Assembly (NCBI RefSeq): GCF_027011145.1
Contig: NZ_JALVAO010000059.1
Span: 1 to 39,851, forward strand
Length of the DNA stretch: 39,851 nt
Source: Thermococcus sp.
Lineage (GTDB): Archaea > Methanobacteriota_B > Thermococci > Thermococcales > Thermococcaceae
Direction of reading: 5' to 3'
Shown here: piece by piece, positions 1 through 39,851 of the stretch
How the letters are laid out: each line of letters starts with the position of its first letter
Numbering within the stretch: the stretch's first letter is position 1
Notes under the pieces: generated by a model
What the model was told of the DNA's origin: nothing
The model's database searches: none
The model's input: the letters and a program-made list of their open reading frames with translations, nothing else
Made by a program: the position numbers and the translations under genes

Positions 1-40
1 GATCCGGGTGTCGGGGGTTCAAATCCCCCTCGCCCCACCA
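1..40 (+). tRNA. 3' end of a tRNA, isoacceptor unknown (truncated by window start)
   Basis: Positions 13-29 form a T arm (GGGGG, loop TTCAAAT, CCCCC). They are followed by the 3' acceptor strand TCGCCCC at 30-36, discriminator A at 37 and an encoded CCA at 38-40. The anticodon lies outside the window, so the amino acid cannot be assigned. Only 8 bases separate it from the next tRNA gene, so the two are probably co-transcribed. Confidence 0.9.
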
Positions 41-48
41 CTTTCTGT

Positions 49-126
49 GCGGTGGTAGTCTAGCCTGGTCTAGGACACCGGCCTTCCAAGCCGGTGACCC
101 GGGTTCAAATCCCGGCCACCGCACCA
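49..126 (+). tRNA. tRNA-Gly (anticodon TCC)
   Basis: The acceptor stem GCGGTGG (49-55) pairs with CCACCGC (116-122), followed by discriminator A and an encoded CCA. The anticodon stem CCGGC/GCCGG flanks a loop reading CTTCCAA with anticodon TCC, which decodes GGA glycine codons. The T arm is CCGGG, TTCAAAT, CCCGG. The cloverleaf is complete and no intron is seen. Confidence 0.97.
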
Positions 127-465
127 GAAACTTTTCTCTGTGGACTTTTTCTAAAGGTTTGATAAAGGGAGTTTTTACTTGCTCCTTTGGTAGGTATTTC
201 ATGATTAAATGCTTTTTGGGCACCGATTAAAGTTGAAGCTCTTAGAAGAGGCCAATTTTTAGTGTTAACCCCTTGAAACTTCTTCCTTGAAGCAAGGCAC
301 GTCTAACCTTTTGCTCTTTGAGGAGAAGAACGTTTTTTTTGATCGGACTTTGCTTTGTGAAGTTTGCCTGGCGAAGCTTTTTTCTAATTGCTAAGAAGCA
401 AAAACCCTTTATGGAGTCATTATTTTGCCAGCTCATCCCAGATGCTGTTCACAAGGTTTCTCAGG
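127..465. other. intergenic gap without a supported gene
   Basis: AT-rich spacer between the tRNA pair and the promoter of the zinc-ribbon/aEF-1beta genes. Short open frames exist on both strands, but none has a ribosome binding site or a recognisable domain. A weak imperfect inverted repeat (AAAGGGAG ... CTCCTTT) near 165-200 could help end tRNA transcription. I see no C/D box RNA motifs here. Confidence 0.5.
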
Positions 466-480
466 AAAAACTTTATAAAC
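466..480 (+). promoter_or_regulatory. BRE/TATA promoter of the zinc-ribbon and aEF-1beta genes
   Basis: An A-rich BRE-like stretch (466-470) precedes the TATA element CTTTATAAAC (471-480). Transcription would start near 500, about 35 bases before the GTG start at 537. Confidence 0.65.
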
Positions 481-536
481 AGGCTGGGCAACGCTCACCA
501 GTGATTAAAAAACCACCTTTCTTGGAGGTGTTCGCA

Positions 537-716
537 GTGGAGATGAAGTTCGAGATACCCGTATGCACCTCATGCGGAAAGGAGATAACCCCTAGGGAGC
601 ACGCCACTCACTTTGTCTGTCCAAACTGCGGTGAAGCTATTATATGGCGTTGTGAATCTTGTAGAGTACTTAGCATGCCCTACAAGTGCCCCAAGTGTGG
701 CTGGGAGGGGCCGTGA
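537..716 (+). CDS. small two-zinc-ribbon protein (HVO_2753 / DUF1610 type)
   Basis: A 59-residue protein carrying four CxxC motifs (CTSC, CPNC, CESC, CPKC), enough to bind two zinc ions as paired zinc ribbons. The reading frame extends further upstream, but the start is set by GGAGGTG at 524-530, six bases before GTG 537; ATG 543 is the alternative. It is followed after 17 bases by aEF-1beta. This small zinc-finger/EF-1beta pairing is widespread in archaea, which suggests a translation-related or nucleic-acid-binding role. The molecular function is not established, and the haloarchaeal relative has been linked to motility and biofilm phenotypes. Confidence 0.85.
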
Positions 717-733
717 ATTAGGAGGTGAAGAAA

Positions 734-1009
734 ATGGCTGACTACAACATGGTTGCCGTCGTTAAGGTTATGCCAACCGACCCGGAGGTTAACCTCGACG
801 AGCTCGAGGCAAAGCTCAAGGAGGCACTCCCCGAGAAGTTTGGTTTAGCAAAGGTCGAGCGCGAGCCCATAGCTTTCGGTCTCGTCGCCCTCAAGTTCTA
901 CGTCCTAGCTAAGGATGAGGAAGGTTACGACCTCGACCAGGTTCTCGAGGCCTTCAGGAAGGTCGAGAACGTCGAGAGCGCTGAGGTCGAGACCGTTTCG
1001 AGGATTTGA
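734..1009 (+). CDS. ef1b: translation elongation factor aEF-1 beta
   Basis: A 91-residue protein, the size of archaeal aEF-1beta, the guanine-nucleotide exchange factor that recharges EF-1alpha with GTP. The sequence has the compact alpha/beta pattern of the family: an N-terminal strand (VAVVKVMP), an Asp/Glu-rich helix, the central PIAFGLVALKF strand and the C-terminal VESAEVETVSRI. The start is ATG 734, six bases after GGAGGTG at 721-727, rather than the GTG inside that ribosome binding site. It follows the zinc-ribbon gene closely and shares its promoter at 466-480. Confidence 0.95.
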   Translation: MADYNMVAVVKVMPTDPEVNLDELEAKLKEALPEKFGLAKVEREPIAFGLVALKFYVLAKDEEGYDLDQVLEAFRKVENVESAEVETVSRI

Positions 1010-1073
1010 ATCCTCAACTTTCTTCTATTCTCCGTCATCCTGTTTGTTGCCTCCCATTGCGGTGGGTTGGGGT

Positions 1074-1298
1074 ATGAAGGTTAGGTATGACCCAAAGGCA
1101 GATATTCTCTACATCCTCCTAAAGGAGGGTCCAGTAGCTGACACCGATGAGGTTAGTGAAGACGTATGGTTTGAATATGATGAAAAAGGGAAAGTTATAG
1201 GAATAGAGATATGGAACGCAGGAGAGAACATCATTAGGAAGAGCCTACTGGAAATAGAACGCTACACAAAAGGGTTGAAAAACGAAGTGAAAGTTTAA
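1074..1298 (+). CDS. DUF2283 family protein
   Basis: A 74-residue protein starting MKVRYDPKADILYI, with the DUF2283 signature: an early YDPKAD-LYI strand, a central W-EYDEKGKVIGIEI hairpin and a short helical tail. Members are small alpha/beta proteins often found beside DUF4258 toxins and suspected to be antitoxins; no such partner is adjacent here. ATG 1074 is chosen because the DUF2283 fold begins there and the upstream frame is a shadow of aEF-1beta. The ribosome binding site is weak (GGTTGGGGT). Its stop codon overlaps that of the convergent TPR gene. Confidence 0.7.
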   Translation: MKVRYDPKADILYILLKEGPVADTDEVSEDVWFEYDEKGKVIGIEIWNAGENIIRKSLLEIERYTKGLKNEVKV

Positions 1299-2317
1299 AG
1301 CCCCAAGCTCAGGCTTAGCTTCGGCCTCTTCCATTCATCGAGTATCGAGCGAAGCTCCTCGTTTTCGACCTTCGAGTAAAGCTCGTCAAAGCGCTTCTTT
1401 GCCCCCTCATCACCGGCTTTCCAGCGCGCCAGTTCGGCTATTGCCCTGAAGAAGTAGGCCGTATCGTCCTCAAAGAGCTCCGCAAATGTCTCCATGTTTC
1501 TCGAGATTACATCGTAGGCCTCTTCATTGAACAGCCCCTCGATGAAGTCAACGAGGGTGTCGAAAACGACTCCAAAGATATCATCGCTGACGTTTATTGC
1601 TTTGAGCAAGGCCTCGCGGAGGGCCTTGAAGGCCCTGTCGTAATCTTCTCTTCCGGCGTGGATTTCGGCCTCAACAAGCTTGGCGTTAATCTCTATCTCG
1701 TCGTCCCTCGGGTTCCTGAGGACTTCTCTTATTAACTCCTCGGCTTTCTCGTAGTCCCCAAGCTCGTAGTGGAAGTGGGCCAAATCGAGGAGGCTTATCA
1801 GCCTGTTCTTCTCGTCGTTTATGCGCTCGAATATCTCCCTCGCGCGTTCCATCAGTTCTATTGCCTTCTCCGTTTCGCCGAGCTCGTCGTAGTTGACCGC
1901 GAGGTTCGCTAAGGTTAGAGCAATCTCCTTGTCGTTCTTAAGGACATTCTCCTCGTGCTCGAGAAGCTTCTGGTATGTTTCTATGGCCTCCTTCGGCATT
2001 CCAAAGTGCTCGTAGGCATCGGCCAGGTAGTAAAGGGCAGTTGCGTACTCCTCTGGATCGTCCTTCTTCCCCTCAACGACTCTCCTGTAGAGCTCTATTG
2101 CGCTTTCAACATTGTCCAGATGGGCGTAAACGTGGGCAATCTCGTGAAGGAGGTCGTAGGGGTCGTCACATTTTATTGCCACTTCCCCGAGCCTCTTAAG
2201 TTCCTTTCTCAGCTCCTCTTCGCTCTCGATGGAGTCAATGTAATCGTCAAAGAGCTCAAGCAACTTCTCGCAGTCTTTTTCGGCAAGAGCCTTCTCCCAT
2301 TCATCTTTGAGGTTCAT
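1295..2317 (-). CDS. tetratricopeptide repeat protein
   Basis: A 340-residue, highly acidic, fully helical protein built from TPR-type 34-residue repeats. Recognisable units include YLADAYEHFGMPKEAIETYQ, ANLAVNYDELGETEKAIELM and LAHFHYELGDYEKAEELI. No signal peptide or membrane segment is seen, so it is a cytoplasmic scaffold for protein-protein contacts; partners cannot be inferred. The start ATG follows GGTGATGTGAA, and a TATA-like element lies upstream near 2355. It is transcribed away from nrdD and converges on the DUF2283 gene with a four-base overlap. Confidence 0.9.
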   Translation of the reverse strand: MNLKDEWEKALAEKDCEKLLELFDDYIDSIESEEELRKELKRLGEVAIKCDDPYDLLHEIAHVYAHLDNVESAIELYRRVVEGKKDDPEEYATALYYLADAYEHFGMPKEAIETYQKLLEHEENVLKNDKEIALTLANLAVNYDELGETEKAIELMERAREIFERINDEKNRLISLLDLAHFHYELGDYEKAEELIREVLRNPRDDEIEINAKLVEAEIHAGREDYDRAFKALREALLKAINVSDDIFGVVFDTLVDFIEGLFNEEAYDVISRNMETFAELFEDDTAYFFRAIAELARWKAGDEGAKKRFDELYSKVENEELRSILDEWKRPKLSLSLGL

Positions 2318-2549
2318 TTCACATCACCGCCCTTCGGTTCCTCTAAAGGGTTAAAAAGCTATGGCCCATCAAAACCGGGGAGGCTTGGAGTGGGTCGTAA
2401 GTCTTTCAAAGTTTTCAATTAGATTTTGACAGTTTAACAACTAATTGTCGCAATTAAAATAACTTTCTCCCTTTGCCGTCATTTTGATTGACGAATATCC
2501 CATTAATTGTGAGAAAACACGATAGTTTAGGGTAAACTTTCTGGACAAT

Positions 2550-2564
2550 TGGACATTTTGTCCA
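2550..2564. promoter_or_regulatory. candidate operator 1 upstream of the nrdD TATA box
   Basis: A perfect 6-3-6 inverted repeat, TGGACA-TTT-TGTCCA. A third half site, TGGACA, lies at 2542-2547 in direct orientation. It sits just upstream of the presumed BRE/TATA. Its architecture matches operator 2 (2611-2625), with centres 61 bases apart, about six helical turns, so the two could be bound on one DNA face. Confidence 0.55.
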
Positions 2565-2610
2565 TTGGTTCAACGTGAAAGGTTATATCTCACATCGCCA
2601 GTTCAACACA

Positions 2611-2625
2611 TGGATAATTTATCCA
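2611..2625. promoter_or_regulatory. candidate operator 2 at the nrdD transcription start and ribosome binding site
   Basis: A perfect 6-3-6 inverted repeat, TGGATA-ATT-TATCCA, differing from operator 1 by one symmetric change per half site. It covers the predicted transcription start, and its last base is the first base of the ribosome binding site AGGTGG (2625-2630). Occupancy would be expected to block initiation. Confidence 0.55.
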
Positions 2626-2635
2626 GGTGGTGCAA

Positions 2636-4480
2636 ATGGAAGAAGTGAGAAGGGACATAATACAGGAGTACGCAGGCTGGAGCAGTCTCGACGTGCTTGA
2701 AAACGCGAACCGCTATCCCGGCCCAACGGGTTTCTTCGCCTACGTTATGGAGGAGGCCCTGAAGGAGAGCATCTCGCTAGTCCCAAAGGAAGGGAGAGAG
2801 GCTCACTTCTCGGGCGATATCTACATCCACAAGCTCCCCTACAGCCTCTACATCCCCTACTGCACGGGCCACAGTACCGCCAGACTCCTCGAGAAGGGCC
2901 TCAGAACGCCGACGATAGTGTCGAGGCCGGCCAGACATTTTGATACCTACGTTGACCACATAGCGAACTACCTCATAACCATGCAACACTACTTCAGCGG
3001 TGCCCAGGCTTTGAGCTCTGTGGAGTGGTATGCGGGGCCGTTCATCAGGAAGGAAGGCCTGGACAGGCGTAAAATCAGACAGAACATTCAGAGGCTTGTT
3101 TACAACCTCAACTACCCGAGCAGGGTCGGAATGCAGACCCCCTTCACGAACTTCACCGTAACGCTCGACGCCCCGAAGAAAATGCTTGAAGGCGATTACG
3201 CGGTTTACGACGGGAAAAGGCTCGAACCCCTTGGCGAGTACGAGAGGGAAGCGAAGGAGTTTTTCATAGCCCTTACCGAGGTTCTCAGGGAAGGAGACGC
3301 TCTCGGACAGCCATTCACCTTCCCGATTCCCACAATAATGGTTACGGCCAAGATGCTTTGGGACGATCCGGAGGTGTTTGAAGCCGTTTTCCAAACGGCC
3401 GCCAAGAGAGGAAGCTTCTACTGGCTCAACACGAACGTCGTTGACCCCGACGCGAGCTACGCGATGTGCTGCAGAATAGCCATAGACAAGACCGAGATGG
3501 CCTTTGCCTTCGGAGTATCCGGGAAGAGCGCTGAAGAAGAGGCTATAGAGAGGCTTGAAAGACAGCGCTTCGGCGGCCTCTGGGCGATGCCCGACGTCAC
3601 AGGCTCGGTGAACGTGACCACCGTCAATCTGCCGAGGCTCGCCCTGAAGGCCAGAGGAGACGACGACAGGTTCTGGGATGAATATGAAAGAATCCTCGAA
3701 ACAGTGAGGAGAACGACGGACTGGTTCAGGGAGCGCTACGTGAGGCTGATAACGAACTACCGGCAGATGTATCAGATGATTCACCTCTACCTCGAGGAGT
3801 TCCCGTCCAGCCACTTTAACACCATCGGAATCCTCGGTTTGCCTGAAGCGGCCGCGATTTACCTCAACGAACCGAAGCTCTGGGAAGAAGGCACGAGAAG
3901 GGACTGGCTTAACGCGGCTGAGCTCATGAGGGAGATGGTTGAGTTCGCCACTTCCAAAGCTCGCGAGTGGATGCGCGAAAGCGGGACGCCCTGGAACGTC
4001 GAGGAGGTGCCGGGAGAAAGCGCCGCCGCTAAACTGGCCGTTAAAGACCTGCACGAGTTCCCGGAGCTCAAGGAGTACCTAAGCGACCCTGAAAACCCGA
4101 TTTACTCAACCAGTATAGCCCCCTACTACGGCTCCCTCGAGCTGGCAGACAGGATAAGGATTGAGGAGAAAGTTCAAAGGAGCTTCACAGGTGGAGTGAT
4201 GATGCACGTCTTCCTCGGGGAGGAGCCGGACCCAGAGGCGCTGGCAAAGCTCACAAAGAGGCTCATGAGGACAGAACTGGTTTACTGGAGCTACACTCCG
4301 GCCATTACAGTCTGTAACTCCTGTGGATACTCGACTACCGGCCTGTACACCAACTGCCCGCGCTGTGGGAGTGAGAACGTGGAAATATGGAGCAGGATAA
4401 TCGGCTACTACAGACCGCTCAGGAACTGGAACCCCTTCCGGAAGAGGGAGTTCTGGACGAGGAGGCACTACTCCTCCTGA
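2636..4480 (+). CDS. nrdD: anaerobic (class III) ribonucleoside-triphosphate reductase
   Basis: Reduces ribonucleotides to deoxyribonucleotides for DNA synthesis in strict anaerobes, using a glycyl radical. The 614-residue protein shows the active-site cysteines in YIPYCTGHS (C76) and YAMCCRI (C278/C279). The C-terminal zinc site is CNSC (C560, C563) and CPRC (C574, C577), and the glycyl-radical segment SRIIGYYRP has G590. It is shorter than the E. coli enzyme (712) and begins directly at the catalytic domain, so no N-terminal ATP-cone is visible; overall activity control by ATP/dATP at such a site is therefore not expected. The start is ATG 2636, five bases after AGGTGG. No intein is present. 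nrdG follows after 21 bases. Confidence 0.97.
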   Translation: MEEVRRDIIQEYAGWSSLDVLENANRYPGPTGFFAYVMEEALKESISLVPKEGREAHFSGDIYIHKLPYSLYIPYCTGHSTARLLEKGLRTPTIVSRPARHFDTYVDHIANYLITMQHYFSGAQALSSVEWYAGPFIRKEGLDRRKIRQNIQRLVYNLNYPSRVGMQTPFTNFTVTLDAPKKMLEGDYAVYDGKRLEPLGEYEREAKEFFIALTEVLREGDALGQPFTFPIPTIMVTAKMLWDDPEVFEAVFQTAAKRGSFYWLNTNVVDPDASYAMCCRIAIDKTEMAFAFGVSGKSAEEEAIERLERQRFGGLWAMPDVTGSVNVTTVNLPRLALKARGDDDRFWDEYERILETVRRTTDWFRERYVRLITNYRQMYQMIHLYLEEFPSSHFNTIGILGLPEAAAIYLNEPKLWEEGTRRDWLNAAELMREMVEFATSKAREWMRESGTPWNVEEVPGESAAAKLAVKDLHEFPELKEYLSDPENPIYSTSIAPYYGSLELADRIRIEEKVQRSFTGGVMMHVFLGEEPDPEALAKLTKRLMRTELVYWSYTPAITVCNSCGYSTTGLYTNCPRCGSENVEIWSRIIGYYRPLRNWNPFRKREFWTRRHYSS

Positions 4481-4501
4481 TTTCTTTTTGGAGGTGATTC
4501 G

Positions 4502-5245
4502 ATGCTCACGAGTGGCTGGAAGAGCGTCAGCATGGTTGACGTCCACGGTAAGGTCACCTTTACCCTGTGGCTCTGCCTCTGCAACCTCAAGTGTCCCTTC
4601 TGCCACAACTGGCGCATAGCAGAGGGTTTTGACTGCTTCCCGTTGGACAGAAAAGCCCTTCTGGAGGAGCTGGAATCGAGCGCCTTCCTCGTTGACTACT
4701 TCCACGTCACAGGTGGCGAACCGCTGATGCAGTGGCAGGAGTTAGGAACGCTCTTAGCTGAAGTCAAGCTTCTCAACGTCCCTGTGAGCCTGAACACTAA
4801 CTTAACCCTCGTCGGCCCGCTGGAGAGGCTTCTGAAAGCTGGACTCGTTGACCACATCGCCACCGACCTCAAGGCACCTCCTGAACTCTACGGTCTCCCT
4901 GAAAAACCCTCGAAAAAGCTCTGGGAGCTCTTCCTGAGTGGCCTTGAGCTGGTCTCAAGCTATGGGATTCTACTGGAACTGAGGATTCCCGTGGCGAGAG
5001 GGTTAGATGCCTGGCCATGGGTTGAGGAGGGGCTCAAGCATCTCAACACTGACTTCTATGTTGTCCTTAACCCACTAGTAGGAAGGCCCCTAACGAATCC
5101 AAGGGATGAAGCCTGGTGCTCAAACCATTGCTGGCCCGAAAAGGAAGTCGAGGAGCTGAGGGAGAGACTGGAGGGGCTGGGTATAGACGTTCACACGAAC
5201 CACTTTGGAGACACTCCAGCCAAGCGGGTTTCCGTTTCTGTCTGA
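4502..5245 (+). CDS. nrdG: anaerobic ribonucleotide reductase activating protein, radical SAM
   Basis: Generates the glycyl radical on NrdD by reductive cleavage of S-adenosylmethionine. The 247-residue protein has the radical SAM cluster motif CNLKCPFC (C27, C31, C34) followed by HNW, then the SAM-binding HVTGGEPLMQ segment. It starts at ATG 4502 behind a strong GGAGGTGATT site, directly downstream of nrdD, so the pair is one operon. At 247 residues it is longer than the roughly 150-residue E. coli NrdG and resembles the archaeal/PflA-like form. Confidence 0.95.
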   Translation: MLTSGWKSVSMVDVHGKVTFTLWLCLCNLKCPFCHNWRIAEGFDCFPLDRKALLEELESSAFLVDYFHVTGGEPLMQWQELGTLLAEVKLLNVPVSLNTNLTLVGPLERLLKAGLVDHIATDLKAPPELYGLPEKPSKKLWELFLSGLELVSSYGILLELRIPVARGLDAWPWVEEGLKHLNTDFYVVLNPLVGRPLTNPRDEAWCSNHCWPEKEVEELRERLEGLGIDVHTNHFGDTPAKRVSVSV

Positions 5246-5344
5246 CCTTCAAAACCCAATTCCCGGCGTTTTCTTATTTCCCCGAGACGGGCTATCCATG
5301 ACCCTGATGGACACCATGACATCCCCGGGCCAGAGGCTCATTAC

Positions 5345-5360
5345 CGAAAAGCTTATAAAT
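5345..5360 (+). promoter_or_regulatory. strong BRE/TATA promoter of the thermosome gene
   Basis: BRE-like CGAAAA (5345-5350) followed by TATA CTTATAAAT (5352-5360). The expected start near 5382 leaves a leader of about 65 bases ending in a purine-rich ribosome binding site (GGAGGGGGTGAGG). The spacer 5246-5344 holds no supported gene. Confidence 0.75.
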
Positions 5361-5447
5361 AGGCTAAAAGAACGATAGTGCGGAAACACTTAAGGTTACT
5401 AAAAGACCTCACCAGCCAGAAAAAGAAAAGGGAGGGGGTGAGGGGAG

Positions 5448-7088
5448 ATGGCCCAGCTTGCAGGCCAGCCGGTTGTTATTCTGCCCGAGGGAACCCAGAG
5501 GTACGTCGGAAGGGACGCTCAGAGGCTCAACATCCTCGCGGCTAGAATCGTTGCTGAAACCATAAGGACTACCCTTGGACCGAAGGGTATGGACAAGATG
5601 CTCGTCGACAGCCTCGGTGACATCGTCATCACCAACGACGGAGCAACGATTCTCGACGAAATGGACATCCAGCACCCCGCCGCTAAGATGATGGTTGAGG
5701 TTGCTAAGACTCAGGACAAGGAGGCTGGCGATGGTACTACCACCGCCGTTGTTATCGCTGGCGAGCTTCTCAAGAAGGCTGAGGAGCTTCTCGACCAGAA
5801 CATCCACCCGAGCATAATCATCAAGGGTTACGCCCTCGCTGCCGAGAAGGCCCAGGAGATACTCGAGGGCATCGCCAAGGAGGTTAGCCCAGATGATGTT
5901 GAGACTCTCAAGAAAGCTGCCGTCACTGCAATCACTGGAAAGGCCGCCGAGGAGGAGCGCGAGTACCTGGCGAACATAGCCGTCGAGGCCGTCAGGCAGG
6001 TCGCCGAGAAAGTCGGCGACAAGTACAAGGTTGACCTCGACAACATCAAGTTCGAGAAGAAAGAAGGTGGAAGCGTCCGCGAGACCCAGCTCATCAAGGG
6101 TGTCGTCATCGACAAGGAGGTCGTCCACCCAGGCATGCCGAAGAGGGTCGAGAACGCGAAGATTGCCCTCATCAACGAGGCCCTTGAGGTCAAGGAGACC
6201 GAGACCGATGCCGAGATAAGGATTACCAGCCCCGAGCAGCTCCAGGCCTTCCTCGAGCAGGAGGAGCGCATGCTGAAGGAGATGGTCGACAAGATTAAGG
6301 AGGTTGGCGCCAACGTTGTCTTTGTCCAGAAGGGCATTGATGATCTCGCCCAGCACTACCTGGCCAAGTACGGCATAATGGCCGTGAGGAGGGTCAAGAA
6401 GAGCGACATGGAGAAGCTCGCCAAGGCCACCGGCGCTAAGATTGTCACCAACATCCGCGACCTGACTCCAGAGGACCTCGGTGAGGCTGAGCTCGTCGAG
6501 CAGAGGAAGGTTGCTGGAGAGAACATGATATTCGTCGAGGGTTGCAAGAACCCGAAGGCCGTAACGATACTCATCCGCGGTGGAACCGAGCACGTCGTTG
6601 ATGAAGTCGAGAGGGCCCTCGAAGACGCCGTCAAGGTCGTCAAGGACATCGTCGAGGACGGCAAGATACTCCCGGCTGGCGGTGCTCCTGAGATTGAGCT
6701 CAGCATAAGGCTCGACGAGTACGCCAAGGAGGTCGGTGGCAAGGAGCAGCTCGCCATCGAGGCCTTCGCTGAGGCCCTGAAGGTCATCCCGAGGACCCTC
6801 GCTGAGAACGCCGGACTTGACCCAGTCGAGACCCTCGTCAAGGTAATAGCGGCCCACAAGGAGAAGGGTCCGACCATCGGTGTCGACGTCTTCGAGGGCG
6901 AGCCGGCCGACATGATGGAGAAGGGCGTCATCGCTCCGCTCAGGGTCACCAAGCAGGCCATTAAGAGCGCCAGTGAGGCCGCGATAATGATACTCAGAAT
7001 CGACGACGTCATCGCTGCCAGCAAGCTCGAAAAGGACAAGGAAGGGGAGAAAGGAGGAAGTAGTGACTTCGGTAGCGACCTCGACTGA
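5448..7088 (+). CDS. ths: thermosome (group II chaperonin) subunit
   Basis: ATP-driven protein-folding chaperonin subunit that assembles into a double-ring cage in the cytoplasm. The 546 residues match the family length. Visible signatures include the N-terminal [17 protein letters not shown], the ATP-binding GDGTTT (94-99) and GGAPEIE toward the C-terminus. The C-terminal tail is acidic and Gly/Ser-containing ([11 protein letters not shown]). Thermococci usually have two subunits; 546 residues fits the beta-type (CpkB-like) subunit, but I cannot distinguish the paralogues securely. Codon use is strongly biased toward GAG, AAG and CTC, as expected for a very highly expressed gene. Confidence 0.97.
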
Positions 7089-7094
7089 AGTCTT

Positions 7095-7688
7095 CTAACT
7101 TTTTAGTCTTTCAATATCTTCTTCAAGTTTCTTCAGCTTCCCCTTAAACCTCCTCAGCTGGTCGTTGGCTATCCTCACGATTCTTTCGATGTATTCCTCG
7201 CCAACCCAGAGCTCGCCGTTCTCACCGAGGGGAACGTCCATTCTCTCCGTGGAGCGTATCTCGACGAGTAACTTTTTGTGGCTCACGCTCTTTATGTTGC
7301 TGTATTTAAAGCCGAGGCCAATGGCAAGGTTGAGCAACCTAACGGCATCCTCCATTGTTCTGGCCGAAACGTGCAGGATTGGGCTCCTCACCAGAAACCA
7401 GAGCTGGCCCGATTTGTGTTTCCTAACCGCCTCAAGGACTTCCTCCACGGAAACCTCGCGGTGCCACTTGCCGAGCCAGACCGAGTTGAGCTTATCTCCA
7501 AAATGTGGCATCTCCATGACGGAAATCCTGCCCGAGCACGAGCTCGTTGTGAAGTAGCTTTCCAGTGCGTTCAGTTTCTCAAGCAGGGGTATTATGTCGC
7601 GGTCGACCTTGTCTTCTTCCAAAGCCCTTCTCAGGCTTTCCATTGCCTTGGCCTTCTGCTCTTCGAAGTTCTTGGTGTAGAGGAACAT
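7095..7688 (-). CDS. taw3: tRNA wyosine-derivative synthesis protein Taw3 (TYW3 family)
   Basis: SAM-dependent methyltransferase-like protein that modifies the wyosine base at G37 of tRNA-Phe. The 197-residue protein has the family core TTSSCSGRI near residue 52, the GKWHREV segment, the LWFLVRSPILHV strand and a C-terminal coiled helix. There is no clear ribosome binding site. A TATA-like AAGTTTAAAT (7711-7720, minus strand) lies about 26 bases before the ATG, consistent with a leaderless mRNA. It converges on the thermosome gene with a six-base gap. Confidence 0.92.
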   Translation of the reverse strand: MFLYTKNFEEQKAKAMESLRRALEEDKVDRDIIPLLEKLNALESYFTTSSCSGRISVMEMPHFGDKLNSVWLGKWHREVSVEEVLEAVRKHKSGQLWFLVRSPILHVSARTMEDAVRLLNLAIGLGFKYSNIKSVSHKKLLVEIRSTERMDVPLGENGELWVGEEYIERIVRIANDQLRRFKGKLKKLEEDIERLKS

Positions 7689-7710
7689 GGTGGTTGGTCT
7701 CGTGGTGAAT

Positions 7711-7720
7711 ATTTAAACTT
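7711..7720 (-). promoter_or_regulatory. TATA box giving a probable leaderless taw3 transcript
   Basis: AAGTTTAAAT on the minus strand is centred about 26 bases upstream of ATG 7688, the usual archaeal TATA-to-start distance, so transcription should begin at the start codon. It abuts the last codon of the broken VapC gene. Confidence 0.5.
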
Positions 7721-8048
7721 TAACGCTCAAGAAGAATCAACCTAAGGCTTGATACCTCTGCGATTGCCAGAAAGTCCGAGTCGTAAGTTATTAGCTCTTC
7801 TCCACGGTTTATGCACATAGAAGCGATTAGAAGGTCTGCAAATCCCTGTGGATTGCCCTTTTTGAGGAGTTTCTCTTGAAGTCTATGGGCGAATAATCGT
7901 CTAGAGTTGGGAATAAGACGTTTCCGCTGAACTTTGAATACCTTACAATCTGTGGAAACTCGACAAAAGTCACTCCTGTAATATCTTCTGGAATTTCCTA
8001 TCTTTTTCTCACTCGCTCAATGACTACGTTGGTATCTAAGACAGCCAC
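7720..8048 (-). pseudogene. vapC: VapC-type PIN-domain toxin, broken by one TAG and one frameshift
   Basis: Reading from GTG 8048 gives VAVLDTNVVIERVRKR, then an in-frame TAG (8000-7998). The same frame continues EIPEDITGVTFVEF...VLFPTLDDYS. A one-base shift near 7888-7892 then leads into AHRLQEKLLKKGNPQGFADL...TYDSDFLAIAEV, ending at TAA 7722-7720. The PIN acidic residues are all present (D of LDTN, E of FVEF, D of FADLL, D of YDSDF), so family identity is firm even though the gene is broken. It overlaps the end of the antitoxin gene by 13 bases, the classic VapBC arrangement. Recent inactivation is the simplest explanation; sequencing error is possible. Confidence 0.85.
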
Positions 8049-8275
8049 TTCAATCGCCTTCTGTCCATTTCCCTGATGTTTTCAATCTTTTGGGGCACCT
8101 CGATTTCCTCTCCGGTCTCCGACATGCCTATGAGTTCCCGGAGTTCGTCTACGCTCATTTTCCCTGGAGAGCTCTCAATCAGTGCCCGTATAAATGCATC
8201 TTTAAACTTCTTCTCATCTACCCACTCGGGGACCGATATTGTGATTACTTTTCCCATTTCCTTCCCCATAAGCAT
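8036..8275 (-). CDS. probable VapB-type antitoxin
   Basis: A 79-residue protein with an N-terminal beta-strand (KVITISVPEWV) typical of ribbon-helix-helix/AbrB-like antitoxins. It is followed by helices (KFKDAFIRALIES, SVDELRELIGM) and a basic C-terminus (MDRRRLKWLS) that would contact the toxin. It overlaps the vapC remnant, so it is now an orphan antitoxin if the toxin is dead. The start is uncertain: ATG 8275, 8269 and 8257 are all in frame, and the third gives the cleanest N-terminus. It lies 17 bases after the helicase gene on the same strand. Confidence 0.75.
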   Translation of the reverse strand: MLMGKEMGKVITISVPEWVDEKKFKDAFIRALIESSPGKMSVDELRELIGMSETGEEIEVPQKIENIREMDRRRLKWLS

Positions 8276-8292
8276 TTCTGTCCTGAAGAATT

Positions 8293-10281
8293 TTAATGTT
8301 TTCCATTAAGATTTCTAGAATCAACAACCGTCTCCCTCTCCTTCACGAACTCAATCAGCCGTTTGTAAGTTGGATGAACACTCAGCGTTGAGGAGTCGCC
8401 GATAATAATAAGCTTTCTCTTCGCCCTTGTCAGCGAGACGTTTAAACGTCTCAAGTCCTCCAGAAAGCCGAGCCGACCCTTTCTGTTGGAGCGGACAAAG
8501 GAGAGAACGATTGTCTCCTTCTCCCTGCCCTGGTAGCCATCAACCGTCTTCACCTCAATCTCCTCGGGAAGGAGGGAGCTTATTAAATCCCTCTGGTCGT
8601 CGTATGGCGTTATAACTCCAATCCACTCCGGTTTAACGCCGAGTTTTAGGAGCCTCTCGATTGTCTCCATAACGAGATGGGCCTCAAGGGGGTTTTCCCT
8701 GCTCTCGCTTCCTCGTCTCTGCCTCTCGAAGCGGTTTTCAAGGGATGATGTATCTATAAAGACGAGGACGTTCTCAGGCCTTGTGACATCGCTCCACCCG
8801 TCGTTTTCCTCTGGACTGCTCACTCCAAGGTCGGCCAGCGTTATATTCCTCACGCTCTCATCGGCTTTGACCTTTCCCTCGTAGAACTCCCTGCTGGGAA
8901 ACTCCATTAGCCTTTCGTTCATCCTGTACTGAACTGTCAGCATCTCGCTTTTCCACGGATAGCGCTCGATGAGGCCCTCGAAGAGGGTTTTGCTCAGCTC
9001 TCTGGCTTTCTCGCTCAGTATAGTCGGCGGAAGCTGTTTGTGGTCTCCAGCCAAGACGAAGCGCCTGGCGCGGTTTATCGGAATTAAAACGCTGGGTATC
9101 GTTGCCTGAGTTGCTTCATCTATTATCGCGACGTCGTAGGAACCGTAGTCAACGACATCGAGGCCGGCCGATGCGTTCGTTGTCAAAACCACGTCGGCTT
9201 TCCTTATAATCTCCCTTGCGATTCTCTCCTCGAGCTTTCTTGCGTCTTCAAACGTTTTGCTTACCTGCTCGTTTAGTTTAATCCACTCGGCCATCTCTCG
9301 GATTAGCCTAGCTGGAATGCCCCTCGTTCCTATGCCCCTAGATGCCAGCCTTAAAATATCGCGGTCGCTCAATCCACGCCGGTACTTGGGGGCGGGCTTT
9401 GTGAAGGTGTCCCTCTTTTCCTTCAAGTTCTGGCCGATTACGCGGAGTTCCCTAAGCTCGCCGTAGAGCTCGTGCTGGGTTATGAGGTAAGCAAGGGTCG
9501 TTTCGTGGAGGGCTTTTGAGACCCTGCTTGGATGTCCGATACGAACGACCTTGAGGCCAGAATCAACGAGCCTTTCTACAAGGTTGTCAACTGCAACGTT
9601 GCTCTCAGCAGTGGCCAGAACTTTATGGCCCCGCTCAACCTCCTGCCGTATCAGTTCCACGAGAGTTCTGGTTTTGCCTGTTCCAAAGGGGCCGTGGATT
9701 AGAAAGAAATCGGGACTTCCAAGGGCCTTTGCAATGGCCTTTCTCTGGCTCGCGTTCAGGTTTTTATCAAAGGGTCTGAACTCGACTTCTTTACCTTCTT
9801 CCGGTTCCCTCAGGCCCAGATAAAGTTCAAGGGCTCTCCTCCCGCTCTCGCGAAGGTTGTCAAGGTTCTCCAGCCAGCGCCTGAAGGTTATGTCGTTGGC
9901 GTAGAGGTCAATCCGAACTCCCCTGAGTGCCCATTCTGGAACGGTTTCGAGGGCAACCGTTAGAAAGCGCTTTCCCTTCTCAACCACGGTCCCTACCAAA
10001 TCGCTCTTTAGGGGGTCCCTCTTGCTGATTACAACCAAATCGCCGACGCTTATCTCGGTCTTTATTTCCCTATCGCGCCCGTATTTGACGAGAAAGTAGC
10101 CGAGCTCCTCGCCTATAATCTTCCCGTTAAGACCTAAGACTGCCCTTCCGAGTTTTTCCCTCTCTCTCCCTGAGAGCCTTCTCATCTCGGCTCTCATGGT
10201 ATCTATCTCGGCTTTCCTCTCCATCTCGATGAGGGTCTTGAGGTGAGAGATGAACTTGGTAAGGACTTTGTTTTCAGCCAT
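8293..10281 (-). CDS. superfamily 1 DNA/RNA helicase, IGHMBP2/Upf1-like
   Basis: A 662-residue ATP-dependent helicase. Motif I is GPFGTGKT (197-204), motif Ia ATAESNVAVDNL, motif II DEAT (388-391), and motif III LAGDHKQLPPT. QYRM follows at motif IV, then VDGYQGREKE and LNVSLTRAKRKL (motifs V and VI). These are the hallmarks of the Upf1-like SF1B group that includes SMUBP-2. The region before Walker A contains a beta-barrel-like stretch (about 55-125) typical of the group. The start ATG 10281 follows GGGAGGAAAA, and a TATA-like element lies near 10312-10320. It probably acts in nucleic-acid repair or RNA metabolism; the substrate cannot be read from sequence. Confidence 0.93.
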   Translation of the reverse strand: MAENKVLTKFISHLKTLIEMERKAEIDTMRAEMRRLSGREREKLGRAVLGLNGKIIGEELGYFLVKYGRDREIKTEISVGDLVVISKRDPLKSDLVGTVVEKGKRFLTVALETVPEWALRGVRIDLYANDITFRRWLENLDNLRESGRRALELYLGLREPEEGKEVEFRPFDKNLNASQRKAIAKALGSPDFFLIHGPFGTGKTRTLVELIRQEVERGHKVLATAESNVAVDNLVERLVDSGLKVVRIGHPSRVSKALHETTLAYLITQHELYGELRELRVIGQNLKEKRDTFTKPAPKYRRGLSDRDILRLASRGIGTRGIPARLIREMAEWIKLNEQVSKTFEDARKLEERIAREIIRKADVVLTTNASAGLDVVDYGSYDVAIIDEATQATIPSVLIPINRARRFVLAGDHKQLPPTILSEKARELSKTLFEGLIERYPWKSEMLTVQYRMNERLMEFPSREFYEGKVKADESVRNITLADLGVSSPEENDGWSDVTRPENVLVFIDTSSLENRFERQRRGSESRENPLEAHLVMETIERLLKLGVKPEWIGVITPYDDQRDLISSLLPEEIEVKTVDGYQGREKETIVLSFVRSNRKGRLGFLEDLRRLNVSLTRAKRKLIIIGDSSTLSVHPTYKRLIEFVKERETVVDSRNLNGKH

Positions 10282-10328
10282 TTTTCCTCCCGTTTCGGGA
10301 AAGAAAAAGCAGCTTAAAAGATTGAGGG

Positions 10329-10385
10329 TGGTCAGCCCATGCGAGTCTCCTCACCGCTCGGGCGAAACTTCCTTCATCATCCCGG
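10329..10385 (-). ncRNA. C/D box sRNA, dual 16S rRNA 2'-O-methylation guide
   Basis: Minus strand: C box ATGATGA (10380-10374), 12-nt guide, D' box CCGA (10361-10358), 3-nt spacer, C' box GTGAGGA (10354-10348), 12-nt guide, D box CTGA (10335-10332). The 12-3-12 spacing is the archaeal optimum. The D guide GACTCGCATGGG is complementary to the 16S segment I recall as GCCAUGCGAGUC near the 5' end (11 of 12). The D' guide AGGAAGTTTCGC pairs through seven bases next to the box with the GCGAAAC of the archaeal GCGCGAAACC segment. The N+5 rule would place methyls on the U of CCAUG and the second A of GCGAAAC. An AT-rich TATA-like stretch (10406-10418) sits about 26 bases upstream. Confidence 0.88.
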
Positions 10386-10418
10386 AAGAAATAGTAAGGA
10401 GAATAGTTAAAAATATAG

Positions 10419-10652
10419 CTAATACAGGAGGGCAATCAGGTCTCTATGGAACGACTTTATTGCTTTCCACTCGGATTCCCCTATACTACCGCTCCATGAA
10501 ACTCGCTGATAAAAGTGCTCGAGTTCGTTGAGCAAGTGCTCGATGCATTCCCGTCTCCTGCCGTCCACGTTTCTCTCTAAGAGCTTCCCCCTTAGGAAGG
10601 GCATGACTTCAGACGGTCTGCCAAGACCAGCCCAGAAAAGACCTTCTTTCAA
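10419..10652 (-). CDS. hypothetical small helical protein or gene remnant
   Basis: The frame encodes 77 residues from TTG 10652, with a protein-like amphipathic pattern (FLRGKLLERNVDGRRREC, IEHLLNELEHFYQRV). The open frame extends about 75 bases further upstream (VSESFSFEEILYEV precedes) without a good ATG or GTG start, stopping at a TAG near 10727. Lack of a convincing start suggests a non-ATG start, misjudged strand, or the 3' remnant of a longer gene. No family is recognised. GAGGT lies very close to the TTG. Confidence 0.4.
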   Translation of the reverse strand: MKEGLFWAGLGRPSEVMPFLRGKLLERNVDGRRRECIEHLLNELEHFYQRVSWSGSIGESEWKAIKSFHRDLIALLY

Positions 10653-10883
10653 TACCTCATATAATATCTCCTCAAAGCTGAAACTTTCACTAACGTTTCC
10701 AGCGGAGGGTTTGGCCCTCCCCCCTAGCTATACTTTGCACAACAGCTTCCATAGGAATCACCGTCCATAAGACGTTTAGAACCTATATCAACTTTTTGGG
10801 AAGTACTCTGAAAATATGACAAAAACATGGAAAAATTCGGAAGATACTTGAACTTTTTCCTATAGTTTTTCTTTTTTTCGCTA

Positions 10884-10958
10884 TTATGCCAATGCCAGCA
10901 CGAGAATTACGGCCAGCACTGGGGCAATGTAGGAGAGGGCTATCACGAGCTTTTTCAT
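10884..10958 (-). CDS. candidate 24-residue single-span membrane peptide
   Basis: ATG 10958 is followed by 24 codons and TAA. The peptide starts with a basic MKK and then runs as one uninterrupted hydrophobic segment (LVIALSYIAPVLAVILVLAL), an ideal single transmembrane helix. A ribosome binding site GGTGAT lies three bases before the ATG. A TATA-like GCTTTTAAAC on the minus strand (about 10990-11000) is correctly placed for a short leader. The gene is isolated between the hypothetical frame above and guaB, transcribed divergently from guaB. Too short for conventional calling; function unknown. Confidence 0.55.
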   Translation of the reverse strand: MKKLVIALSYIAPVLAVILVLALA

Positions 10959-11042
10959 GCTATCACCGTGTCCGAATGTACACATTTGTTTAAAAGCTTT
11001 ACGTTTGTAAAGTGAACTAGAATGGGCATTTTGGTTTGGCGT

Positions 11043-11085
11043 GTTTCCTTTGACTCATTGCCTTGCTAAGGAAACCCTTAAAAAT
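11043..11085 (+). promoter_or_regulatory. guaB promoter with an upstream inverted repeat
   Basis: TATA CTTAAAAAT at 11077-11085 predicts a start near 11107, in front of ribosome binding site GGAGGT and ATG 11130. Immediately upstream is an 8-base inverted repeat, GTTTCCTT (11043-11050) and AAGGAAAC (11068-11075). Its right arm occupies the BRE position, so it could be an operator for purine control. No regulator is identified. Confidence 0.5.
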
Positions 11086-11105
11086 CATAAACAAGTTCAC
11101 GTTAA

Positions 11106-12587
<1,482 letters not shown>

Positions 12588-12638
12588 CGCTTCAGAAAAT
12601 CGTTTAAGCCCACCTTTTCTTTATCCTCCGGTGGTGAG

Positions 12639-14036
12639 ATGAGAGTTGGAATCGCTGGCGACGGGATAGCCGGCCTGACGTCTGCCATAGCTCTGGCCAA
12701 AAGGGGTTTCGAAGTCACTGTCATTGGACCCGGAATCAGGAGGAGCAACTCATACCTTGCCCAAGCGGGGATTGCGTTTCCCCTCCTCGATGGGGATTCC
12801 CTTGAAGCCCACGTTTTGGATACAATCAAGGCCGGAAAGTACCTCAACGACCGCGAAACCGTCTGGAGTATAATCTCCAAGGCAAGTGAGGCCTATGACT
12901 TTCTGATATCCCTTGGCTTAAAGTTCGAGACGAGCGAAACCGAGGGGGGACATTCTTTCCACAGGGTCTTCACGATAAAGAACGAGACGGGGAAGCACGT
13001 TACAAAGCTCCTCTACCTCCGCGCCAGAGAACTTGGAGTGAACTTCGTTAAGGGCCACGTCGAGGAGCTCGCGGTGAAGAGGAGAAAGGCCTACGGCCTT
13101 TTCGTCAACGGGGAATTCCTCCACTTCGACGCAACGGTTGTTGCATCGGGCGGTTTTTCCGGTCTCTTCAGGTTTACGGCTGGCTCTCCAGCGAACACAG
13201 GTCTGCTCATAGGAGATGCTGTCATGAAGGGCGCCCCGGCAAGGGATTTGGAGTTCGTCCAGTTCCACCCAACGGGCTACATAGGAAGGAGGGGCGTTTT
13301 CCTAATCAGCGAGGCTGTTCGCGGTGCCGGGGCGAAACTCGTAACGGAAGACGGCGAGCGCTTCGTTAACGAGCTCTCGACGAGGGACATTGTGGCGAGG
13401 GCCATATACAGGCAAATGCAGTCCGGAAAGAGAGTCTTCCTAGATGCCCGTTCGATTGAAAACTTCAAGAGACGCTTCCCCCAGATATACGCCTTCCTGA
13501 GGAAGGACGGCCTCGACCCCTCTAGGGACTTAATTCCGGTCTCTCCGATAGCCCATTACACCATGGGCGGAATAGCGGTTGACCTCTGGTACAGAACGGG
13601 GATTAGAAACCTCTACGCGATAGGCGAAGCCATGAGCAACGGCTTCCACGGTGCAAACAGGCTGGCGAGCAACTCGCTCCTTGAGTGCATTGTTTCGGGC
13701 CTGGAGGTGGCTAGAACTATAGCGAGGGAAAAGCCGAGGTGCAGGGAAGTTAAGGAGCCGGCTTACCACGGCTATGAACCCGGGGACGTTGAGTCCCTCA
13801 GGGAGCTCCTCTGGAACCACGCCGGAATCGTCAGGAGTGGCGAGGGCCTTAGAACCGGTCTGAAAAAACTGGAGGGAATCGAGGCCGACCCGAGGCTGAA
13901 GCTCTTGGCCAGAGGTGTTCTGGAGTGCGCTTTGGCCAGAGAGGAGAGCAGGGGAAGCCACTACCGCGAGGACTTTCCCGAGATGAGAAAGGCCTTCGAG
14001 AGGCCGAGCCTCTTCGACGGGAGGTGCAGACTCTAA
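12639..14036 (+). CDS. nadB: L-aspartate oxidase
   Basis: FAD enzyme that oxidises L-aspartate to iminoaspartate, the first step of de novo NAD synthesis. The 465-residue protein opens with the dinucleotide-binding GDGIAG (7-12) and has the succinate-dehydrogenase-family motifs QFHPTGY, HYTMGGI and HGANRLASNSLLE. At 465 residues it is shorter than E. coli NadB (540), with a reduced C-terminal helical domain, as usual in Thermococcales. The start follows GGTGGTGAG. A TATA-like CGTTTAAGC (12601-12609) suggests its own promoter, after which nadA and nadC follow. Confidence 0.95.
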   Translation: MRVGIAGDGIAGLTSAIALAKRGFEVTVIGPGIRRSNSYLAQAGIAFPLLDGDSLEAHVLDTIKAGKYLNDRETVWSIISKASEAYDFLISLGLKFETSETEGGHSFHRVFTIKNETGKHVTKLLYLRARELGVNFVKGHVEELAVKRRKAYGLFVNGEFLHFDATVVASGGFSGLFRFTAGSPANTGLLIGDAVMKGAPARDLEFVQFHPTGYIGRRGVFLISEAVRGAGAKLVTEDGERFVNELSTRDIVARAIYRQMQSGKRVFLDARSIENFKRRFPQIYAFLRKDGLDPSRDLIPVSPIAHYTMGGIAVDLWYRTGIRNLYAIGEAMSNGFHGANRLASNSLLECIVSGLEVARTIAREKPRCREVKEPAYHGYEPGDVESLRELLWNHAGIVRSGEGLRTGLKKLEGIEADPRLKLLARGVLECALAREESRGSHYREDFPEMRKAFERPSLFDGRCRL

Positions 14037-14097
14037 CCAAAGGTGTCCAAAAACCCTTTTAATTCCCCTCTTCTACCCCCGCTGAAGGGGTGAGAGC

Positions 14098-15006
14098 ATG
14101 GAAAATGAGAAGCTAATAGCGGAAATTGAGAGGCTTAAGGAGGAGCGCAACGCGATAATCATGGCCCACAACTACCAGTTGCCTGAGGTTCAGGACATAG
14201 CCGACTTTCTGGGGGACAGCCTCGAACTCGCGAGGAAAGCCGTCAACGTTGATGCAGATGTGATAGTCTTCGCCGGTGTTGATTTCATGGCCGAGACTGC
14301 CAAAATCCTGAACCCCGAAAAGACGGTTCTCCTTCCGACGAGAAGGGCAACCTGCGCCATGGCCAACATGCTCAGGACGGAGCACATCCTCGAGGCGAAG
14401 AAGATGTATCCAGATGCTCCAGTGGTCCTCTACGTCAACAGCTCCGCCGAGACGAAGGCTTTAGCTGATGTAACCGTCACTTCCGCCAACGCAGTCAAAA
14501 TCGTCTCGAAACTCGATTCCGATGTGGTAATCTTCGGCCCGGACAAGAACCTCGCCTACCACGTGGCCAAGCAGACCGGGAAGAAGGTTATACCCGTCCC
14601 CGAATACGGACACTGCTACGTCCACAAGAAGTTCACCGTTGAGGATGTGGAGCGCGCGAGGAAGCTTTATCCAAACGCCAAGCTTATGGTTCACCCGGAG
14701 TGCGAGCCGGAAGTGCAGGAGAAAGCCGACATAATCGTCTCCACGGGCGGAATGATAAGGCACGCCCCCGAACACGATGAGTGGGTCGTCTTCACCGAGA
14801 GGGAGATGGTCTACCGGCTGAGCAGGCTCTATCCCTCCATAAAGTTCCACCCCGCGAGGGAAGACGCGACCTGCATCGGGATGAAGGCGATAACGCTCAA
14901 CCACATCTACGAGTCCCTCCGCGACATGAAGCACGCCATAGAGGTTCCGGAAGAGATAGCCGAAAAAGCCCGGAAAGCCATCGAGAGAATGCTTGAGATG
15001 AGCTGA
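14098..15006 (+). CDS. nadA: quinolinate synthase
   Basis: Condenses iminoaspartate with dihydroxyacetone phosphate to quinolinate. The 302-residue protein has the three 4Fe-4S ligand cysteines expected for the family: C86 in [10 protein letters not shown]173 in GHCYVH and C259 in EDATCIGM. This spacing corresponds to that of the Pyrococcus enzyme. The substrate loop [15 protein letters not shown] is also present. It follows nadB by 61 bases with ribosome binding site GGGGTGAG, and precedes nadC. Confidence 0.97.
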
Positions 15007-15007
15007 G

Positions 15008-15061
15008 TTGCTAAGCCCGGAGTGAAAGATTTGAGGGTTTTTGTTAAGCCCGGAGGGAAAG
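15008..15061 (+). repeat. imperfect 33-bp-spaced direct repeat at the nadA/nadC junction
   Basis: Two 21-base copies, 15008-15028 and 15041-15061, match TTGyTAAGCCCGGAGkGAAAG with only two or three differences. Each copy carries a GGAG core; the second copy's GGAGGG is the nadC ribosome binding site. The first copy is followed by no start codon. It looks like a small tandem duplication of the translation-start region. Confidence 0.7.
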
Positions 15062-15064
15062 TTC

Positions 15065-15901
15065 ATGGTTCCGTTTTCATATCTCCTTAAGTTCATCGAG
15101 GAGGACGCTCCCTTTGGGGACATCACGAGCGAGGCTGTTATTCCGGAAGGTGTCAGGGCAAAGGCCGTTGTCTTGGCCAAACAAGAAGGTGTTATAGCGG
15201 GCGTTGAGGAAGCCAAAGCCCTATTCGAGCACTTCGGCGTTAAAGTCGAGGTTAAAAAGCGCGACGGCGAGGAAGTTAGGAGGGGCGACGTCATTCTTGA
15301 ACTTGAGGGCGATGCAAGGGCCATCCTGCTAGTTGAGAGGACGGCTTTGAACGTGATGGGAAGGATGAGCGGAATAGCAACGGAAGTCAGGAGGCTCGTT
15401 GAGAGGGTTAAAGCCGTCAATCCGAAGGTTAAAATCGCGGGAACGAGGAAGACGTTGCTGAGACCGATAGACAAGAGGGCAATCCTCATCGGAGGTGGCG
15501 AGCCCCATCGCTTCTCGCTTAGCGACGCGATACTAATCAAGGACAACCACCTCGCCTTGGTCCCGCTGGGGGAGGCGATAAAAAGGGCAAAGGCCTTCAG
15601 CGCTTACAAGGTCATTGAAGTTGAAGTCGAGAGCCTTGAGGGCGCTCTTAACGCCGTTAAAGCTGGGGCCGACGTTGTGATGCTCGACAACATGACGCCT
15701 GTGCAGATAGCGAAGACTATAGAAGCTTTAAAGCGCGAAGGCCTCCGTGATAGGGTGAAAATCGAGGTCTCCGGCGGAATAACGCCCGAGAACATCGAGG
15801 AATACGCGAAGCTCGACGTTGATGTCATAAGTCTCGGCTATCTGACGCACTCTATCAGGAACTTTGACGTGAGCCTTGAAATCCTTGGTAGGGTTGAGTG
15901 A
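15065..15901 (+). CDS. nadC: nicotinate-nucleotide pyrophosphorylase (quinolinate phosphoribosyltransferase)
   Basis: Converts quinolinate and PRPP to nicotinate mononucleotide, completing the nadBAC route. The 278-residue protein shows the conserved N-terminal EEDAPFGDITSEA, the active-site GTRKTLLRPIDKRA, GGGEPHRF...IKDNHL, and the PRPP/substrate segment VEVEVES...VMLDNM. ATG 15065 is chosen over TTG 15041 because GGAGGG (15052-15057) is seven bases before it and because homologues begin near this Met. The TTG belongs to the duplicated junction repeat. Confidence 0.96.
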   Translation: MVPFSYLLKFIEEDAPFGDITSEAVIPEGVRAKAVVLAKQEGVIAGVEEAKALFEHFGVKVEVKKRDGEEVRRGDVILELEGDARAILLVERTALNVMGRMSGIATEVRRLVERVKAVNPKVKIAGTRKTLLRPIDKRAILIGGGEPHRFSLSDAILIKDNHLALVPLGEAIKRAKAFSAYKVIEVEVESLEGALNAVKAGADVVMLDNMTPVQIAKTIEALKREGLRDRVKIEVSGGITPENIEEYAKLDVDVISLGYLTHSIRNFDVSLEILGRVE

Positions 15902-15968
15902 ACTCCTTCGGTTTTCCATGACGTTCTTTGAACATTTTTTACGAAAACCCTGCATTGGTGGTGGCAAG

Positions 15969-15977
15969 GCTTATAAT
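15969..15977 (+). promoter_or_regulatory. TATA box of pdxS
   Basis: GCTTATAAT lies in the 110-base gap after nadC. The predicted start near 16000 leaves only about a dozen leader bases carrying the ribosome binding site AGGTGGTGA. Confidence 0.6.
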
Positions 15978-16011
15978 CCACTGAGACGTTCATCTAAATG
16001 AGGTGGTGAAG

Positions 16012-17019
16012 ATGAACAAGTTGAAGGTTATCGAGGCTAAGGGAACGGAGAGGCTCAAGAGGGGCTTCGCCAAGATGGTCAAGGGTGGCGTGATTATGGA
16101 CGTCACCAACGCCGAGCAGGCGAGGATTGCGGAAGAGGCTGGAGCGGTCTCGGTGATGGCCCTCCACAGGGTTCCGGCAGATATCAGAAAGGCCGGTGGC
16201 GTTGCCAGGATGGCCCCGATAGAGAAGATTCAGGAGATAATGGATGCTGTAACGATTCCAGTTATGGCGAAGGTGAGGATTGGCCACGTCGCCGAGGCGA
16301 GAATCCTCGAAGCACTGGGCGTTGACATGATTGACGAGAGCGAGGTTCTAACTCCGTCCGACCCGTTCTTCCACATAGACAAGCGCGAGTTTAAGGTTCC
16401 ATTCGTCTGCGGTGCGAGGAACCTTGGCGAGGCCGTCAGGAGGATATGGGAAGGCTCCGCAATGATAAGAACCAAGGGCGAGGCCGGAACTGGAAACATC
16501 GTTGAGGCCGTCAGACACGTCCGCCTCGTTGCGGAGGGAATAAGGCAGATACAGGCCATGACCGACGAGCAGGTCTACGGCGTTGCCGAGAAGTTCGCCG
16601 AGCCCTACCTGAGGCTCGCCCTCAACGTCAAGGAGATAGCAGGACTTCCGGCGAAGGTTCTCGAGAACGAGCCAATTTACGGCCACTACACCTACCGCGA
16701 GATAGTTGAGGGCCTCTACAAGGTTCTTCTGGAGATTAAGAAGCTCGGTCGCCTTCCGGTTGTGAACTTCGCGGCCGGAGGTGTTGCCACCCCAGCGGAC
16801 GCGGCACTTATGATGCAGATGGGAATGGACGGTGTCTTCGTTGGTTCCGGAATCTTCAAGAGCTCCAACCCGGAGAAGATGGCGAGGGCAATAGTTGAGG
16901 CCGTAAACCACTGGGACGAGCCGGACGTCCTCGTCGAGATAAGCAAGGACATTGGCGAACCCATGCGCGGACAGGACATTGAGGAGCTTGAAGTCCGCCT
17001 CGAGGAGAGGGGCGTCTGA
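16012..17019 (+). CDS. pdxS: pyridoxal 5'-phosphate synthase, synthase subunit
   Basis: Forms PLP from ribose 5-phosphate, glyceraldehyde 3-phosphate and ammonia in a dodecameric complex with PdxT. The 335-residue TIM-barrel protein shows [52 protein letters not shown] with its Schiff-base lysine, and [16 protein letters not shown]. The start is ATG 16012, spaced properly from AGGTGGTGA; the in-frame upstream GTG lies within that site. pdxT follows after 30 bases. Confidence 0.98.
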
Positions 17020-17049
17020 GCCCTTCCTTACTCTTTTGGAGGGATTGAA

Positions 17050-17643
17050 ATGGTCAAGGTAGGCGTCATAGGCCTCCAGGGGGACGTCAGCGAGCACATC
17101 GAGGCGAGCAGGAGGGCCCTGGAGAACCTCGGCGTCTCCGGGGAGGTAATCTGGCTCAGGAAGCCAAACCAGCTGGAGGGGATTTCCGCAATCATAATCC
17201 CCGGTGGAGAAAGCACCACCATCTCGCGTCTGATGGTCAAGAACGGCCTCCTTGAGCCAGTCAGAAAGCTCGGCGAAGAGGGCCTTCCGATAATGGGCAC
17301 CTGCGCAGGCCTGATAATGCTCTCGAAGGAGGTTATCGGTGCCACTCCAGAGCAGAGGTTCCTTGAGCTCCTCGACGTTAAGGTGAACAGAAACGCCTAC
17401 GGCAGGCAGGTGGACAGCTTTGAAGCGCCGATAAGGCTCGCCTTCAGCGACGAGCCCTTCACGGGTGTCTTCATCCGCGCCCCGAGGATAGTCGAGCTTT
17501 TGAGCGACAGGGTAAAGCCGATAGCGTGGCTCGGCGACAGGGTTGTAGGTGTGGAGCAGGACAACATAATCGGCCTTGAGTTTCACCCGGAGCTGACCGA
17601 CGACACGAGGGTTCACGAGTACTTTTTGAAGAAGGCCCTGTGA
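17050..17643 (+). CDS. pdxT: pyridoxal 5'-phosphate synthase, glutaminase subunit
   Basis: Class I glutamine amidotransferase that supplies ammonia to PdxS. The 197-residue protein has the GVIGLQGDVSEH start, GGESTT (52-57), nucleophile C85 in GTCAGLI, and the catalytic HPE in EFHPELTDD. Here all catalytic residues are intact, in contrast with the amidotransferase-like protein at 31 kb. Ribosome binding site TTGGAGGGATTG precedes the ATG. Confidence 0.98.
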   Translation: MVKVGVIGLQGDVSEHIEASRRALENLGVSGEVIWLRKPNQLEGISAIIIPGGESTTISRLMVKNGLLEPVRKLGEEGLPIMGTCAGLIMLSKEVIGATPEQRFLELLDVKVNRNAYGRQVDSFEAPIRLAFSDEPFTGVFIRAPRIVELLSDRVKPIAWLGDRVVGVEQDNIIGLEFHPELTDDTRVHEYFLKKAL

Positions 17644-17697
17644 GAATACTTTTTATTTTAACTTTTGAGAGTTTTGCAAATTGAACTTACGAACAAA

Positions 17698-17708
17698 AAT
17701 ATTTATAC
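17698..17708 (+). promoter_or_regulatory. TATA box of the DUF4932 pair
   Basis: AATATTTATAC, AT-rich, is about 31-41 bases before ATG 17739, giving a leader of under 10 bases. No strong ribosome binding site is visible, so initiation is probably near-leaderless. Confidence 0.55.
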
Positions 17709-17738
17709 ATCTTCATCTATTTTTGCTTCGATGATACC

Positions 17739-19457
17739 ATGAGGACTCTGAGAAAATCCGTACTTGCTCTATTAATCATCATTTTGATTGTGTTGGCTTC
17801 GGGGTGTCTAACAGGGACGACTTCCACCCAGAAATCGAAAATGACGAGCAAGGCTCCAAGCACCCCAGCGGTGTCCAGGGTGGAGACCTCGAATACCTCG
17901 GTACTTACCGTCGAGATAAACCCAAATCTGGAGCTGTTTGCGGTGATTTATATTCTTGCCTTCAATGGAAGCGACCCCTTTATAATGGCCCCTCCCAGCT
18001 ACATCAAGGATGCCCTGACGTATTTCGCCCCATACAAAGATAGCGAGGCCGTTAAAGACGTGCGGGAGACTTTCAATTCTTCACTCCCCTTTTATACAAG
18101 GGACGAAGCAATAATGGCCCTGAGCACGAGATTAGCCAAGTTGAATTACCTCGGGAATATCACCAACGACACTGCCCTTGGTCTCGATTTGAGGCTTTTC
18201 GCGGAGTTCGCCAGGGAGAGCAACTTTGAGGCTTTCTATCGGGCGCATCTGAAGGACTATGAGCGCTCGATTTCAAACCTCTCCAAGATTCTCTCCCGGG
18301 CACCCCGGTGGTACTGGCACCTCTTCGGGAGGGATTACACAAGGTTCAGGGTTGAGGCATCGTATTCGTTGAGGATACATCCCCACAGTGTTGGTGAGAA
18401 CGGGACCGTGTACTACATTGGGTTTATCCCCCGAGATATGGACCCCTCTAAAGCTCATGAATTGGCTCTTGTAATACTCCATGAGTTTGCACACCCATTC
18501 GTGGAGGATTTTCTGAAGGAAAACTTTCAGCTTTTTAGGAACATGAGTTACTACCTGAACGAGATTAGAAGCGAACTGCCCTTCACAACCAGTTATGATG
18601 TGGATCACTACGGGACCTTTTACAACTACCTCGATGAGCTCTTCACAGAAAGCGTGGCCGAGTACATAGGGCTGAAGTGCGGGATACCGGAGGATTACGT
18701 TACCCTTTACCGGCTTACCATGTCGGTGCCACTGTTCCCGCTCTCCAAGTTCTTTGAGGAGTATAGTCACATGGAAAAATCCGGAATGAAGGTGTCGGAA
18801 TACGCCCCAATCTTTGCGAGGCACATGGCAGAGTGGGCAACTCCAGAAAACGTGAGTGCCCTCTACTGGGAGGTTACTCCGGTCACGTGGGTTCATGAGA
18901 CGAACAGCATACTCTTCAATGGAAAAGTGGTGATAGTCTACGGAACCTCTGGAAGCGAAAAGGCTCTGGCGGAATTCCTTGAAAAGACCCTCAAGCGGGG
19001 CTACCTTCAAGGATACGGGCAGGCTCCCTCCATTGTTTTGAAGGAAGTCGATGAACTGACTCCTGATGACATGAAAACCAACTTAATCCTCATCGGCACT
19101 CCCGAGACGAACGAACTCGTTGAAAGGCTCAACGACAGACTGCCGGTGAAGTTCCTCTTCAACGGTTCGTGGACACTTGGACGGAGCAATGATTCCGTGG
19201 GCAAGTTTTTTGCCTTCAAGATAACCAACGAATCCGTGATTTCACTCCCGCTGAACGCTCCGGTCCCGTCCCAATGGGGCCTCATAGAGACCATAAAGAA
19301 CCCTTGGAATAGTGACACGTACATCACCGTAATCGCCGGAACGGACGAATCCTTGATGGGGGAGGTAATCCGCAAAGGCAGAGTGGAGAGTTACACCATC
19401 ATCGGAAGGAATTACCTAGAAGTTGGATTTTACATTGAGAGGGGCGGTGAGAGATGA
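17739..19457 (+). CDS. membrane-anchored HExxH lipoprotein, DUF4932-like
   Basis: A 572-residue predicted surface protein. Residues 1-22 form a basic, hydrophobic signal sequence ending in ASGC, so C23 is a likely lipid-anchor site, followed by a Ser/Thr-rich linker. The body has VEINPNLEL (a DUF4932-type start), then HEFAH (248-252) and ESVAEY (from E304), matching a gluzincin zinc site with two His and a distal Glu. It is therefore a candidate extracellular zinc metallopeptidase, with substrate unknown. The C-terminal third (about 400-572) is a separate alpha/beta region. Its last four bases overlap the start of a paralogue, so the two are translationally coupled. Confidence 0.75.
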   Translation: MRTLRKSVLALLIIILIVLASGCLTGTTSTQKSKMTSKAPSTPAVSRVETSNTSVLTVEINPNLELFAVIYILAFNGSDPFIMAPPSYIKDALTYFAPYKDSEAVKDVRETFNSSLPFYTRDEAIMALSTRLAKLNYLGNITNDTALGLDLRLFAEFARESNFEAFYRAHLKDYERSISNLSKILSRAPRWYWHLFGRDYTRFRVEASYSLRIHPHSVGENGTVYYIGFIPRDMDPSKAHELALVILHEFAHPFVEDFLKENFQLFRNMSYYLNEIRSELPFTTSYDVDHYGTFYNYLDELFTESVAEYIGLKCGIPEDYVTLYRLTMSVPLFPLSKFFEEYSHMEKSGMKVSEYAPIFARHMAEWATPENVSALYWEVTPVTWVHETNSILFNGKVVIVYGTSGSEKALAEFLEKTLKRGYLQGYGQAPSIVLKEVDELTPDDMKTNLILIGTPETNELVERLNDRLPVKFLFNGSWTLGRSNDSVGKFFAFKITNESVISLPLNAPVPSQWGLIETIKNPWNSDTYITVIAGTDESLMGEVIRKGRVESYTIIGRNYLEVGFYIERGGER

Positions 19458-20983
19458 GGAGGATTTGGGCGCTTTTAATGGTTATTGTCCTCCTGGTTCT
19501 CCCTGCTTATTATTTCATCAACCATAGTACGGGTGAGAAGACTACTCTCCAACTGGACCTTTCGCCTGTGGTTGAATGCAACGACAGTGTCTGCATCGAG
19601 ATAAATCCCTATATCGAGCTGACGGATGTTGTTTTCCACCTCGCGGGCTGGAACTCCGGCAACGTTACTCCCTACTCTCAAGAAGTTGAGTCTTACTTCT
19701 CTCCATACAAGAACCACAGAGCGATACTTCTCGCCAAAAAAGCCCTGAGAGAGGGTTTAGAGTACGACGCCATCTCCAAGTTTGCAATTGAGCTGAACTC
19801 AACGGAGTGGAGCCCTTATATTGTGAGAAGAGTCCATGGAAACGAAAAGCTCCTCAACGAGCTTTCCATAGCGATAAAAGATTTCGCCCGAGAATTGAAC
19901 TTTTCAACCTTCTACGAGAGTCATCGAGATTTTTACAAGGAACAGATAAGACTGTTTTTAAAGGAGAATTCCGATGTTCTTAGCCTTCCTCACTTTGAGG
20001 AGATGTTCTTTGGAGAGAAGAAAAAGCGCTGGGTTTTCATTCTCCAGCCCCTTGAGATGTACTACAGCTACAGTGGCTGGAAGAACAATACGGTTTACGC
20101 CTTTATTGGCATCTGTTCAGTCTCCAATGAGACTACATCATACTGCGGTGCCTCCGCCCACGAGCTCGCCCACAGCTTTGTTAATCCAGCTGTGGACAGG
20201 CACTACAGGGAGTTTAAAGGGTACAGGAAAATGTTCTCCCCCGTAAGGAATATCATGACTTCCATGGGATACTCGAGCTGGAAGACCTACCTTGACGAGA
20301 CCCTCGTGAGGGCGTTTGAGGCTTACTACATCCTCAAGACGGAGGGAAACCAGAGCGCTGAGAGGTTCATAAAGAGCCAAGAAGCCCTTGGGTTTTACCT
20401 TGTTGGAAGGGTTTACAGGGCTTACATAACGGACTACCTGCCTAACCGGGAGAAATACCCAACCTTTGAGAGCTTCATGCCCGAACTTGCAAGGCTAATG
20501 GGAAACTGGTATAGGGAGGACTTCTGGAGGAACGTTTCACCGGAGCCAACAATCAGAATGGTTTTCATAGCGTTTAAAACGAAGGGCGTTAAGGTGTATT
20601 CTCCAAACCTCTCGGAGAGCACGTATGTGAGAAGTTACTTTGAGACCCTCAGAAAGGCGGGCTTTAAGGTAAGCTTTACAGAGAAACTCGAAAGTGGCAA
20701 CCTTATTGTAATCGCGCCGTTAAACTCTTCCCTCGTCCGGAAGCTCAACAGGTACGTGGAGATAAGGAACAATTCCATCGTTCTCGATGGTGTCGAGTAC
20801 TCCAAGGGAGTTTTCCTTGTTGAGGCCCTTAGGAATCCAGAGGGGAAAGGATTCGTCCTATTAATTGCGGGAACGCCGGACGTGTTCAAAAGAAGGCCCT
20901 CCAAAAGCGGAGATGAAAATCTGCTGAACTATCATTACTTCATCTACCTGACGAATCTTAAGCGGGCAGTCGCTTTTGGATAA
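19454..20983 (+). CDS. membrane-anchored HExxH protein, paralogue of the preceding gene
   Basis: A 509-residue protein with an N-terminal hydrophobic anchor (about 5-22) but no lipobox cysteine, so it is probably a signal-anchored rather than a lipidated protein. It parallels the upstream product: CIEINPYIEL, YFSPYKNHRA, HELAH (236-240) and LDETLVRAFEAY with candidate third ligand E282. Cysteines at 42, 47, 221 and 231 could form disulfides outside the cell. Start ATG 19454 lies in an ATGA overlap with the preceding stop, with GGCGGTGAG upstream. The tandem arrangement indicates gene duplication followed by divergence. Confidence 0.75.
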   Translation: MRRIWALLMVIVLLVLPAYYFINHSTGEKTTLQLDLSPVVECNDSVCIEINPYIELTDVVFHLAGWNSGNVTPYSQEVESYFSPYKNHRAILLAKKALREGLEYDAISKFAIELNSTEWSPYIVRRVHGNEKLLNELSIAIKDFARELNFSTFYESHRDFYKEQIRLFLKENSDVLSLPHFEEMFFGEKKKRWVFILQPLEMYYSYSGWKNNTVYAFIGICSVSNETTSYCGASAHELAHSFVNPAVDRHYREFKGYRKMFSPVRNIMTSMGYSSWKTYLDETLVRAFEAYYILKTEGNQSAERFIKSQEALGFYLVGRVYRAYITDYLPNREKYPTFESFMPELARLMGNWYREDFWRNVSPEPTIRMVFIAFKTKGVKVYSPNLSESTYVRSYFETLRKAGFKVSFTEKLESGNLIVIAPLNSSLVRKLNRYVEIRNNSIVLDGVEYSKGVFLVEALRNPEGKGFVLLIAGTPDVFKRRPSKSGDENLLNYHYFIYLTNLKRAVAFG

Positions 20984-21006
20984 GCACACTTTTCGAGGTG
21001 ATAGAT

Positions 21007-22524
21007 ATGTTCGTCCGCTCGCTCTCCGCGGGAGGCTCAATAGAAGAAATCGGCGGGAAAGCCCATCGTCTGGCCATCTTAACCAGATACTTCAACGTTC
21101 CGGAAGGTTTTGTGGTTACCACGAAGGCCTACAAGCTCTGGAAAGAAACCAGAAGCCTACCAGAGGACGTTATTGAGGAAATCAGGGAATACTTTCAATC
21201 TCCCTACGTCCTTGAAGGCAGGTTTCCCGTAGTTGTGAGAAGCTCTGCCACCGTTGAGGACAGCGAAAAGGCAAGCTTTGCAGGTGTTTTTGAAAGCGTA
21301 ACCAACGTGAACTCTTTCGATGAGTTAATCAAAGCGATTGAGCGGGTCTTTAGAAGTGCACAGTCAAGGCGCGTGAAGGAGTACATGAAACACCTTGGAA
21401 TTAAAAGAGATGTAAAGATGGCGGTCATAGTCCAGAGGCAGATAAGCCCAAAACTCTCCGGTGTACTCTTCACGCGCTCTCCAAGCGACCCTCACAACGC
21501 TCTCGCGGAGTTCGTCAAAGGCTCCCCTGAGAAACTCGTGAGTGGAGAATCAAGTGGTGAGCGCCTCATTCTCCCACGCGACCCCTCTAAAGTCAAAGAC
21601 CCTCTAATGAGAGAACTGGTGGAGATTGGTCTTGAAGTTGAGGAACTCTTTGGCAAACCCCAGGACATCGAGTGGGCCTATGACGAAACCCTCTGGCTCC
21701 TCCAGTCGAGGGACGTAACGGTTCTGGCACAAAAGCACGAGGAAGCCAAAGGACTGGAGGAATGGTATCCCCTTAAGGGGGTTCCAGCAAGTCCCGGAAA
21801 GGCGAAGGGAAGGGCTTACTTTGTCCTCGATGACCAGCCACCCGAGGAAGCTGAAAAGCTATTCCCTGAAGGGGGAGTACTTGTGACGTACGTTCTTCAT
21901 GCCGAGTATTACGGCCTCTTCGCGAAGGCCTCTGGAATAGTTACGAAAGTGGACAGCGTTCTCTCTCATCCGGCGATAATCGCGAGGGAACTTGGAATTC
22001 CCTGTGTCGTTGGAGTTGACGTTGAGGCAATACGGGACAGGGATGAGGTAATCGTTAATGGGAGTGCTGGAGTTGTCTACGTGAGAAACCCGAGGAAAGT
22101 CCTGAGAAAGTTTGAGCTCTGGAAAGCCAGCTATAAGGAAGACGAAATTACAAGGGAGCTTAGAGATGAGTACGTGGAGGCTCTTGAAGAGCTCTCGCCG
22201 GAGAAGCTAGAGGAGGTAATCCTCAAGGCGTTTTCACTCGTCAGGAGGTTTTATTCCACGGACCAGGAGAGAGCTTTCAACATATACCACTTCATAAACG
22301 ATCTCATGGAAGAGGAAACGCCTAGGATTCTTGCCGAGAAGTTCAACGTTGTTGACGTGTTTTCAAGGGCCGAGAAAGGGAAAAGACCGCGAAGCGAGGA
22401 GGAGAGAAGACTCTTTGAAATCTACCGCATTCTCAAGGTCTTCATCAACTACACTGACGAAAGGGTAAATGATATCCCAGCTCTCTTGTTTGGTATCCAA
22501 AATAACTCAGGGGCGAAATTCTGA
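21007..22524 (+). CDS. PEP-synthase-like protein: ATP-grasp plus phosphohistidine domain
   Basis: A 505-residue protein with an N-terminal pyruvate-phosphate-dikinase-type ATP-grasp domain (GGKAHRLAIL, VPEGFVVT, VVVRSSATVEDSEKASFAG, DIEWAYDETLWLLQSR). A swivelling phosphohistidine domain follows, with VLSHPAIIARELGIPCVVGV supplying the His. The C-terminal PEP/pyruvate TIM barrel of true PEP synthases (about 800 residues) is absent. Residues about 360-505 are instead a helical region I cannot assign. This resembles rifampin-phosphotransferase-like and other dikinase relatives, so PEP synthase activity should not be assumed. Start ATG 21007 follows GAGGTGA. The end overlaps a minus-strand gene by 18 bases. 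Confidence 0.8.
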   Translation: MFVRSLSAGGSIEEIGGKAHRLAILTRYFNVPEGFVVTTKAYKLWKETRSLPEDVIEEIREYFQSPYVLEGRFPVVVRSSATVEDSEKASFAGVFESVTNVNSFDELIKAIERVFRSAQSRRVKEYMKHLGIKRDVKMAVIVQRQISPKLSGVLFTRSPSDPHNALAEFVKGSPEKLVSGESSGERLILPRDPSKVKDPLMRELVEIGLEVEELFGKPQDIEWAYDETLWLLQSRDVTVLAQKHEEAKGLEEWYPLKGVPASPGKAKGRAYFVLDDQPPEEAEKLFPEGGVLVTYVLHAEYYGLFAKASGIVTKVDSVLSHPAIIARELGIPCVVGVDVEAIRDRDEVIVNGSAGVVYVRNPRKVLRKFELWKASYKEDEITRELRDEYVEALEELSPEKLEEVILKAFSLVRRFYSTDQERAFNIYHFINDLMEEETPRILAEKFNVVDVFSRAEKGKRPRSEEERRLFEIYRILKVFINYTDERVNDIPALLFGIQNNSGAKF

Positions 22525-22671
22525 ATCGTAAGTGATCAGAATGGTATAACACCCCTTTTCATCTTCTTCAATTTCTATTTTCCTTAGTCTGATTCCATAG
22601 GTTTTTATTGCGTCCTCTACGATCTCTGGGAGCTCATCTATGAATCCCTTCTTTTTGATCGTCAACATCAT
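22507..22671 (-). CDS. 54-residue protein translationally coupled to the DUF835 gene
   Basis: ATG 22671 overlaps the stop of the upstream DUF835 gene (TAATG), and GGTGAG lies five bases before it inside that gene's last codons. A second ATG follows immediately. The product is charged and soluble: an N-terminal KKKGFIDELPEIVEDAIK helix, then strands LRKIEIEE and CYTILITY. Coding evidence is the coupling, the strong ribosome binding site and a balanced alpha/beta sequence. No family is recognised. Its 3' end overlaps the convergent PEP-synthase-like gene by 18 bases. Confidence 0.65.
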   Translation of the reverse strand: MMLTIKKKGFIDELPEIVEDAIKTYGIRLRKIEIEEDEKGCYTILITYDSEFRP

Positions 22672-23732
22672 TAGGTCTCACCAATGTTTAGAACTTGTTT
22701 TAGGATTTTAACCTGTCTCTTTTCAAGACTTCTCTCATCTAAGATAAGAAGTAGCATACCTCTGTAGAATGCCATGTAATCAGACAAAGTTGCTAGAAAC
22801 TTTAGAACTGATCGGAAATCATTATACATCAGAAGATACTCAAGCCCATCTACAATAACTACTCCCGTGACGTTTTCAAGATATGCCTCTCTGAGATAAC
22901 CTCTGGCTCGTTCGATTATTTTATGGAGCTGTGTTGGTCTTATGTTTCCAGGATGATCTATCATTGTTAATAAGTGGACCTCCCATTTCTCAGGAAGCTC
23001 ACTTTTTCGACTAAACGCTAAAACTGGGAAATTTGAAAGAGCATTAGCATATGCTTTAAATTTTTCTGGCGATACAATAAAAACTCCCTCTCGAATAACT
23101 TCGGGTTTCTCTGTTTTTCTAAGGTTTTTGAATCTTTCCGAGAATATTATATCAAAGAATGCGAAAACCTCAAGAACGTTTAAGATTGCTCCCAGGGTAA
23201 ATCCTATCGGGGCAAACCATTCAACAGGTCGAAGAAATGGATAGTCCATTTTGTGTATCCCATGGGCAGTTATAACCGCACTTAGAAGTGTTCCTGACCT
23301 TGGATAAAACTTTCTAATACCCCACAAGAAAATACCTGCAAAAGTATAGAAGATTCCAGTAATGCCATATGAGAGGTACATAGGCCTAGATATTGGACTT
23401 ACCATTGAATAGACAACGACGTAGGCTGAAACTAGAAAGGGCAGACTTAACGCTACAATTCGTAGTGCGCGTACGGGAAATCCTAGAGCCTCTTCGTCAA
23501 ATAACGTCACAACACCACCTGCCAAAAAAGAAACACCAACTGCCTGAAAAATTGGGACACCCCAGTTGATATTTAGAAATTCTGAAACTATAGAAAGAGA
23601 AGACGTCAAGAAGAAAAACGACCAGAAAAGGAGGGATTTTCTTCTGTATTTCTTCCAGCCTGTGAGCAGAAGTATACCTGCTGTTACTTTTAGGGAGAAA
23701 CTAAGAAACTGAGAAGCTCCCAGTAAGTTCAT
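22671..23732 (-). CDS. seven-helix membrane protein with C-terminal DUF835 domain
   Basis: A 353-residue protein. Residues about 1-200 contain seven hydrophobic helices (for example FSLKVTAGILLLTG, LLFWSFFFLTSSLSIV, IFYTFAGIFLWGI, GFTLGAILNVLEVFAFFDII). The C-terminal 140 residues are a cytosolic DUF835 domain with FIVSPEKF, the KIIERAR helix and the signature VVIVDGLEYLLMYNDF followed by KFLATL. DUF835 is an archaeal domain, common in Thermococcales, that I would compare to degenerate KaiC/RecA-like folds. The architecture suggests a membrane sensor with a signalling output. ATG 23732 is preferred because GGTGATCG precedes it; TTG 23765 is the upstream alternative. Base composition is more AT-rich than in the neighbouring core genes. 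Confidence 0.78.
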   Translation of the reverse strand: MNLLGASQFLSFSLKVTAGILLLTGWKKYRRKSLLFWSFFFLTSSLSIVSEFLNINWGVPIFQAVGVSFLAGGVVTLFDEEALGFPVRALRIVALSLPFLVSAYVVVYSMVSPISRPMYLSYGITGIFYTFAGIFLWGIRKFYPRSGTLLSAVITAHGIHKMDYPFLRPVEWFAPIGFTLGAILNVLEVFAFFDIIFSERFKNLRKTEKPEVIREGVFIVSPEKFKAYANALSNFPVLAFSRKSELPEKWEVHLLTMIDHPGNIRPTQLHKIIERARGYLREAYLENVTGVVIVDGLEYLLMYNDFRSVLKFLATLSDYMAFYRGMLLLILDERSLEKRQVKILKQVLNIGET

Positions 23733-24073
23733 TCGATCACCATTTGCCTCTAAACAGATTTCCAATTAAAACCTTACGCCCTTGTGGTGAGAATATGGAA
23801 TTCGATTTTTATACCAAATTTTTAATTTTAAGTTTCACTTTCAACCTTTAGCAAAAGGCTCAGCTGTGTGCAATTGTTTTAATCCATTGGAAGATATCCG
23901 AAAAATTTAAAACCCCTTTTTTCTCTATGAACATAATAGAGTCAATGGTAAAATCAGGGCTCTATGTTGAGAATCAGATAGTTGTAATCCCTAATTGGGC
24001 TCGAATAAAAATAGGCTGAAATTACAGGGGGGTTTACCCCCTATTGTGTAACAACATTAATTGTTTTTAGTTT
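23733..24073. other. AT-rich gap upstream of the DUF835 gene
   Basis: Contains a minus-strand TATA-like GGTATAAAAATCG (23806-23818) suited to the DUF835 gene and the hairpin listed separately. A 30-codon plus-strand frame (23927-24019, MNIIESMVKSGLYVENQI...) sits behind ATTTAAAA at 23905-23912; it may be a small leaderless gene or a remnant, and I do not call it. Confidence 0.45.
24026..24042 (-). terminator. hairpin downstream of the DUF257 genes
   Basis: A perfect 6-bp stem, AGGGGG/CCCCCT, with loop GTTTA, located about 30 bases beyond the last DUF257 codon. On the minus strand a T5 run follows within about 20 bases. Archaeal termination relies mainly on U-runs, so the hairpin may instead protect the mRNA 3' end. 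Confidence 0.4.
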
Positions 24074-24847
24074 TTATTGATCACAGGACAACTTTTCTAA
24101 CTTTGGAACGCCATTTTTGAAATGGTATTTGAATTTTATAATTCTGCTTTTGAGATCTGGGGCTTTAAGAATTTCAAGGTATCTTACAACTTCCATGCCA
24201 TTCAACTCACTCCTAACGCGAATAACATAAGTTGCCCTTCTGTACACGGAAGCAAGTACTTGGGAGCTTTCTTTTGGCCCCCACAGCCAGAAATTAGTCC
24301 CCTTGGGATACTCCCGATAAGCCCGTGCTTTAGCCCTTAATTCCGCTGAAATTTCAAGATACCTTAGTGTTTCAAGCTCACCACCTAGGATCTCTATGTA
24401 GTCCGAAACATCCATAGTGAATCCGTAGAGCTCTCTTCCCTTGAACAGTCCTCTTTCTGCCCATATTTTTTTATGTGCTTCTACAACTTCAACATACTTT
24501 GTTGGTAAGACTTCTGCGGAAATAGAACCCTTAAGGTACTATATCCCCTCAAGATCACTGATTACGTCATAAAAACTCCCAAAGGTATCTATTATTGTGA
24601 AATTTCCTCGTTTCAAATACTCTCTCGCATTTATACCTGATGTTTCAAATGCTCGCATAAGAACGTGTAGGGGATATGAGATGTTAAAGTATCCTACAAG
24701 ATTATCTTTTTTGAGTTTTTCTCTTAGTATGTGGAGGAGTATATCCTTTCCTCTAGCTCGTGGATCAACCTCGTGAATAAGGATAAAGGACTGTTTTAAT
24801 ATTCCTCCGAGCTCTTTATCAAGTTCTGGAATTTCCCATGACAACAT
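24074..24847 (-). pseudogene. second DUF257-family gene, interrupted by one in-frame TAG
   Basis: The frame is open for 257 codons from ATG 24847 except for a TAG at 24541-24539. Upstream of it lie MLSWEIPELDKELGG, GKDILLHILREKL and FTIIDTFGSFYDV. Downstream the same frame continues YLKGSISAEVLPTKYVEVV, LFKGRELYGFTMDVSDYIEI, and on to KLEKLSCDQ. It aligns with the adjacent paralogue, where GIYQLSG matches GI-stop-YLKG, so the lost residue was probably tyrosine. It starts two bases after the upstream gene, with GGAGGT positioned for coupling. It is a point-mutated gene, a truncated functional one, or a sequencing error. Confidence 0.75.
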
Positions 24848-24849
24848 TC

Positions 24850-25512
24850 CTAACTACCTCCAAACAGGGTTAGTGTTTTCCCTTCGTTGGGTCCTTTGGT
24901 GACTATGCCAACTCTTTCCTCGTCGATTACGTGAGTTTCAATAACTACATCTGATGTGACATAGGCAATATTGCTTATCTCAGGGCATTCTGGTTGAGAG
25001 AGTGTGAGAATTGTCCCATTAGTTTTTACTTTACTAAGAAGCAATTCTCTCATCGCCCATATCATTCTATAAACTAAATATGGTCTTCTAAACAGCTTGC
25101 AAATTCCAGTGGAAGTGTATGTGAATATCCAAAGCCCATCCCACTCCTTAGAATCGAGTATCTTTGTTCCCCATTCCTTGAGTTTTATAACAAAAACTGA
25201 ATCATCTAAATATCCAGAAAGTTGGTAGATTCCATTTTCATTTCTTGGAATACTATACACGCTTCCAAAGGCGTCTAGAACGTGAAAATTTTTCCCTAGG
25301 TATTCTTTGACGTTAAGGCCAATCATTTTGGAATTGCTTTCAAATACTCTAAAAGGCTCATATAAAAACATAAAAACATTCTCACCTTCTTCGAGAAGAT
25401 CTCTAAGAATCATCAAAGAGAACAGTTCTCCATTGGATCCAAGGTCAGCTTGGATTAGGGATAGTACCCCTCCCTCTGGGAGTAGTTGAAGTGCACTTTT
25501 TGGGGCGTTCAT
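24850..25512 (-). CDS. DUF257 family protein
   Basis: A 220-residue cytosolic protein. Features are LLPEGGVLSLIQADLGSNGE, where the P-loop position of KaiC-like proteins would be but lacking a classical GxxxxGKS/T, then DLLEEGENVFMFLYEP, the VLDAFGS motif, and VSKVKT...ILTLSQP near the end. DUF257 is a family described from Pyrococcus/Thermococcus with no assigned function; the overall order of strands suggests a degenerate RecA/KaiC fold (my inference). ATG 25512 follows AGGTGGT. A TATA-like element lies at 25541-25552. It heads a two-gene unit with the TAG-broken paralogue. Confidence 0.7.
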   Translation of the reverse strand: MNAPKSALQLLPEGGVLSLIQADLGSNGELFSLMILRDLLEEGENVFMFLYEPFRVFESNSKMIGLNVKEYLGKNFHVLDAFGSVYSIPRNENGIYQLSGYLDDSVFVIKLKEWGTKILDSKEWDGLWIFTYTSTGICKLFRRPYLVYRMIWAMRELLLSKVKTNGTILTLSQPECPEISNIAYVTSDVVIETHVIDEERVGIVTKGPNEGKTLTLFGGS

Positions 25513-26070
25513 AAGAACCACCTACATATATTTCACCTTGGATTATAAATGCATTTCCTGTCTTTTAATGCTAATTGATAGGGCATCTATGTTGTTGACA
25601 TAAAACCTAAAAGTTGTGAAACCTGTGAGAGTTTCCAGGGAGTGAGGAAAACATGAGTATGCAACGGCTTTTTTCAAATCTAACGGAGGTGGGGCTTTTA
25701 CCTGGAGTTTTAAACTGGACAGAATCCCGCGTTTCCTTTGCAGGAGCCCACCTGAGGTAGCCGACAACGAGATACCCTTCACTTCGCTCTATGAAGTCGA
25801 GAAATCATTAGAATGCTAATTGCTCACATGATGGGAATTACCACATCGACGATCTATCGAAGGGCAGAGTGGTGTTTAAGTATAGCCAATGAAAAACGTC
25901 AACGTTACGCGACGCTTTCTGGGTATTCAATTTTCTTTTGTTCTCGAAGAGCTTGTAATTCAGAATAGACAAAACTAGAGTATGTTCTTTTGTCCAGTAA
26001 AAAGCTATTTAAAGACGCAAGTATAAAATGCACTTCACAAAGTAATAGAACCTAGCTGGAGGCCAACTTC
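25513..26070. other. long spacer with possible gene remnants
   Basis: No gene is called in these 558 bases. Near the left edge is the DUF257 promoter; near the right edge, TATA-like elements (about 26008-26030) and GGAGG serve the lipoprotein gene at 26071. In between, a plus-strand frame at 25813-25968 encodes 51 residues. Read with the preceding codons, it contains REIIRMLIAHMMGITTSTIY, which looks like the helix-turn-helix of a resolvase, transposase or regulator. It has no ribosome binding site and a stop just upstream. I read it as a possible remnant of a mobile element or regulator. Confidence 0.4.
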
Positions 26071-28039
26071 ATGAGAAGAAAAACCATTCTTGGACTCTTA
26101 TTGATTATAGCTCTTCTAACTTCTACACTTGGATGCATCTCGACCTCCCAACAGACATCCACAGAGACAAAAACCTCACCAATACCGGAAAACACAGGTT
26201 CCTTTGGCATTCAGGTTTACAGAGACTGGTACCATAACTCGACGAAATACTTCGAGATCTACTATCCAAAAGAGGTTCGTGACGACCCGATACTCCAGTC
26301 AAAGCTCAACATACTCCTCCTTGGTGCGGACAGTGTCTATGAAAGCTACTCTAAGCTCTTTGGGACCAGACCCCAAAAAGCGAAAATATACCTTTACCCA
26401 TCGGAGAAAGCTCTAGAAAACATCACCGGGAGGAAAGTCCTCTGGTTCGTGAACTACAAAAAGAAGGAAATCCACGTCGCCCTGATTAACGAAACGGGTG
26501 TATACTCTATCCTCGACGTCGACTCGGCGCTCCTTGAATATGCCGCCGGAAAGAAGCTCCCAGACATCATCGCCGTTGGGTTTGGGGCACTGGATGCTGG
26601 GAGAACACCAGTGGGTCCTCATGAAAAGATGGAGAAATACGTGGGCTTGAATAAGTTGAAGTCCCTGAACCTTCGGGGCGGATACAACGCAGTGCTGTTC
26701 GCTGAGGCCAACGACCTGATGGAGTACATCGCCGACGAGTACGGCCCGCTGGCCCTCGTTAAGGTTCTGAAAACGGGCGGGATCCCGGAAATCAACTGGA
26801 GTGACTTCATGAAATTTGCCACTGCCCTTGAGGGGACTGCTGGGATTGGAGTGACAACAATTGACATGAACATCAGCTTAGAGAGGAGAAAGTTCGATGC
26901 AGTTGTGGACTACGATAACATTACATCACAGTCCTACGTCTACTTCTGGAGAATGCCGAGGCTCAAAGTTGAGGACATCAACGTTGACAACAGGAGCGTT
27001 GGATTCGTCCAGGGTTTCACGCTGGTCATTCCCCTGAGAGACTTCAAAAACGGGAGCGTGGGGATAAAATACATCGGCGACTACTCAACAATGAAGAAAA
27101 TCGCGCCCCAAAGGGGCTACATTGAGGGGCAGATTACAGAGGACATGGCGTTTCTAAAGATGGAATTCCTGAGACCTATGCTGAACTCCCTTGAACTCTT
27201 TCACGTTATCACAGTCAGGGTCAAAACAGACAAGGGAACCGTAATAGGCCCGGGGGGAAGAGATCGCCCCGGGAGTATGGAGAATCACGTTTCCGCACGG
27301 CTTTAACGGGGTAATCCCGGTTTTCGTCGGGAACTTTAAGAGAATTGAGCTGATGGACGGTCGTCTGACGGTTTACTACATGGGAATTGATGACGAAACC
27401 GCGAAGAGATACGCAAACCTCACCGAGAAAATTTTAGGCTTTGGGATGAGGCATTTTGGAAAGCCTGGGTACGGAAGAGTCAAGGTCGTTTATCCTAGAG
27501 GAATAAACATATCGAACGAGATGTTTGACGTCTTGGCGTACTCTTACAATCCCGTACGCTACAAATACGGCTATTCCTACGAGGTGGCGCACTGGTGGGT
27601 TCCCGGGACTGTTGTATTCGTTTCAAACGAAAGCCAGGTCTGGTTCAATTTTGCCTTTCCGGCGTACTTCTCCTTGAAATATGCCGAGAACGTTTCGGAG
27701 GAAGATTACATCGCGTTAAGGAACTACTACATTTCCGTGTACGACAGGGAGACGGACTACGGAAAGAGAGACCTTCCCATAACCGGGGTCTGGAAAATAT
27801 GGGGCATGGACATCAACCGCTATTATGCCATTGCATCGTACAAAGGAGCACTGGTTCTCGAGAAACTTGAGAAGTTTACAGGAAGAGAAGCGTTCTACAA
27901 ATCCCTCAGGGAGTTTTTCGAGGAGTACAGGTTCAGGGAAGGGGATCTCAATGGATTTGTGGCAATCCTGGAAAGGAACTCCGGAAAGCCCGTCAGGGAG
28001 CTCTTCCAGAATTTGACAACGAGCACCGGTTTGCCGTAG
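26071..28039 (+). pseudogene. surface lipoprotein with peptidase-MA/M1-like domains, split by a frameshift
   Basis: The first part (26071-27306) encodes a signal sequence ending in TLGC (lipid-anchor cysteine near residue 22), a Thr/Ser-rich linker and a peptidase-MA-like region (KAKIYLYPSEKAL, NDLMEYIADEYGPLALVKVL). A G6 run at 27252-27257 carries one G too many. With five Gs the frame continues GEEIAPGVWRITFPHGFNG...LTVYYMGIDDE to TAG 28037-28039, about 655 residues in all. The second part resembles an M1 aminopeptidase, but the zinc motif reads YEVAHWW instead of HExxHxW and NFAFPAY instead of NEGFAEY. Even the repaired protein would thus lack key ligands. It could be a slippage-controlled gene, a pseudogene or a sequencing error. 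Confidence 0.75.
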
Positions 28040-28148
28040 GCATTCTTTCCTATTTTTGCTCCCTTGATGAAAACTTTTTGGACTTTGAGCGGACACTTGG
28101 GATTTTGGAACACGATGTAATAACCACAAAAATGTTTAAGTGGTCAAA

Positions 28149-28157
28149 ATTTATAAA
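28149..28157 (+). promoter_or_regulatory. TATA box of the guaA subunit genes
   Basis: ATTTATAAA about 36-44 bases before ATG 28193. The predicted start near 28178 leaves a short leader with ribosome binding site AGGTGGT. The rest of the 28040-28192 gap shows no gene. Confidence 0.65.
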
Positions 28158-28192
28158 GTCTTTTTTCCGGGCTAATGTAAAAGGTGGTGCCC

Positions 28193-29116
28193 ATGTGGGA
28201 GGACTTCATAAGGGAGAAAGTCGAGGAGATTAGGAATACGGTTGGTGACGGGAAGGCTATCATAGCGCTCAGCGGTGGTGTTGACAGCTCAACAGCTGCG
28301 GTTCTAGCTCACAGGGCGATAGGTGATAGACTTCACGCAGTCTTTGTTAACACAGGCTTCATGCGGAAGGGTGAGCCAGAGTTCGTCGTTAAGACCTTCC
28401 GCGACGAGTTGGGTCTCAACATCCACTACATCGATGCCAGCGAGCGCTTTTTTGAGGCGTTGAAAGGTGTTACCGACCCGGAGGAGAAGAGGAAGATAAT
28501 CGGCAGGGTCTTCATCGAGGTGTTCGAGGAGGTTGCGAAGGAGATAAACGCCGACTTTCTAATTCAGGGAACCATCGCTCCCGACTGGATTGAGAGCAAG
28601 GGGAAAATCAAAAGTCACCACAACGTCGGCGGTCTTCCAGAGAGGCTCAACCTCAAGCTCATAGAGCCGCTGAGGGACCTCTACAAGGACGAGGTTCGCG
28701 AGCTGGCCAGGGAACTCGGCCTGCCGGAGAAGATATACAATAGAATGCCCTTCCCCGGGCCGGGGTTAGCAGTTAGGGTCCTCGGCGAGGTGACACCGGA
28801 GAAGATTGCAATAGTCAGAGAGGCCAACGCAATAGTCGAGGAGGAAATCGAGAAGGCCGGGCTAAAGCCCTGGCAGGCATTCGCGGTTCTTCTCGGCGTT
28901 AAAACCGTTGGAGTGCAGGGCGACATAAGGGCCTACAAGGAAACAGTAGCCGTTCGCGTTGTTGAGAGCCTCGACGGAATGACCGCCAACGCGATGGATG
29001 TTCCCTTTGAGGTGCTCCAGAGGATAGCATTCAGGATTACGAGCGAGATTCCCGAGGTCGGAAGGGTGCTCTACGATGTAACCAACAAACCTCCTGCGAC
29101 GATAGAGTTCGAGTGA
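28193..29116 (+). CDS. guaAB: GMP synthase, ATP pyrophosphatase subunit
   Basis: Activates XMP with ATP and aminates it to GMP. The 307-residue protein has the PP-loop SGGVDSS (27-33), the [11 protein letters not shown] and HHNVGGLPE segments, and the C-terminal dimerisation region [27 protein letters not shown]. In archaea GMP synthase is commonly split into two genes, as here. ATG 28193 is chosen because AGGTGGT lies four bases upstream; earlier GTG codons are part of that site. Confidence 0.97.
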
Positions 29117-29125
29117 GGTGATTGC

Positions 29126-29692
29126 ATGATAGTTATAATGGACAACGGAGGCCAATACGTCCATAGGATTTGGAGGACCCTTAGATACCTCGGCGTTGAG
29201 GCGAAGATAATACCAAACACCACCCCTCTGGAGGAAATCAAGGCGCTGAATCCAAAGGGCATAATCTTCTCGGGCGGGCCGGATATAAACAAAACGGGCA
29301 ACTGCGAGGCGATTCTTGAGCACTACGACGAGTTCAACGTTCCAATCCTGGGAATTTGCCTCGGGCATCAGCTCATAGCGAGGTACTTTGGAGGGAAGGT
29401 TGGAAGGGGTGATAAAGCGGAATACAGCCTCGTCGAAATTGAAATAATCGAGGAAAACGACCTCTTCAAGGGCTTTCCAAAGAAATTGAAGGTCTGGGAG
29501 AGCCACATGGATGAGGTTAAGGAACTCCCACCGGGCTTCAAGCTTTTGGCCAGGAGCGAGACCTGTCCCGTTGAGGCCATGAAGCACGAGAGCCTTCCAA
29601 TCTATGGCGTCCAGTTCCACCCCGAGGTTTCCCACACCGAGCGAGGAGCAGATGTCTACAGGAACTTTGCGGAGCTCTGCGGGGAGCTTTAA
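29126..29692 (+). CDS. guaAA: GMP synthase, glutamine amidotransferase subunit
   Basis: Hydrolyses glutamine to supply ammonia to the GuaAB subunit. The 188-residue protein shows the oxyanion FSGGPD, nucleophile C78 in GICLGHQ, and the catalytic pair H165/E167 in [13 protein letters not shown]. It follows guaAB after nine bases with GAGGTGATTGC as ribosome binding site, so both form one operon. The stop codon touches the 3' end of the C/D box RNA encoded on the opposite strand. Confidence 0.97.
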
Positions 29693-29752
29693 GGCTCAGC
29701 TAGTCGGTCCTTTCTTCACCTTTCCGCAACGGATTTATTCATCATCGCCCTT
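29691..29752 (-). ncRNA. C/D box sRNA overlapping the 3' end of the OsmC gene
   Basis: Minus strand: C box ATGATGA (29745-29739), 12-nt guide, D' box CGGA (29726-29723), 3-nt spacer, C' box GTGAAGA (29719-29713), 13-nt guide, D box CTGA (29699-29696). The ends AAGG(G)C and GCCTT can form a terminal stem. The C box lies in the last sense codons of osmC (GAT GAT GAA TAA), so the RNA is probably processed from that mRNA. The D' guide ATAAATCCGTTG pairs over eight bases next to the box with CAACGGAU of the 23S CAACGGAUAAAAG segment near the peptidyl-transferase domain, predicting methylation of its first G. The D guide target was not placed. Confidence 0.75.
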
Positions 29753-30145
29753 GATTACCTCAAGGGAGTAAGTCAACTCGGCACCGCTTAGCTTAACCTG
29801 AGCAGACGCGGAGCAGTATTTGTTCTGGCTGAGCTCTATAGCGCGCTTTGCCTTATCCTCTTTAACGTTTCCGTAAATCCTGTAATGGATGTGAACCCTT
29901 GTGTAAACCTTTGGGTATTCCTCCCTCCTCTCTCCGGAAATCTCGACTTCCAAACCCTCAATCGGCTCGCGCATCTTCTTGAGAATCATGACCACGTCGT
30001 AGGCAGTACATCCAGCGACGCTGAGAAGGAGGAGCTTCATCGGGCTGATTCCCCCATCGCCGAGGATTATAGAACATCCGCCGTCCTCCAGGGAACCGAC
30101 GAACTGCATGTTTTCAACCCACTTAACGCGCCCCGTAACGGTCAT
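29735..30145 (-). CDS. OsmC family protein
   Basis: A 136-residue OsmC/Ohr-type protein, usually a thiol-dependent peroxidase reducing organic hydroperoxides. The two family cysteines are visible: C46 in LLSVAGCTAYDVV and C111 in NKYCSASAQV. The first sits at the start of the long central helix. ATG 30145 is preferred because GGTGATGGC precedes it; an in-frame ATG at 30163 has no good site. The final three sense codons overlap the C box of a C/D sRNA. It is divergent from the radical SAM gene. Confidence 0.9.
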   Translation of the reverse strand: MTVTGRVKWVENMQFVGSLEDGGCSIILGDGGISPMKLLLLSVAGCTAYDVVMILKKMREPIEGLEVEISGERREEYPKVYTRVHIHYRIYGNVKEDKAKRAIELSQNKYCSASAQVKLSGAELTYSLEVIKGDDE

Positions 30146-30171
30146 GCCATCACCGTAGTTCATACCGTTTG

Positions 30172-30180
30172 GGTTTTAAA
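30172..30180 (+). promoter_or_regulatory. TATA box giving a probable leaderless radical SAM transcript
   Basis: GTTTTAAAA is centred about 26 bases before ATG 30203, and no ribosome binding site precedes that ATG. This is the geometry of a leaderless archaeal mRNA. Confidence 0.55.
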
Positions 30181-30202
30181 ATCCCTTTTCATAATCCCAA
30201 GC

Positions 30203-31042
30203 ATGTACATCCGTCCCTTCGACCCCTGGAAGTCAAAGCTCTGCACGTGTCCTTTCAAGTACACGCTAAACGTTTACACCGGTTGCGACCACGCATGCGT
30301 CTACTGTTACATAACGAGCTATATCCCAAACGCATTCCGGGTGAGAACGAAGGAAAACCTTCTTCCAAAGCTCGAGCGAGAGCTGAGGAAGTTTGATCGG
30401 AGATACATAATAGCCCTCTCCTACTCCTCCGACCCGTATCCGACAATCGAGCGGGAGCTTGGAATAACGAGAAAAGTGCTCGAACTTTTCAAACGTTACG
30501 ACGTGAGATGTCTCCTCCTGACGAAATCGGACATATTTGAAAGGGACCTCGACCTTCTAAGCGAACTCCGCTGTGCCGTTGGAATAACCGTCACAACCGT
30601 CAACGAGCGGAAAGCCAGGCTCCTTGAGCCCAACGCACCGTCTCCAAAGGCCAGAATAATGTCGCTCAGAAAGGCAAGGAAAGTCGGAATCCCCGTTTAC
30701 GCCAGGATAGACCCAATAATCCCCTTCTACACCTGGGAAGATTTTGAGGAGACGCTCGACGCTTTAAGCTTCGTGAGCCACATAACGGTTTCGACGCTAA
30801 AGCTCAGGCCCGATTCGAAGAAGAGGATGTTCGCCAAGTTCCCGGAGCTTATGGAGAGGCTGTGGCCACTATACGAGAGGGGCGAGAAGATTGGGGGGTA
30901 CCACTACCTCCCAAGGGAAGTCCGCTTTGAAATCCTCCGCAAGGCAGAGAAAAAGATAACCGAGAAAGGGATCACGTTTGGGTCGTGTCGGGAAGGCTAT
31001 CGCTCGTTTCCGAGCTGTGATGGTTCTCACCTTGTTCCCTAG
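30203..31042 (+). CDS. radical SAM protein, spore-photoproduct-lyase-like (SplB family)
   Basis: A 279-residue protein with the radical SAM triad in GCDHACVYCY (C28, C32, C35). An earlier CTC pair (C14, C16) and a C-terminal GSCREGYRSFPSC segment supply further cysteines that could bind a second cluster or substrate. SYSSDPYP and RIDPIIPF are typical of the Rv2578c/SplB-like group annotated as DNA repair photolyases, though no substrate has been shown for archaeal members. The frame is open further upstream, but the family begins at this Met and the TATA position fits leaderless initiation. The 3' end overlaps the convergent amidotransferase-like gene by 71 bases. Confidence 0.88.
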   Translation: MYIRPFDPWKSKLCTCPFKYTLNVYTGCDHACVYCYITSYIPNAFRVRTKENLLPKLERELRKFDRRYIIALSYSSDPYPTIERELGITRKVLELFKRYDVRCLLLTKSDIFERDLDLLSELRCAVGITVTTVNERKARLLEPNAPSPKARIMSLRKARKVGIPVYARIDPIIPFYTWEDFEETLDALSFVSHITVSTLKLRPDSKKRMFAKFPELMERLWPLYERGEKIGGYHYLPREVRFEILRKAEKKITEKGITFGSCREGYRSFPSCDGSHLVP

Positions 31043-31811
31043 CGAGTTCTTCCCGGATTTCTGCCTCTATCTCGCGCCTCTTCATCTCGTCCGTTTCCTC
31101 GTGTTTCTTGATTGAAGCCTCGATGAGGGCCTTGTAAAGGGGCAACATCTCAGGTAAATGCTCCGGTTGCCACTGGACGCCGATGATAAAGCCCTCCTTA
31201 CCTTCAATGGCCTCAATTAGACCATCAACGGCAAAGGCGACCTGCCTGAGGCCTTCACCGACGCGCTTCACGGCCTGGTGATGGAAGCTGTTCACCCACG
31301 TCCAGGCCTCATTCGTTCCCTCGACGTTCAGGGTTTCTTTCAGGATTGAGTAGAGCCTTGAATCCGCCTTTATCCTGACCGTGTGAAGTTTCTGTTCGGG
31401 TCTAGTGGTTTCGAAGCTCCAGTCGTGTTTTATAGCCTTTGGGATATCGTAGAGGTCTTGGTAAAGCGTTCCACCGAGGGCGACGTTGATTACGTGCATT
31501 CCCCTTCCGACGCCGAGCACCGGAATGTTTGCATCAACGGCCAGTTTCACCAGCTCAATCTCAAACTCGTCGCGAAGAACGTCAACGTTTCTCAGACTTG
31601 GTGAGGGGTCTTCGCCGTAGAAACGTGGGTGAACGTCTGGACCTTCTATGAGGAGGATTCCATCTACTATTTCAACAATGTTCTCTGGTTCTATCTCTGC
31701 GCTGAAAACTGCTGGAAGTCCGCCAGCTTCTATAATGCGCCTTATGTGTGCCCTCCCAGTGGAAACGGCCTCGCTCCAAGGAGAACTGATTATGGCTATC
31801 AGGGGTTTCAT
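30972..31811 (-). CDS. inactive class I amidotransferase-like protein (peptidase C26 / PuuD-like)
   Basis: A 279-residue protein with the C26 layout: SSPWSEAVSTGRAHIRRIIEAGG, the EGPDVHPRFYGEDP signature, GVGRGMHVINVALGG, the VNSFHHQAV loop and GVQWQPEHLPE. In active enzymes the elbow reads G(I/V)CRG and the end reads W/FHPE. Here position 102 is Gly instead of Cys, and position 215 is Gln instead of His, so glutaminase chemistry should be absent. Residues about 236-279 form a charged C-terminal extension, of which the last part overlaps the radical SAM gene. Start ATG 31811 follows AGGTGGTGGT. A binding or regulatory role is the likely alternative. Confidence 0.85.
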   Translation of the reverse strand: MKPLIAIISSPWSEAVSTGRAHIRRIIEAGGLPAVFSAEIEPENIVEIVDGILLIEGPDVHPRFYGEDPSPSLRNVDVLRDEFEIELVKLAVDANIPVLGVGRGMHVINVALGGTLYQDLYDIPKAIKHDWSFETTRPEQKLHTVRIKADSRLYSILKETLNVEGTNEAWTWVNSFHHQAVKRVGEGLRQVAFAVDGLIEAIEGKEGFIIGVQWQPEHLPEMLPLYKALIEASIKKHEETDEMKRREIEAEIREELAREQGENHHSSETSDSLPDTTQT

Positions 31812-31857
31812 ACCACCACCTATGGAAGAGAGAAAAAAAGAGTGTAAAAATTTTTCC

Positions 31858-33114
31858 TCACTTCTTGAGGGCTTTGATTTCCTCTTCTATAACTTCGGCT
31901 AGGCGTTTAACACCCTCCCTGATGGTCTCCTCCGGGACGTACGTAAAGTTCAGCCTAAGTGTGTTCTTGACGTCGCGGTGGGCAAAGAATGCCTCACCGG
32001 GAACGTAGGCAACACCCTTCGAAACGGCTTTCTCAAGCATAATCTTGGTGTCTATTCCCTCCGGCAGGGTAACCCAGACGAACATTCCACCTTCGGGTCT
32101 CGTCCATTCAACACCCTCGGGCATAAACTCTTCCAAGGCTTTGAGCATAGCATCGCGTCTTGGTTTGTAGAATTTTATTATCTTCGGTATGTGTTCATCA
32201 AGATAGCCGTTTTCCACATATTTCCAGGCTATTACCTGACCGAACGTATTTGCGCATAGATCAACTGCCTGTTTCGCTATCTCCATCTTCCTTATGAAGT
32301 GCGGATGAGCCGAAACCCAGCCGAGGCGGAACCCGGGGGCGAGTATTTTAGAGAACGTTCCAAGGTAGATGACCCTGCCTTCCTCGTCGAAGTGTTTTAT
32401 CGGTGGAACTGGTTCACCAGAGTAGCGGAGCTCGCTGTAGGGATTGTCCTCAACTATGAGGAAGTCGTACTCCCTTGCCAGTTCAACGAGTCTTTCCCTT
32501 CTCTCAAGGCTCATCGTAACGCCCATTGGATTCTGGAAGGTTGAGACGGTGTAAACGAACTTAACGCGCTTTCCTTCCTTTTTGAGTTCCTCCAGTTTTT
32601 CCTCGAGGAGGTCAATTCTCATTCCGTCGTGGTCCATCGGTATGCTTACAAATTCGGGCTCGTAGTACTTGAAGGCGTTGAGTGCGGCAAGGTAAGTTGG
32701 TGCCTCGACTATGACGACATCTCCCGGGTTTATGAAGACCCTGCCGATCAAATCGAGTGCCTGCTGGCTTCCAGCGACCATCATTATCTCAACCTTGCTC
32801 ATAGGAATTCCGTAGCGCTTCTCCATCCACTTCGCGAGCGCGAGGCGGAGCGGTGTGAATCCCTTGGTCGTTCCGTACTGCAGGGCCTTGTCAGCGTGCT
32901 CCGTGAGGACTTCTTGGGCAATTTTCTTGATAGTTTCTACAGGGAATGTTTCAGGGGCCGGTAATCCTCCGGCAAGGCTTATGACGTCGGTTGTTTCAAC
33001 GAGCTTAAGAAGTTCTCTAATCTCCGAAGCTTTCATACGAAGGGCTTTTTCAGAAAAAAATGACTCGAAATTAAGGGGTTCTGAGGCAAGTTTTCCTTTC
33101 AGCTTTTCTTCCAT
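31858..33114 (-). CDS. PLP-dependent class I/II aminotransferase (aromatic / 2-aminoadipate type)
   Basis: A 418-residue fold-type I aminotransferase. Visible motifs are the ISLAGGLPAPETFP start, YGTTKGFTPLR, GSQQALDLIGRVF, the VEDNPYSELRY aspartate for the pyridine nitrogen, the PLP lysine in GTFSKILAPGFRLGW, and TLRLNFTYVPEE with the carboxylate-binding Arg. This is the Thermococcales group related to ArAT, LysN and kynurenine aminotransferases with broad substrate range, so the exact substrate is open. ATG 33114 is chosen because GAGGTGGT lies just upstream; an earlier Met at 33153 gives a non-family extension. A TATA element is at 33184-33192. Confidence 0.92.
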   Translation of the reverse strand: MEEKLKGKLASEPLNFESFFSEKALRMKASEIRELLKLVETTDVISLAGGLPAPETFPVETIKKIAQEVLTEHADKALQYGTTKGFTPLRLALAKWMEKRYGIPMSKVEIMMVAGSQQALDLIGRVFINPGDVVIVEAPTYLAALNAFKYYEPEFVSIPMDHDGMRIDLLEEKLEELKKEGKRVKFVYTVSTFQNPMGVTMSLERRERLVELAREYDFLIVEDNPYSELRYSGEPVPPIKHFDEEGRVIYLGTFSKILAPGFRLGWVSAHPHFIRKMEIAKQAVDLCANTFGQVIAWKYVENGYLDEHIPKIIKFYKPRRDAMLKALEEFMPEGVEWTRPEGGMFVWVTLPEGIDTKIMLEKAVSKGVAYVPGEAFFAHRDVKNTLRLNFTYVPEETIREGVKRLAEVIEEEIKALKK

Positions 33115-33183
33115 ACACACCACCTCAATGAACAGAGCTGAGCGTGTCATCAAATCTATACACTAAGAACTACGGGCCTTTCG

Positions 33184-33192
33184 TTATAAACC
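33184..33192 (-). promoter_or_regulatory. TATA box of the aminotransferase gene
   Basis: GGTTTATAA on the minus strand predicts a start near 33160 and a leader of about 45 bases. Nearby, at about 33210-33234, is an imperfect palindrome (AGCC, TTTAC, AAAG, GTAAA, TGT, GGCT) between the two divergent promoters; its role is unknown. Confidence 0.5.
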
Positions 33193-33284
33193 TTTCCCAA
33201 TGCCCAGCTTTAGCCTTTACAAAGGTAAATGTGGCTTTCTTCGGCAATTTAGAAACATCAAGGGACTTTTGAGAGCACTAATGA

Positions 33285-34343
<1,059 letters not shown>

Positions 34344-34420
34344 CCTTTCCTCTTTTTCACCGATACCGTTTAAAACTCCTCGCCCTTCTATACCTGAGGA
34401 AGAAATGGAAGGTGATGCTC

Positions 34421-35686
34421 ATGAAGGCTTACATTGCTGAAAACGTCAGGGGAATTTACGCCTTCGACGAGAGCGGGAAGCTCATCACGAGCAAGCCCTT
34501 CTCCGGAAAGCCGGAGATAAGCCTCGACAAACTACTAAAAGGCGAGCCGAGCGACGAGTTACTGACCCTCCTTGAGGAGCTGAGGGGGGAAGGTTACGAC
34601 GAGTTCGTCGTTGAGGACACCGAGCTGAGCAGAAAACTGAAGGAGCTTAACTACACAGCTACAGCCGAGTTTCCCAACCTGGCCGGCGAAAAGCTCCGCT
34701 CAAACCCTGCCGAATTCCTAGGCGAGAACTGGTTCGACGAGTACTACACCGTTGGCGTGGCACTAACCAGGCTCCGCATACAGGAGCAGAGCGGTGCAAG
34801 GGACAAGATGATAATCCAGGCAATCGAGGCACTCGATGATATTGACAAGGTGATTAACTTACTCGTTTCAAGGCTCAGGGAATGGTACGGTCTCCACTTC
34901 CCTGAACTCGATGAAATCCTTCCAAAGCATCCACAGTACGTTGCCTTCGTTAAGGAAATCGGCCCGAGGGAGAACGTAACGAGGGAGAGGCTTGAGAAGC
35001 TCGGCTTTTCAGAAGGAAAAATCGAGAAGATTCTCAGGGCTGCGGAGAAGTCCATGGGCGCTCCGCTCGGCAAGTTCGACAGCGAAATCATAAGAAAGCT
35101 CGCCAGCGAGATAAGCGACCTCTACAAGCTCAGGGAGCAGATTGAGGACTACCTTGAGATGGCCATGGACGAAGTCGCTCCAAACCTCAAGGCGCTCGTT
35201 GGAGCCAAACTCGCCGCGAGGCTTATGAGCCTTGCAGGAGGTCTCAAAGAGCTGGCAATGATGCCCGCCTCAACAATTCAGGTTCTCGGCGCTGAAAAGG
35301 CCCTCTTCAGGCACCTGAGAACCGGGGCAAAGCCTCCGAAGCACGGTGTAATCTTCCAGTATCCTGCAATAAACCGCTCGCCGTGGTGGCAGAGGGGTAA
35401 GATAGCGAGAGCTTTGGCCGGAAAGCTGGCCATAGCGGCCAGGGTTGACTATTTCTCTGGCGAATACATAGGCGAGGAACTCAAGAAGGAGCTTGAACAG
35501 AGAATCAAGGAAATCAAGGAGAAGTACCCGAACCCGCCGAAGAGGAAGGCCAAACCCGAGAAGAAGAAAAAGAAGTTCAAGCCCAAGAAGTCCAAGAAGG
35601 AGAAGAAAGGCCAGAAGGAGAGGAGAGGTAAGGGCAAGCCCGAAAAGAAGAAGAAAAAGAAGAAGTCCAAGGGCGGAAAGAGGTGA
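34421..35686 (+). CDS. nop5: Nop5 (Nop56/58 homologue), C/D box sRNP core protein
   Basis: Scaffold of the archaeal 2'-O-methylation particle, joining L7Ae-bound C/D sRNA to fibrillarin. The 421-residue protein has an N-terminal fibrillarin-binding domain, a coiled-coil region and the Nop domain (LVGAKLAARLMSLAGGLKELAMMPASTIQVLGAEKALFRHL, seen in consecutive stretches at about 265-305, plus GAKPPKHGVIFQ). The last 50 or so residues are a lysine-rich tail, likely RNA-binding. ATG 34421 follows GGTGAT. The fibrillarin gene starts six bases after its stop. The two C/D RNAs found in this window are its natural clients. Confidence 0.96.
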   Translation: MKAYIAENVRGIYAFDESGKLITSKPFSGKPEISLDKLLKGEPSDELLTLLEELRGEGYDEFVVEDTELSRKLKELNYTATAEFPNLAGEKLRSNPAEFLGENWFDEYYTVGVALTRLRIQEQSGARDKMIIQAIEALDDIDKVINLLVSRLREWYGLHFPELDEILPKHPQYVAFVKEIGPRENVTRERLEKLGFSEGKIEKILRAAEKSMGAPLGKFDSEIIRKLASEISDLYKLREQIEDYLEMAMDEVAPNLKALVGAKLAARLMSLAGGLKELAMMPASTIQVLGAEKALFRHLRTGAKPPKHGVIFQYPAINRSPWWQRGKIARALAGKLAIAARVDYFSGEYIGEELKKELEQRIKEIKEKYPNPPKRKAKPEKKKKKFKPKKSKKEKKGQKERRGKGKPEKKKKKKKSKGGKR

Positions 35687-35691
35687 GGTAG

Positions 35692-36372
35692 ATGAAGGTT
35701 AAGAAGCACAGGTTCCCAGGCGTTTACATCGTTATTGACGACGACGGGAGCGAGAAGATAGCGACCAAAAACCTCGTTCCCGGACAGAGGGTTTACGGCG
35801 AGAGAGTCATAAAGTTCGAGGGAGATGAATACAGAATTTGGAACCCGAGCAGGTCGAAGCTTGGTGCGGCAATCCTCAACGGCCTCAAGAACTTTCCGAT
35901 TAAACCCGGCTCAACGGTCCTCTACCTAGGAATAGCGAGCGGAACCACGGCATCTCACGTCAGCGACATCGTCGGCTGGGAGGGCAAGATATTCGGCGTT
36001 GAGTTTTCCCCAAGGGTTCTCAGGGAGCTCGTTCCCATAGTGGAGGAGAGGAGGAACATAGTTCCCATACTCGGCGACGCGACAAAGCCGGAAGGCTACC
36101 GCGCTCTCGTTCCGAAGGTGGACGTTATCTTTGAAGACGTGGCCCAGCCGACGCAGGCGAAAATCCTGATAGACAACGCGAAGGTGTATCTCAAGAGCGG
36201 CGGCTACGGCATGATATCCGTCAAGAGCAGGAGCATCGACGTCACCAAGGAGCCGGAGGAAGTATTTAAGGAGGTCGAGAGGGAGCTCTCTGAATACTTC
36301 GAGGTCGTTGAGAGGCTTTCACTTGAACCCTACGAGAAGGATCATGCTCTCTTCGTTGTGAGAAAGCCATGA
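35692..36372 (+). CDS. flpA: fibrillarin-like rRNA/tRNA 2'-O-methyltransferase
   Basis: SAM-dependent methyltransferase of the C/D box sRNP. The 226 residues match archaeal fibrillarin. Motifs include [22 protein letters not shown], the SAM-binding [24 protein letters not shown], and the catalytic region [11 protein letters not shown]...[10 protein letters not shown]. The ribosome binding site is formed by the last codons and stop of nop5 (GGTGAGGTAG), so translation is coupled. Confidence 0.97.
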
Positions 36373-36405
36373 GTTCTTTTTCTTTTCTCAAAAATTTAGA
36401 GAGGG

Positions 36406-37074
36406 TCAGTCCTTGATTGGTAAGTTTGGAATCAGCCAGCTCAGAAAGCTGTCCATGCTCCTAGTTTGTATGTAGACTGTTCCCGTTCCGTAGAACTCTG
36501 CAACCAAGCCCTCTCCGCTGAAGAGAGTGCTCTTAAGCCCGCCAACTCGCTTAACTTTGAAGTCCAAACCCTCTGTGAAAGCCACCATGTGCCCGGTGTC
36601 AATTATAAAGTGCTCGTTCCTAAGTTCCTTTTTGTATATAGCCCCAAAGCTGGAGAGAAAAACCATTCCCCTTCCGCTTATCTTTAGGAGGAACAGTCCC
36701 TCTCTGCTGAAGAAGGTTTTGGCACCTCCCCACTTGATGTCGATGTCTATATTCTCACTGCTTGCCAGAAATGCTCCGCTCTGGGCGTAAAGGGTTCCAT
36801 CCAGTTCAAATACCTCGATGTCCCCCGGATATGGGGGTGCTAGGCCAACGGTTCCAGTTCCACCAACTGCTCTGAAAACGTTGACAAAGAAGCTCTCCCC
36901 GCCAAGCACGGATCTTTTCAGGGCACCGAAAACACCGCCCCTTGCCTTGGTTTCTATTCTTATCGTTGGACTCATGTGAACCATTGCCCCAGCTTCAGCT
37001 TGGATTGCCTCTCCTTGAGAAAGCTCCACCTCAAGAAGGGAAAAGCTTGGTCTGTGGGTTATTTCGTACCTCAT
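36406..37074 (-). CDS. AIM24 / TIGR00266 family protein
   Basis: A 222-residue all-beta protein of the AIM24/TIGR00266 group, starting MRYEITHRPSFSLLEVEL. Glycine-rich strand turns follow: QAEAGAMVHMSP, GGVFGALKRSVLGGESFFVN and FFSREGLFLLKISG. Family members occur in bacteria, archaea and mitochondria, form trimers with pseudo-threefold symmetry, and have no settled function. ATG 37074 is preferred over 37104 because GGTGTTTGGA precedes it and the family begins here. The TATA box is at 37105-37117. Confidence 0.88.
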   Translation of the reverse strand: MRYEITHRPSFSLLEVELSQGEAIQAEAGAMVHMSPTIRIETKARGGVFGALKRSVLGGESFFVNVFRAVGGTGTVGLAPPYPGDIEVFELDGTLYAQSGAFLASSENIDIDIKWGGAKTFFSREGLFLLKISGRGMVFLSSFGAIYKKELRNEHFIIDTGHMVAFTEGLDFKVKRVGGLKSTLFSGEGLVAEFYGTGTVYIQTRSMDSFLSWLIPNLPIKD

Positions 37075-37104
37075 TCCAAACACCCGATACCAATTGGGAG
37101 GCAA

Positions 37105-37117
37105 GTTTTATATATCC
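37105..37117 (-). promoter_or_regulatory. TATA box of the AIM24-like gene
   Basis: GGATATATAAAAC on the minus strand is 31-43 bases before ATG 37074. Confidence 0.6.
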
Positions 37118-37158
37118 ATCGGCAATTGTCTAAATTCTTTTTCACTTTTACCGAAAGG

Positions 37159-37168
37159 CTTTTATAAG
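37159..37168 (+). promoter_or_regulatory. BRE/TATA promoter of the mevalonate-entry operon
   Basis: CCGAAAGG (BRE-like) followed by CTTTTATAAG, predicting a start near 37190 and a leader of about 25 bases with ribosome binding site GGGTGAT. Confidence 0.65.
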
Positions 37169-37214
37169 AACTCTCCCAACCACCGCCGGTGATTACAGTT
37201 CTCGGGTGATGCCC

Positions 37215-38267
37215 ATGCGGAAGTTGCTGAAGCCGAAGAGGGAAGTAGGCATTGTCGGCTACGGCGCCTACGTTCCGATGTATAGAATCAAGGCCGAGGA
37301 GATAGGCAGGGTCTGGGGAGTTTCAAGCTTCCCAATCGAGGAGAAGGCCGTCCCCGGTTTGGACGAGGATGCCCTCACCATAGGACTTGAAGCGGCAAGA
37401 AACGCCCTCAAAAGGGCCCAGATAGACCCCAAGCTCATCCGTGCCGTCTGGTTCGGTAGCGAGAGCAAGCCCTACGCGGTTAAACCAACGGGAACCATTA
37501 TAGCCGAAGCGATAGGGGCGACGCCCGATGTGAGTACAGCGGACTTCGAGTTCGCCTGTAAGGCCGGAACCGAGGCCCTTCAGACGGCCATCGGCTTCGT
37601 CGGTTCGGAGATGGCCGACTACGCGATGGCAATCGGAGCGGACACGGCCCAGGGGAGGCCCGGCGACCACCTCGAGTTTACCGCCGGAGCGGGTGGAGCG
37701 GCCTTTATAGTTGGCCCCAAGAGCTCTGAGACCGTCGCCTACTTCGAGGGAAGCTACTCCTACGTCACTGACACTCCGGACTTCTGGAGGAGACAGCACG
37801 AGCACTATCCAAGGCACGGTAACAGGTTCACCGGCGAGCCGGCCTACTTCCACCACATAATAAACGCCGCCAAGACACTCATGGAGGAGCTCGGCCTAAC
37901 GGTCAACGACTTCGATTACGCCGTCTTCCACCAGCCCAACGTCAAGTTCCCTCTCACGGTAGCGAAAATACTCGGCATTCCGAAGGAGAAGGTCCTTCCC
38001 GGACTTCTCACCGGTAAGATTGGAAACACCTACAGCGGTGCAACGATGGTCGGTGTTTCAGCCGTTCTCGACATAGCAAAGCCCGGCGACAGAATCCTGT
38101 GGGTGAGCTTTGGTTCCGGAGCCGGAAGCGACGCCTTCAGCGTCGTTGTTCAGGACGCCATAGAGGAGAAGAGAGACTTGGCGCCAAAGGTTAAGGACTA
38201 CGTGGAAAGGAAGAAGTACATAGACTACGCCCTCTACGCAAAGGCGAGGAGAAAGTTCATTCTGTGA
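37215..38267 (+). CDS. hydroxymethylglutaryl-CoA synthase
   Basis: Condenses acetoacetyl-CoA and acetyl-CoA to HMG-CoA, the precursor of mevalonate and thus of archaeal isoprenoid lipids. The 350-residue protein, the archaeal family length, carries the Glu-Cys-His triad: E83 in GSESKPYA, C115 in [10 protein letters not shown] and H239 in [13 protein letters not shown] 37215 follows GGGTGAT by four bases; ATG 37209 within the site is less likely. It heads a three-gene operon with thiolase and the DUF35 linker. Confidence 0.96.
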
Positions 38268-38277
38268 GGTGGTTGAG

Positions 38278-39444
38278 ATGAGGAAGGCCGTTATAATCGG
38301 TGCTGGTATGACGCCTGTTGGGGAGCACTGGAAGCTTTCACTCCGCAACCTTGCAGTCGAAGCCCTGCTCAACGCGATGGAGGACGCGGGAATAGACAGG
38401 GTTGATTCCCTCTACGTGGGAAACATGGTCTCAGGATCTTTCGTCGAGCAGGAAAACTTGGGTGCCTTGATAGCGGACTGGGCTGGACTGGGCAACATTC
38501 CGGCTGTCAAGGTTGAGGCCGCCTGTGCCTCCGGCGGTGCGGCAGTTCAGGAGGGTGTTAAAGCCGTCCTCAGCGGGCTGGAAGATGTCGTTGCGGTCGT
38601 CGGCGTCGAGAAGATGACCGATGCCTGGCCGAGCGATGCGACGCGCTATCTAGCTTACGCCGCCGACGCGGAGTGGGAACTCTTCCACGGCGCGAGCTTC
38701 GTAGCTTTGAACGCGCTCATCATGAGGCACTACATGAAGACCTACGGTTACACCGAGGAGGATTTAGCTCTCTTCGCGGTCAACGCCCATGCGAATGGAG
38801 CCAAAAACCCCTACGCGATGTTCAAGAGGCCCATAAAGGTCGAAACCGTGATGAAGAGTCCTTATATAGCGGACCCGCTCAAGCTCTTCGATGCCTCGCC
38901 CGTCTGCGACGGTTCAGCGGCGGTTATAATCACAACACCGGAGAAAGCCAAGGAGCTCGGCGTTCCCAAGGAGAAGTGGGTCGAGATAGCTGGAATTGGA
39001 AGGGCCACTGACACAATAAACCTCGCCAACAGGGAGGACTTACTCACCCTTAAAGCGGCGAAGATTGCCGCGGAGAGGGCCTACAAGATGGCCGGGATAA
39101 CTCCAAAGGATATAGACTTCTTCGAGGTTCACGATGCATTTACCGTTATGGCCGCTTTGAGCTTGGAGGCCCTCGGTGTGGCGAAGAAGGGAGAGGGAGC
39201 AAAGCTCGCCAAGGAAGGCCAGATAGCGATTGACGGGGATTATCCGATACAGACTATGGGAGGGCTCAAGGCTAGAGGTCACCCCGTCGGAGCAACGGGG
39301 GTTTATCAGACTGTCGAGGCTGTTTTACAGCTCCGGGGTGAAGCACCGGAAGGAATACAGGTGCCCGATGCTGAAATCGGCCTGACCCAGAACATAGGTG
39401 GAACCGGCTCGAACATAACCGTTAACATCCTCAGGAGGGTGTGA
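38278..39444 (+). CDS. acetyl-CoA C-acetyltransferase (SCP2-type thiolase)
   Basis: Makes acetoacetyl-CoA for the HMG-CoA synthase upstream. The 388-residue thiolase-fold protein has nucleophile C83 in EAACASGGAAV, the EVHDAFTVM segment, and the catalytic GGLKARGHPVGATG near the C-terminus. Its ribosome binding site GAGGTGG follows the stop of the synthase gene directly, and its own stop overlaps the region just before the DUF35 gene. In a methanogen this thiolase, HMG-CoA synthase and the DUF35 protein form one complex that channels acetoacetyl-CoA; the same order here implies the same assembly. Confidence 0.96.
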   Translation: MRKAVIIGAGMTPVGEHWKLSLRNLAVEALLNAMEDAGIDRVDSLYVGNMVSGSFVEQENLGALIADWAGLGNIPAVKVEAACASGGAAVQEGVKAVLSGLEDVVAVVGVEKMTDAWPSDATRYLAYAADAEWELFHGASFVALNALIMRHYMKTYGYTEEDLALFAVNAHANGAKNPYAMFKRPIKVETVMKSPYIADPLKLFDASPVCDGSAAVIITTPEKAKELGVPKEKWVEIAGIGRATDTINLANREDLLTLKAAKIAAERAYKMAGITPKDIDFFEVHDAFTVMAALSLEALGVAKKGEGAKLAKEGQIAIDGDYPIQTMGGLKARGHPVGATGVYQTVEAVLQLRGEAPEGIQVPDAEIGLTQNIGGTGSNITVNILRRV

Positions 39445-39446
39445 AA

Positions 39447-39851
39447 ATGGCCCGCCCGATGCAGGTTTCCCGCTACTGGAGGCACTTCCGCGAGAAGTAC
39501 AGGCTCATAGGCGGAAAGTGTGAGAACGGCCACGTCTTCTTCCCGTACAGGGAGGTATGCCCCGTCTGTGGCTCGAGGAACGTCGAGGAATACGAATTCA
39601 GCGGAAGGGGAAAGGTTCTCACGTGGACAATCGTTAGGAACCCGCCGAGCGGTTTCGAGTACTACAAGCCCTATCCCTTAGCTTTGGTCCAGCTTGAAGA
39701 AGGTCCTGTAGTTCTGGCACAGCTCACCGACGTTGAGCCAGAGGAGATACACGAGGGCATGGAGGTCGAGGCGGTAACGAGAAAGGTCAGGGAGTTCGAG
39801 GAGGACGGAATAATCCTCTACGCCTACAAGTTCAGGCCCGTTTTGAAGTGA
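39447..39851 (+). CDS. DUF35 zinc-ribbon/OB-fold scaffold of the thiolase-HMGCS complex
   Basis: A 134-residue protein with an N-terminal helix (VSRYWRHFREKYRLIG), a zinc-ribbon-like segment (C25, then CPVC at C38 and C41) and an OB fold (GRGKVLTWTIV, PYPLALVQLEEGPVVLAQL). DUF35 proteins bridge thiolase and HMG-CoA synthase and form a shared CoA-binding site. ATG 39447 is seven bases after GGAGGG; GTG 39441 overlaps the thiolase stop and is less likely. The zinc site is incomplete, since only C25 rather than a CxxC pair is seen on the first arm. The TGA stop is the last codon of the window, so the gene is complete. Confidence 0.94.
   Translation: MARPMQVSRYWRHFREKYRLIGGKCENGHVFFPYREVCPVCGSRNVEEYEFSGRGKVLTWTIVRNPPSGFEYYKPYPLALVQLEEGPVVLAQLTDVEPEEIHEGMEVEAVTRKVREFEEDGIILYAYKFRPVLK

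Follow-up and report, generated by a model that had tools for sequence, protein, structure and literature searches.

What accounts for a short run of A+T-rich genes in a Thermococcus genome: a signalling system of its own, or the remains of something larger? The window considered here is the whole stretch of Thermococcus sp. DNA that was analyzed (39,851 nucleotides), and it belongs to an assembly (G000) of 70 contigs that is 96% complete. A preliminary description had singled out four same-strand genes near its middle, in DNA visibly richer in A+T than the surroundings, as an undescribed membrane signalling system consisting of a seven-helix DUF835 sensor, a coupled 54-residue protein, and a DUF257 pair. 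The compositional observation was borne out, as positions 22525-26070 have a GC content of 38.6% versus 52% on both flanks. The interpretation that we propose is a different one. This interval is very probably an eroded, in-place remnant of the de novo purine synthesis cluster of Thermococcales, that is, a relic of a known cluster. We observed synteny with that cluster, absence of the pathway, fossils of its genes and spacers, and codon-level constraint on the non-enzymatic "guest" genes.

Composition and gene content of the interval

The four island genes lie on the minus strand in the order A, B, DUF835 gene, and 54-codon gene (Table 1). GC content at third codon positions (GC3) is 0.33-0.46 in the island genes versus 0.56-0.70 in flanking genes; A, B, and the DUF835 gene have values of 0.33-0.35, and local non-coding DNA has a GC content of 0.33-0.40. 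We found no match to a defence system with PADLOC, no match for the island in a phage search, no match for the 54-residue protein in a plasmid search, and no known RNA family in the interval. In a scan of named genomes, the only relative found was Thermococcus sp. MAG 4561-380.

The DUF835 assignment stands, with a match to PF05763 over the 33.1-bit cut-off; the N-terminal half contains six or seven hydrophobic segments. The start position in relatives makes ATG 23732 a likelier start than TTG 23765. The 54-codon ORF was confirmed: its start overlaps the DUF835 stop codon (TAATG), and this overlap is common to the DUF835-bearing relatives. B is not intact but a single frame interrupted by a TAG codon; intact B orthologues have 253 aa. 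Gene A was also called as 223 aa from GTG 25521.

Nor was the DUF257 assignment of A and B supported. Neither reached the 25-bit Pfam cut-off or matched PF03192 at all (hmmscan, E <= 1), and a PF03192 search of the same genome returned six other genes; on these two results we rejected membership. Profile comparison (hhalign) with the DUF257 proteins of this genome gave a 64% probability for A, a weak similarity that possibly reflects a common RecA-like fold, and 1.9% for B, which is no profile match. Both genes instead belong to the family of PH0321 from Pyrococcus horikoshii (PDB 3BS4), by sequence for A and B and by fold for A. The 3BS4 structure includes a bound peptide. A profile built from 23 intact B proteins matched 3bs4 with an E value of 1e-115, making PH0321 an orthologue of B, and A is more distantly related, as a paralogue (E of 8e-13 against 3bs4; HMM-HMM probability of 98.9% to B). 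With the model of A predicted by AlphaFold (pLDDT 92) as query, the first Foldseek match was 3bs4 (E 3e-13), followed by KaiC-like proteins; the related folds presumed in the preliminary description are thus in keeping with the KaiC/RecA fold predicted for A. No P-loop (Walker A) with its lysine was found in A or B (alignments A1 and A2): A lacks a GK motif at the P-loop position, and B has a variable residue (K/R/V/S) at the lysine position and a conserved Walker-B-like aspartate.

Table 1. Genes and purine-cluster relics in the interval, with window positions
Feature	Position	Strand	Evidence
54-residue protein gene, beta-alpha-beta-beta model, intact	22507..22671	-	Alignment A3, 71% mean column identity; AlphaFold pLDDT 91
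353-aa membrane protein, multi-helix N-terminal half + DUF835, intact	22671..23732	-	PF05763 98.8 bits; hydropathy
purM-DUF835 junction relic, edge of purT+purM deletion	23727..23780		76% over 54 bp to L105 8057-8109
purE-purT convergent intergenic relic, non-coding	23839..24039		71% over 208 bp to G050 L142 1502-1706, E 7e-19; alignment A6
25-bp element TTGGAAGATATCCGAAAAATTTAAA, BRE/TATA-like	23887..23911	+	Zero substitutions vs G050
Gene B, PH0321 family, open frame with TAG 24539-24541	24074..24847	-	75% identical to B of G050, without indels
Gene A, PH0321 family, ~220 aa from ATG, intact, without P-loop	24850..25512	-	72% identity to G044 A
purD-A intergenic relic, 5' side of A	25525..25612		77.5% over 89 bp to G050 L142 3710-3795
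purQ pseudogene fragment, ~codons 84-168	25657..25909	+	Nucleotide matches up to E 8e-15 (annotated purQ, L141); tblastn E 5e-9

The purine cluster in relatives and its probable remains in the window

We fetched approximately 49 loci (around A, the 54-residue gene, and the cluster flanks), clustered all of their ORFs, and named the clusters by Pfam; purL and purP2 were named as 712-aa and 331-aa paralogues of purM and purP at the expected place. In related Thermococcaceae, the cluster runs purP-purD, A-B-purE, purT, purM-(DUF835)-54-residue gene, purC, and purF. The genes guaAb, purP2, purL, purQ, purS, purP, and purD point in one direction, A, B, and purE in the opposite one, and purT back in the first; purT is followed by purM, an optional DUF835 gene, and the 54-residue gene, then by purC, purF, and an fdhA-like gene. 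In the loci read gene by gene, A-B adjoin a divergent purD in 23 of 24, across five genera, and are followed downstream by purE in 21 loci and by purK in two (G023 and G009). The exception is G089, where A-B lie beside a ribonucleotide reductase and a phosphoribosyltransferase gene. The genes singled out in the preliminary description do recur together, but they do so as accessory genes of a purine cluster, not as a self-contained signalling system in the membrane.

The window resembles this cluster in the order of its accessory genes, in spacer DNA, in a purQ stump, and in its outer flanks, with guaAb on one side and DUF4932/pps-like genes on the other. It differs in having lost the enzymes. 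Queries with purP, purD, purE, purT, purM, purC, purF, and purS against the window genome found none of the eight, with weak paralogues as the only hits, and the same genome yielded no SAICAR synthetase; no intact pur enzyme gene is present in the window, and what remains is unable to make purines. In an RpoB tree the sister of the window genome is G050 (100/100), in which the cluster is still present.

Purine-cluster fossils inside and beside the interval had been overlooked earlier. The local purQ and spacer fossils match the relatives' cluster in order and strand, and the purQ fragment has six frame-shifting gaps relative to G050. In other fetched loci with annotated neighbors, the 25-bp element adjoins purT, in most cases within the purE-purT spacer. 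We rejected a structured RNA in this spacer, as its fold is weak (z of -1.7 in the window and -0.2 in G050) with almost no covariation, and also a small ORF, which is closed in G050 (alignment A6, by eye). The present arrangement would require at least five deletions, removing purL/purP2 (with the purQ stump left), purS/purP/purD, purE, purT together with purM, and purC/purF, and these would have left the guest genes behind.

Constraint on the guest genes and independent losses of the pathway

Synonymous sites are saturated relative to G050, making dN/dS uninformative, and we therefore compared codon-position mismatches with a functional baseline. At second codon positions, the mismatch to G050 was 0.18 for the purQ fossil versus 0-0.05 for functional purQ. 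B (0.11) and the 54-residue gene (0.09) had no excess over their baseline of 0.09-0.11 and no indels, and A (0.15) and the DUF835 gene (0.16) had a mild excess over a baseline of 0.10-0.13. These mismatches, together with the absence of indels, indicate that selection acted on the guests during some or all of the decay of purQ, and that the stop codon in B is either recent or an assembly error. Set against local non-coding composition, the third positions of the guests appear to have drifted to what is locally neutral, and we read the fall in GC3 of A, B, and the DUF835 gene to about this level as a loss of codon-usage constraint.

Homologues of the 54-residue protein are single-copy in 64 of 94 Thermococcaceae genomes and occur in 3 of 12 genera of the phylum sample. 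In most of the Thermococcus loci read, the gene is flanked by purM and purC; in another genus (g4), its neighbors encode a Trm5/TYW2-type methyltransferase and a protein of the radical-SAM type. We found no family for it in the libraries searched, no solved-structure relative by sequence, and no significant structural match in a fold search (best E of 0.04). Dodecin and ACT domains were considered as relatives and discarded, as they have only a simple topology in common with it.

The pathway is also absent from G020, G026, and G058, and the RpoB tree separates these three losses and that of the window from one another (genome completeness of 90-99% in this comparison). The 54-residue gene is kept in all four pathway-less genomes. 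This is suggestive and not proof, since retention of the gene is the rule across its genera in any case; a stronger point is G020, in which the gene is intact between a dead purM and a dead purC. Its neighbor in G026 is a purF fossil. Conversely, it is damaged or missing despite the presence of purC in G062, G072, G075, and G057. Survival through the losses and damage or absence in these few purC-bearing genomes indicate that gene and pathway are decoupled. Because four independent losses kept the gene, in G020 between two pseudogenes, the protein probably has a role outside purine synthesis, and it would be an independent small protein. A and B, by comparison, are kept in the window genome alone among these four; G026 has no close A homologue, whereas the window retains A, a broken B, and the DUF835 gene. 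A complete loss of the pathway is common to the window genome and T. onnurineus NA1, a Thermococcus purine auxotroph (PMC3261824).

DUF835 orthologues separate purM from the 54-residue gene in G022, G023, G025, G040, G044, G050, and G002, and do so in G062 as well, where the 54-residue gene is damaged. The DUF835 gene is thus in only some cluster loci and is absent from many that have the 54-residue gene; the window genome has 12 DUF835 copies. The domain is listed among inactivated KaiC-like domains (PMC5847659), and here it is joined to a membrane half of several helices, with the gene inserted before that of the 54-residue protein in some members of the genus. We infer a lineage-specific, sensor-like membrane insertion; any link of it to purines would be hypothetical.

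Could the survivors nevertheless be one circuit, in which a DUF835 sensor, its 54-residue partner, and the pair form an undescribed membrane signalling system? All four genes share a strand, the survivors retain codon-level constraint, the coupling of DUF835 to the 54-residue gene is conserved wherever DUF835 is present, and inactivated KaiC-like domains have been proposed as archaeal signalling modules (PMC5847659). However, the families come apart: A/B occur without the 54-residue gene in Pyrococcus, the 54-residue gene occurs without a close A homologue in many Thermococcus and in the other three pathway-less genomes, and DUF835 is missing from many loci with the 54-residue gene. This patchy distribution means that the four genes are not one obligate system, and B is broken. 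We consider a dedicated signalling circuit unlikely, and the earlier grouping of the four genes as a single system does not hold for families that are separable and include a broken member.

Origin of the A+T-rich genes and a possible role of the PH0321-family pair

Another possibility is that these genes were imported by transfer from an A+T-rich relative and did not erode in place. The low GC3 of A, B, and the DUF835 gene against their flanks fits this, and GC3 has fallen far for the time elapsed since the split. Synonymous sites are saturated in the comparison with G050, yet guaAb shows little difference. In trees of the A, B, and DUF835 genes, the window also does not group with G050, which counts against a relic and is why we retain import as an alternative; the window branches in these trees are long, and the A tree is spoiled by a mis-framed G023 row. 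The fragmented, incomplete assembly counts against a relic as well. However, the flanks are those of the native cluster, the purQ and spacer fossils are local and match in order and strand, and the best-matching relatives are congeners of higher GC content. Import from an A+T-rich donor is therefore improbable.

Pyrococcus and some Thermococcus are reported to have an unidentified IMP cyclohydrolase (PMC3261824, PMC6797443), and the constant position of A/B in the purine cluster would suit the missing enzyme of Thermococcales without PurO. We reject this very improbable role on distribution: by our tally, neither PurO nor a close A homologue is present in approximately 14 of the genomes with purC, and many others carry the two together.

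With the interval read as a purine-cluster relic, A and B would be a translationally coupled, catalytically dead KaiC/RecA-like pair that assists or regulates purine synthesis around the purD-purE steps. A tie of the pair to purine synthesis is suggested by its fixed position beside purD and purE and by the lack of a close A homologue in the other three pathway-less genomes. Its placement, with purD on one side and purE or purK on the other in 23 of 24 loci, leads us to predict, tentatively, that it is an unrecorded accessory of the pathway. Once the pathway was gone, B may have acquired a recent nonsense mutation and A may have begun to drift faster than in relatives. A gene identical to PH0321 lies in an intact purine cluster in G006, whereas B in the window has a premature TAG. 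The literature searched, which covered few subscription journals, yielded no earlier account of a link between PH0321 and purine synthesis. The combined proposal, in which the dead KaiC-like pair is a regulator or scaffold of the pathway at the purD-purE boundary and the 54-residue protein has an unrelated important role, is possible but somewhat doubtful as a whole.

Loss of the pathway with its guests left behind is a natural test of what the guest genes do. Loss of purine synthesis in Thermococcus was already known from T. onnurineus; the scar described here shows which neighbors of the enzymes possibly depend on the pathway and which do not. It would flag the PH0321 family, with a solved structure, as a probable purine accessory in Pyrococcus and Thermococcus, and it sets the 54-residue protein apart.

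A promoter-like element in the relic

In relatives, where purE and purT converge, the spacer separating them holds a nearly invariant 25-bp element, TTGGANNATATCCGAAAA(A/G)TTTAAA, with copies at L142 1550 (sister genome), L106 5507 and L133 8533, among other loci. In the window it is perfectly preserved despite the absence of both purE and purT. The sequence is BRE/TATA-like, and an unannotated transcript may begin there.

Features in the window and relatives' loci (L-numbers)
Feature	Position	Strand	Description
25-bp element	window 23887-23911	+	archaeal BRE/TATA-like
508-aa protein gene	window 20998-22524		PEP synthase ATP-binding and mobile domains only
Lipoprotein-like and M1-peptidase-like genes	window 26071-28039
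purK-type ATP-grasp genes	L118 9243-10400, L145 7835-8959		3' of A/B pair
Intact 54-residue gene	L115 5800-6800 (G020)		decayed purM on one side, decayed purC on the other
Divergent A/B pair	L152 1819-9064 (G089)		intein-bearing ribonucleotide reductase upstream, phosphoribosyltransferase downstream

Genes around the relic and the A/B pair

At the deletion scar, the 3' ends of the 54-residue gene and the PEP synthase-like gene (apparently split in G018) overlap. The place of purL/purP2 in relatives is taken in the window by the lipoprotein-like and M1-peptidase-like genes, orthologues of which were absent from the fetched loci. After the A/B pair (PH0321 family), a purK-type gene replaces purE in two genomes, G023 and G009; in G089 the surroundings are still a nucleotide-metabolism context.

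The 54-residue gene elsewhere

G020, where this gene is intact (Table), also carries a purO copy interrupted by an in-frame TAG. In another genus, g4, the 54-residue gene consistently lies next to a methyltransferase of the TYW2/Trm5 type, a PP-loop protein and a radical-SAM protein that carries a TBP-like tail (L127-L130, L138), a setting that hints at tRNA modification.
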